Of a stretch of DNA of 33,941 nucleotides, positions 1 through 33,941 are shown piece by piece. The DNA is from Pirellula sp. (GTDB lineage: Bacteria > Planctomycetota > Planctomycetia > Pirellulales > Pirellulaceae): NCBI GenBank assembly GCA_025459355.1, contig JALOQS010000073.1, forward strand, positions 1 through 33,941. The letters are read 5' to 3'. The notes beneath the pieces are model-generated. The model did not search any database and was not told where the DNA came from. It worked only from the letters and a program-made list of their open reading frames with translations. Numbering within the stretch: position 1 is the stretch's first letter; each line of letters starts with the position of its first letter. The translations under genes and the position numbers were made by a program.

Positions 1-221
1 ATAGCTTGCATAGAGGTTACCCAGTTCGGGCCAATCTTCACGGCTTCCAGCTTCACGCCCGCGACCCCTCGCATAATCCACCGGCAAATTGTCGCTTTGT
101 CCGGTCGTTTACCTACTAACTGCGCCAGCTCTGTTCGTGCCTGAGCAATCGTTAAGACGTCTTCAGACAGAACACGCCTAACGATATCTTCGGTGTTCCT
201 GTTTGCTTTTGATACCGACAT
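1..221 (-). CDS. DUF1580-like HTH protein, 3' end cut by window edge
   Basis: I read this directly from the minus strand: an ATG at 221 opens a frame that runs off the window after about 73 residues. The end of the visible part, with CRWIMRGVAGVKLEAVKIG, matches the small planctomycete DUF1580 family, helix-turn-helix-like proteins usually found in integrated elements. The sequence shows a DNA-binding-like fold with basic residues; the actual target is unknown. There is no Shine-Dalgarno sequence: the seven T residues of a strong minus-strand hairpin terminator lie immediately before the ATG. The gene sits downstream of the 256-aa gene and the integrase, all on the minus strand, so it is probably element cargo. 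An AlpA/excisionase-like role would fit but is inference. Confidence 0.7.
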   Translation of the reverse strand, partial: MSVSKANRNTEDIVRRVLSEDVLTIAQARTELAQLVGKRPDKATICRWIMRGVAGVKLEAVKIGPNWVTSMQA

Positions 222-259
222 AAAAAAACCCTCGTTGTTTGATGAAACGCAACGGGGGT
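222..259 (-). terminator. Rho-independent terminator abutting the DUF1580-like start codon
   Basis: On the minus strand, arms 250-259 and 228-237 pair over 10 bp with one G-T wobble around a 12-nt loop, and seven T residues (222-228) follow. The T-run touches the ATG at 221, so this either ends transcription from the 256-aa gene or attenuates the downstream gene. Confidence 0.75.
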
Positions 260-285
260 GATTCTGAGGGGGCTTTAGCGTGGTT

Positions 286-326
286 CGGTGACTTGCGGTG
301 ACTTGCGGTCAGTTGGCGGTCAGTTG
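286..326. repeat. Short tandem repeats, 10-11 bp period
   Basis: Four head-to-tail units are visible: CGGTGACTTG twice (286-295, 296-305), then CGGTCAGTTGG (306-316) and CGGTCAGTTG (317-326). They overlap the stop codon of the 256-aa gene. The period is one helical turn, so they could be protein-binding sites or simple slippage. Confidence 0.6.
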
Positions 327-1079
327 CTTATGAACTGACTCTGGAAACTGCCTAATGTCGTATCGTCCCGATTGCCTGCTCATTTCTTGAAAACTTATTA
401 TTCCATCTTTGATACAGTGATTGAGCCATTCAACAGCTCGTTTCGGATTTCCTTTTTGGCCAAGCAGCTTCGCGGCTTTTTTCTTACTAATTGGCACTGT
501 TAGAAACTCCGGGGGAATATCATTCGGTGTTGTTTCCGCCTGGATCTCCAAGCCCTGATCGTTTTTTTGTTCACCGGGAAGAGAGAGTTGTTTTGAAGCA
601 AGCCCCCTCGACCACTCCAGATACTCGGAATCAATCTTTCGCTGTAAAAAGTCGACTTCACGGAATAAATCAATCTTGTTTGCTTCAATCTTCGTATGCT
701 TGCTTAGCTCGCTGATTGTCGCTTTGCCCCATGCCTCTGATTCCTGATCGGATAACACTTTGCAGAACTGCAGGGGGCGTTCCAAGGCAATCAATCTACC
801 GACTGCTACGCATCCGCTTAAAGCCTCTGCCCAGATCGCAGCGAGATGTAAGGCACAATGACCCGTAAACATGAATAAAGGGGTAGCTGTCGGTTCTGTT
901 GGAGTTGGCCAACTATCCCAAAAGTCTTGCGGTGTTCGTGGTGAATCTCCCGTTTCGCGTTCGATCTCATAAAGCATTTCGGACGATATCGACTCAATCC
1001 ACAATAACTTGGCGGCATGTTCAAACCTATGCCGAACTTGGCATACGTAGGCATGGTGCAATCCATGGTCATTCAACAT
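309..1079 (-). CDS. Hypothetical protein, 256 aa, MerR/HTH-like C-terminus
   Basis: I do not recognise the family. The protein is soluble, with no signal peptide or membrane segment. The N-terminal part is rich in aromatic residues and aliphatic helices. A middle section around residues 110-170 is charged and probably helical, and a Gln/Glu/Pro-rich linker follows. The last 60 residues contain KKKAAKLLGQKGNPKRAVEW, which reads like a helix-turn-helix followed by a wing (DGIISFQEM). It lies between the integrase and the DUF1580-like gene on the same strand, a gene order seen in planctomycete integrated elements. Its role is unknown; DNA binding is inferred only from the C-terminus. Confidence 0.75.
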   Translation of the reverse strand: MLNDHGLHHAYVCQVRHRFEHAAKLLWIESISSEMLYEIERETGDSPRTPQDFWDSWPTPTEPTATPLFMFTGHCALHLAAIWAEALSGCVAVGRLIALERPLQFCKVLSDQESEAWGKATISELSKHTKIEANKIDLFREVDFLQRKIDSEYLEWSRGLASKQLSLPGEQKNDQGLEIQAETTPNDIPPEFLTVPISKKKAAKLLGQKGNPKRAVEWLNHCIKDGIISFQEMSRQSGRYDIRQFPESVHKQLTAN

Positions 1080-1195
1080 TTCAGATACTCCATTTGGTCT
1101 TAGAAGTCGCTGCCAGTCCTGGATGCCTGAATGGAGTTACAAGCAGTCAGGACCGGCTCGGGGTTAATTACTCCCCTGGCGACGAAGATTAGATT

Positions 1196-2422
1196 TTACA
1201 ATTTGGGGGCGGCTTTCGCTGCCTCAATCGCTTTGTTCTCGGATAACTTGGCGTAGTGTTGAGTCATTTGCAAATTCGCATGACCTAACAGGGCTTGCGC
1301 TGCCTCAGCTCCAAGGGCTTCCCGAACAAGTGTTCCAGCCAAGTGCCTCAACTGATACGGATGCCACCGAGGAACCCCAGCTTTCTTGCAAGCCCCATCG
1401 ATTGCATGCCAGTAGCTGTATTTGTCGTAACAGTCTTTCGGCTTCCTGGCATCCGGCCTTGATCGATCGATCTGACTTGGCTGGACCTTGGATTTCCTGG
1501 CGGCTCGTTTCTGTGCGTTATTCCACTCGAGCGCCTCTTTGGGAGAAAAGCAGAACGCATCCGAGGGACGATTCAAGAAATCAATCACCGCCTCTTTCGC
1601 ATCACAGAGGAGGGGGATAGAACGCGTTTTCCCGCGTTTGGCGTTCTTATGCTGCTTGGGGCGGTAGATCCATTCGGGACCTGTCCTATCGATCTCCCCC
1701 GGCTTCATGTTGAGAATCTCGGAAGGCCTGGCACCGGTCGCAACCTGGATCCTGATAACCGCCTTCAGTTGTGGCGGAAGATGAATTGCCGACGCCCTAA
1801 CGTGATCCAAGTTTGCAGGGACTACGGGCTTTGTCTCTGGCGCGTCCGTCTCACCGATCCTGATAGGCTCCACGGTTTTCAACCGTTGATAGGTCGCAAT
1901 GTCGGCCAGCTCTTGTGAGACAGCCCACTTGAAGAGCCTGATAACTGCATTGGTTAGCCGATTGCAATAGACTCGTGACTTTCCGGACTTCACCCAATCG
2001 GACCGCATCTTTTGCAGAATCCTTGGACCGAACTTATCCGCTTCCAGCTTTCCGGCTTCCTCATCGACGATCTTGCAAACCTGCAACCATCGATTCAGCT
2101 CGCTTTTGCTGAGCGCATACCGACTCCGTACATGCCCCCTAAACGCTTCAACGATGTGAGTGACAAGAACGGCCTGCTTTGATTGATCGACCTTTTCCGG
2201 TGCAAGCAGACAGCCCGCCAACCCTGCTAGCGTTTGGCTGGTGATGTAGGACGGGACTTTCAACCCGTTCGCCTGATACTCTCGAATGAGAACAGCATAC
2301 CTTGCCAGCGATTCGGGACTATCGGCTGGACCGAGATAGTACGTTGTGCCGTTTATCTCACAAATCGATTGCCCGCTGATGTGGTATCGCAATGCGGGTG
2401 CAAGTGCCTTTGGTCTTGGCAT
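1196..2422 (-). CDS. Tyrosine recombinase / site-specific integrase, 408 aa
   Basis: Lambda-type integrase that would catalyse strand exchange between phage-like and chromosomal attachment sites through a 3'-phosphotyrosine intermediate. The N-terminal half is an arm and SAM-like core-binding region. The catalytic half shows the first Arg in ATGARPSEIL, a basic beta-hairpin (KRGKTRSIPL), the H-x-x-R box in HPYQLRHLAG, the second His in LLGHANLQMT and the nucleophile Tyr in TQHYAKL, so every catalytic residue is present. The start is well supported by AAAGGAG upstream of the ATG on the minus strand. The C-terminus (ending AAPKL) lacks the extended tail of the second integrase in this window. 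It presumably belongs to the element that extends left of the window. Confidence 0.93.
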   Translation of the reverse strand: MPRPKALAPALRYHISGQSICEINGTTYYLGPADSPESLARYAVLIREYQANGLKVPSYITSQTLAGLAGCLLAPEKVDQSKQAVLVTHIVEAFRGHVRSRYALSKSELNRWLQVCKIVDEEAGKLEADKFGPRILQKMRSDWVKSGKSRVYCNRLTNAVIRLFKWAVSQELADIATYQRLKTVEPIRIGETDAPETKPVVPANLDHVRASAIHLPPQLKAVIRIQVATGARPSEILNMKPGEIDRTGPEWIYRPKQHKNAKRGKTRSIPLLCDAKEAVIDFLNRPSDAFCFSPKEALEWNNAQKRAARKSKVQPSQIDRSRPDARKPKDCYDKYSYWHAIDGACKKAGVPRWHPYQLRHLAGTLVREALGAEAAQALLGHANLQMTQHYAKLSENKAIEAAKAAPKL

Positions 2423-2577
2423 GTTAAACGACTCCTTTGGATTGTCGTCCGCCCGGGTGTACTGTCCTGCTAGAACAGTTTTCCGGTATGGACTTCAACT
2501 TTTGAAGGGTCGCTCGGTCGTTTTGACCGGTACGCTGTGACGCGTCCGACTAGTAAAAAACCTACCTTTCTAACAAG

Positions 2578-2623
2578 TGAGAGTGCTGGGACTCGAACCC
2601 AGGACCAACGGATTAAAAGTCCG
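2578..2623. repeat. Left attachment core (46 bp, tRNA-Lys 3' remnant)
   Basis: Identical over 46 bp to 13917-13962. It is the tRNA-Lys 3' part on the minus strand (discriminator base to the anticodon stem) but lacks the D arm and 5' acceptor strand, so it is not a functional tRNA. Confidence 0.93.
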
Positions 2624-2764
2624 GTGTCGATCAATGGAAAGCAAGGCTCAAAGGATCGTATGGCACCATATTGGCACACTGACCCGCGTTTAGAAGCGAT
2701 CGTCAAGGCGTGGCCGGGACTCGATGAGGACGCTAAAACCGCGATTGCCGACATGGTGAAATAA
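2624..2764 (+). other. Displaced integrase C-terminal tail (exon-like end of the 12580 integrase)
   Basis: The frame that crosses the left core continues for 46 codons to a TAA at 2762-2764 and includes DPRLEAIVKAWPGLDEDAK. Across the core it reads the same frame and residues as the integrase at 12580, so in the excised circle it forms the integrase C-terminus. In the integrated state it has no integrase upstream and is probably untranslated. The same D-P-x-L...A-W-P signature occurs at 33176-33346. See the integrase entry for the arithmetic. Confidence 0.85.
2661..2677. repeat. Candidate integrase arm-type site (left)
   Basis: TGGCACCATATTGGCAC occurs here and identically at 13779-13795. 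Each copy holds two TGGCAC hexamers 11 bp apart. In the circle the two copies would flank the attachment core in the same orientation. Confidence 0.55.
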
Positions 2765-3040
2765 ACTTCCGGTTGCCGACTTAACCCCCTCAGGATGCCG
2801 CATGCTGGGCCTGTACGCTTGCGCGCGAGCTGCTTCGTGGCAAGTTTGCCATGTTGGACACTGGGGAAGGTTGTAGGGCCGTTTGAGCGATTGGGCTCCA
2901 ATTGGCGTTTTGATGTTGCGGCGAATGTGGCAAAATTAAGTTTCTGGGCATGGGAGTAGCTATCCCGTCGAGTGGTCCACCTTCTTGAACCTATGCGGGG
3001 GGTGGGCCAGTCGGCCCATTCATCAACATAGGTATCTCGA
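2765..3040 (+). other. Non-coding leader with nested hairpin
   Basis: I see no convincing gene in this 276-bp stretch. Just before the ATG at 3041 there is a two-part hairpin: an outer stem ACCTATG/CATAGGT (2989-2995 with 3027-3033) enclosing TGGGCC/GGCCCA (3003-3008 with 3013-3018). It could fold in the 5' leader of the downstream gene. No clear promoter hexamers were identified. Confidence 0.4.
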
Positions 3041-3853
3041 ATGCAACCCAATAAACTCTTTCCCGTTAGGGTGGGCGAGCTCTTTCGTAACGCGCTTGCT
3101 GTCAAACGCTCCGCCACTGAATCCGCTCACGATGAGTTGTATGGGCTTCCGGGCGACCGAGTTCCGTATGGTTGGCGTCAGGTCGAACAGGAGCTATCTA
3201 GTAAGTTCTCAAAGTCACCGCGGACCATCGATGAAATTATCGGGCTTCTTCGCGAGTGGATAGAGTTTTCTATCTTTGTGATGCGTGAAAGGTTCGACTG
3301 TCGTCCTGTTTTGAGCATGAATAAAGACGGCGATCCTGTGGTTTCGTTCGATTTGGTCGCAAAGGGGAACCCGTTCTCAGTCCCGCCGGAAGATCATCAG
3401 GCATGGTATTTGAAATGGCTTAAGGAAAAGACTCAGCTACTCGAGATTGAGTACAACGATTGGGGACAGTATTGGCGTGAGACTATTGAGAGCGATGAAA
3501 CGCGAAGAAACGTCTTTCTAGCGATGGAGCTTGGAGATGCGTTGGAACTGCTAGGGCTGAGTGCTGGAAAGGCCAAAAAGCCTAAAGCAAGCTTGTCTGC
3601 ATTGGAGCTTAAACAACAGCGGAACGATTGGTTGCTTTCGATGAGAGGATTGGGTGATCAGGCGAATTATTCAGCCAAGGAGTTAAGCGAATTGCTTCTC
3701 AAGAAATGTACGGAAGAGGATCTTTCCTGGAGTTGTATCGAGGCTAAGAGCATCAACGACGCCTTGCGTGAGGCGTATAAGCGACAAAACAAAACTGAAT
3801 GGCCATTTGACGATCGAGGCCGAAACAACAAGAAAGCCAAGCGTTCTCAATAA
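3041..3853 (+). CDS. Hypothetical protein, 270 aa
   Basis: Unrecognised. It is soluble and highly charged, with no signal peptide or membrane segment. The first third contains a YGWRQVEQELSSKF segment and likely amphipathic helices. The middle is acidic and aromatic (YNDWGQYWRETIE). The last 80 residues are Lys/Glu-rich and end in a strongly basic tail (NNKKAKRSQ). It is the first gene of the tRNA-Lys element on the plus strand, separated from the next gene by about 100 bp, and is preceded by a structured leader. The ATG has no good Shine-Dalgarno sequence. Its position next to the excision and replication genes suggests a control or cargo role, but nothing in the sequence fixes a function. 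Confidence 0.7.
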   Translation: MQPNKLFPVRVGELFRNALAVKRSATESAHDELYGLPGDRVPYGWRQVEQELSSKFSKSPRTIDEIIGLLREWIEFSIFVMRERFDCRPVLSMNKDGDPVVSFDLVAKGNPFSVPPEDHQAWYLKWLKEKTQLLEIEYNDWGQYWRETIESDETRRNVFLAMELGDALELLGLSAGKAKKPKASLSALELKQQRNDWLLSMRGLGDQANYSAKELSELLLKKCTEEDLSWSCIEAKSINDALREAYKRQNKTEWPFDDRGRNNKKAKRSQ

Positions 3854-3956
3854 TCTTGAAATGCTGAAACACCCATTTCGAGTCAGGCGATTTCGGTATT
3901 TAGCTTAGCATCGCAAATTATGCACTTCCGTTTCTTTAGCCTCGGAGGTGTCTTAA

Positions 3957-4130
3957 ATGCAGTTGAATGTTTTAGATCTTAATGCGGTAGCCGAACGCAT
4001 TATCGCCAACCAAAGGGAACGCGAATATCTCAAGAAACTCTTCCGTGTTTTGCAGGAAGGTAAGCGTCTAGGCGTTCTGCCATCGATCCAAAAGGAGGTT
4101 CGCGATGAAAGCGACTCCGAAACACGATAA
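3957..4130 (+). CDS. Small protein, 57 aa, overlapping the HTH gene
   Basis: A short frame beginning MQLNVLDLNAVAERII and ending at a TAA at 4128-4130. It has an excellent ribosome binding site: GGAGGTG sits 8 nt before the ATG. It overlaps the next gene (start 4105) by 26 bp in another frame, so the two may be translationally coupled. The product is mainly one charged amphipathic helix (NQREREYLKKLFRVLQEGKR), perhaps a coiled coil. No family is recognised. Support rests on the ribosome binding site, codon-like composition and context; a non-coding reading remains possible. Confidence 0.6.
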   Translation: MQLNVLDLNAVAERIIANQREREYLKKLFRVLQEGKRLGVLPSIQKEVRDESDSETR

Positions 4131-4314
4131 GCCGTCTGAAACAGAGAAGATTGGCCTCACGATGGATGAGTGCGCCGAATTGCTCGGTGTTAGCCCGCGA
4201 TCGATTTGGACCCTAATCAACACTGGTGAGCTGCCCTCGTTCCGGGTGAGGCGAGCGGTTCGCGTCCTGCGTGAGTCCCTGGAAGAGTTCGCCAGAAACG
4301 GCGGCACGCGATAG
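4105..4314 (+). CDS. Excisionase-family HTH protein, 69 aa
   Basis: A single small winged helix-turn-helix of the excisionase/MerR-like type: MDECAELLGVSPRSIWTLIN is the helix-turn-helix and GELPSFRVRRAVRVLR the wing, followed by a short helix. Proteins of this size and layout bind attachment-site DNA and direct excision, or act as regulators of the integrase module. The start has a good ribosome binding site (AAAGGAGG, 4091-4098). It is followed within 90 bp by a second gene of the same kind, so one may be the excisionase and the other a regulator; the sequence alone does not say which. Confidence 0.85.
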   Translation: MKATPKHDKPSETEKIGLTMDECAELLGVSPRSIWTLINTGELPSFRVRRAVRVLRESLEEFARNGGTR

Positions 4315-4400
4315 GGAAATCGCAGGATTGACCGTTTTTTCGTTTTCTGGATTCTTGGGAATGCGTTAGGGATTTTTGTTGCTTTTTTGGGGAACAGAGT

Positions 4401-4604
4401 ATGACAGTGCAGCAATTGGTTCACACCGTGAATGAAACATGCGAGGTGCTAAGGGTATCGCGAACGACTCTTCGTGCCCTAGAAGAAACCGGCGAACTTG
4501 TGCCAATCCGTATAAGCCAGCGGGCTGTTCGGTATCGCCGAGAAGATATCGAACGCTATCTGAAATCGCTCGCTACGAAAAGGAAATCAAGATGCAAGAA
4601 ATAA
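4401..4604 (+). CDS. Second excisionase-like HTH protein, 67 aa
   Basis: Same architecture as the 69-aa protein upstream but clearly diverged: helix-turn-helix around TCEVLRVSRTTLRALEETGE, wing at ELVPIRISQRAVRYRREDIE and a basic C-terminus (KRKSRCKK). The basic tail should strengthen DNA binding. A G-rich segment (GGGGAACAGAG) precedes the ATG. Its last 13 bp overlap the start of the 128-aa gene at 4592, so it heads the long overlapping replication operon. Likely role: recombination directionality factor or repressor of that operon. Confidence 0.85.
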   Translation: MTVQQLVHTVNETCEVLRVSRTTLRALEETGELVPIRISQRAVRYRREDIERYLKSLATKRKSRCKK

Positions 4605-4978
4605 AAAAAGGCCAGGGCGCGCCAACGCCGATGACCTCCGTAGTCCCGCCAGGGATACCGGCTAATGTTATCCGCCTATTGCCAAATAGTCCACCGATTT
4701 CTTCGGAGAGACTGCGGATCATGTCCCAGCTACCGTTACATCTCACATGGGGCGTCAAGCTATGGGCGTCCAACCACAATAATCATCGGGCAGACGATCC
4801 CAGTTGTGATTGCTACACATGCATGCACGCAACTTTCCTTGGCGATCAGAAGCGTCGTGAAATCGCATCGGCTCTGACTGATGAAATCCGCAGTGCCTCG
4901 TTTGGCTCCCGCGCCTTCGGGGATGATGTGATAGGTTGCGACGAACTCCGCTTCGTAAACGCGGAGGTGCGCCGATGA
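4592..4978 (+). CDS. Hypothetical protein, 128 aa, Cys-cluster
   Basis: The frame is open further upstream, but I place the start at the ATG at 4592 because a purine-rich AAAAGGAAA lies just before it and upstream starts would overlap the HTH gene extensively. The product has a Pro-rich N-terminus, then a HLTWGVKLWASNH segment and a CDCYTCMH cluster (DDPSCDCYTCMHATF) that could hold a zinc ion. The family is not recognised. Its stop overlaps the prim-pol start as ATGA, giving translational coupling, so it probably works with DNA replication. Confidence 0.72.
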   Translation: MQEIKKGQGAPTPMTSVVPPGIPANVIRLLPNSPPISSERLRIMSQLPLHLTWGVKLWASNHNNHRADDPSCDCYTCMHATFLGDQKRREIASALTDEIRSASFGSRAFGDDVIGCDELRFVNAEVRR

Positions 4979-5994
4979 TCACCGAGTTAGTCAATCAGGT
5001 TACGGAAACCCCGCTATTTCTGCTTGCATGTCGCTATGTCGATGCGGGCTACTCTGTCGTTCCATTGCGATTAGATGGCACCAAATCCCCGGCTATATCC
5101 AGCTGGAAGGAATACCAAACCCGATTACCAACCATAAACGAATTGGGAACTTGGTTCGAGATACCACGAGGGATTGGCATTTTAACCGGTTCCATATCCG
5201 GCGGGCTGGAAGCCATTGACTATGACATGGCCGTTTTGAAGGATCCTCATTTGTCGCTGCTACCATCAGATTTGGTAGCAAGGCTGGCGGTCTACCAAAC
5301 ACCGAGCGGTTGGCATGTCATGTATAGATGCGACGAAGTCTGCGGTAATCGAAAACTAGCGATGTGGGAGGCTCCTGCGAGCGTTTCGCAAAAGGATAAA
5401 GGGTATCGGGATGGCACTGAGCTTCAATCGATCGGGAAGGGAGTAAGGATCGAGACTAGAGGCGAAGGTGGCTACGTGGTTGGTGCAGGTTCCCCATTGC
5501 ATGTTCATCCATCCAAACGACCGTATCGACACCACAGCGGGCCGACATTGTTCGAGCTTGGCAAAATCACCCCCGAGGAGCGGAAGTTGATTTGGCAAGC
5601 AGCAATGAGCTTTGATTGTGGTATCGATCACGAAGCCGAGGCACGAAAACGCGGATTAGCGAAAGCAAGGCGGCTGCACTATGGCACCCAAAAGACTGAT
5701 ACCTCTACACCCTGGGATTGGTACGACCGTTTTGGTAGCTGGGATGACGTCCTAACTGGGTGGGTGCGAGTATCTGAAAGTAAGTTCCGAAGACCGGGAA
5801 AAACGCATGGCATTAGTGCGAGTCTCGTCGAAGTTGATGGCGTCGAACTTTGTACCATTTTTAGTACTTCGGTTGACGTTCCAAGTGGTTCGTACGGCAA
5901 GTTTAATCTGCTTGCGAAGCTACGCTTCAATGGCGATAGGCGCGAAGCATGCAAGCACGTTCGTCAACTTATGGCAGGGAGGGCCGTTGCATGA
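4975..5994 (+). CDS. Bifunctional primase-polymerase (prim-pol) domain protein, 339 aa
   Basis: An archaeo-eukaryotic-type primase/polymerase of the kind used by plasmids and phage satellites to prime and extend at their own origin. The N-terminus shows the family pattern AGYSVVPLRLDGTKSPA (about residues 24-40), GIGILTGSISGGLEAIDYD (66-84) with the metal-binding Asp82 and Asp84, and YQTPSGWHVMYR (107-118) with the conserved His. A GEGGYVVGAGSP segment matches the later glycine loop of the domain. The helicase half seen in larger fusions is absent and is replaced by the ATPase gene next door. The start at 4975 overlaps the previous stop (ATGA) and has GGAGG 9 nt upstream, better than the upstream ATG at 4936. 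Confidence 0.88.
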   Translation: MITELVNQVTETPLFLLACRYVDAGYSVVPLRLDGTKSPAISSWKEYQTRLPTINELGTWFEIPRGIGILTGSISGGLEAIDYDMAVLKDPHLSLLPSDLVARLAVYQTPSGWHVMYRCDEVCGNRKLAMWEAPASVSQKDKGYRDGTELQSIGKGVRIETRGEGGYVVGAGSPLHVHPSKRPYRHHSGPTLFELGKITPEERKLIWQAAMSFDCGIDHEAEARKRGLAKARRLHYGTQKTDTSTPWDWYDRFGSWDDVLTGWVRVSESKFRRPGKTHGISASLVEVDGVELCTIFSTSVDVPSGSYGKFNLLAKLRFNGDRREACKHVRQLMAGRAVA

Positions 5995-6884
5995 TTACCG
6001 ACCCCTCAGAAGAGATCTACTCCGATATTGAGTACGAAGCTAAGCAAGATGAGCTGAAGAAACTCGGTCACGGATGGCTGGTTCCTAAATCGATACGAGA
6101 ATTGGCACTTGAGTACCCTAAGGATGACCCAATTTTAATCGATGGCTTGCTGCGAGTCGGGGAGACAATGAATGTCATCGCACCGCCCAAAGCCGGGAAA
6201 TCATGGATGGTTGCGATGTTAGTATTCTGCTTGGTAAACGGGCTCAAGTGGCTCGGCTATCAATGCACGAAATCGCGGGTACTGCTTTTCGATTGTGAGC
6301 TGAAACCCTCGACACTTCGTTATCGGTTGGAAACAGTGGCTTATCGCATGGGAGTAGATACCGATGGCGTTGACGTGGTTTCGCTTCGAGGTCGCAATAG
6401 CAGTATCAACGAGCTTGCTACCGAGATAAAGGCAAGCATCGAGCCAGGGAAGTATCAAGCGATTTGTTTTGATGCGTTGTACAGACTTTTACCGGATGGA
6501 GTCAGCGAAAACGACAATGCAAAGATGATGGCGATTTACAACAAGCTGGATGAAATCGCACATCACACCCAGGCGTCGAACATCGTCATACACCATGCCT
6601 CGAAAGGTAATCAGGCGGGAAAACACGTTACAGATGTTGGGGCGGGAGCTGGGAGCGTCAGCCGGGCAGCGGACACCCACATGGTCATTCGCGAGCATGA
6701 GTCAGAATCGATCGCAGTGGTGGATACTGTATGCCGATCCTTCATTAGTCCCGAGCGAAGGTCAATTCGTTGGCAATGGCCTTTGTGGTATTTGGATGAT
6801 GCGGAACCAGTCCTGAAGGGAACCAAACCGGAACCAACAAAGAAGAAGGCAAAGTCCTCGAATCCTTTTGAAGAGGACTTTTAA
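5991..6884 (+). CDS. RepA-like RecA-fold ATPase / replicative helicase, 297 aa
   Basis: AAA/RecA-fold ATPase of the RepA (RSF1010-like, AAA_25) group, expected to form a hexameric helicase on element DNA. Walker A is APPKAGKS (residues 64-71). A first acidic strand is RVLLFDCELKPSTLRYRL, Walker B is YQAICFDALYRLLPDG, and a sensor-like strand reads NIVIHHASKGNQAGKHVTD, followed by GAGAGSVSRAADTHMVIR, a motif order typical of the family. A basic tail ends in FEEDF. The ATG at 5991 overlaps the prim-pol stop (ATGA) and follows GGAGGG. Together with the prim-pol upstream and the iterons downstream it makes a self-contained replication module. Confidence 0.9.
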   Translation: MITDPSEEIYSDIEYEAKQDELKKLGHGWLVPKSIRELALEYPKDDPILIDGLLRVGETMNVIAPPKAGKSWMVAMLVFCLVNGLKWLGYQCTKSRVLLFDCELKPSTLRYRLETVAYRMGVDTDGVDVVSLRGRNSSINELATEIKASIEPGKYQAICFDALYRLLPDGVSENDNAKMMAIYNKLDEIAHHTQASNIVIHHASKGNQAGKHVTDVGAGAGSVSRAADTHMVIREHESESIAVVDTVCRSFISPERRSIRWQWPLWYLDDAEPVLKGTKPEPTKKKAKSSNPFEEDF

Positions 6885-7174
6885 TGGGCACCGACAGCGA
6901 AAAACGGTTTAAGCATGTAAATCACTTGTGCGACCATGTTATCAGGCATCTTAACCCGTCCCAGGGGCTCCTTCTTTTTATCGGCTGGCGCCATGCCGAC
7001 AAGTTGGGGGTATTCACTCTGTCACACAGCAGAATGGCGAAACACTCCGGCTTGTCAGTTCGTCATGTAAAGCGAGTTGTTGCTGAGCTAGTAGCACGCC
7101 AAGCATTAAAAGTGCTCGAAGAAGGCGGCGGTACTCGCCCCGCCACATACAAAATCACTGGGAAATGGGAATGA
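6884..7174 (+). CDS. Winged-helix DNA-binding protein, 96 aa
   Basis: The ATG shares its A with the TAA of the ATPase gene. The product has an N-terminal basic segment, a helical region and a clear helix-turn-helix: FTLSHSRMAKHSGLSVRHVK with a recognition helix RHVKRVVAELVARQALKVL and a wing at EEGGGTRPATYKIT. This is the layout of GntR/MarR-like or RepC-type winged helices. Its place between the helicase and the iteron cluster, in the same operon, suggests an origin-binding protein (RepC-like initiator) or an autoregulator. Which of these is inference. Confidence 0.8.
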   Translation: MGTDSEKRFKHVNHLCDHVIRHLNPSQGLLLFIGWRHADKLGVFTLSHSRMAKHSGLSVRHVKRVVAELVARQALKVLEEGGGTRPATYKITGKWE

Positions 7175-7383
7175 AGAACTTAACAAAAGCAGTTGAGAAG
7201 CTTTGCCAGTACGACTCATGGACGGACGCCGAGCGCATTCGTGTCCTAGTTGAGACTCTCGACAATCTCAATAACGGGGATGCCTTAGCGTACCTGGACC
7301 ACTGGATGGCTAAGGCAAGGCCGTTGCTAGTGGTGACACCGGCGACACCAGTAAGTGGTGACATGGGCGTCACTACCCAATAG
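7171..7383 (+). CDS. Small hypothetical protein, 70 aa, whose 3' end is made of iterons
   Basis: I choose the ATG at 7171 because it overlaps the preceding stop as ATGA, the rule in this operon; an ATG at 7165 is also possible. The first 45 residues are helical (KNLTKAVEKLCQ, AERIRVLVETLDNL). The last 20 (from PLLVVTPATP on) are encoded by the first two iteron units, so that part is probably a by-product of the DNA sites. No family recognised. Confidence 0.6.
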   Translation: MKNLTKAVEKLCQYDSWTDAERIRVLVETLDNLNNGDALAYLDHWMAKARPLLVVTPATPVSGDMGVTTQ

Positions 7384-7442
7384 GCGGCAAACCAGTGCTA
7401 GTGGTGACATGGGCGTCACGCTAGTGGTGACATGGGCGTCAC
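7326..7442. repeat. Iteron cluster (3 good copies and 1 degenerate, 23 bp)
   Basis: Two 23-bp copies are perfectly tandem at 7397-7419 and 7420-7442. A third at 7351-7373 differs at two positions near its left end, and 7326-7349 is a degenerate fourth copy. The shared core is GTGGTGACATGGGCGTCAC, which contains the inverted arms GTGAC and GTCAC around ATGGGC. All copies point the same way. Position right after the prim-pol, helicase and winged-helix genes is typical of a plasmid-like replication origin or an operator of the initiator. Confidence 0.85.
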
Positions 7443-7461
7443 CCATACATAAATACAGAGC

Positions 7462-7486
7462 GAACACGGGCTTTTGGCCCGCGTTC
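7462..7486. other. GC-rich hairpin next to the iterons
   Basis: Arms GAACACGGGC (7462-7471) and GCCCGCGTTC (7477-7486) pair with one mismatch around a 5-nt loop. No T-run follows on the plus strand, so it is not a normal terminator. A short A/T-richer stretch (7441-7460) separates it from the iterons, which fits an origin layout. Confidence 0.5.
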
Positions 7487-7515
7487 TCTGGGCAAAAAAC
7501 AAAGAGGCAAAACCG

Positions 7516-7692
7516 ATGCAAATTACCATCACGCTAACGACTCCCCCAAGCTACCCGCCACCCGAGCCGGACCAATGGCAGCGGCTACGGAAGGTCCTTA
7601 AAGCCCTTTTGAGAATTCACGGACTCAGATGTATCGACATTCGGCGAGAGGATACAGATAGCTCGGTACGCACAGAGGAACCAAAACAATGA
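7516..7692 (+). CDS. Small hypothetical protein, 58 aa
   Basis: Starts MQITITLTTPPSYPPPEP after a purine-rich AAAGAGG and ends in an ATGA overlap with the next gene. It has a Pro-rich N-terminus followed by a basic helix (WQRLRKVLKALLRIHGL) and an acidic end. Placed between the iterons and the terminase-like gene. No family recognised. Translational coupling and ribosome binding site are the main support. Confidence 0.62.
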   Translation: MQITITLTTPPSYPPPEPDQWQRLRKVLKALLRIHGLRCIDIRREDTDSSVRTEEPKQ

Positions 7693-8294
7693 GCGATGAA
7701 CAAAAACCCAAGCGAAACTCTATCCACAGGGAAAAACTGCACCGATGCACGCGGCAACGTCAGGAACGGTTGGAAAAAGTCGCCGATTACTACTTGAAGG
7801 GAAAGAGTTTTCGAACGATCGGTGAACTTGTCGGAATCAGCCACTCTCAAATTCAGCGCGACGTAAGCTTGTGCAAGCAGGAATGGGCCAAAGCAACTGC
7901 TCTTGGCATTCGAGCCTTGGCAAACAAAGAGTTGGCCAAATTGGATCAAGTCGAGGCCGAAGCATGGAGAGCCTGGGAGCGATCCCAAGCCAAGTTAACC
8001 GAAACCCTTCGGGAGCGAATCGAATCTACAGAAGGCTCGACACTAAAACGAGGCAAGCGAACAAAGCAGAGCCCGGGCGACCCCGCATTTTTACAACTCG
8101 CATTACAGTGCATTAATCAGCGACTCAGGATCTTCGAGTTGATGCGAGCCGATGGCGGCGATGCGGATGACATCGTTGTCGAGGCCGTCGAAGTCATTGT
8201 CAAGAACCGCGAGGAGGCTCAGGGCATGTTGACTTATGAGCAGTTCCGAAAGATGGCAGACGATGCAGATTCCAAGAAAGGTGGTGACAAGTGA
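7689..8294 (+). CDS. HTH protein resembling phage terminase small subunits, 201 aa
   Basis: The N-terminal part is basic with a helix-turn-helix at YYLKGKSFRTIGELVGISHS followed by QIQRDV, like the DNA-recognition domain of many phage terminase small subunits and Homeodomain-like proteins. A long helical middle (LANKELAKLDQVEAEAWRAW) is a likely oligomerisation coiled coil, and the C-terminal 50 residues are acidic. The size also fits terminase small subunits. No large terminase gene is in the element, so if the assignment is right it would act by redirecting a helper phage's packaging, as terS does in phage-inducible islands. Alternative: a plain transcriptional regulator. Confidence 0.6.
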   Translation: MSDEQKPKRNSIHREKLHRCTRQRQERLEKVADYYLKGKSFRTIGELVGISHSQIQRDVSLCKQEWAKATALGIRALANKELAKLDQVEAEAWRAWERSQAKLTETLRERIESTEGSTLKRGKRTKQSPGDPAFLQLALQCINQRLRIFELMRADGGDADDIVVEAVEVIVKNREEAQGMLTYEQFRKMADDADSKKGGDK

Positions 8295-10210
8295 CAATTA
8301 CCATTGCCAGCCAGCCGGTCCTAGTCGATCACGACGGGAGCTTGCAAGCTTGGGTCGACACCTTCCTGAAGACGTGTGACCAAGATCAGTTTTGGACGCC
8401 GGAACCGTGGTTACGATCCTCCGGCGATTTTAAGGATGATGACAGCCTTTTCGAATCAAACTTGCCTCAGTTGCCACCAATCAAGCTCGGTTGTGTTCAA
8501 TGGCCTGCCGTAGGCTGCTATCGTTTTGCTCGTGGATTGTTTGCGGTCGATCGAGTTGCTTTGCGAGGCATTACCGAAGCAGCTTGGGGCGTAGCTTGGA
8601 ACACAGACGGGACGTTCCCTATCGGTTGGACGCAATCCGCGACTAATGCAGTCTCAGTACTCATCCAAAGAGGGGTGATACCTGAAGACAATTTTGCGAT
8701 TCGAATGCATCCGCTACCGCCGATCCAAGTCAGTAATGATTGCTGGATTATCCGGCTCGTGGATGCAAGGTATTACCTGAGAGCGTCCATTGGACGGCTA
8801 CAACCCGCACCGACTTGGCAGTCTTTGTTTGCGTCAAGTGCTAGTCGATACAACGTGCTGAACATATCGAATCCTGCCTCAGTGGGATATAACCCTCCAC
8901 CGATTGAAGCTTTGACGCCCGATGGTGCCTTTTTTCGTTGCCGCACAGTGCCGGAAGCGTTGATGATTGATGCGGCCGTTTTCACTCTGGGTTGGCGTCC
9001 GGTTGTACCATGCCGACAAACCAGCGGCGCGGTCGTAGATGTTGTGGCACAAGGGCCGACAGCCGCGAGTATTACGCGGGCCTCGTTGCTTAGTTTACCG
9101 AGCATCACAGGCGGATGGTCAACCGTTAGAACTTTGCCGAGATCGTTCATTATGACGTTTCATCAGGCTTGGTCATTCTACGGCCAAATGTACAAGCGAA
9201 TCGTAAAGTCAGACCCGACGGCGACTAACCGGCATGGGGCTGGTTTGAATACGCAATGCACACTGTTGAATCATGTTCAAGTTGACTCCAACGGGTTTCA
9301 TACGCTCGAGCCTAACTCTTTGGCATTAAGTGCCTTCGCAGACTACATCTACCTGCTGCACCTTCAATCGAACGGGTGGAATCAGCACGAGCATTCAATA
9401 GCGATACCAGGATTGATTGAAATTGTTCCTAGTGGTCACGATGACTATATCGAATGGGACTGTTCTACATCCGGGCCGGTCACGAGGGTAAAGTCCCTTC
9501 CGAATACGTTCATGCCTCGGTGTCTGTTCCCGCAGCATGCAGTGCCGAGTGCGCCGCAATCCGAGTACGCTTGGTGGTATTCAACTCACGATCAGACAAT
9601 GGCAGCAATTGCCTTAAATGACTCCGAACCGGGCGTATGGGACCAAGACAACGAAGCATGGCAGAAACAGTTCACGAGTGTTCAGCTAGTAGACAGCGGG
9701 CTGTTATTGCCAAACGCTACACCGACTACCAAACTAGCCTTTGCAGGGGTTAAAGCTCTAGTTGCTCGCAAGAGCGCGATCAAGGCTGGCGAAAGCTTGC
9801 TGGTTCACTTCGTCAATCAGATTGTGTTTAAGCTGGTCGATGGCGTAACGCCAAACGCTCCGAAAGTCCCTGTTTTTGAAATCTTCCGAGGATGGGTTAT
9901 TGGTGAATCCTCGACACAAAATCGAGAGGTGATTTTTAGCTGTGAATTAGTCACGACGGAGGCGGACACCAATTCTCCCTACGCGGGGGTTAAGTATGCG
10001 TCTGGTACTGTAATTTGGGCTACAGAGCCAGATTTGATCGGTGAAGTGATTGATGCCTACGACCATTGGTGCATTCTCGATCTAAGCCCTTCTGCACACG
10101 AAGGGCAGCGAATGATTGCAAGCTGGGGTGTTGCCGATTCAACCGCCAGCGGGGTACCTCCGGGAACCAAAACGCCTTTTCATTGGGGCTTAACGGACAG
10201 ATGTTGCTAA
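8291..10210 (+). CDS. Large unknown protein, 639 aa
   Basis: GTG start overlapping the previous stop (GTGA). It is the largest gene of the element and I do not recognise it. The protein is rich in Trp, Pro, Ser and beta-type segments, with no signal peptide, transmembrane helix or nucleotide-binding motif, and ends in Cys-Cys. Notable stretches are GRLQPAPTWQSLFASSASRY, the aromatic HQAWSFYGQMYKR, and a C-terminal block (EIFRGWVIGESSTQNREVIF to ATEPDLIGEVIDAYDHW). The beta-rich composition would suit a structural or surface protein, but this is only composition. It and the following 147-aa gene are adjacent on the same strand between a terminase-like gene and a recombinase promoter. Confidence 0.8.
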   Translation: MTITIASQPVLVDHDGSLQAWVDTFLKTCDQDQFWTPEPWLRSSGDFKDDDSLFESNLPQLPPIKLGCVQWPAVGCYRFARGLFAVDRVALRGITEAAWGVAWNTDGTFPIGWTQSATNAVSVLIQRGVIPEDNFAIRMHPLPPIQVSNDCWIIRLVDARYYLRASIGRLQPAPTWQSLFASSASRYNVLNISNPASVGYNPPPIEALTPDGAFFRCRTVPEALMIDAAVFTLGWRPVVPCRQTSGAVVDVVAQGPTAASITRASLLSLPSITGGWSTVRTLPRSFIMTFHQAWSFYGQMYKRIVKSDPTATNRHGAGLNTQCTLLNHVQVDSNGFHTLEPNSLALSAFADYIYLLHLQSNGWNQHEHSIAIPGLIEIVPSGHDDYIEWDCSTSGPVTRVKSLPNTFMPRCLFPQHAVPSAPQSEYAWWYSTHDQTMAAIALNDSEPGVWDQDNEAWQKQFTSVQLVDSGLLLPNATPTTKLAFAGVKALVARKSAIKAGESLLVHFVNQIVFKLVDGVTPNAPKVPVFEIFRGWVIGESSTQNREVIFSCELVTTEADTNSPYAGVKYASGTVIWATEPDLIGEVIDAYDHWCILDLSPSAHEGQRMIASWGVADSTASGVPPGTKTPFHWGLTDRCC

Positions 10211-10231
10211 CCATTTTATTTGAGAAATACC

Positions 10232-10675
10232 ATGAGTAATGACCCATTCCTACGAGAGCAAAACAAACAAGGCTTTGTTGGGCGCGTAGAAACCAAGCTA
10301 GATCAGTTGCCTATTGCAAAGTTGCAGAAGTTGCATGAGTACGCATTTTCGGCGATCACCAAAACGACTAAGGGTGAATACTCGTGTAAAGTTCATCTGT
10401 GGGAGTTTGTTCCTAGGCAAGCAACTCTTGTCCCTTATCAGTTGGGATTTGTTGATCTCCAGTGTCCGCATGATTCGGTTGAAGCGATCAACGCGGATGT
10501 GCTGCTAGAGGAGTTTGAGCTTTTCACAATCGTTACGGCTCAACTGGGGCGGCTCAAGGTGGCCGGTCTTCACGCCGTGTTTTCCAAGAACGAAAACTCA
10601 GTTGGGTGCATGCTTCGAATTCAATTCACGGCAATCAAGCAAAACGAAATCACGTTCAACATGATGGGGATGTAA
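10232..10675 (+). CDS. Unknown protein, 147 aa
   Basis: Follows the 639-aa gene by 21 bp, most likely in the same transcript. Start at the ATG at 10232 (an in-frame TTG at 10220 is possible). The N-terminal half is helical and basic (KLDQLPIAKLQKLHEYAF). The rest alternates short beta-like segments (YSCKVHLWEFVPRQATLVP). No family recognised. Pairing with the 639-aa protein suggests a joint role. Confidence 0.72.
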   Translation: MSNDPFLREQNKQGFVGRVETKLDQLPIAKLQKLHEYAFSAITKTTKGEYSCKVHLWEFVPRQATLVPYQLGFVDLQCPHDSVEAINADVLLEEFELFTIVTAQLGRLKVAGLHAVFSKNENSVGCMLRIQFTAIKQNEITFNMMGM

Positions 10676-10750
10676 TCCGTGATGTGGACACGACCGCACG
10701 GTGTTGTACATGGAAGTCAGAAAAAAAAGATATTTTTTGTCATGGCCGGC

Positions 10751-10779
10751 TTGTCAAATAACAAGCATAGGTATATCAT
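10751..10779 (+). promoter_or_regulatory. Sigma70-type promoter of the serine recombinase, with inverted repeat
   Basis: TTGTCA (10751-10756) and TATCAT (10774-10779) are separated by 17 bp, 35 bp before the ATG at 10814. The -35 lies in an inverted repeat CTTGT/ACAAG (10750-10754 and 10761-10765), a possible operator. AAGGA follows as ribosome binding site. Confidence 0.65.
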
Positions 10780-10813
10780 CTACTTGTCACCCAACAATTA
10801 AGGATAACCCGCC

Positions 10814-11494
10814 ATGAAATCAGCCGTAGCCTACATCCGAGTCTCGACCGACGACCAAGCCAACGAAGGGGTATCACTCGATGCCCAGGAAGCCAAGATT
10901 AAGGCTTGGGCACTCCTTAACGATTACACGCTCGATCAAGTGTTTGTTGATGCGGGCTTGTCGGGTGGCAGAGCGGACAACCGCCCGGGCCTGCAAGCAG
11001 CACTCCAAGCCGCATGTAAAACAGGCGCGGCTCTTGTGGTCTACTCGCTAAGCCGTTTGGCTAGATCAACTCGGGACACGATCGCAATTAGCGAACGACT
11101 CGACAAAGCTGGTGGCGACCTAATTTCACTAAGCGAGAAACTTGATACGAGCAGCGCAAGCGGAAAGATGATCTTTCGTTTGATGGCCGTCTTGTCGGAG
11201 TTTGAACGCGATCAGATCTCCGAACGAACTAAAATGGCCTTAGGGTACAAGAAATCATGCGGAGAGCGAGTAGGGACAATCCCGTATGGGTACGACCTAG
11301 ACACGGATGGAGTCAGCTTGGTTCCCAATGAAATTGAGCAACAAACTATTTGGATTATCCAGGAACTACGAGCGCGTGGCTTATCGCTACGAGCGATTGC
11401 GACCGAGTTACAGAACCAGGGCAGACCAACCAAGAAAGGAAATCCAAAGTGGACCCACACGAGCGTAAAGAGCATTCTCGAGCGAGTGGCTTAG
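10814..11494 (+). CDS. Serine recombinase / resolvase, 226 aa
   Basis: Serine site-specific recombinase of the resolvase/invertase group. The catalytic Ser11 lies in AYIRVSTDDQANEG. LVVYSLSRLARSTRDTI supplies the active-site arginines, and MIFRLMAVLSEFERDQISER is the conserved region leading into the long E helix. The C-terminal part (RVGTIPYGYDLDTDG and RARGLSLRAIATELQNQG) is a short Recombinase-type DNA-binding segment with a helix-turn-helix. It is shorter than large serine integrases, so resolution of element dimers, inversion or a regulatory switch is more likely than integration. It has its own promoter and ribosome binding site (AAGGA). It is the second recombinase of the element beside the tyrosine integrase. 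Confidence 0.92.
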   Translation: MKSAVAYIRVSTDDQANEGVSLDAQEAKIKAWALLNDYTLDQVFVDAGLSGGRADNRPGLQAALQAACKTGAALVVYSLSRLARSTRDTIAISERLDKAGGDLISLSEKLDTSSASGKMIFRLMAVLSEFERDQISERTKMALGYKKSCGERVGTIPYGYDLDTDGVSLVPNEIEQQTIWIIQELRARGLSLRAIATELQNQGRPTKKGNPKWTHTSVKSILERVA

Positions 11495-11667
11495 AGTCCC
11501 TCACGACGGAGGAGCTGCTTGAGCGGCTCCGAAAAACGAATCAACAGCCGCCCATTCCTGGAAAGCAGACCTTAGGTGAATATCTGAATGAAGAAATCGA
11601 AAAAGAAGATCGACATGACGCTAGCGGACCAACTCCGCGAAGCGATGGCAGCGAGCGGCCTAACTAA
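11449..11667 (+). CDS. Possible small overlapping gene, 72 aa
   Basis: A GTG at 11449 preceded by AAAGGA (11435-11440) opens a frame that overlaps the end of the recombinase gene by 46 bp and the XRE gene by 80 bp. The product is very acidic and helical (LTTEELLERLRKTNQQ, LGEYLNEEIEKED) with a Ser/Pro-rich end. It might bridge translation of the two neighbours. The double overlap makes it doubtful. Confidence 0.35.
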   Translation: MDPHERKEHSRASGLESLTTEELLERLRKTNQQPPIPGKQTLGEYLNEEIEKEDRHDASGPTPRSDGSERPN

Positions 11668-11806
11668 CTATCGCATTTCCAAAGAGGCCGACATTGACCA
11701 AGCGGTTTTAAGCAGATTCGTTAGCGGAGAGCGAAATATCACGCTCGAGGTTGCGGATCGTATTTGCAAGCTCCTAGACTTGGAGTTCAGGAAGCGAGAA
11801 GAGTAG
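11588..11806 (+). CDS. XRE-family HTH regulator, 72 aa
   Basis: Cro/C1-type helix-turn-helix: LREAMAASGLTNYRISKEAD followed by IDQAVLSRFVSGERNITLEV is the canonical four-helix pattern with the recognition helix at QAVLSRFVSGER. The length covers just the DNA-binding domain. I keep the ATG at 11588 because AGGTGA lies 8 nt upstream; a second ATG at 11615 would give a 63-aa protein. It stands behind the serine recombinase and may repress element genes, like a lysogeny repressor or an antitoxin. No toxin partner is evident. Confidence 0.85.
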   Translation: MKKSKKKIDMTLADQLREAMAASGLTNYRISKEADIDQAVLSRFVSGERNITLEVADRICKLLDLEFRKREE

Positions 11807-11879
11807 TTTACGAAAATGGCCCCCGCGATGGTGGAACATCCGGGAGCCTTGGTCCCAAACTGTATTGGAGTTTAGAACG

Positions 11880-12197
11880 ATGGGTAAGATAACAGAAAAC
11901 ATCTCAGGCAAACACTCCGAACGTCGAATGAGACAGATTGGATGGTTGCTCCAGATGGCTGAGATAATCTCTAGTCGGCATTTTGGCATCACGCTTGATG
12001 AGCTACGGCGAGAGATGGATGAGGCGGGCGAAGCCGTTTGCGCTAGAACGGTCTACCGTTACGTGGGCTTGCTTGTGGACCTCGGTTATGTGCAACGCGA
12101 GGAGGTCTATCTAATGGACAGGCGTGCCATTCGCTATCGCTTCACCCGCAAGCTCCCTCGAACCTTGGTAGGAGCAGGCGGCGAGTGGTTCGCGTAG
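11880..12197 (+). CDS. Winged-helix transcriptional regulator, 105 aa
   Basis: ATG at 11880 after GGAG (11867-11870). The protein has an N-terminal basic stretch, then a helical region (RRMRQIGWLLQMAEIISS), a helix-turn-helix (ITLDELRREMDEAGEAVCAR) with recognition helix TVYRYVGLLVDLGYVQREE, and a beta wing with basic residues (DRRAIRYRFTRKLPR). This is the HTH_11/DeoR-type organisation. Overlaps the next gene by 13 bp. Likely an element regulator; the target is unknown. Confidence 0.8.
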   Translation: MGKITENISGKHSERRMRQIGWLLQMAEIISSRHFGITLDELRREMDEAGEAVCARTVYRYVGLLVDLGYVQREEVYLMDRRAIRYRFTRKLPRTLVGAGGEWFA

Positions 12198-12490
12198 ATC
12201 GAGCCAGTGCGATAGTCTGCTACCGCCAAAGCGTGCGTGAAGGCTTCAAGGTTCGCGTCAGGCAACTCTTTGTCGATGTTCTTGTGGGCAACTACGAAGG
12301 CGATTTCGTGATTGTTCGAAAGCAGGTCGCCTTTGATGAAGCGGAAGCGTTTCAACGTGATTGGCTAATGAATGAACGCGATGCGGTTTGCATTCTATGG
12401 CCTAGCGAAACGCTCATGCCTACCGAGTGGCGATTGGTGAACCCTGTTGACGGTTCCGCACAGGTCTTAGAGGAGCCTCACAAGGCTTAG
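12185..12490 (+). CDS. Hypothetical protein, 101 aa
   Basis: GTG start at 12185, 10 nt after GGAG, inside the end of the winged-helix gene, so the two are translationally coupled. The sequence mixes beta-like segments (VRQLFVDVLVGNYEGDFVIV) and an acidic helix (AFDEAEAFQRDWLMNE). No family recognised. It is the last gene before the tyrosine integrase. Confidence 0.65.
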   Translation: MVRVDRASAIVCYRQSVREGFKVRVRQLFVDVLVGNYEGDFVIVRKQVAFDEAEAFQRDWLMNERDAVCILWPSETLMPTEWRLVNPVDGSAQVLEEPHKA

Positions 12491-12579
12491 GTAGATTCCG
12501 GTCGAGTCAGGAGCGTCGATCATCAATTAACCGGCCATGCGTCTCGGAGTGGGCGTATGGCCTTTCAGGAAGTTATTCT

Positions 12580-14118
12580 ATGGCGGTGTACAAGCGATCA
12601 GGCGGAAAGACTTACTACTTCAATTACTACGATGAGAATGGTAAGCGACGTTTCAAGAGCACTGGGACGACTGACAAGCGAGCTGCCGAAGATATTGCGT
12701 CAAAGCACAAGACCGATGCGGCACTTCGTAAGCATTCGATCATTGATACAAAGGCGGAAGCCGCTCAAGATCTCTTGAACACAAAGATTGCCCCTCACGT
12801 CAAGGACTACGAGCAGTCGATGCGTAGCCGCAACGTGACTGAGAAGCATATTGAAACATCCATTGGTATGCTTGATAGGCTTATCGACTCAAGGGGTATC
12901 AAGACTCTTGAAGACTTTACCGGTGAAGCTGTTCAGGCTTTCATTGACGGGCTTGCAAATGCTGGAAGGGCTAACCGAACCATTCAATCGCACTTGCAAG
13001 CGATAAGGGCGTTTAGCAAGTGGCTGTTGAAAGCGAAGCGGATTCAGTTGGATCCTCTTGTTTCGATCGAGAAGCCAAAGTCATCCGGCGAAACGTCACT
13101 ATCGAGACGAGCTCTAACCCACGATGAGTGGACGTTGCTTGATGCGTATGTGCGATCATCACCAACAAGCTACGGAATGACAGGGCAAGAAAGGGCCTTG
13201 TTGTATGCCACCGCAATTCAGACTGGGCTCAGGGCCAATGAGTTGCGATCGATTCTGCGGGCGCATATGAATCTCACCGGAAAACAACCGTCCATTCTGG
13301 TTGAGGCGAAGAACACTAAGAACCGAAAGACCGCGAGGCAATACATTCAGCCTGAATTGGCGTCGGAGCTTTTAACTTTGACGGCGAAGAAGTTGGCGGG
13401 AGCGGCCGTGTTCCCGATGCCAAGTAAGTTCGATGTGGCCGACATGCTACGGAAAGACATTCTCAACGCTCGCGATCAGTGGCTTTCCACCTTTAAGGAA
13501 CCTCAAGCCAGGATCGAAGCCGAGGCGAGCGACTTCCTTCAGGTGCGAAACAGCCTCGGGCAGGTGGTAGACTTCCATTGTCTGAGGCATACGACCGCAA
13601 CTTGGCTCATTGAGGCGGGCGCCGACCCGAAGACCGTACAGAGCGTTTTGAGGCACTCTACGATAAAATTAACCCTCGATACTTACGGGCATCTCTTCCC
13701 CGGCCAGGAGGCTCAAGCGGTCGCAATGATCCGGCATCGGTTTAGCGACCCGCTCAGGGCGACAGGGACGGAAACCACTGGCACCATATTGGCACCGTTG
13801 GGACGCGAAACAGTGCCAATTCGTGCGAAACTGTGCGAGTCAGGCGAAAGCAGCCAACTGGCGAAAACCATAAAAAAACCCCTGGTTTCTCAAGAAAAAC
13901 CAGAGGTTTTATCGAATGAGAGTGCTGGGACTCGAACCCAGGACCAACGGATTAAAAGTCCGTTGCTCTACCGACTGAGCTACACTCTCCCGTTTTTTCT
14001 GCTACCGCACGGCTTTTCCGGCCACCTCGCGGCTTTTTCCGCCGCCAGACTGCGTCCGCCTCAAGATAACCATTCCCGACGACCAACCATTTCGATCAGC
14101 ACCGGGAATCTATCTTAA
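12580..14118 (+). CDS. Tyrosine integrase of the tRNA-Lys element; C-terminus crosses the attachment core
   Basis: Lambda-type integrase, 512 aa as read here. Residues 1-55 form the arm-binding region (MAVYKRSGGKTYYFNYYDEN), about 75-175 the SAM-like core-binding domain, and the rest the catalytic domain with Arg218 (TGLRANEL), His333 and Arg336 (HCLRH), His359 (LRHST) and Tyr369 (LDTYGHLF). The ATG follows AGGAAG. Odd: codons 447-461 read antisense through the tRNA-Lys 3' half (SAGTRTQDQRIKSP), and residues 462-512 are encoded by host DNA. In the excised circle the frame would instead continue 46 codons into 2624-2762, giving 507 residues ending with the A-W-P tail. The mRNA also runs antisense over the tRNA and its terminator. 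Confidence 0.93.
   Translation: MAVYKRSGGKTYYFNYYDENGKRRFKSTGTTDKRAAEDIASKHKTDAALRKHSIIDTKAEAAQDLLNTKIAPHVKDYEQSMRSRNVTEKHIETSIGMLDRLIDSRGIKTLEDFTGEAVQAFIDGLANAGRANRTIQSHLQAIRAFSKWLLKAKRIQLDPLVSIEKPKSSGETSLSRRALTHDEWTLLDAYVRSSPTSYGMTGQERALLYATAIQTGLRANELRSILRAHMNLTGKQPSILVEAKNTKNRKTARQYIQPELASELLTLTAKKLAGAAVFPMPSKFDVADMLRKDILNARDQWLSTFKEPQARIEAEASDFLQVRNSLGQVVDFHCLRHTTATWLIEAGADPKTVQSVLRHSTIKLTLDTYGHLFPGQEAQAVAMIRHRFSDPLRATGTETTGTILAPLGRETVPIRAKLCESGESSQLAKTIKKPLVSQEKPEVLSNESAGTRTQDQRIKSPLLYRLSYTLPFFLLPHGFSGHLAAFSAARLRPPQDNHSRRPTISISTGNLS
13779..13795. repeat. Candidate integrase arm-type site (right)
   Basis: Second copy of TGGCACCATATTGGCAC, identical to 2661-2677, lying 122 bp before the right core inside the integrase gene. 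An inverted hexamer GTGCCA follows at 13813-13818. These are candidates for binding by the integrase N-terminal domain. Confidence 0.55.
13872..13909 (-). terminator. tRNA-Lys terminator carried by the element
   Basis: On the minus strand, CCTCTGGTTT and AAACCAGGGG form a 10-bp stem (one G-T pair) and T7 follows, 8 nt after the tRNA 3' end. The sequence lies on the element side of the core and also encodes integrase residues (KKPLVSQEKPEVL) on the plus strand. So the element brings its own terminator for the tRNA it interrupts. Confidence 0.8.
13917..13962. repeat. Right attachment core (46 bp) within tRNA-Lys
   Basis: Identical to 2578-2623. Covers the tRNA from the discriminator base through the T arm, variable loop, anticodon loop and part of the anticodon stem, so integration restores a whole tRNA at this end. 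Confidence 0.93.
13917..13989 (-). tRNA. tRNA-Lys (anticodon UUU)
   Basis: Complete cloverleaf on the minus strand, 73 nt including the discriminator A. Acceptor stem GAGAGTG/CACTCTC, D arm GCTC/GAGC, anticodon stem ACGGA/TCCGT with loop CTTTTAA (anticodon TTT at 13954-13956), T arm CTGGG/CCCAG with TTCGAGT loop. CCA is not encoded. It is the integration target of the element, whose sequence supplies its 3' half and terminator. Confidence 0.97.
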
Positions 14119-14209
14119 TCAACGTGACCGCAAAACCTAAATCCAGTAAACTGACTGCCCATGTTTCGCCCAACGACGTTTATGACTAGCCTCACCGGAC
14201 AAAGGTTCT

Positions 14210-16354
14210 ATGCGAGCGAGAAATGGTAGCGAGATCGTCGGATTTTTAAAGGGGCTTCCTTTGACGTTGTTGGTGCATTTTTTTTCCTCCCCAGCGAAAA
14301 CGATTCCTCCTCTCGGAAAATTCCTTATCTTCGGCCTTTTCCATCTTTTCTTGACGGCTTCAAACCCTCTCGCGAACGCTGGCGGAACTCCTGGCCAATG
14401 GGTTGTCGTGGTTAACGGTGACTCGATTTCCTCAAGAACAGTTGCCAACCATTTTTGCCAAATTCGTGACATCCCGGCGAATAACGTCGTCGTTCTAACA
14501 GGAATCCCCGACAAAGATCGGATCACAATCGACGAGTTTCGAACGCTCATTCTAGCCCCACTCATGGAAGAGCTTCAAAAAAGAGGAATGGCGAACCACA
14601 TCCAAGGTGTCGCCTACTCGGTCGACTTTCCTACGTCCATCGACATCGCCACAGATGCGAAAAAAATTCCAAACCTCTCCCAGTATCTCACGCCTGTCGC
14701 CTCCATTAACGGCCTCACATTTTTTTACCGTTACGTTATGACGGAGAACCCCGCCTACCTCTCATTCGACGCGAACTGGTACGCCCGTCGATCTATCCAG
14801 GACACCCTGCAACCCCTTTTCGAAAACGAAAAATCCAAAGAAATTTTCTTGGAACTGGACAAGGCCAAAGACTGGCGTGGAATGGCCACTTTGCTATCCG
14901 ACCAAGCGGCCAAGCTTCCGAAAGAACTTCGCTCCCCGACGCATTTGCTCTCCGCTTTCCTTTTCGCCAAAGCCCAAGATCGCGAGCCATGTTTAAAGCA
15001 ACTCGAGAGCGCGATTCTCACTGGTTGGAATTTCAGAAAAGCGATCGAAAATCAACCCGATCTCAAGTTCCTAGACGAAGACCAAGAATTCCAGCGGCTA
15101 CTAAAACTATGCGAAGACTCGGCAACGGAAGTCACTGAGATTCGTGCCTTTAATGCCCGTAACTTCTATTCTCCAAGTACGACCATCACAAAAGACCAAA
15201 ACTATGGTAACCCCTTTCTGCTCAGCGTGGTCCTAGGCGTTTCGAGAGATCTCGGGCTTCGCAGAGAGGAGGTTATCAGCGGCTTGCGTCAGAGCGCTCT
15301 AGCTGACTACAAACCTCTCACGGAGAAGATAATTTTTACTCAAACTTCCGATGTCAGGACGACCACACGCCAACCCTTTTTTGCTCCCGCCATTGATTAC
15401 CTCAAGAAGAAAGGCTTAGAGGCCATTGTTCACAATGGACCTTTGCCCCCGAAAGGCACCAAGTGCGGCGGGCTCATGATGGGGAGTGCTGATTTTTCGT
15501 TGGGTCGAGAAATGATCGAATTCGAACCGGGTGCTATCGCGGAGAATCTTACAAGCTTCGGCGGCGCTATGACCAATCCGTCGCAAACCAAAGCCACCGA
15601 ATTTCTGCGGTACGGTGCCGCCATCACGAGTGGAGCTGTGCATGAACCATACGCCATCATCAACAAGTTTCCTCACCCGTTTATCTTTGATTGCTACGCG
15701 GAAGGGTTGACGAGCGCAGAATCTTATTACTCGTCCGTAACGTGCCCTTACCAATTGCTTATCCTCGGCGACCCTCTTTGTCAGCCTTATGCAAAGCCGC
15801 CACGTTTCACTCTAAGCACAGCATCATTGATTCATGACCGAAACAAACCCATTAAGCTCGAGATAAAACTTGATCCGAACAACGAGTCTGATCCAGCGGT
15901 TTGTTGGGTCACTCTCGACGGACGGTTCGTAGCCGAAGGTGCCTTTCGACCGACAATCGCCTTGAACCTAAAATCTAGTCCAATCGGAACTCACGAGCTA
16001 CGCATTGGTCTCAAAACGGCTGACAACATCGAACACAAATTCGAAGCCGCCCTAGAGATTCAACTCACCGATGGAGCCAACGCGGAGGTTCCTCCCCAGT
16101 GGACCTGCCCCGAACAATTTGCCTCGTTTGAAAAGACCGAAATCCCGATTGAACTCAAGGGCTCGTTTCTCAAGTCGGATATCCAGGTTTGGAATCGATC
16201 CGAGTTGATAGCGACTATTCCCCCCGATGCGACGTCGATTCCGTTCTCTCTCCTAAAGTGGGGTTACGGCCCTGTAGAGGTTCAATTGAAACAGGCCGAT
16301 GACAGTGGCTCGCTACTGTCCTACCCGACTCGCATTATTGAAGTTCAGCCCTAA
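14210..16354 (+). CDS. TIGR03790 family secreted protein, 714 aa
   Basis: Matches the TIGR03790 family of unknown function by the opening of the mature part (WVVVVNGDSISSRTVANHFC, RDIPANNVVVLTGIP) and by HIQGVAYSVDFPTSIDI. A hydrophobic segment (GKFLIFGLFHLFLTASNPLA, ending near ANA) looks like a signal peptide behind a long basic n-region, so the protein is probably exported. The middle carries a helical insertion (residues about 200-300). The C-terminal 200 residues are beta-rich and likely Ig/adhesion-like. No nearer ATG improves the start. It lies 220 bp beyond the tRNA, convergent with hemB, and marks the start of ordinary chromosome. Confidence 0.82.
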   Translation: MRARNGSEIVGFLKGLPLTLLVHFFSSPAKTIPPLGKFLIFGLFHLFLTASNPLANAGGTPGQWVVVVNGDSISSRTVANHFCQIRDIPANNVVVLTGIPDKDRITIDEFRTLILAPLMEELQKRGMANHIQGVAYSVDFPTSIDIATDAKKIPNLSQYLTPVASINGLTFFYRYVMTENPAYLSFDANWYARRSIQDTLQPLFENEKSKEIFLELDKAKDWRGMATLLSDQAAKLPKELRSPTHLLSAFLFAKAQDREPCLKQLESAILTGWNFRKAIENQPDLKFLDEDQEFQRLLKLCEDSATEVTEIRAFNARNFYSPSTTITKDQNYGNPFLLSVVLGVSRDLGLRREEVISGLRQSALADYKPLTEKIIFTQTSDVRTTTRQPFFAPAIDYLKKKGLEAIVHNGPLPPKGTKCGGLMMGSADFSLGREMIEFEPGAIAENLTSFGGAMTNPSQTKATEFLRYGAAITSGAVHEPYAIINKFPHPFIFDCYAEGLTSAESYYSSVTCPYQLLILGDPLCQPYAKPPRFTLSTASLIHDRNKPIKLEIKLDPNNESDPAVCWVTLDGRFVAEGAFRPTIALNLKSSPIGTHELRIGLKTADNIEHKFEAALEIQLTDGANAEVPPQWTCPEQFASFEKTEIPIELKGSFLKSDIQVWNRSELIATIPPDATSIPFSLLKWGYGPVEVQLKQADDSGSLLSYPTRIIEVQP

Positions 16355-16384
16355 CGCGAGCATTGTGGGAGTCAGTAACGGAAA

Positions 16385-17410
16385 CTACTCACTCAACCAG
16401 CTGGCAACATCCATCGCGAAGTACGTAAGAATTGCCGAGGCGCCTGCTCGCCGAAACGCCATCATGCTCTCCATGACGACCGCTCGTTCATTCAGTGCAT
16501 TAGCCTGCGCCGCGAACTTGAGCATCGCATACTCGCCTGAGACTTGATAGGCCGCGATAGGAATCTCAAAGGAATCTTTGAGCCTGCGAACGATGTCGAG
16601 ATAAGGCATACCTGGCTTAACCATTACCATGTCGGCCCCTTCTTGAATATCGAGAGCGACCTCGCGAATCGCTTCATCGGAGTTGGCCGGGTTCATTTGA
16701 TACGACTTCTTGTCGCCACTGGCAAGATTTTTCGCAGACCCTACAGCGTCTCGAAACGGACCATAAAACGCGGACGCATACTTCGCAGCATAAGACATGA
16801 TCCCGACATGCTGAAATCCATACGCATCGAGCGCGTCTCGAATGGCACCGATCCGACCATCCATCATGTCCGAGGGAGCAATAATGGTTGCCCCCGCTTT
16901 GGCTTGATTGACTGATTGGTCGCACAAAATTTGTACGGTTTCGTCATTCGCCACATAGCCGTCAATGAGAATTCCGTCTTGACCATGACTGGTGTACGGA
17001 TCCAACGCAACATCGCAAACAATCCCAATTTTATCTTCCGTTGCCTCTCGGATAGCACGTGTCGCCTGGCAAATTAAATTGTTCGAGTCCACGGCATGAC
17101 GTCCATCCTCACTCTTCTTGTCCTGCGGTGTAACCGGAAAAATCGCGATCGCTCCCACGCCGAGCTTAACAGCATGCTGCGCCGCCTTGACGGCTAAATC
17201 CACGGACATGCGATTAACACCCGGCATCGTCCCGATCGGCTCGGTCCGATTTTCCCCTTCGATCACGAAAATCGGCCAAATCAAATTGCTGGCCGTCAAG
17301 TGTGTCTCCTGGACCATGTTGCGCACCCAGCTCCAGCGGCGGTTACGTCGGAGACGGGTCCGTGGAAAGGCGGCGTGTGAATTTAAAGGAGAAAAATCGT
17401 CTGATCGCAT
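16385..17410 (-). CDS. hemB: Delta-aminolevulinic acid dehydratase (porphobilinogen synthase)
   Basis: Condenses two 5-aminolevulinate molecules to porphobilinogen, the second common step of haem biosynthesis, in the cytoplasm. Diagnostic segments: the Schiff-base lysine in GADMVMVKPGMPYLDIV, the second active-site lysine in SYAAKYASAFYGPFRDA, and CDVALDPYTSHGQDG, where the cysteines of zinc enzymes are replaced by Ala and Asp. It therefore belongs to the magnesium/potassium-type group. The length of 341 residues includes an Arg-rich N-terminal extension (RTRLRRNRRWSW) typical of bacterial HemB. Divergent from the cytochrome c gene with about 170 bp between, convergent with the TIGR03790 gene. 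Confidence 0.97.
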   Translation of the reverse strand: MRSDDFSPLNSHAAFPRTRLRRNRRWSWVRNMVQETHLTASNLIWPIFVIEGENRTEPIGTMPGVNRMSVDLAVKAAQHAVKLGVGAIAIFPVTPQDKKSEDGRHAVDSNNLICQATRAIREATEDKIGIVCDVALDPYTSHGQDGILIDGYVANDETVQILCDQSVNQAKAGATIIAPSDMMDGRIGAIRDALDAYGFQHVGIMSYAAKYASAFYGPFRDAVGSAKNLASGDKKSYQMNPANSDEAIREVALDIQEGADMVMVKPGMPYLDIVRRLKDSFEIPIAAYQVSGEYAMLKFAAQANALNERAVVMESMMAFRRAGASAILTYFAMDVASWLSE

Positions 17411-17578
17411 GGCTTTTCGTCGCAGGTTCGTCGTCTCCCCTTCGATTGACTCGAAAGGTTGGTCGTATTGTTGTAAACTACAGAGGTATACATCGGACTA
17501 CATTGTAGAGCCTAAGGCCACGACGCGTAATGGATGGTCGACGGACGCTCCGACAGAACTCAACGATTTTATTGGCTC

Positions 17579-18925
17579 ATGAAAACGAAAAACCAAATGA
17601 AAAGACTACTCCAGTCTTTTGCTTCCCGTAGCCTTCTGGTCGCGACTGCTGCTGGCACTATAGCCTTTACCGGCTGTGAACCCTACCGCATGGAACAAGC
17701 TCGGTTCGAACCGAATTATCTTTACGCGAAATCGCTCGAACTCGATCCCGACGTCGACGCCACAATCCCTTTGGACAAACCTTTAGCGGATACCAATGCT
17801 CTGGTCGACCTCTGGTTCGGCACACTTGATGAGCCGAAAATCCCGCCATTGTTTGAGGATGAGGACGAAGACTTTTCCGAACTCCTATCTCTGGACAAAC
17901 TCAAAGTGGCGGCTGGACCTCCGGCTCCAACAGTCGAACCAGGTGAAACGGGACTCTATCGCCAACTTTGTGCATCGTGCCATGGCGAAACCGGTCAAGG
18001 TCGCGGCCCTGTGGCTGCATCTCAAAATCCCTATCCGCGTGAATTCCGACACGGTTGGTTCAAATACAAATCCACCGAGCGAATGGACAAGCCGATGAAG
18101 TCGGATATCGCTCGTCTGCTGCGACAGGGCTTAGCAGACTCGCAAATGCCTCGTTTCGCCAACCTCAAGGATGAACAAATTGATGCACTGGTGGATTACG
18201 TGGTCTATCTAGCTATTCGTGGCGAGTTTGAACGCTCAGTCCTCCTAGCCGGCGTCAACGATCTGGATCTCGAAAAGGAGCGAATCTACAACGCTGACCC
18301 ACTTTCGCAAATCACAGACGAACAAAAAGGAACCGTTGAGGAACAGCTCGAAACCGCCTCGGGCTTGCTAGGGCGAATCGCTCGCAAATGGACGCGTGCT
18401 CAAGAGTTCGAGAGTGAGATCGAACGCCCTGCCTTTCCCCTCTTCGGGAACGAAACCGAGGAAAACAAAGCGGAATTGGTTGCCTCGATCGAACGTGGTA
18501 AACAACTGTTCGTAGGTGACGTTGCTGCTTGCGCGAAATGCCACGGACCCAACGCTGATGGAAACGGCATTCAAACGCCCGACTTCGATGATTGGACCAA
18601 AGATTGGACGACTCGCATTCGGTTGAACCCGCTAGCATCAGATGCATTGTTGCCACTCATGGCTCGCGGCGGTCTGAAACCACAACCCCTCAAGCCACGC
18701 AACCTAATTGAAGGACACTTTAGAGGTGGTCGAGAACCCGAGGATTTGTACCAACGCATCAAACAAGGTATCCCACACGCTACGATGCCCGCCGCAGCCA
18801 TGGCCGCCAGCGAAGATGCGGTGGGCTTGACCGAAGATGATGTCTGGCACTTGGTTAACTACATTCTCAGCATCGCCAAGAAACCGGTGTACGGCGAGGT
18901 GGCTAGCAACGGAACCGCGTTGTAG
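17579..18925 (+). CDS. Dihaem cytochrome c, probable lipoprotein, 448 aa
   Basis: Exported electron carrier with two covalently bound haems. The haem motifs are CASCH (residues 131-135) and CAKCH (318-322), each within its own cytochrome-c fold; candidate methionine ligands include SQMPRFANL and ATMPAAAM. The N-terminus is a signal sequence (LLQSFASRSLLVATAAGTIA) ending in FTGC, so Cys33 could be lipid-modified and the protein anchored at a membrane. An acidic, Pro-rich spacer follows. I prefer the ATG at 17579; ATGs at 17534 and 17597 are in frame and no start has a good ribosome binding site. It is divergent from hemB, whose pathway supplies the haem. The partner oxidoreductase is not in the window. 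Confidence 0.9.
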   Translation: MKTKNQMKRLLQSFASRSLLVATAAGTIAFTGCEPYRMEQARFEPNYLYAKSLELDPDVDATIPLDKPLADTNALVDLWFGTLDEPKIPPLFEDEDEDFSELLSLDKLKVAAGPPAPTVEPGETGLYRQLCASCHGETGQGRGPVAASQNPYPREFRHGWFKYKSTERMDKPMKSDIARLLRQGLADSQMPRFANLKDEQIDALVDYVVYLAIRGEFERSVLLAGVNDLDLEKERIYNADPLSQITDEQKGTVEEQLETASGLLGRIARKWTRAQEFESEIERPAFPLFGNETEENKAELVASIERGKQLFVGDVAACAKCHGPNADGNGIQTPDFDDWTKDWTTRIRLNPLASDALLPLMARGGLKPQPLKPRNLIEGHFRGGREPEDLYQRIKQGIPHATMPAAAMAASEDAVGLTEDDVWHLVNYILSIAKKPVYGEVASNGTAL

Positions 18926-19026
18926 ATTGTTGAGTTTGATTAACGAGGTTATCACGTAATGAGCAATGCGCCGGCTCGTTTCGCGATCTCGTTTTCATCG
19001 GCAGAACCAAACACAGGAACTCAACC

Positions 19027-21018
19027 ATGCAAATCGTTCTGCCTCGACTCGTCATTGGGCTGCTCTTGGCTTGGGCTTCATGTTACCTGCCCGTGCTACC
19101 CACCATTGAGGGCGTTCCATTCCAGGATGACAACCAACTCGACGGTGCGAACCCCGTCGTTTGGAAATTAGATCACTCCTACCAACTGATCGAACCTAAT
19201 CTCCCGCCCCGTAAAGCATCGTCCCATCTAACTGTCGAGCCGCGACATTTACCGAAGAATCGAGCGACCGAGTGGCGAGTTTCATTACCGCCACAATCAG
19301 CCAAGTTGCCGTCGCAATCAGGTAACTCGTCTGACACCATCACCGACCTGTCTTCCGCCAACTTAGAAATCGTCTTTCCAGGTTCAGAGACTCTTGAAAT
19401 TCATTGGAACAGAGGAAGCCACGGATTGCCCAACGACTTTGAGCCGCGCTCGGACGCTCTCTCGGATGGTTCTATCAAAACGTTTGAATCGATTGGCGGA
19501 CGATCATCGGATGGCATCATGCCATACTTTCATATCGAAGACGGAAATGGCGGTCTCATTTTTGCAATCGGTTGGTCTGGCGATTGGCGATGCACTTTTT
19601 CGAAGCAACCAAATCAATCGGGAGAATCGAATCGAGTAAGTATAACTGCTGGCCTTAAGCATGAATCTTTGAGGCCTACTAACTCCGTGCCTTTGCAGTT
19701 GCCATCGATTTTGGTCATGACTTACCAAGGAGATCGAGACGCTGGGCAAAATCAATTTCGACGACTTATGCTCCAGCATTTTACTCCGACGAATCAACCG
19801 CTCGATAGACTAATGCCCATCGCCGCCAGCGTTCATGGAATGATCGGCTTCAACGATACGAACGAGTCCAACCTGATTTCCACATTGGATCGCATTGGCT
19901 CTCTAAGTCTTCCAATCGATACGTATTGGGTGGATGCTGGATGGAACCAATCGGGGTTCCCTACGGGCCAAGGTAACCCGAACCATGATTTAGTGAGGTT
20001 TCCAAATGGATTGTTGAAGATTGGCGAATTGGCGGAACAAAAGCAACTTAGATTCTTGCTATGGTTCGAGCCGGAGCGAGTGATGCGCAACACGCAATTA
20101 GCGAATGAAAAACCCGAATGGTTACTCAAACCATCGAAAACGCCAGAAGAGTTTAGGTACTTTGAAAACGATGGATTTTTTCTTTTCAATCTAGCTAACT
20201 TCGAGGCTAGATCATGGATGCTGGAACAGATTTCTAACCAGATCACAGAATGGAAAGTTGGGGTCTACCGCCAAGATGCGAATATTGCACCTGGATTTTT
20301 TTGGCACACCGATTTGGCTCCCGAAGATGCTGCCATGCTCGAGATCGAATACATAAACGGGCTCTACGCGTTCCTCGATGATCTCCGAAGAAAGCACCCG
20401 GCTCTTATCATTGATGGATGCGCTGCGGGAGGTCGACGATTAGATTTTGAGATGATGCGTCGCAGCGTTGTTTTGTGGCGAAGCGATAGTTGCTGGGGGG
20501 ACTCGGAGTATCCACGCAATGTTCAAGCGATGACGATGGGACTGTCGCGTTGGCTACCTCTTCACGGTTTAGGGGCTGCTGCGTCAAACACTACGGCACT
20601 GCGCAGCGGGATCGGGAGCTGTGGCTCATTTGCGATTAACTACACGGATCCTGACGCTATTGAGTCGTTACGAAAGCATCTAGAACTCTATCTGCCTATC
20701 AGGCATATATTCCATGGTGACTTTTATCCCCTCACGAAATGGTCCTTGGACTCAGAGTCAACGATCGCCTATCAGTTTCACGACCCGAAGACCGGACTCG
20801 GGGTTGTCCAAGCGTTTTGCAATAACCAACAAATCGCTGCGCCGGTGAGATTGTTTCTCAAGGGCTTGGTGCCAGAGCGAACCTATGTTTTGCAAGACTG
20901 GGACAATAATCTCTCTCAACAACTCACGGGCAATCAGTTAATGAACGATGGAATCTCCGTTTTTCCATCGGGCGATAACCGAGCTATAGTTATCGAGTAT
21001 CGCCCAACCGGCCCGTGA
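19027..21018 (+). CDS. GH36-family alpha-galactosidase, secreted, 663 aa
   Basis: Hydrolyses terminal alpha-galactosides by a retaining mechanism. An N-terminal hydrophobic segment (LVIGLLLAWASCYLPVL) should export it. The N-terminal beta-sandwich domain runs to about residue 250 and is followed by the TIM barrel, with WVDAGWNQSG, LRFLLWFEPERVM and DGCAAGGRRLDFEMMRR as in melibiases. The catalytic pair fits: nucleophile Asp417 in VYRQDAN and acid/base Asp487 in WRSDSCWGD, 70 residues apart as in known GH36 enzymes. A small C-terminal beta domain follows. The usual Lys before the nucleophile motif (KWD) is replaced by RQD, so specificity could differ from melibiase. Preceded by 100 bp without a gene. 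Confidence 0.9.
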   Translation: MQIVLPRLVIGLLLAWASCYLPVLPTIEGVPFQDDNQLDGANPVVWKLDHSYQLIEPNLPPRKASSHLTVEPRHLPKNRATEWRVSLPPQSAKLPSQSGNSSDTITDLSSANLEIVFPGSETLEIHWNRGSHGLPNDFEPRSDALSDGSIKTFESIGGRSSDGIMPYFHIEDGNGGLIFAIGWSGDWRCTFSKQPNQSGESNRVSITAGLKHESLRPTNSVPLQLPSILVMTYQGDRDAGQNQFRRLMLQHFTPTNQPLDRLMPIAASVHGMIGFNDTNESNLISTLDRIGSLSLPIDTYWVDAGWNQSGFPTGQGNPNHDLVRFPNGLLKIGELAEQKQLRFLLWFEPERVMRNTQLANEKPEWLLKPSKTPEEFRYFENDGFFLFNLANFEARSWMLEQISNQITEWKVGVYRQDANIAPGFFWHTDLAPEDAAMLEIEYINGLYAFLDDLRRKHPALIIDGCAAGGRRLDFEMMRRSVVLWRSDSCWGDSEYPRNVQAMTMGLSRWLPLHGLGAAASNTTALRSGIGSCGSFAINYTDPDAIESLRKHLELYLPIRHIFHGDFYPLTKWSLDSESTIAYQFHDPKTGLGVVQAFCNNQQIAAPVRLFLKGLVPERTYVLQDWDNNLSQQLTGNQLMNDGISVFPSGDNRAIVIEYRPTGP

Positions 21019-21193
21019 GCTAACTGGCAATTTGTAACGAATCTGATGATTGTAGGAGTTGTTGTTCTGCAGAAGGAATTACCTAGTCTGTTTTTAGAAT
21101 TCGACTTGGACGGATCAGCGTTTTTCGTTGCATGGTTTACGCAACCTCTTTTGTAAGCAGGTCTGGTAGAAATTGCGAATGTTAGGGACCTGA

Positions 21194-22306
21194 ATGGATA
21201 CGCCAAACGAGATCACCTGGAAACCGGATGCTCATTGCTTGGCTTTAGATGGCGTCCGTGGTCTCGCAATTCTATCTGTAACCGTTTACCGACTTTGCAA
21301 AGAACTAAATCCAGACTCGAACCAATTGTTCGCATGGGTGCGGTCCCTCGCACCATTTGGAGAACGAGGAGTCGACCTGTTCTTTGTCTTGTCGGGTTTT
21401 CTAATCACCGGAATTCTGCTTCGCAGCAGAACGAAACCGAATTACTTTCGTAACTTTATCATCCGACGTTCGCTTCGAATCTTTCCGTTGTACTTTTTGA
21501 GCCTCATGCTCGGCTTATGGGTTCTGCCCATGCTTTTCACGTCCGATGCTTTTGACTCGGCAAAGGATCACCAGCTTTACCTTTGGACCTATACGTCCAA
21601 CCTGAAAATGTCATGGGATAACCAATGGTGCTTTGGCCCCTTTGATCATTTCTGGTCGCTGTGCGTCGAAGAGCACTTTTACTTCCTATGGCCTGCTGTC
21701 GTTTTGATGCTTACTAGACGACCGTTAGCAGCCCTTTGCATCGGATTATTCGTTATCATAGGTTGCGCGAGAACGTTCGCAGCAAGCGGAATTGGCTGGG
21801 ACGTTGCAGCCTCTGTGGCGACCTTTTTTCGAGCGGATGCACTTGCGATCGGCGCACTCGCTGCCGTCTTGCTCTCATCGTCGATCAATCGAGACCAGCT
21901 TCGGAGCACCAGTTTGCTTATTGCGGTGGTGTTGTTGCCTATCCTGGTCGGAATTGGTCTCTCGGGACGGCGACTATATGAGATTCCCCATTCCCTCTGC
22001 CCGGCATTTTTCGCTGCAGGCTTAATGTTCGTTCTTCTGAATCCACCTAAATCACTTATCGTGCGATGCTTCGAATTGCGGTGGTTGCGGACGCTGGGCC
22101 AGTATAGTTATGGCATGTACGTGGTCCAGCTACCGTTAGTCAGTTTGCTGCCGCTTCGGTTAGCGTCAGGCTATCTGCCAGCAAATGATCTCTTAGCAGG
22201 TGGCTCCTACTTGGGGTTGATGTTCGCGACCATTTTGCTGACGGCTATGGCTTCCTATCACTTGTTTGAAAAACACTTCTTAAAGCTGAAAGCCTCATTT
22301 GCCTGA
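21194..22306 (+). CDS. Acyltransferase 3 family membrane protein, 370 aa
   Basis: Integral membrane O-acyltransferase of the OafA/YrhL group that transfers acyl groups to surface carbohydrates. Recognised from LDGVRGLAILSVTVYRL, FGERGVDLFFVLSGFLITGI, FIIRRSLRIFPLYFLSLMLG and SLCVEEHFYFLWPAVVLML. About ten hydrophobic segments span the whole chain. The histidine in the usual R-G-[LIV]-A-x-x-x-V-x-x-[FY]-H motif appears changed (TVYRLCKEL), so activity is not certain from sequence. It is convergent with the desaturase gene; no partner glycosyltransferase is adjacent. Confidence 0.9.
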   Translation: MDTPNEITWKPDAHCLALDGVRGLAILSVTVYRLCKELNPDSNQLFAWVRSLAPFGERGVDLFFVLSGFLITGILLRSRTKPNYFRNFIIRRSLRIFPLYFLSLMLGLWVLPMLFTSDAFDSAKDHQLYLWTYTSNLKMSWDNQWCFGPFDHFWSLCVEEHFYFLWPAVVLMLTRRPLAALCIGLFVIIGCARTFAASGIGWDVAASVATFFRADALAIGALAAVLLSSSINRDQLRSTSLLIAVVLLPILVGIGLSGRRLYEIPHSLCPAFFAAGLMFVLLNPPKSLIVRCFELRWLRTLGQYSYGMYVVQLPLVSLLPLRLASGYLPANDLLAGGSYLGLMFATILLTAMASYHLFEKHFLKLKASFA

Positions 22307-22384
22307 CGAGACAAACGCGGTAACCGTACTGGTAACCGTTGCTCACGCAGTCCGCAGCCAAGCCCAGTGCTAGGCGCCACGAGG

Positions 22385-23518
22385 TTATGCAGCACGACGT
22401 TTCGGGAACTCCAAAATGGTCGGCGATTCAGTGAATTGATGAGCCGCTGAACTTCTCTGCCATAGATCAACGATCTCAGCGATCAAACTGCGTTTAACCG
22501 TTTCACGATAAATGCTATCCGTAGGCAATCCTGCCATCAGGCGACGATGCGCTTTCCCTAGGTTGTGATATGGCAGACTCGGGAATAAATGATGTGTCGC
22601 GTGATAACGAGTACCAGTTGGTCCCCACAACTCCGTGATCAATGGGTTGTAAGGATAGTCGCAGGAATCCAATAGTTGTTGCTCAAACGTTAACTCAGAG
22701 CCTTCACCGGTCCATCTGTGAGCTCCGAGCGTACGCAAATTGTTTAGGACAATCATGGCAACGCTTACGGCATACGCATGAAACCAAAACGGATCTAGCC
22801 AAGTCTTCGCGATAAGAGGACCATGCAAGATCATGAACCACGCGACGATGAGACATGCCGCTTCTTGTATCCTCATGATGCGATACACTTTCTCGCCTGC
22901 TTCGGGTCGCACGTAAGAAACATCCATGACCATCGTCGATGCCCGAGCAAAAGTCCAACGCCGAATTTGTGGAAACACCCAAGCGATAGGCGTTAAAATC
23001 CCCCATCGAATCAACCCAACAAACGGAGTCACCAACGTACCGAGCATGTACATCACGATTGCACGGGGCGGTTGATGGCTTAGATTCAAATACTCCGCGT
23101 CTTCATCGGTTCCATACGATTTTCTTCGATGGTGATCGATATGCGGATAGTAGGTAAAGGATGGAATCATGAACGGAATTCCGCAAAGAATGTTCCACAC
23201 AACCCGGAACGCTTTCCAACCCTCTTTGGGTAAATGCACTAACTCATGGGTAAACATCGCAGCTCGGAGAAACAGAACCACTGTCGCTGCTCCGATTAGC
23301 GTCTTGGCCACCACAGTACCGGCTAGCCCTGCATCTAACCACTTATCGGTATGCACGTTCAACGTAAACAGGATGTGCCCTGATACGATCGTTAGCAAGA
23401 AATCGGTCCAATAAGTTTTCGGATCGGGCTTGTGCAAATCCTTGATAAGCTCCTTGGCTTGCCGAATTGAAAATCTAGATGTTTCAAGATTTACTGCTTC
23501 CACGACCTTACTCTCCAA
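22385..23518 (-). CDS. Membrane fatty acid desaturase, 377 aa
   Basis: Di-iron fatty-acid desaturase of the membrane-bound family, introducing a double bond in acyl chains. The histidine boxes are HELVHLP, HIDHHRRK and HATHHLFPSLPYHNLGKAHR. Hydrophobic segments around LLTIVSGHILFTLNV, TVVAKTLIGAATVVLFL and AIVMYMLGTLVTPFVGLIRW form the membrane part. The N-terminus is cytoplasmic and charged. The gene is convergent with the acyltransferase and divergent from the small membrane protein at 23858. Substrate and regiochemistry cannot be told from sequence; lipid composition control is the likely role. Confidence 0.93.
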   Translation of the reverse strand: MESKVVEAVNLETSRFSIRQAKELIKDLHKPDPKTYWTDFLLTIVSGHILFTLNVHTDKWLDAGLAGTVVAKTLIGAATVVLFLRAAMFTHELVHLPKEGWKAFRVVWNILCGIPFMIPSFTYYPHIDHHRRKSYGTDEDAEYLNLSHQPPRAIVMYMLGTLVTPFVGLIRWGILTPIAWVFPQIRRWTFARASTMVMDVSYVRPEAGEKVYRIMRIQEAACLIVAWFMILHGPLIAKTWLDPFWFHAYAVSVAMIVLNNLRTLGAHRWTGEGSELTFEQQLLDSCDYPYNPLITELWGPTGTRYHATHHLFPSLPYHNLGKAHRRLMAGLPTDSIYRETVKRSLIAEIVDLWQRSSAAHQFTESPTILEFPKRRAA

Positions 23519-23857
23519 CGAACCCGTTAGTATCTACTGTGTCGCGTCTCATCGAACCTAACCAATACCAGAGTCCGGTGTGTGTCTTGAGGCAAACCGG
23601 ACAAAACGGGCAAACCGCAAGACTGCTGGCATTCGTGGTCGCTGATATTCCCACACGCTCAGCACTTCATATCGTCCGCTAAGTGACGATTCGTTTCTCC
23701 TCCTCAAGCCACCTTGCAGAAACTGCCCAATTTTACCATTCTGTCAATTTAGGTAGAATGCAGTCCGCTGATCAAGCGTCGCCGCCCGGACGGAACGCGA
23801 TGCCCCGCCCAGAACTTGAATAAAACCCAAAGCATTGCTCTAAAAAGAAGGTTTTAG
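23519..23857. other. Divergent intergenic region, no gene seen
   Basis: 339 bp between divergent genes, which must hold both promoters. I see no clear -35/-10 pair. An imperfect inverted repeat ATTCT/AGAAT surrounds the segment TGTCAATTTAGGT near 23739-23760 and could be an operator. AAGAAGG before 23858 is the ribosome binding site of the membrane-protein gene. Confidence 0.4.
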
Positions 23858-24235
23858 ATGGCCAACCAAAAAGTGCAGGAGACCGATATATCCTCTGCAA
23901 ATTTCGTGCGTTGGGGAATGTTCGTTATCGGAGCAACGCTTATATCGCTATCGCTGCTTTTGAAATGGCAACCATCGCTTTTGCCCCGTGGAACCGATTC
24001 GGCAATCGATGTTTCAGCTCGGGTTGGTTTGATTTGTCTCGCTTCGTGGCTTGCATGGCCGGTCTTTGCCGCACTCAGACGAGCACCCGGCGGTATCTTG
24101 TTGATCGTGGGCGTCTTCTTTACCGCAATTATGTTCACGATCCGAAAGCAATCGATTTATATCCTAGGTCCCTATATGGCCATCGCAATCATCGCTGCGA
24201 TCATTCTCGGATGGATACGAAAAAACAAAAAGTAG
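23858..24235 (+). CDS. Small integral membrane protein, 125 aa
   Basis: Four hydrophobic segments are visible: WGMFVIGATLISLSLLL, VGLICLASWLAWPVFAAL, GILLIVGVFFTAIMFTI and ILGPYMAIAIIAAIILGWI, with charged ends and a basic C-terminus (RKNKK). The family is not recognised. A good ribosome binding site (AAGAAGG) supports the start. The gene is convergent with the AsmA-like gene and divergent from the desaturase; no functional clue beyond membrane location. Confidence 0.75.
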   Translation: MANQKVQETDISSANFVRWGMFVIGATLISLSLLLKWQPSLLPRGTDSAIDVSARVGLICLASWLAWPVFAALRRAPGGILLIVGVFFTAIMFTIRKQSIYILGPYMAIAIIAAIILGWIRKNKK

Positions 24236-24341
24236 TACCGATTCATGCAAGGCAATGTGTCGCATGCAACGCCACTAACTCAACGCGCGAACTTATTCAA
24301 CGGGCGAAATCAGCTTTGCAGTTTGATCGCTGCGTCGCATT

Positions 24342-25793
24342 TTACGGCTGACGAATGGCCCGTCGCAACGCGTCGAGCATAGGGCGCCGGTTTGCCTTCG
24401 AGGCATCTTCGCCCGCTCCGTTAGCGGAATCATTTGGCCCTTCGTTAGAATTGGCTGCGGCTTTTTTCTGGCGACGCTCGCGGAGTTCTTTCACCAGCGC
24501 AGCAGCCGCTTCGATCGCTTCATCTGCTTTCCCCTCAGCGACACCGCCCAACGCTCCAACAACGCCGCTCACCACCGGTGCATCGGTTTGCAATTGCCCC
24601 GCCATCAACGATAACACTAACCCCGAATCCTTTCGAAATGCATTCCAATCCAACTCAGGTTTATCGAGCGTTCCTCGTATCGGCAACGACAATTGTGGCA
24701 CCCCGAGCTCTTTGACCTTTTCTCGCTGCGCAAGCTGTTCAACGGGCACGGGAACCTTAACTAACAAATTTAAGGCCTTATCTTCCAATCCGACTGAACC
24801 AGCCGACGACACTTGCAATCGCTCATCCACTGTGGGCAAACCCGCTTCTAGTCCCGAATGAGATATCGTCTTGTTTTCGAGCCCCAGTTCCACTTGCGAT
24901 CCGTTAACGAATACCAACTCCGCTGGAATGTTTTTATTGCGCAGAGACGAAAGCAACGAGATCGCATCAACAACGAGTGGTTCGGTCGGCCCGGTTCGTA
25001 CCTCGTGCATGATCAAGGTTGCTGAACCACGGCTGTCAACAGGATGATCGAGAGGAATTGAGATGGGCCCGCTCGATAAGGAGACACGTCCATCGAACCA
25101 TGCTGATTTTGCCAACAGAGGGACCGCATGCCCCAAGCCTAGTTGAACGAGTTCCTGTGTCAGAACGGCTTCCTTGAGAATCTGAGTCGGCTTAACCTCC
25201 AGCAGAGGATCCTGAGTTGAAGCTCGATAGGATAGCTCCGTGTCAAAAGCGGGCACTACGACCAGCGGCTTGGATTCTCCGGATCGCGTCACTTGAACGG
25301 ACAAACCGATAATCGAAACATCAATGTCAATCGCAGCTTTCTCTTGATTCGAAGCTGGATCGGATGAGCCGTTAGCGGATCTTTGTATCGACTGGACGAT
25401 TCGCTGAAGATTGCTTTCGTTCTCCAACAAATCGATATCGACTACAGGAGACTGAACCGTGATCTTGCCAAGCTGCTTTCCATTGAGCAAGTAAGACAAT
25501 AAGCCACGATCCGTTTTGATGGATTCGATCGATAGCAACGGCTTTAAATGGTCATGCGCGGCATCTGATGAGAATTCGGACAGTGCAACGGACTGAACCT
25601 CGATAGGGGAAAACCACGCAAGCCGAATTCCACCAATCTTCAAAGAGAAACGATCTTTTGCAAACGCCGCAACGATTGGCTCATAAACCCACGAGGTGCT
25701 GATAATCGAGGGAGCCATGAGTACCAAACCGAACAGGAATGCCAGTACGACAGAAACTCGAACAAGCAGTCTTTTGTAACCAGTAATCGCCAT
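24342..25793 (-). CDS. AsmA-like membrane-anchored protein, 483 aa
   Basis: An N-terminal transmembrane helix (VSVVLAFLFGLVLMAPSII) is followed by a long beta-rich region with the recurrent features of AsmA/DUF748-type proteins: ISLKIGG-like strands (FSLKIGGIRLAWFSPIEVQS), LPIRGTLDKPELDWNAFRKD near the end, and a Lys/Asn-rich low-complexity tail. Such proteins lie mostly in the periplasm and are linked to outer-membrane lipid or protein traffic. I choose the ATG at 25793 (MAITGYKRL) since it places the membrane helix near the N-terminus; a start at 25850 adds 19 residues. The ribosome binding site is weak for both. Family assignment is tentative. Confidence 0.7.
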   Translation of the reverse strand: MAITGYKRLLVRVSVVLAFLFGLVLMAPSIISTSWVYEPIVAAFAKDRFSLKIGGIRLAWFSPIEVQSVALSEFSSDAAHDHLKPLLSIESIKTDRGLLSYLLNGKQLGKITVQSPVVDIDLLENESNLQRIVQSIQRSANGSSDPASNQEKAAIDIDVSIIGLSVQVTRSGESKPLVVVPAFDTELSYRASTQDPLLEVKPTQILKEAVLTQELVQLGLGHAVPLLAKSAWFDGRVSLSSGPISIPLDHPVDSRGSATLIMHEVRTGPTEPLVVDAISLLSSLRNKNIPAELVFVNGSQVELGLENKTISHSGLEAGLPTVDERLQVSSAGSVGLEDKALNLLVKVPVPVEQLAQREKVKELGVPQLSLPIRGTLDKPELDWNAFRKDSGLVLSLMAGQLQTDAPVVSGVVGALGGVAEGKADEAIEAAAALVKELRERRQKKAAANSNEGPNDSANGAGEDASKANRRPMLDALRRAIRQP

Positions 25794-25902
25794 CTCTATC
25801 GAACCTCTGATGCTCAAAACGGACGCAAGATGGGCACTCCCGCCCGTCAACAGTACGTAAGTCGGCCGAGAGTGGCCATTTCACAACTAAACGAACAATC
25901 CC

Positions 25903-26700
25903 TTAAAACCGATGCCCAAGCCTTGGTCCGGCATCGCATTGGGTCAAGATTTCCGGTCCATCTTCTCTCATGAGAACCGAGTGTTCGAATTGAGCGGACA
26001 GCTTTCCATCGCGAGTCGTCACGGTCCAGTTATCGCGAGTATCAAGCTTTGTGAGTCGCGTTCCAACATTGATCATCGGCTCAACGGTAAAACACATACC
26101 GGGCAGAATTCGATCTTGTCGACTCTTACGATCGGGAAAGTGTGGAACGTTAGGATACTGATGGAATCGACGACCGAGTCCGTGTCCGACGTATTCCTTC
26201 ACGACGGAAAATCCGTACCGCGCAGCTTCCGCGACGACAGCATCACCGATCACGCTGACGGTGCAACCGGGCTGGAGAGCAGCGATGGCAGCATGCATAG
26301 CGTCGAACGCGCATTGGGTGACGGCCCGCGCCTCTTCGGACACGGAACCGACAAGATAGGTTTCGGACTGATCCGCATGCCATCCGTCGACGATAGAGGT
26401 AATGTCGACGTTAATTATGTCACCATCTTTCAAGACATAGTCATTGGGGATTCCGTGGCAAATGACATCGTTAACGCTTGTGCAGCAGCTTTTGGTGTAG
26501 CCCAGATAGCCGAGAGTCGCGGGTTGGTGTTTATGTTTGGTCGTATAGTCATAGACCAGCCGATCAATTTCCCCAGTTGATATTCCCGCCACGATTTGGG
26601 GGCGGAGGTAATCCATAAGTTGAGCGTTAAAGCGGCCTGCACGTCGCATGCTGTCGCGTTGGGATTCGGTAAGTTGGAGCTTGCGAAGGTTTTGGAGCAT
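25903..26700 (-). CDS. map: Type I methionine aminopeptidase, 265 aa
   Basis: Removes the initiator methionine from nascent proteins in the cytoplasm. The dinuclear metal ligands are Asp99 (INVDITS), Asp110 (GWHADQS), His173 (GHGLGRRFH), Glu207 (TVEPMINVG) and Glu239 (FEHSVLM); His82 in CHGIPND is the substrate-site histidine. Length and motif spacing match bacterial type I enzymes. Oddity: the segment after the second ligand is HADQSETY rather than the more usual HGDTS. It is the last core gene before the tRNA-Pro island and is transcribed away from it. Confidence 0.96.
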   Translation of the reverse strand: MLQNLRKLQLTESQRDSMRRAGRFNAQLMDYLRPQIVAGISTGEIDRLVYDYTTKHKHQPATLGYLGYTKSCCTSVNDVICHGIPNDYVLKDGDIINVDITSIVDGWHADQSETYLVGSVSEEARAVTQCAFDAMHAAIAALQPGCTVSVIGDAVVAEAARYGFSVVKEYVGHGLGRRFHQYPNVPHFPDRKSRQDRILPGMCFTVEPMINVGTRLTKLDTRDNWTVTTRDGKLSAQFEHSVLMREDGPEILTQCDAGPRLGHRF

Positions 26701-26919
26701 TGCCGGAATAAGTTTTGGTTTTAGAAGCTCAGATTTTGGTTGAGTAGCGAACTAGTTTACCTTTGGAGGAGTCAATACACAACGAATAGAGGTAGAACGA
26801 AGTGGTCAAGAAGGAGGAACTTTGGGTCATTTTCTGGAAAGTGGCCTAGCGAAGGGAAAAGGAGTGGTGTAAATATTTGCGAATCACGGGCGGCGAACGT
26901 AGGTTTGAAGTTTGTGAAT

Positions 26920-26994
26920 CGGGGTGTAGCGCAGTCTGGCTAGCGCATCTGGTTTGGGACCAGAGGGTCGTAGGTTCGAATCCTATCACCCCGA
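26920..26994 (+). tRNA. tRNA-Pro (anticodon UGG), copy 1
   Basis: Full cloverleaf: acceptor stem CGGGGTG/CACCCCG, anticodon stem CTGGT with a loop carrying TGG and closing ACCAG, and T loop TTCGAAT. CCA is not encoded. Identical to the copy at 27001. Confidence 0.97.
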
Positions 26995-27000
26995 CTGAAT

Positions 27001-27075
27001 CGGGGTGTAGCGCAGTCTGGCTAGCGCATCTGGTTTGGGACCAGAGGGTCGTAGGTTCGAATCCTATCACCCCGA
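27001..27075 (+). tRNA. tRNA-Pro (anticodon UGG), copy 2, integration target
   Basis: Same 75-nt sequence as copy 1. Its 3' end is the attachment core whose partner lies at 33382-33406, so the island beyond it has supplied or restored the 3' end of this gene. A strong terminator follows at 27082. Confidence 0.97.
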
Positions 27076-27077
27076 CT
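27053..27077. repeat. Left attachment core of the tRNA-Pro island (25 bp)
   Basis: The 25 bp from the T arm to just past the tRNA 3' end are identical to 33382-33406; flanking bases differ. The same 25 bp also occur in copy 1 at 26972-26996. Confidence 0.88.
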
Positions 27078-27081
27078 GGAG

Positions 27082-27118
27082 AAAACCCTGCAATTCCCCT
27101 GGGATTGCAGGGTTTTTT
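27082..27118 (+). terminator. tRNA-Pro terminator on the island side
   Basis: A 13-bp perfect stem (27082-27094 with 27104-27116) closes a 9-nt loop and ends in six T residues. As at tRNA-Lys, it lies on the element side of the core and inside the integrase frame on the other strand. Confidence 0.9.
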
Positions 27119-27192
27119 CGTATACCTAACCGATCTAAAAGTCATGCCTATTTTGCCAGAAATTGACCAATTTTGACACGTAGAGTCAGTTT

Positions 27193-27214
27193 TTGGGGCA
27201 ACAGTTGGGGCAAC
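27193..27214. repeat. Direct repeat in integrase linker (candidate arm sites)
   Basis: TTGGGGCAAC occurs at 27193-27202 and 27205-27214, 12 bp apart, and encodes the VAPTVAP part of the integrase remnant on the minus strand. Spacing and place mirror the TGGCAC pairs of the tRNA-Lys element. No exact copy was found near the right end. Confidence 0.45.
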
Positions 27215-27436
27215 CAAACTTCCATCCAACGCGGACGAGTCACTCGTCCCGGTCGCTACCATAGGCTCCATGATTGGTTGTGCTTTCAAGTCAAATGTGG
27301 GCAACGACTCAAAGGCCCCAACAATGTCCAAAAGCTTCGGGTCGGTGCGAGCCTACGATGGCAGCCCGAACAGCAATTACGCAGTAAGATCTCCCTGTAA
27401 AAGTGAATTCTGTCCACCGCGCAGTCTGCCAGACGC

Positions 27437-28120
27437 CTACGCTTCGCGTAGCAAATCTCGCAACTCCGCGTATCGCTTCATATTCCCAGGGCTGAGACTT
27501 ACATTCTGGGAGCTATTGAGACGGATGACTCGGTCGTAGCCGGCTAGCTCAGGCACTTGGGTTGCCCATGCCTTACCCGCGCGCATGATGACGATTAGCT
27601 TCTTCTGCTCTATAGCACGTTTGATCAAAAACACGGTGTAAGCAAACGAAGGCACTAAACCCGAAGCATAGATCTTTTTGGGTATCGGACGATAGCGTAT
27701 CGAGTGGTACGGAAACAGTTCCGCAAAGAACAAACGGTTCGCAACTGCGTGCAAACCGCAATCGGTGACAAGATGCCGTGTTTTCTTCGCAAACCATTTC
27801 GCACCCGGCGAGTCAGCAAAACGAGGATCCAAGTAGTAAAGCGGAAACTCAAGAGGACTATGATTCCATGCTGATCGGATCGTGGAGGAAAAGTCCTCGC
27901 GTGCATGCCATGGACCATCTTCTTCAGAGTACCCCGGGTTCAAAATTAAAACGTAGACCGGAGCGTCGATGTTGCCAAAAAATGGCTCCGGCAGTAAGTC
28001 TGTGCGAATAACATAATCCGGACAATCATGGTTTAGCGCGTTAAACGCGTGGATCATTGACATGTCCTGCGGCAAAACAAACGGCTTCGTGTACGCTAGT
28101 TCACACCACGGATTGATCAT
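27437..28120 (-). CDS. Uracil-DNA-glycosylase-like fold protein, 227 aa
   Basis: The central segment VYVLILNPGYSEEDGPWHAR resembles the first active-site strand and loop of the uracil-DNA-glycosylase superfamily (SMUG/UdgX-like N-P-G type), and NRLFFAELFPYHS the next strand. IVIMRAGKAWATQVPEL fits the later strand and SQNVSLSPGNM may be the DNA-inserting loop. The last part is basic and helical (MKRYAELRDLLREA). If correct it would bind and possibly excise a modified or deaminated base; catalytic residues are not certain, so binding without excision is equally possible. Divergent from a second glycosylase-like gene 134 bp away, both inside the island. Confidence 0.6.
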   Translation of the reverse strand: MINPWCELAYTKPFVLPQDMSMIHAFNALNHDCPDYVIRTDLLPEPFFGNIDAPVYVLILNPGYSEEDGPWHAREDFSSTIRSAWNHSPLEFPLYYLDPRFADSPGAKWFAKKTRHLVTDCGLHAVANRLFFAELFPYHSIRYRPIPKKIYASGLVPSFAYTVFLIKRAIEQKKLIVIMRAGKAWATQVPELAGYDRVIRLNSSQNVSLSPGNMKRYAELRDLLREA

Positions 28121-28254
28121 AAAACGTTAAACTTTCGGATGTCACGAGCATCTTTACAAGAATCGTGGTTTTACATGAGCATGTAATGCAAGTCCACCAC
28201 TTCGATACCAACCTACCTAAACGTGTCGAAAAATACTCCTACCCGAGTCTGGCC

Positions 28255-29010
28255 ATGCCAAAAGTAATCAAGAATAAAGCTCATGTAACACCTCAAAACG
28301 CGGAACTGTTGCGACTTCTCGAGAGCGTTGCACCTTACCCACCAGGGATTGTTGCCGTGAAAGAAAGGATCTCTGGTACCGCTTTTTTCCCTGGCGGTAA
28401 CGGGCTTTGGTCAGCACAAAATAACGGCTGCTTCGCTGATTTTCCATTCGGTGGCATTATGATTCTCGGGCACGATTTCGGTACCGTGGAATCGCACCGA
28501 AAGTCCGTGGAACTGGGGCACGAGCTCGACTGTGCGACATGGAGAAATATGATGCCTTTTCTAGAATCGGCTGGCGTGAGTTTAAGCGATTGCTTCTTCA
28601 CTAATTTCTACATGGGTCTGCGCGAAAACGCTCAAATCACGGGCAAGTTTCCAGGAGCTAACGACTTAGCGTTTGTGCAGCGATGTCAGAATTTCCTAAG
28701 CCGGCAAATCCAGTTTCAAAAGCCCCGGGCCATTCTCACGCTCGGCACTTGGGTACCATCTCTGCTGGCTCCTTTATCACAAGAGCTTGAACCATGGCTC
28801 AAAGCAAAATCCTTTTCGAGAATTGACCACGCCGGCGGACTAATGCCCCAATGCAGTTTCTTGGGAGTCGCTCACCCCATCAACGTGGCAGCCCTAACGC
28901 ATCCCAGTTTTCGTGGTTCCAACGTTCACAGACGCCGATACGCTTATAAAATCGGCGACGCCGCAGAACTCGCAATGGTTAAGAAAGCTGTAACATTTAC
29001 CGCACACTAA
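28255..29010 (+). CDS. Uracil-DNA-glycosylase superfamily protein, 251 aa
   Basis: Several blocks fit the family-4/5-like layout: FGGIMILGHDFGTVESHRKS, then TWRNMMPFLESAGVSLSDCF with FTNFYMGLREN, AILTLGTWVPSLLAPLSQEL and AHPINVAALTHPSFRGSNV with the H-P-S loop and following Arg-Arg. The four Cys of the 4Fe-4S cluster of family 4 are not seen. I start at the ATG at 28255 (MPKVIKNKAH), which leaves room for divergent promoters; starts at 28186 or the GTG at 28165 would add 23 or 30 residues. Substrate could be uracil or a phage-modified base. Its divergent pairing with the 227-aa gene suggests one system. Confidence 0.72.
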   Translation: MPKVIKNKAHVTPQNAELLRLLESVAPYPPGIVAVKERISGTAFFPGGNGLWSAQNNGCFADFPFGGIMILGHDFGTVESHRKSVELGHELDCATWRNMMPFLESAGVSLSDCFFTNFYMGLRENAQITGKFPGANDLAFVQRCQNFLSRQIQFQKPRAILTLGTWVPSLLAPLSQELEPWLKAKSFSRIDHAGGLMPQCSFLGVAHPINVAALTHPSFRGSNVHRRRYAYKIGDAAELAMVKKAVTFTAH

Positions 29011-29264
29011 TAACGCTCCCTCTTGTTTATAAAATACGCCCTGTTGGATATTCTCGATCCTCGCAATCATCCGAATCACAAGCGGCTGCTGCTCCGAAAT
29101 CGGGGACTCTCCATATTGGTACCTATAGCTTACGATCACAGTCGGCAAAGCGGCTATAGTTCAATCCGGCATTCGCTGATGTGCTGCATGGGCATGACTC
29201 TACGCTCCGGTACCAACCGGCGTTTTGCTGGTTATCGCACGGTCAACCTAGAAAATCCCGTTAG

Positions 29265-29325
29265 GGCAGAAACATCGAACGCAGAAAAATGAGTCACCTA
29301 TCTTTCTGCGTTCGATGTTTCTGCC
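29265..29325. repeat. Perfect 23-bp inverted repeat with 15-nt loop
   Basis: Arms 29265-29287 and 29303-29325 are exactly complementary. No T-run follows on either strand, so it is not an ordinary terminator. It lies in the 480-bp stretch between 29011 and 29492, where I see no convincing gene. Possible small mobile repeat, recombination site or stable RNA hairpin. Confidence 0.85.
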
Positions 29326-29429
29326 AACACAAGCGGTTTCGTCTGATCCGCCTAGAAGCACGTCTTGTGCACTCGTAATACACCATCGCCGGCACGCGAG
29401 ATGTACTCGTCGACCAGTTGATAGAAAAA

Positions 29430-29453
29430 GAGGCGACTAAATTTAGTCGCCTC
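29430..29453. promoter_or_regulatory. Perfect 24-bp palindrome, probable toxin-antitoxin operator
   Basis: The half-site GAGGCGACTAAA is followed directly by its complement, 40 bp before the antitoxin GTG. TAAAAT at 29470-29475 could be the -10 box. Position and symmetry fit autoregulation by the antitoxin or the complex. Confidence 0.65.
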
Positions 29454-29492
29454 AATCCCAGAAGCGTGGTAAAATGGAAGCAGGAGTACATT

Positions 29493-29771
29493 GTGACGCT
29501 AGCTATAAACCTGCCTGGACAAGCCATCGACGCCCTGCGAGAAGTGTGGGGAGATCAGTTCGAACAAAAAGCCTTTGAGGCGTTGATCATTCAAGGCTAT
29601 CGCGAACGGGTCTTTAGCGTTGGCAAGGTTGCTTCGTTAGTTGGCCTCGGTACATCCATTGAGGCAGAGCAATGGCTAGCCGATCGAGGGGTCGAGAGAA
29701 ATATCGAGCCTGATGACTTGCACATGGATGTGTCTCTACTAGGTACGCTTAACCGGCCTCCCTTCAAGTAA
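29493..29771 (+). CDS. UPF0175 family antitoxin, 92 aa
   Basis: Ribbon- or helix-based small antitoxin partner of DUF3368 PIN toxins. The pattern TLAINLPGQAIDALREVWG followed by FEQKAFEALIIQGYRERVFS and VGKVASLVGLGTSIEAEQWL (a helix-turn-helix) is the UPF0175 layout. GTG start at 29493, chosen for GGAG six bases upstream; longer in-frame starts run through the palindrome and are unlikely. It ends 11 bp before the toxin gene. The usual length of the family is about 80-95 aa, so it is complete. Confidence 0.85.
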   Translation: MTLAINLPGQAIDALREVWGDQFEQKAFEALIIQGYRERVFSVGKVASLVGLGTSIEAEQWLADRGVERNIEPDDLHMDVSLLGTLNRPPFK

Positions 29772-29782
29772 GTCCCGCGCGA

Positions 29783-30274
29783 ATGTCGTTTGTTGCTGTC
29801 GTATCTGATACTGGACCGCTTCACTACCTCGTATTGCTCGAACAAGTAGAGTTGCTAAATCGTTTCTTCGGGGAGGTTCTAGTTCCATCTATTGTTCTTG
29901 CGGAGTTAAACCATGACAGAACTCCTTCAGCGGTACGAGAATTCGTAAAAAATAAGCCCTCATGGTTAAAGGAGTGTTTCACGCCACCGCTTGATCCAAG
30001 GTTTTCGACGCTAGGAAGTGGCGAACAAGCGGCACTAACCGTCGCATTGAGTCAGCCAGGATGTCTCCTGTTGACTGATGACGGTGCAGCCAGACGGGCG
30101 GCGGTCGCTGATCAAATACTGGTTTCTGGGACCTTGGGAATCCTTCGTGATGCTGCGGTTTTAGGTCTGGTAGACATTCGAATGGAAATTCAGAAACTTA
30201 AAGAACGAACGAATTTCCGAGGTACCAACAAGTTGTTCGACGCACTGATCAAGCAAGTTGATAGTTTGAAATAG
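29783..30274 (+). CDS. DUF3368 PIN-domain toxin, 163 aa
   Basis: PIN-fold ribonuclease-like toxin. The acidic metal-binding pattern is present: Asp9 in VVSDTGPLHYL, Glu in VLAELNHDRTP, SGEQAALTVAL and the Asp pair in LLLTDDGAARRAA, followed by VSGTLGILRDAAVLGLVD, the family signature. It would cut RNA when free and be held by the UPF0175 protein encoded immediately upstream. Full length for the family. The pair is a common stabiliser of genomic islands. The gene ends without an obvious terminator; 350 bp without a gene follow. Confidence 0.9.
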   Translation: MSFVAVVSDTGPLHYLVLLEQVELLNRFFGEVLVPSIVLAELNHDRTPSAVREFVKNKPSWLKECFTPPLDPRFSTLGSGEQAALTVALSQPGCLLLTDDGAARRAAVADQILVSGTLGILRDAAVLGLVDIRMEIQKLKERTNFRGTNKLFDALIKQVDSLK

Positions 30275-30623
30275 GGTGCGTCCCCGAAGCACGCCAAAGT
30301 GTACGAAGAGAAATGTCACACGTTTCTGGAAGTTGTCATAACCCGCTTTGAGGACTTAGACGTCAAGGTTTTGTACCATTGGCGGTGCACTCTTGAGCCC
30401 TCATCTGAGGACTTGTGAGCCTGCTAGGCCAGCGGGGAATAGTGTTTTTTCGGGCATTGATGGGCACCTGAGCCGCTTTTCCACTGAAATTCAAAAGCGT
30501 GGATGAAGACTGCCTTGGAGACCTAGAATCAACCCGACTGCTACGCCTCAGTACGGTTTTGAACTTCTAGGTCCTACCATTATCTTGTAATGGTACGCGA
30601 GCAGGACGTCAGGGAGCGAGAAA
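30275..30623 (+). other. Structured non-coding region with two hairpins
   Basis: I see no gene in this 349-bp stretch. Near its end, GACCTAGAA (30520-30528) pairs with TTCTAGGTC (30565-30573), and directly after it TACCATTA/TAATGGTA (30575-30582 with 30588-30595) forms an 8-bp hairpin with a 5-nt loop. The gene at 30624 starts 28 bp later. They could be a structured leader or a small RNA. Confidence 0.5.
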
Positions 30624-31028
30624 ATGATGAAACCCGGATTGAGCAAGAATTCCATGGAGCTGCGAAGGCATCTCCTTCGTTTCAACGGTGAGGATATCGT
30701 TGGTCGCATGAAAGACTCTGGGCTTCAATCGCCGGTGGGGCTAATCGTGGAAATGACCGACCCGATGGGTAAGGTCCTTACCTATGCCGCAATGGAGTCC
30801 AACGGGGTACCAAAACATGAAATCCCGGAGTTAAGCGCACGATACACCAAGGATCAAGCAACTCCGACTTTTCTTTGTGTTGTCGATCTTCCCGTCTTCA
30901 AAAAAATCCTATCCGCAACTTCAGAATCTGCCGAATCCAATCTCTCCAAACCGTTGCCGCCTGGTTACGCTCTTGTCGTCATCGTCGCCGGTGGCGGGAA
31001 CAGTTACGCTCAGGTACTTATCCGGTAA
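30624..31028 (+). CDS. Hypothetical protein, 134 aa
   Basis: ATG at 30624 (a second ATG follows directly) after GGGAG. The protein begins with a basic helix (NSMELRRHLLRFNGEDI), has a beta-rich middle (PVGLIVEMTDPMGKVLTYAA) and a hydrophobic C-terminal strand (YALVVIVAGGGNSYAQVLI). Family not recognised. Placed between the toxin-antitoxin pair and the DUF488 operon, with which it is convergent. Its own structured leader suggests separate regulation. Confidence 0.65.
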   Translation: MMKPGLSKNSMELRRHLLRFNGEDIVGRMKDSGLQSPVGLIVEMTDPMGKVLTYAAMESNGVPKHEIPELSARYTKDQATPTFLCVVDLPVFKKILSATSESAESNLSKPLPPGYALVVIVAGGGNSYAQVLIR

Positions 31029-31078
31029 CCTGTATCGCTTCGCATAAGAAACATCCTGTGACGCGGTAGCGTTTTAGC

Positions 31079-31873
31079 TCAAAATAGTGTTGGTTGAAGC
31101 GATTTGGGCGGCCAAAATACTCCTAGTACCAACCACGTGTTGTAAGGGAAGTAAGTCCCCATAAAGAAGCGTGTATCTTTGTCGTTGCGACATAGCTCAC
31201 CAAAGAACTTGGCTTTTACACTTTCTGCTGCGGCTTCATCAGATCCGAGTCTGGCGGCTTCATTAAGAAACAAAGTTCCCAGTTCCCAGTCTTCGCACAT
31301 TGCAGTGTGCGGTTTACTACTGTCCTCGCATTCGAATACATAGTGGAACGTGTACGGAATTTTCCTCAAGGGTTTCTGCGGTGGGCCAAAGAGTGTCATT
31401 TGCTCAAAAAGATTCTTCCACTCTGGTTTCCACTCTTTGTCAGCGGGTCGTATTTCGAGATCGAGAATTCGAGTGGGACGCACGATTCCCAATGACGTTT
31501 TGTCACGCGAGTATTGTTCTGCCAATTGAAGTCGAGTTAAGTGAGGAAGTCGGTCGACATAGTCTCGCCGAGCTCTCCATTCGTTTTTAGACGGGATAGG
31601 GTTGCCAAGAACGCGAATCGATTCGAGATTTGGACGACGACTCTCTTTTCGATCATCGTTTTTTGCTCCCTTCGGTTCGAGTTCAACTTCAATCCACTGG
31701 TATTTATGGAACTGTTGTTCTGGTGGGCGATAACGGTAATCGATTGGATAGAGCCTAACCCATTCTAAATCTTCTGTTATGCCTGCTGTACAAACCAACT
31801 CCTGATGACTTCGCGATGGAAGCGGATACGTCATTACGAGGATGAGAACTTTGGAGCGTATAAGGGGACTCAC
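31079..31873 (-). CDS. Hypothetical protein, 264 aa, partner of DUF488 gene
   Basis: GTG start six bases after the stop of the DUF488 fusion gene, so the two form an operon. The first block, KVLILVMTYPLPSRSHQELV with TEDLEWVRLYPIDYRY, is a conserved-looking beta segment; a basic middle (KNDDRKESRRPNLESIRVLG) and an aromatic, Trp-rich end (YFPYNTWLVLGVFWPP) follow. No catalytic motif is recognised and I give no family name. The pairing with a DUF488 protein in an island is the only functional hint. Confidence 0.72.
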   Translation of the reverse strand: MSPLIRSKVLILVMTYPLPSRSHQELVCTAGITEDLEWVRLYPIDYRYRPPEQQFHKYQWIEVELEPKGAKNDDRKESRRPNLESIRVLGNPIPSKNEWRARRDYVDRLPHLTRLQLAEQYSRDKTSLGIVRPTRILDLEIRPADKEWKPEWKNLFEQMTLFGPPQKPLRKIPYTFHYVFECEDSSKPHTAMCEDWELGTLFLNEAARLGSDEAAAESVKAKFFGELCRNDKDTRFFMGTYFPYNTWLVLGVFWPPKSLQPTLF

Positions 31874-31879
31874 GGCGTA

Positions 31880-32731
31880 CTACGTTAGATGGGAGACTGG
31901 GAGTTTTGAATCTACTGCAATTCTTTGCGCGAGATGGCTACGATGGCAACAGCAAGGCTCTGCTTCCATGCACACCAGAACGGAAGGTATATCCTTGCAT
32001 AAGGTAGTTGCTGACTGAATGGCATGCTTTTCATCAACCAAAGTGGTCAGATTATACCTAGCAAACAACCGGTCATAGTCGTCTTGCGTATCCAGAGATT
32101 GTCGGAGCTCGGACGAAATTCCAAGTTCTGGAAAGTGAACGTAATCGATTCCAAGCGTTTCTGTTAATCGCTTCAAGGTCGACTTATGAAAGCCGTATCG
32201 ACGCGCAATCGGATTGCGTCTGACGTCGATAAGGCGCTTGATCCCGTTTTCGATAAGTCTGTTTAGAAAAGCGTCGATACTAAGACCTTCATAGCCAGAC
32301 GTATAAATCTCCTGCCTACCTTCAGGCCGTTCGACAAGCCTTTGGCGTTTGCTGTTCATCGTGAAGTAAGGGAAGCGTGCATAGATCTGATCAAGCAGGT
32401 TATCGACCGATAGGTGCGATAGTGTTTTGACAGCGTTCCTGGCGTCAGCGTCAACATCCTTAGGAGGTTTTGTTGGATTCATAGGACCAAGCGTCCAGTG
32501 ATTCTCATCAGAGGAAGTAACGTATCCTTGCTCTTCAAGCTTGCCGACCTCTTGGTAAAGGGCAAACGAAAACGGACCAAAATGGTAGGGCAGAAAGTCG
32601 TAGAAGGAATCTCCACCTTTCGAGGGAGATACTTGTCGCACGTAGAAAGCCCACTTCATGAGTTCAATTCGACCGACTGGGCGGTCTGCCAGCTCTAGCA
32701 TCGAAAGTAGGACTTTTTGACGATTGAGCAT
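31880..32731 (-). CDS. Panacea-like N-domain fused to DUF488, 283 aa
   Basis: The N-terminal 130 residues (MLNRQKVLLSMLELADRPVG, LMKWAFYVRQ, FYDFLPYHFGPFSFALYQEV) resemble the Panacea/DUF4065 (SocA-like) domain, known as an antitoxin module. The C-terminal half is DUF488: SGYEGLSIDAFLNRLIENGI, LIDVRRNPIARRYGFHKSTL and the cysteine-rich end VCMEAEPCCCHRSHLAQRIA. DUF488 proteins are small and usually alone, so this is a fusion. I start at the ATG at 32731; an ATG at 32800 would add 23 residues. First gene of a two-gene operon with the 264-aa protein. Function inferred: sensing or nucleic-acid/thiol chemistry in a defence or toxin-antitoxin setting; unproven. Confidence 0.75.
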   Translation of the reverse strand: MLNRQKVLLSMLELADRPVGRIELMKWAFYVRQVSPSKGGDSFYDFLPYHFGPFSFALYQEVGKLEEQGYVTSSDENHWTLGPMNPTKPPKDVDADARNAVKTLSHLSVDNLLDQIYARFPYFTMNSKRQRLVERPEGRQEIYTSGYEGLSIDAFLNRLIENGIKRLIDVRRNPIARRYGFHKSTLKRLTETLGIDYVHFPELGISSELRQSLDTQDDYDRLFARYNLTTLVDEKHAIQSATTLCKDIPSVLVCMEAEPCCCHRSHLAQRIAVDSKLPVSHLT

Positions 32732-32861
32732 TTTCTCGGTTCCAGGGGTTCGTTCAGGCTTCCCAGGTATAGCAAGAGCGATTTCGTTGGAAAAGATCAA
32801 AGCTCGTGGATGTCGTGCTCTCTCCGATTTGTAAGGGAGTTTTCAACATTAAGCTTGAGTT

Positions 32862-33116
32862 TTAATTGCATCGCCTTAAGTTGTTCGAGTCTCGGTTGTC
32901 TTCAATAGGATGGTCGAGTTTAGGGAACTTGTTCGCCCACTCTCGTAACCAAGCAGAAAACTCGTCGGCGGTTGCTTGATTGTTCGGCTGCGTGAGATCA
33001 GATAGCCCTGCTGTGACGGCTTGAATGACGATGGATTCTACAGGGACACCAGCACGTCGGGCATGCTCTTTGAGAATGGCTTCTAAGTTGTCAGGTAGCT
33101 GGATTTGTAGGTGCAC
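32862..33116 (-). CDS. Ribbon-helix-helix antitoxin-like protein without a toxin, 84 aa
   Basis: A GTG at 33116 with GAGG just upstream opens HLQIQLPDNLEAILKEHARR, the ribbon-helix-helix N-terminus typical of VapB-like antitoxins, then GVPVESIVIQAVTAGL and a variable tail ending EDNRDSNNLRRCN. In planctomycetes such genes are normally followed by a PIN toxin; here the next gene is DUF488 and no PIN gene is present. It may be a degraded or orphan antitoxin. Confidence 0.7.
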   Translation of the reverse strand: MHLQIQLPDNLEAILKEHARRAGVPVESIVIQAVTAGLSDLTQPNNQATADEFSAWLREWANKFPKLDHPIEDNRDSNNLRRCN

Positions 33117-33175
33117 GGTAATCCTCGTTTTTACTTGTATTGTACCTTGCAAAGGCTGGCGTCAGCAAAGCAGAT

Positions 33176-33346
33176 TTATAGCGATGGTAATCGCTGAACG
33201 AAATCAGCTGCTAGCACACCAAGGATTTGGAGCTTGGTTTGGTCTGAGAGCGAAGGCCAAGCGGCGATGATAGTTTGAAGCTGAGGGTCAGTTGTTGCCT
33301 GTTTAGGACATTTGCAGCGCCCGGGGTATGCGAAAAACCGCAAGTT
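33176..33346 (-). pseudogene. Separated integrase C-terminal tail of the tRNA-Pro island
   Basis: The minus-strand frame reads CPKQATTDPQLQTIIAAWPS and then LSDQTKLQILGVLAADF to a TAA (33176-33178). It has the same D-P-x-L-x-x-I-x-x-A-W-P-x-L signature as the tail at 2624-2764. The frame that crosses the adjacent core (VGVIGFEPESNS) is offset, so one frameshift separates tail and core. This is decayed, like the rest of the integrase. Confidence 0.72.
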
Positions 33347-33381
33347 TCACCGTGTAAAGTACTTAGCTTAGAATTCGATTC

Positions 33382-33406
33382 AGGTTCGAATCCTATCACC
33401 CCGACT
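33382..33406. repeat. Right attachment core of the tRNA-Pro island (25 bp)
   Basis: Perfect copy of the tRNA-Pro 3' end (27053-27077) without the rest of the tRNA. Marks the original, displaced 3' end of the tRNA. Confidence 0.88.
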
Positions 33407-33419
33407 TTCTTCCAAAATA

Positions 33420-33451
33420 AGACCTTTGGCCAGCAGGTCAAAGGGCTTTTT
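33420..33451 (+). terminator. Likely original tRNA-Pro terminator left beyond the island
   Basis: Stem 33420-33431 with 33436-33447, one mismatch and one G-T pair, 4-nt loop, then a run of T. It lies just after the displaced tRNA 3' end, as expected if the island was inserted between the tRNA and its terminator. Confidence 0.75.
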
Positions 33452-33781
33452 CATTGATACGCTTAGACTTACGTCAACGAGAGTGCCGTTCAAACAGAGA
33501 ATTTTGAGGGTTCTTCGTTTTGCATCGCAATCCGCCGTAAACCATTGCTCTCCAAGGCTTTGTAAAAGTTCAATCGCCTTGATCGCAAGATCGATGATTT
33601 CGTGCCGTCCCTGGTCCGCAGTGTCGATTTCAAGCTTCAATTCCGCTTCCCAATCTCGAAGCCTTCGACTCTTGAAAACAAAAGTGGCGGCTTCGATCTC
33701 ATCGAGCAGTCTCAGGTTCAGCAGTCTGTTTTGCTCGCCCCGAGGGACATACCTTTCAAACCTGTTGTAAAAAAGATCACG

Positions 33782-33941
33782 CTACTTACCAACCGAGCTC
33801 GTTTCATGTTTCTCGAGCTCTTGTGCCAAGAAATCGGATGACTTGATTGTCTTGCCGTCGGGCATCCGGATCAAATATTCCTCGCCCGTCAGCGATGACT
33901 TGGACGCTAGTTGATCAATGAAGTCTTTGGCCGTCTTGATT
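33782..33941 (-). CDS. Hypothetical protein, C-terminal 52 residues only
   Basis: Frame open from the window edge to a TAG at 33782-33784, ending FLAQELEKHETSSVGK. It contains TGEEYLIRMPDGKTIKSSDF, a short beta segment. No family recognised; the start is outside the window. It directly precedes the recombinase remnant in the same frame. Confidence 0.5.
   Translation of the reverse strand, partial: IKTAKDFIDQLASKSSLTGEEYLIRMPDGKTIKSSDFLAQELEKHETSSVGK

Follow-up and report, generated by a model that had tools for sequence, protein, structure and literature searches.

The choice of an integrase between integration and excision is usually ascribed to separate excisionases. In the integration-dependent immunity of mycobacteriophages, the core lies in a coding gene whose product is changed by integration, the gene being that of the repressor and not that of the integrase. 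In phage Mx8, attP is located in the int gene and the integrase is altered, not inactivated, by integration, and Mx9 follows a similar principle (excerpt of PMC6070905). Islander makes provision for the integrases of Mx8 and SSV, which reach across attP (excerpt of PMC4383910). In the archaeal suicidal integrases the att site is found inside the gene, integration partitions the gene and the split enzyme might be inactive; according to the excerpted text, such integrases occur exclusively in archaea (PMC8371274). A halovirus coding sequence also spans attP and its product is possible only in the circular form, but this sequence, which has the integrase gene on one side and a CxxC gene on the other, does not encode the integrase itself (excerpt of PMC7911831). 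None of the literature matches listed, which were limited to open-licence PMC articles, concerned planctomycete integrases with an internal att site, and the excerpt of PMC12884075 contains nothing on them.

We analyzed a stretch of 33,941 nucleotides of a Pirellula sp. (the window), which is one whole contig of a 5.1-Mb genome in 459 contigs. The window contains an element of 11.3 kb bounded by two identical copies of a 46-bp core (positions 2578-2623 and 13917-13962; 46/46 bases). The element body (2624-13916, no strand assigned) encodes, according to Pfam and PHROGs, a Prim-Pol (4936-5994), an AAA ATPase (5949-6884), small HTH-like proteins, a serine resolvase (10814-11494) and a tyrosine integrase. 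Soon after the Prim-Pol and AAA genes, at 7326-7442, four iteron-like 23-bp repeats (GCTAGTGGTGACATGGGCGTCAC) are found, a possible replication origin of the free circle. The core at attR (13917-13962, plus strand) lies in the integrase frame and at the same time forms the 3' part of the target gene, a tRNA-Lys(ttt) which was detected by ARAGORN on the minus strand (13917-13989) and which is intact, its 3' part being restored by the core of the element. The copy at attL (2578-2623, plus strand, 46 bp) is the displaced 3' fragment of the tRNA. The element thus has the arrangement of a tRNA-targeting genomic island, with an intact tRNA at one end, a displaced 3' fragment at the other end and an integrase in between.

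The tRNA-Lys insertion point is, judged from sequence comparison, an ordinary host site. Among 24 other genomes that carry the 714-aa host gene flanking the element, 11 same-genus loci were read, and a tRNA-Lys was close to the orthologue of this gene in 9 of them. One same-genus genome has an integrase stretch that is 59% identical to the integrase of the window (G025:C252:8892-9287) near the orthologue of the host flank gene (G025:C252:6431-8341). Just beyond attL, a second tyrosine integrase (408 aa, PF00589) is encoded on the minus strand at 1196-2422; as it is located outside attL, an older island may make up the left flank.

The integrase gene of the element is element-encoded up to and through the core (12580-13962, plus strand, 461 aa). 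Its product matches Phage_integrase (PF00589) with an E-value of 1.2e-13 and a score of 51.7 bits, against a curated cut-off of 27.1, and a PHROG integrase family with an E-value of 2.7e-43. The motifs TGLRANEL (from residue 215), HCLRHTT (from 333) and LDTYGHLF (from 366) follow each other in this order, and we take them to be the catalytic Arg, His-x-x-Arg and Tyr motifs of tyrosine integrases. The core starts about 75 codons past the Tyr motif and the frame remains open throughout the core. In the integrated form the frame is open from 12580 to 14118 and gives 461 + 51 = 512 residues and a stop, the C-terminal extension (13963-14118, plus strand, 51 codons and stop) being host-encoded and without the conserved module described below. 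When the two ends are joined at the core, the frame continues into a circle-specific tail of 46 codons and a stop (2624-2764, plus strand), resulting in a circle form of 461 + 46 = 507 residues which ends in DPRLEAIVKAWPGLDEDAKTAIADMVK and stops at 2762-2764. The earlier note on this DNA, which had proposed from the letters that the core lies inside the integrase frame, proved exact in these counts. The end of the tail (2675-2761, plus strand) consists of a conserved segment, HTDPRLEAIVKAWPGLDEDAKTAIADMVK, which we refer to as the AWP module (profile match 3.3e-16, with a model that includes this row).

As in the archaeal suicidal integrases of the SSV type, the att site lies inside the integrase gene and the gene is broken by integration. 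Unlike in that type, all three motifs are located upstream of the core, the catalytic domain remains whole and only the C-terminal module is lost; by the position of the motifs, the breaking up of the catalytic part that characterizes the archaeal enzymes does not take place here. Open stretches of at least 46 codons begin at 28% of the start points on the plus strand of the window and at 21% of those on the minus strand. An open tail of this length is not rare and is weak evidence in the window alone, and relatives were therefore needed. Searches with the single tail sequence elsewhere in the same genome gave weak matches (E-values of 0.02 and 0.15).

In addition to the loci from the scan described below, 80 regions of up to 20 kb were used. 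The other end of the element was sought at 166 loci (160 without six duplicates) and was in view for 35; many of the remaining loci reach the end of the contig or the limit of the DNA taken. The 35 element pairs came from four rounds (12 + 12 + 1 + 10), and an 18-bp GC-rich repeat in L047, which is without a tRNA, was left out of the pairs. Of the 35 pairs, 29 have a frame of 390 aa or more that runs into the core, and this frame agreed with that of the tail in every case (29/29, versus 0/58 for the other frames). The chance of this outcome if frames were random is (1/3)^29 = 1.5e-14. All 29 elements differ over the 200 bases before the core; the pairwise identity of the integrases ranges from 13 to 92% with a median of 23%, L204 and L211 being the pair with 92%. 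Two further elements are decayed and have short frames (L060, 115 aa; L172, 134 aa), of which the tail frame is still the longest, and four (L072, L089, L178, and L214) do not fit, having no in-frame join and no frame of more than 226 aa at that position. A chance open frame, possible when the window is considered alone, is ruled out by the frame agreement of the relatives. The expectation that the joined ends of related elements give an open frame was thus borne out in 29 of the 35 pairs, with 4 of 35 that do not fit. Tails were sampled as modules with a repeat upstream, meaning that the presence of the module in the 29 is by construction and that elements whose tail is of another kind, or whose core lies past the module, fall outside this sample.

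The 29 elements occupy 14 kinds of site, namely tmRNA and the tRNAs for Val, Met, Glu, Ser, Lys, Ala, Leu, Cys, Phe, Thr, Arg, Asp and Asn. Five of the sites are tmRNA sites, one of which (L103) was assigned by sequence likeness only, and L213 is the sole element with the tRNA in sense orientation. All three phases of the tRNA relative to the tail are used (1, 18 and 7 of the 26 assignable elements), and the tail is still in frame. The Phage_integrase cut-off of Pfam was passed by all six integrases of relatives that were submitted and by that of the window. The AWP module was absent from the tails on the attR side (0/29, the window and 28 others). Of 20 elements, four (the window, L053, L103, and L159) have an integrated form that exceeds the free form in length, indicating that the change is a swap and not always a shortening. 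In both L043 and L216, a junction with a neighboring element takes the place of the host site at one of the joined ends. The integrase side was also checked independently of the module. Ten homologues of the window integrase were taken from the 36 integrase matches listed outside the window (L239, a fragment with a stop, is not among the ten, and L237 is the same element as L055); a tRNA was found at the 3' end of all ten, and nine of them run open into it. L216 contains three copies of a tRNA-Leu core, near 494, 7351 and 12925 in oriented coordinates, and at the middle copy the integrase continues into another tail, which is not of the AWP type.

The AWP module is about 30 aa long, is located at the end of the circle-only tail and can be written as DPxLxxVVxAWPxLPExIRAGILAMVRA. 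A first search of 60 relatives yielded weak matches only (6/60 genomes at E ≤ 0.1), several of which come after a stretch that reads like an antisense tRNA (GFEL, GLER or GLEQ, for example). At E ≤ 0.01, a profile of eight tails had matches in at least 91 of the 146 genomes sampled from the order, and a profile of thirty tails, at E ≤ 0.001, in 44 of the 199 sampled from the phylum. A scan with one genome per species gave 156 relatives with the same tail; the best 80 of these 156 were kept and are, by record title, mostly Planctomycetota, with a few Chloroflexi, Actinomycetes, Deltaproteobacteria and Zipacnadia. Carriers of the module include Adhaeretor mobilis HG15A2 (L131) and Paludisphaera soli JC670 (L121). 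Six duplicate loci (L068, L080, L095, L124, L140, and L149) were dropped, as were three weak matches that lack a tRNA (L044, L046, and L047), which left 137 tails, of which 136 are distinct in DNA (L085 and L100 share identical module DNA). The Trp is present in all 137 tails and two key Leu residues in 134 and 133, the consensus being PIDPDLAAVVDAWPTLPEAIRAGILAMVRA. A T-arm motif is found within 270 bp upstream of 103 of the 137 tails, versus 121 of 2312 random stretches from the same loci. The suggestion in the earlier note that the circle-specific tail is a conserved domain, and that relatives should carry an A-W-P tail, therefore holds across the order and the phylum.

No AWP module was detected in cultured phages. 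Plasmids gave three weak Sinorhizobium matches at an E-value of 2 and, in a further plasmid search, none. The module had no match by sequence in the PDB, and the tail had none in NCBIfam and none above threshold in Pfam, where one tail frame gave a sub-threshold match to DUF4690. The widespread conserved AWP module appears to be new. Within the window, the module is also present at 33209-33295 (minus strand) in a second, decayed element which extends from 27001-27077 to 33209-33406. In this element 25 bases of the 3' end of a tRNA-Pro (27001-27076) are repeated, as read by eye, in a fragment at 33382-33406, and a frame at 26846-27331 (minus strand) reads into the tRNA-Pro and resembles an integrase C-terminus. 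The element looks dead because of stops between the module and the tRNA fragment.

The planctomycete elements share with Mx8 the position of attP in the int coding sequence and the new 3' end which int acquires on integration (excerpt of PMC6070905). The tail of Mx8 Int is, however, unrelated to the AWP module: it had no match, and the best-matching stretch of the protein was residues 146-155 with an i-Evalue of 0.11. Thus, the Mx8-type anatomy of a core in frame and a new C-terminus is present, whereas a homologous C-terminal segment is not. Ahead of its tail, Mx8 Int has the peptide STGLEPV, which resembles the antisense reading of a tRNA. Whereas Mx8 is one phage, here one module is found across a phylum at many tRNAs and at tmRNA. 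On the basis of these comparisons, the planctomycete integrases are counted as similar to Mx8 in principle and not as members of one lineage with it. The earlier note had set the alteration of the integrase itself apart from the known truncation of mycobacteriophage repressors; the swap of the C-terminus stands, but an altered integrase has precedents in Mx8 and, with a similar principle, in Mx9 (excerpt of PMC6070905). The principle is known, and what appears new is the conserved module and its spread across the phylum.

Contiguous frames that join integrase and module were found in 4 of the 11 virus-contig loci with the module, representing three distinct elements. L067 contains such a frame of 533 aa, and L225 and L226, which are the same phage in two metagenomes and are identical over 10,175 bases, contain one of 498 aa. 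A test for circular permutation between L225 and L226 was negative, as L225 ends after the tail. The third is a contig of 9200 bp (L064) with an exact end overlap of 99 bp, as is expected when a circular molecule is assembled; across the junction runs a frame of 580 aa which contains the integrase, the tRNA reading and the module. In an integrase-family search of five virus records, L064 and L067 matched, while L063, L065 and L066 have the module and no integrase in the record. The L067 integrase matched no virus contig other than itself, the L103 integrase matched no virus contig and the L053 integrase matched no plasmid. The 155 chromosomal module frames (161 minus six duplicates) were searched with an integrase profile, and a full integrase was found in the module's own frame in one of them. 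This natural full-length integrase-module frame (L043, oriented 134-1801) lies at a tandem junction of two elements and takes its tail from the neighboring element. Four other frames contain integrase fragments (L045, 254 aa; L150, 167 aa; L151, 137 aa; L087, 132 aa) in the order integrase, tRNA reading, module, and these look like junctions or remnants of neighboring elements.

Direct repeats shared by the tail DNA and the 3' end of the integrase gene, taken as its last 420 bases upstream of the core, were also searched for. The longest one in the window, TGGCACCATATTGGCAC, occurs in the integrase coding sequence at 13779-13795 (plus strand), 138 bases before the core, and on the tail side at 2661-2677 (plus strand), 37 bases after the core, and none of 100 codon-block shuffles gave a repeat as long. 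In 16 of 22 elements a direct repeat was equalled in at most 5 of 100 shuffles; the starts of these 16 repeats fall 114-175 bases upstream and 37-56 bases downstream of the core. The other six elements are without a significant arm repeat, and inverted repeats passed an equal cut-off in 3 of 22. Several of the repeats consist of two half-sites of 6-8 bp that are 12 bp apart from start to start. L056 and L184 share the half-site GCGGCGCA, L156 and L179 share CTTGGCG, and the window has TGGCAC with a spacing of 11 bp. The repeats look like arm-type sites to which integrase would bind, and the whole attP, comprising the core and the putative flanking arm sites, appears to lie within the 3' part of the integrase gene.

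Starting from the gene anatomy, the frame agreement, the conservation of the module as protein and the fused genes in virus contigs, all of which are read directly from sequences, we infer that translation continues past the core, that the module has a role and that its loss changes the activity of the enzyme. The placement of attP inside int would then act, as we consider probable, as a built-in state switch in which the AWP module is lost on integration and returned on excision. In the free circle, the gene would be read through the core and the arms into the module, giving an Int-AWP protein that would be the integrating enzyme in a newly arrived circle. Integration cuts the gene at the core: the chromosome retains the catalytic part, ended by whatever DNA follows, and the AWP segment stays at the far end of the element, separate from its integrase. 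The integrated form, without AWP, may be weaker or changed in its preference, much as the earlier note had proposed a lowering or redirection of activity, and the reaction would thereby restrain the reverse step for as long as the module has not been restored and no full-length copy is present in a tandem or incoming element. Excision would rejoin the frame and restore the fusion. The product of the reaction would thus edit the enzyme, with one small module accompanying the free form across elements whose tRNA and tmRNA sites are of 14 kinds, which gives a directly testable switch.

The near-complete separation of integrase and module on chromosomes (full fusion in 1/155), together with the variety of sites and integrases, is what speaks most strongly for a selected switch and against compact packing alone. 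A module that is always needed could have stayed on the near side of the core. This argument is no proof, since elements with the core beyond the module would be harder to find as pairs and since the same anatomy fits a model of suicide and compactness. In that model AWP is needed for all activity, integration inactivates the enzyme, excision needs full-length integrase from a tandem or incoming copy, and attP lies in the gene because a cassette of gene and site is easily exchanged. The data fit an AWP needed for all activity equally well, the tandem junction of L043 does regenerate a full-length gene, and archaeal suicidal integrases have been argued to act in this way (excerpt of PMC8371274). 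Nevertheless, the catalytic domain is whole in the integrated form, unlike in the archaeal split integrases, and the altered Mx8 enzyme remains active (excerpt of PMC6070905), and we therefore regard inactivation by integration as unlikely, if worth keeping in mind.

In the structure model of the L067 protein, which as a whole is weak (mean pLDDT 64.9, pTM 0.40), residues 373-489 have a pLDDT below 50 and are followed by helices at 495-502 and 509-521. The module is modeled as these two helices with block-mean pLDDT values of 75-89. The att DNA thus probably encodes a disordered stretch or flexible linker in the predicted protein, which may explain why any tRNA is tolerated in any phase. A fold search of the PDB returned lambda Int and other tyrosine recombinases first, the best rows having low TM-scores, and nothing attributable to the module. 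A short C-terminal module of two predicted helices after a low-confidence linker could also be a stability or partner tag, marking the protein for a host protease or docking a regulator without a direct role in recombination, so that integration would change the protein level and not the chemistry. An HTH_3 regulator with an AWP-like C-terminus (L207, 262-915) is in line with such a tag, but it is the only regulator of this kind that was found and its match is weak (E-value 1.1e-4), and we consider the tag very improbable. The same regulator hints at a portable docking module. A wider form of the state switch, in which integrases across the phylum sense the free or integrated state of their element through their own sequence, with an att site in a disordered linker and a detachable two-helix docking module shared with other regulators, making direction a heritable and reversible property of the gene, is offered tentatively, and we lean slightly against it.

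The remaining two readings have hardly any credit with us. The AWP segment could be a small gene of its own, or a neutral remnant beside attL, joined to the integrase frame by accident, in line with the ordinary length of the tail in the window, the three virus records that have the module without an integrase and the ATG that 8 of the 29 elements, the window included, have in frame between core and module; an ATG is, however, not conserved, being limited to these 8, and the separate gene was rejected, as the frame agreement (29/29 versus 0/58) and the contiguous fused frames of the virus contigs also argue against an accident. Conservation of the stretch as DNA, namely an arm or host-factor site with a frame that is open by chance, would suit the arm-type repeats in the tail DNA, but those of the 16 elements begin before the module or at its edge, and in the 14 conserved columns that remain when Trp and Met are set aside the information at codon positions 1, 2 and 3 is 15.5, 20.1 and 7.1 bits, the low third position pointing to selection on the module as protein, and the DNA-only reading was rejected on this ground.

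The proposed state switch in the integrase gene may yield integrases with a direction that a single short tail can determine. The gene anatomy also explains integrase frames that run into an antisense tRNA and short orphan frames with the AWP motif elsewhere in these genomes, and a module after a tRNA fragment offers a way to locate the ends of elements. One locus (L203) contains two AWP modules on one strand, at 2085 and 2490, about 400 bases apart, which are perhaps stacked element ends.
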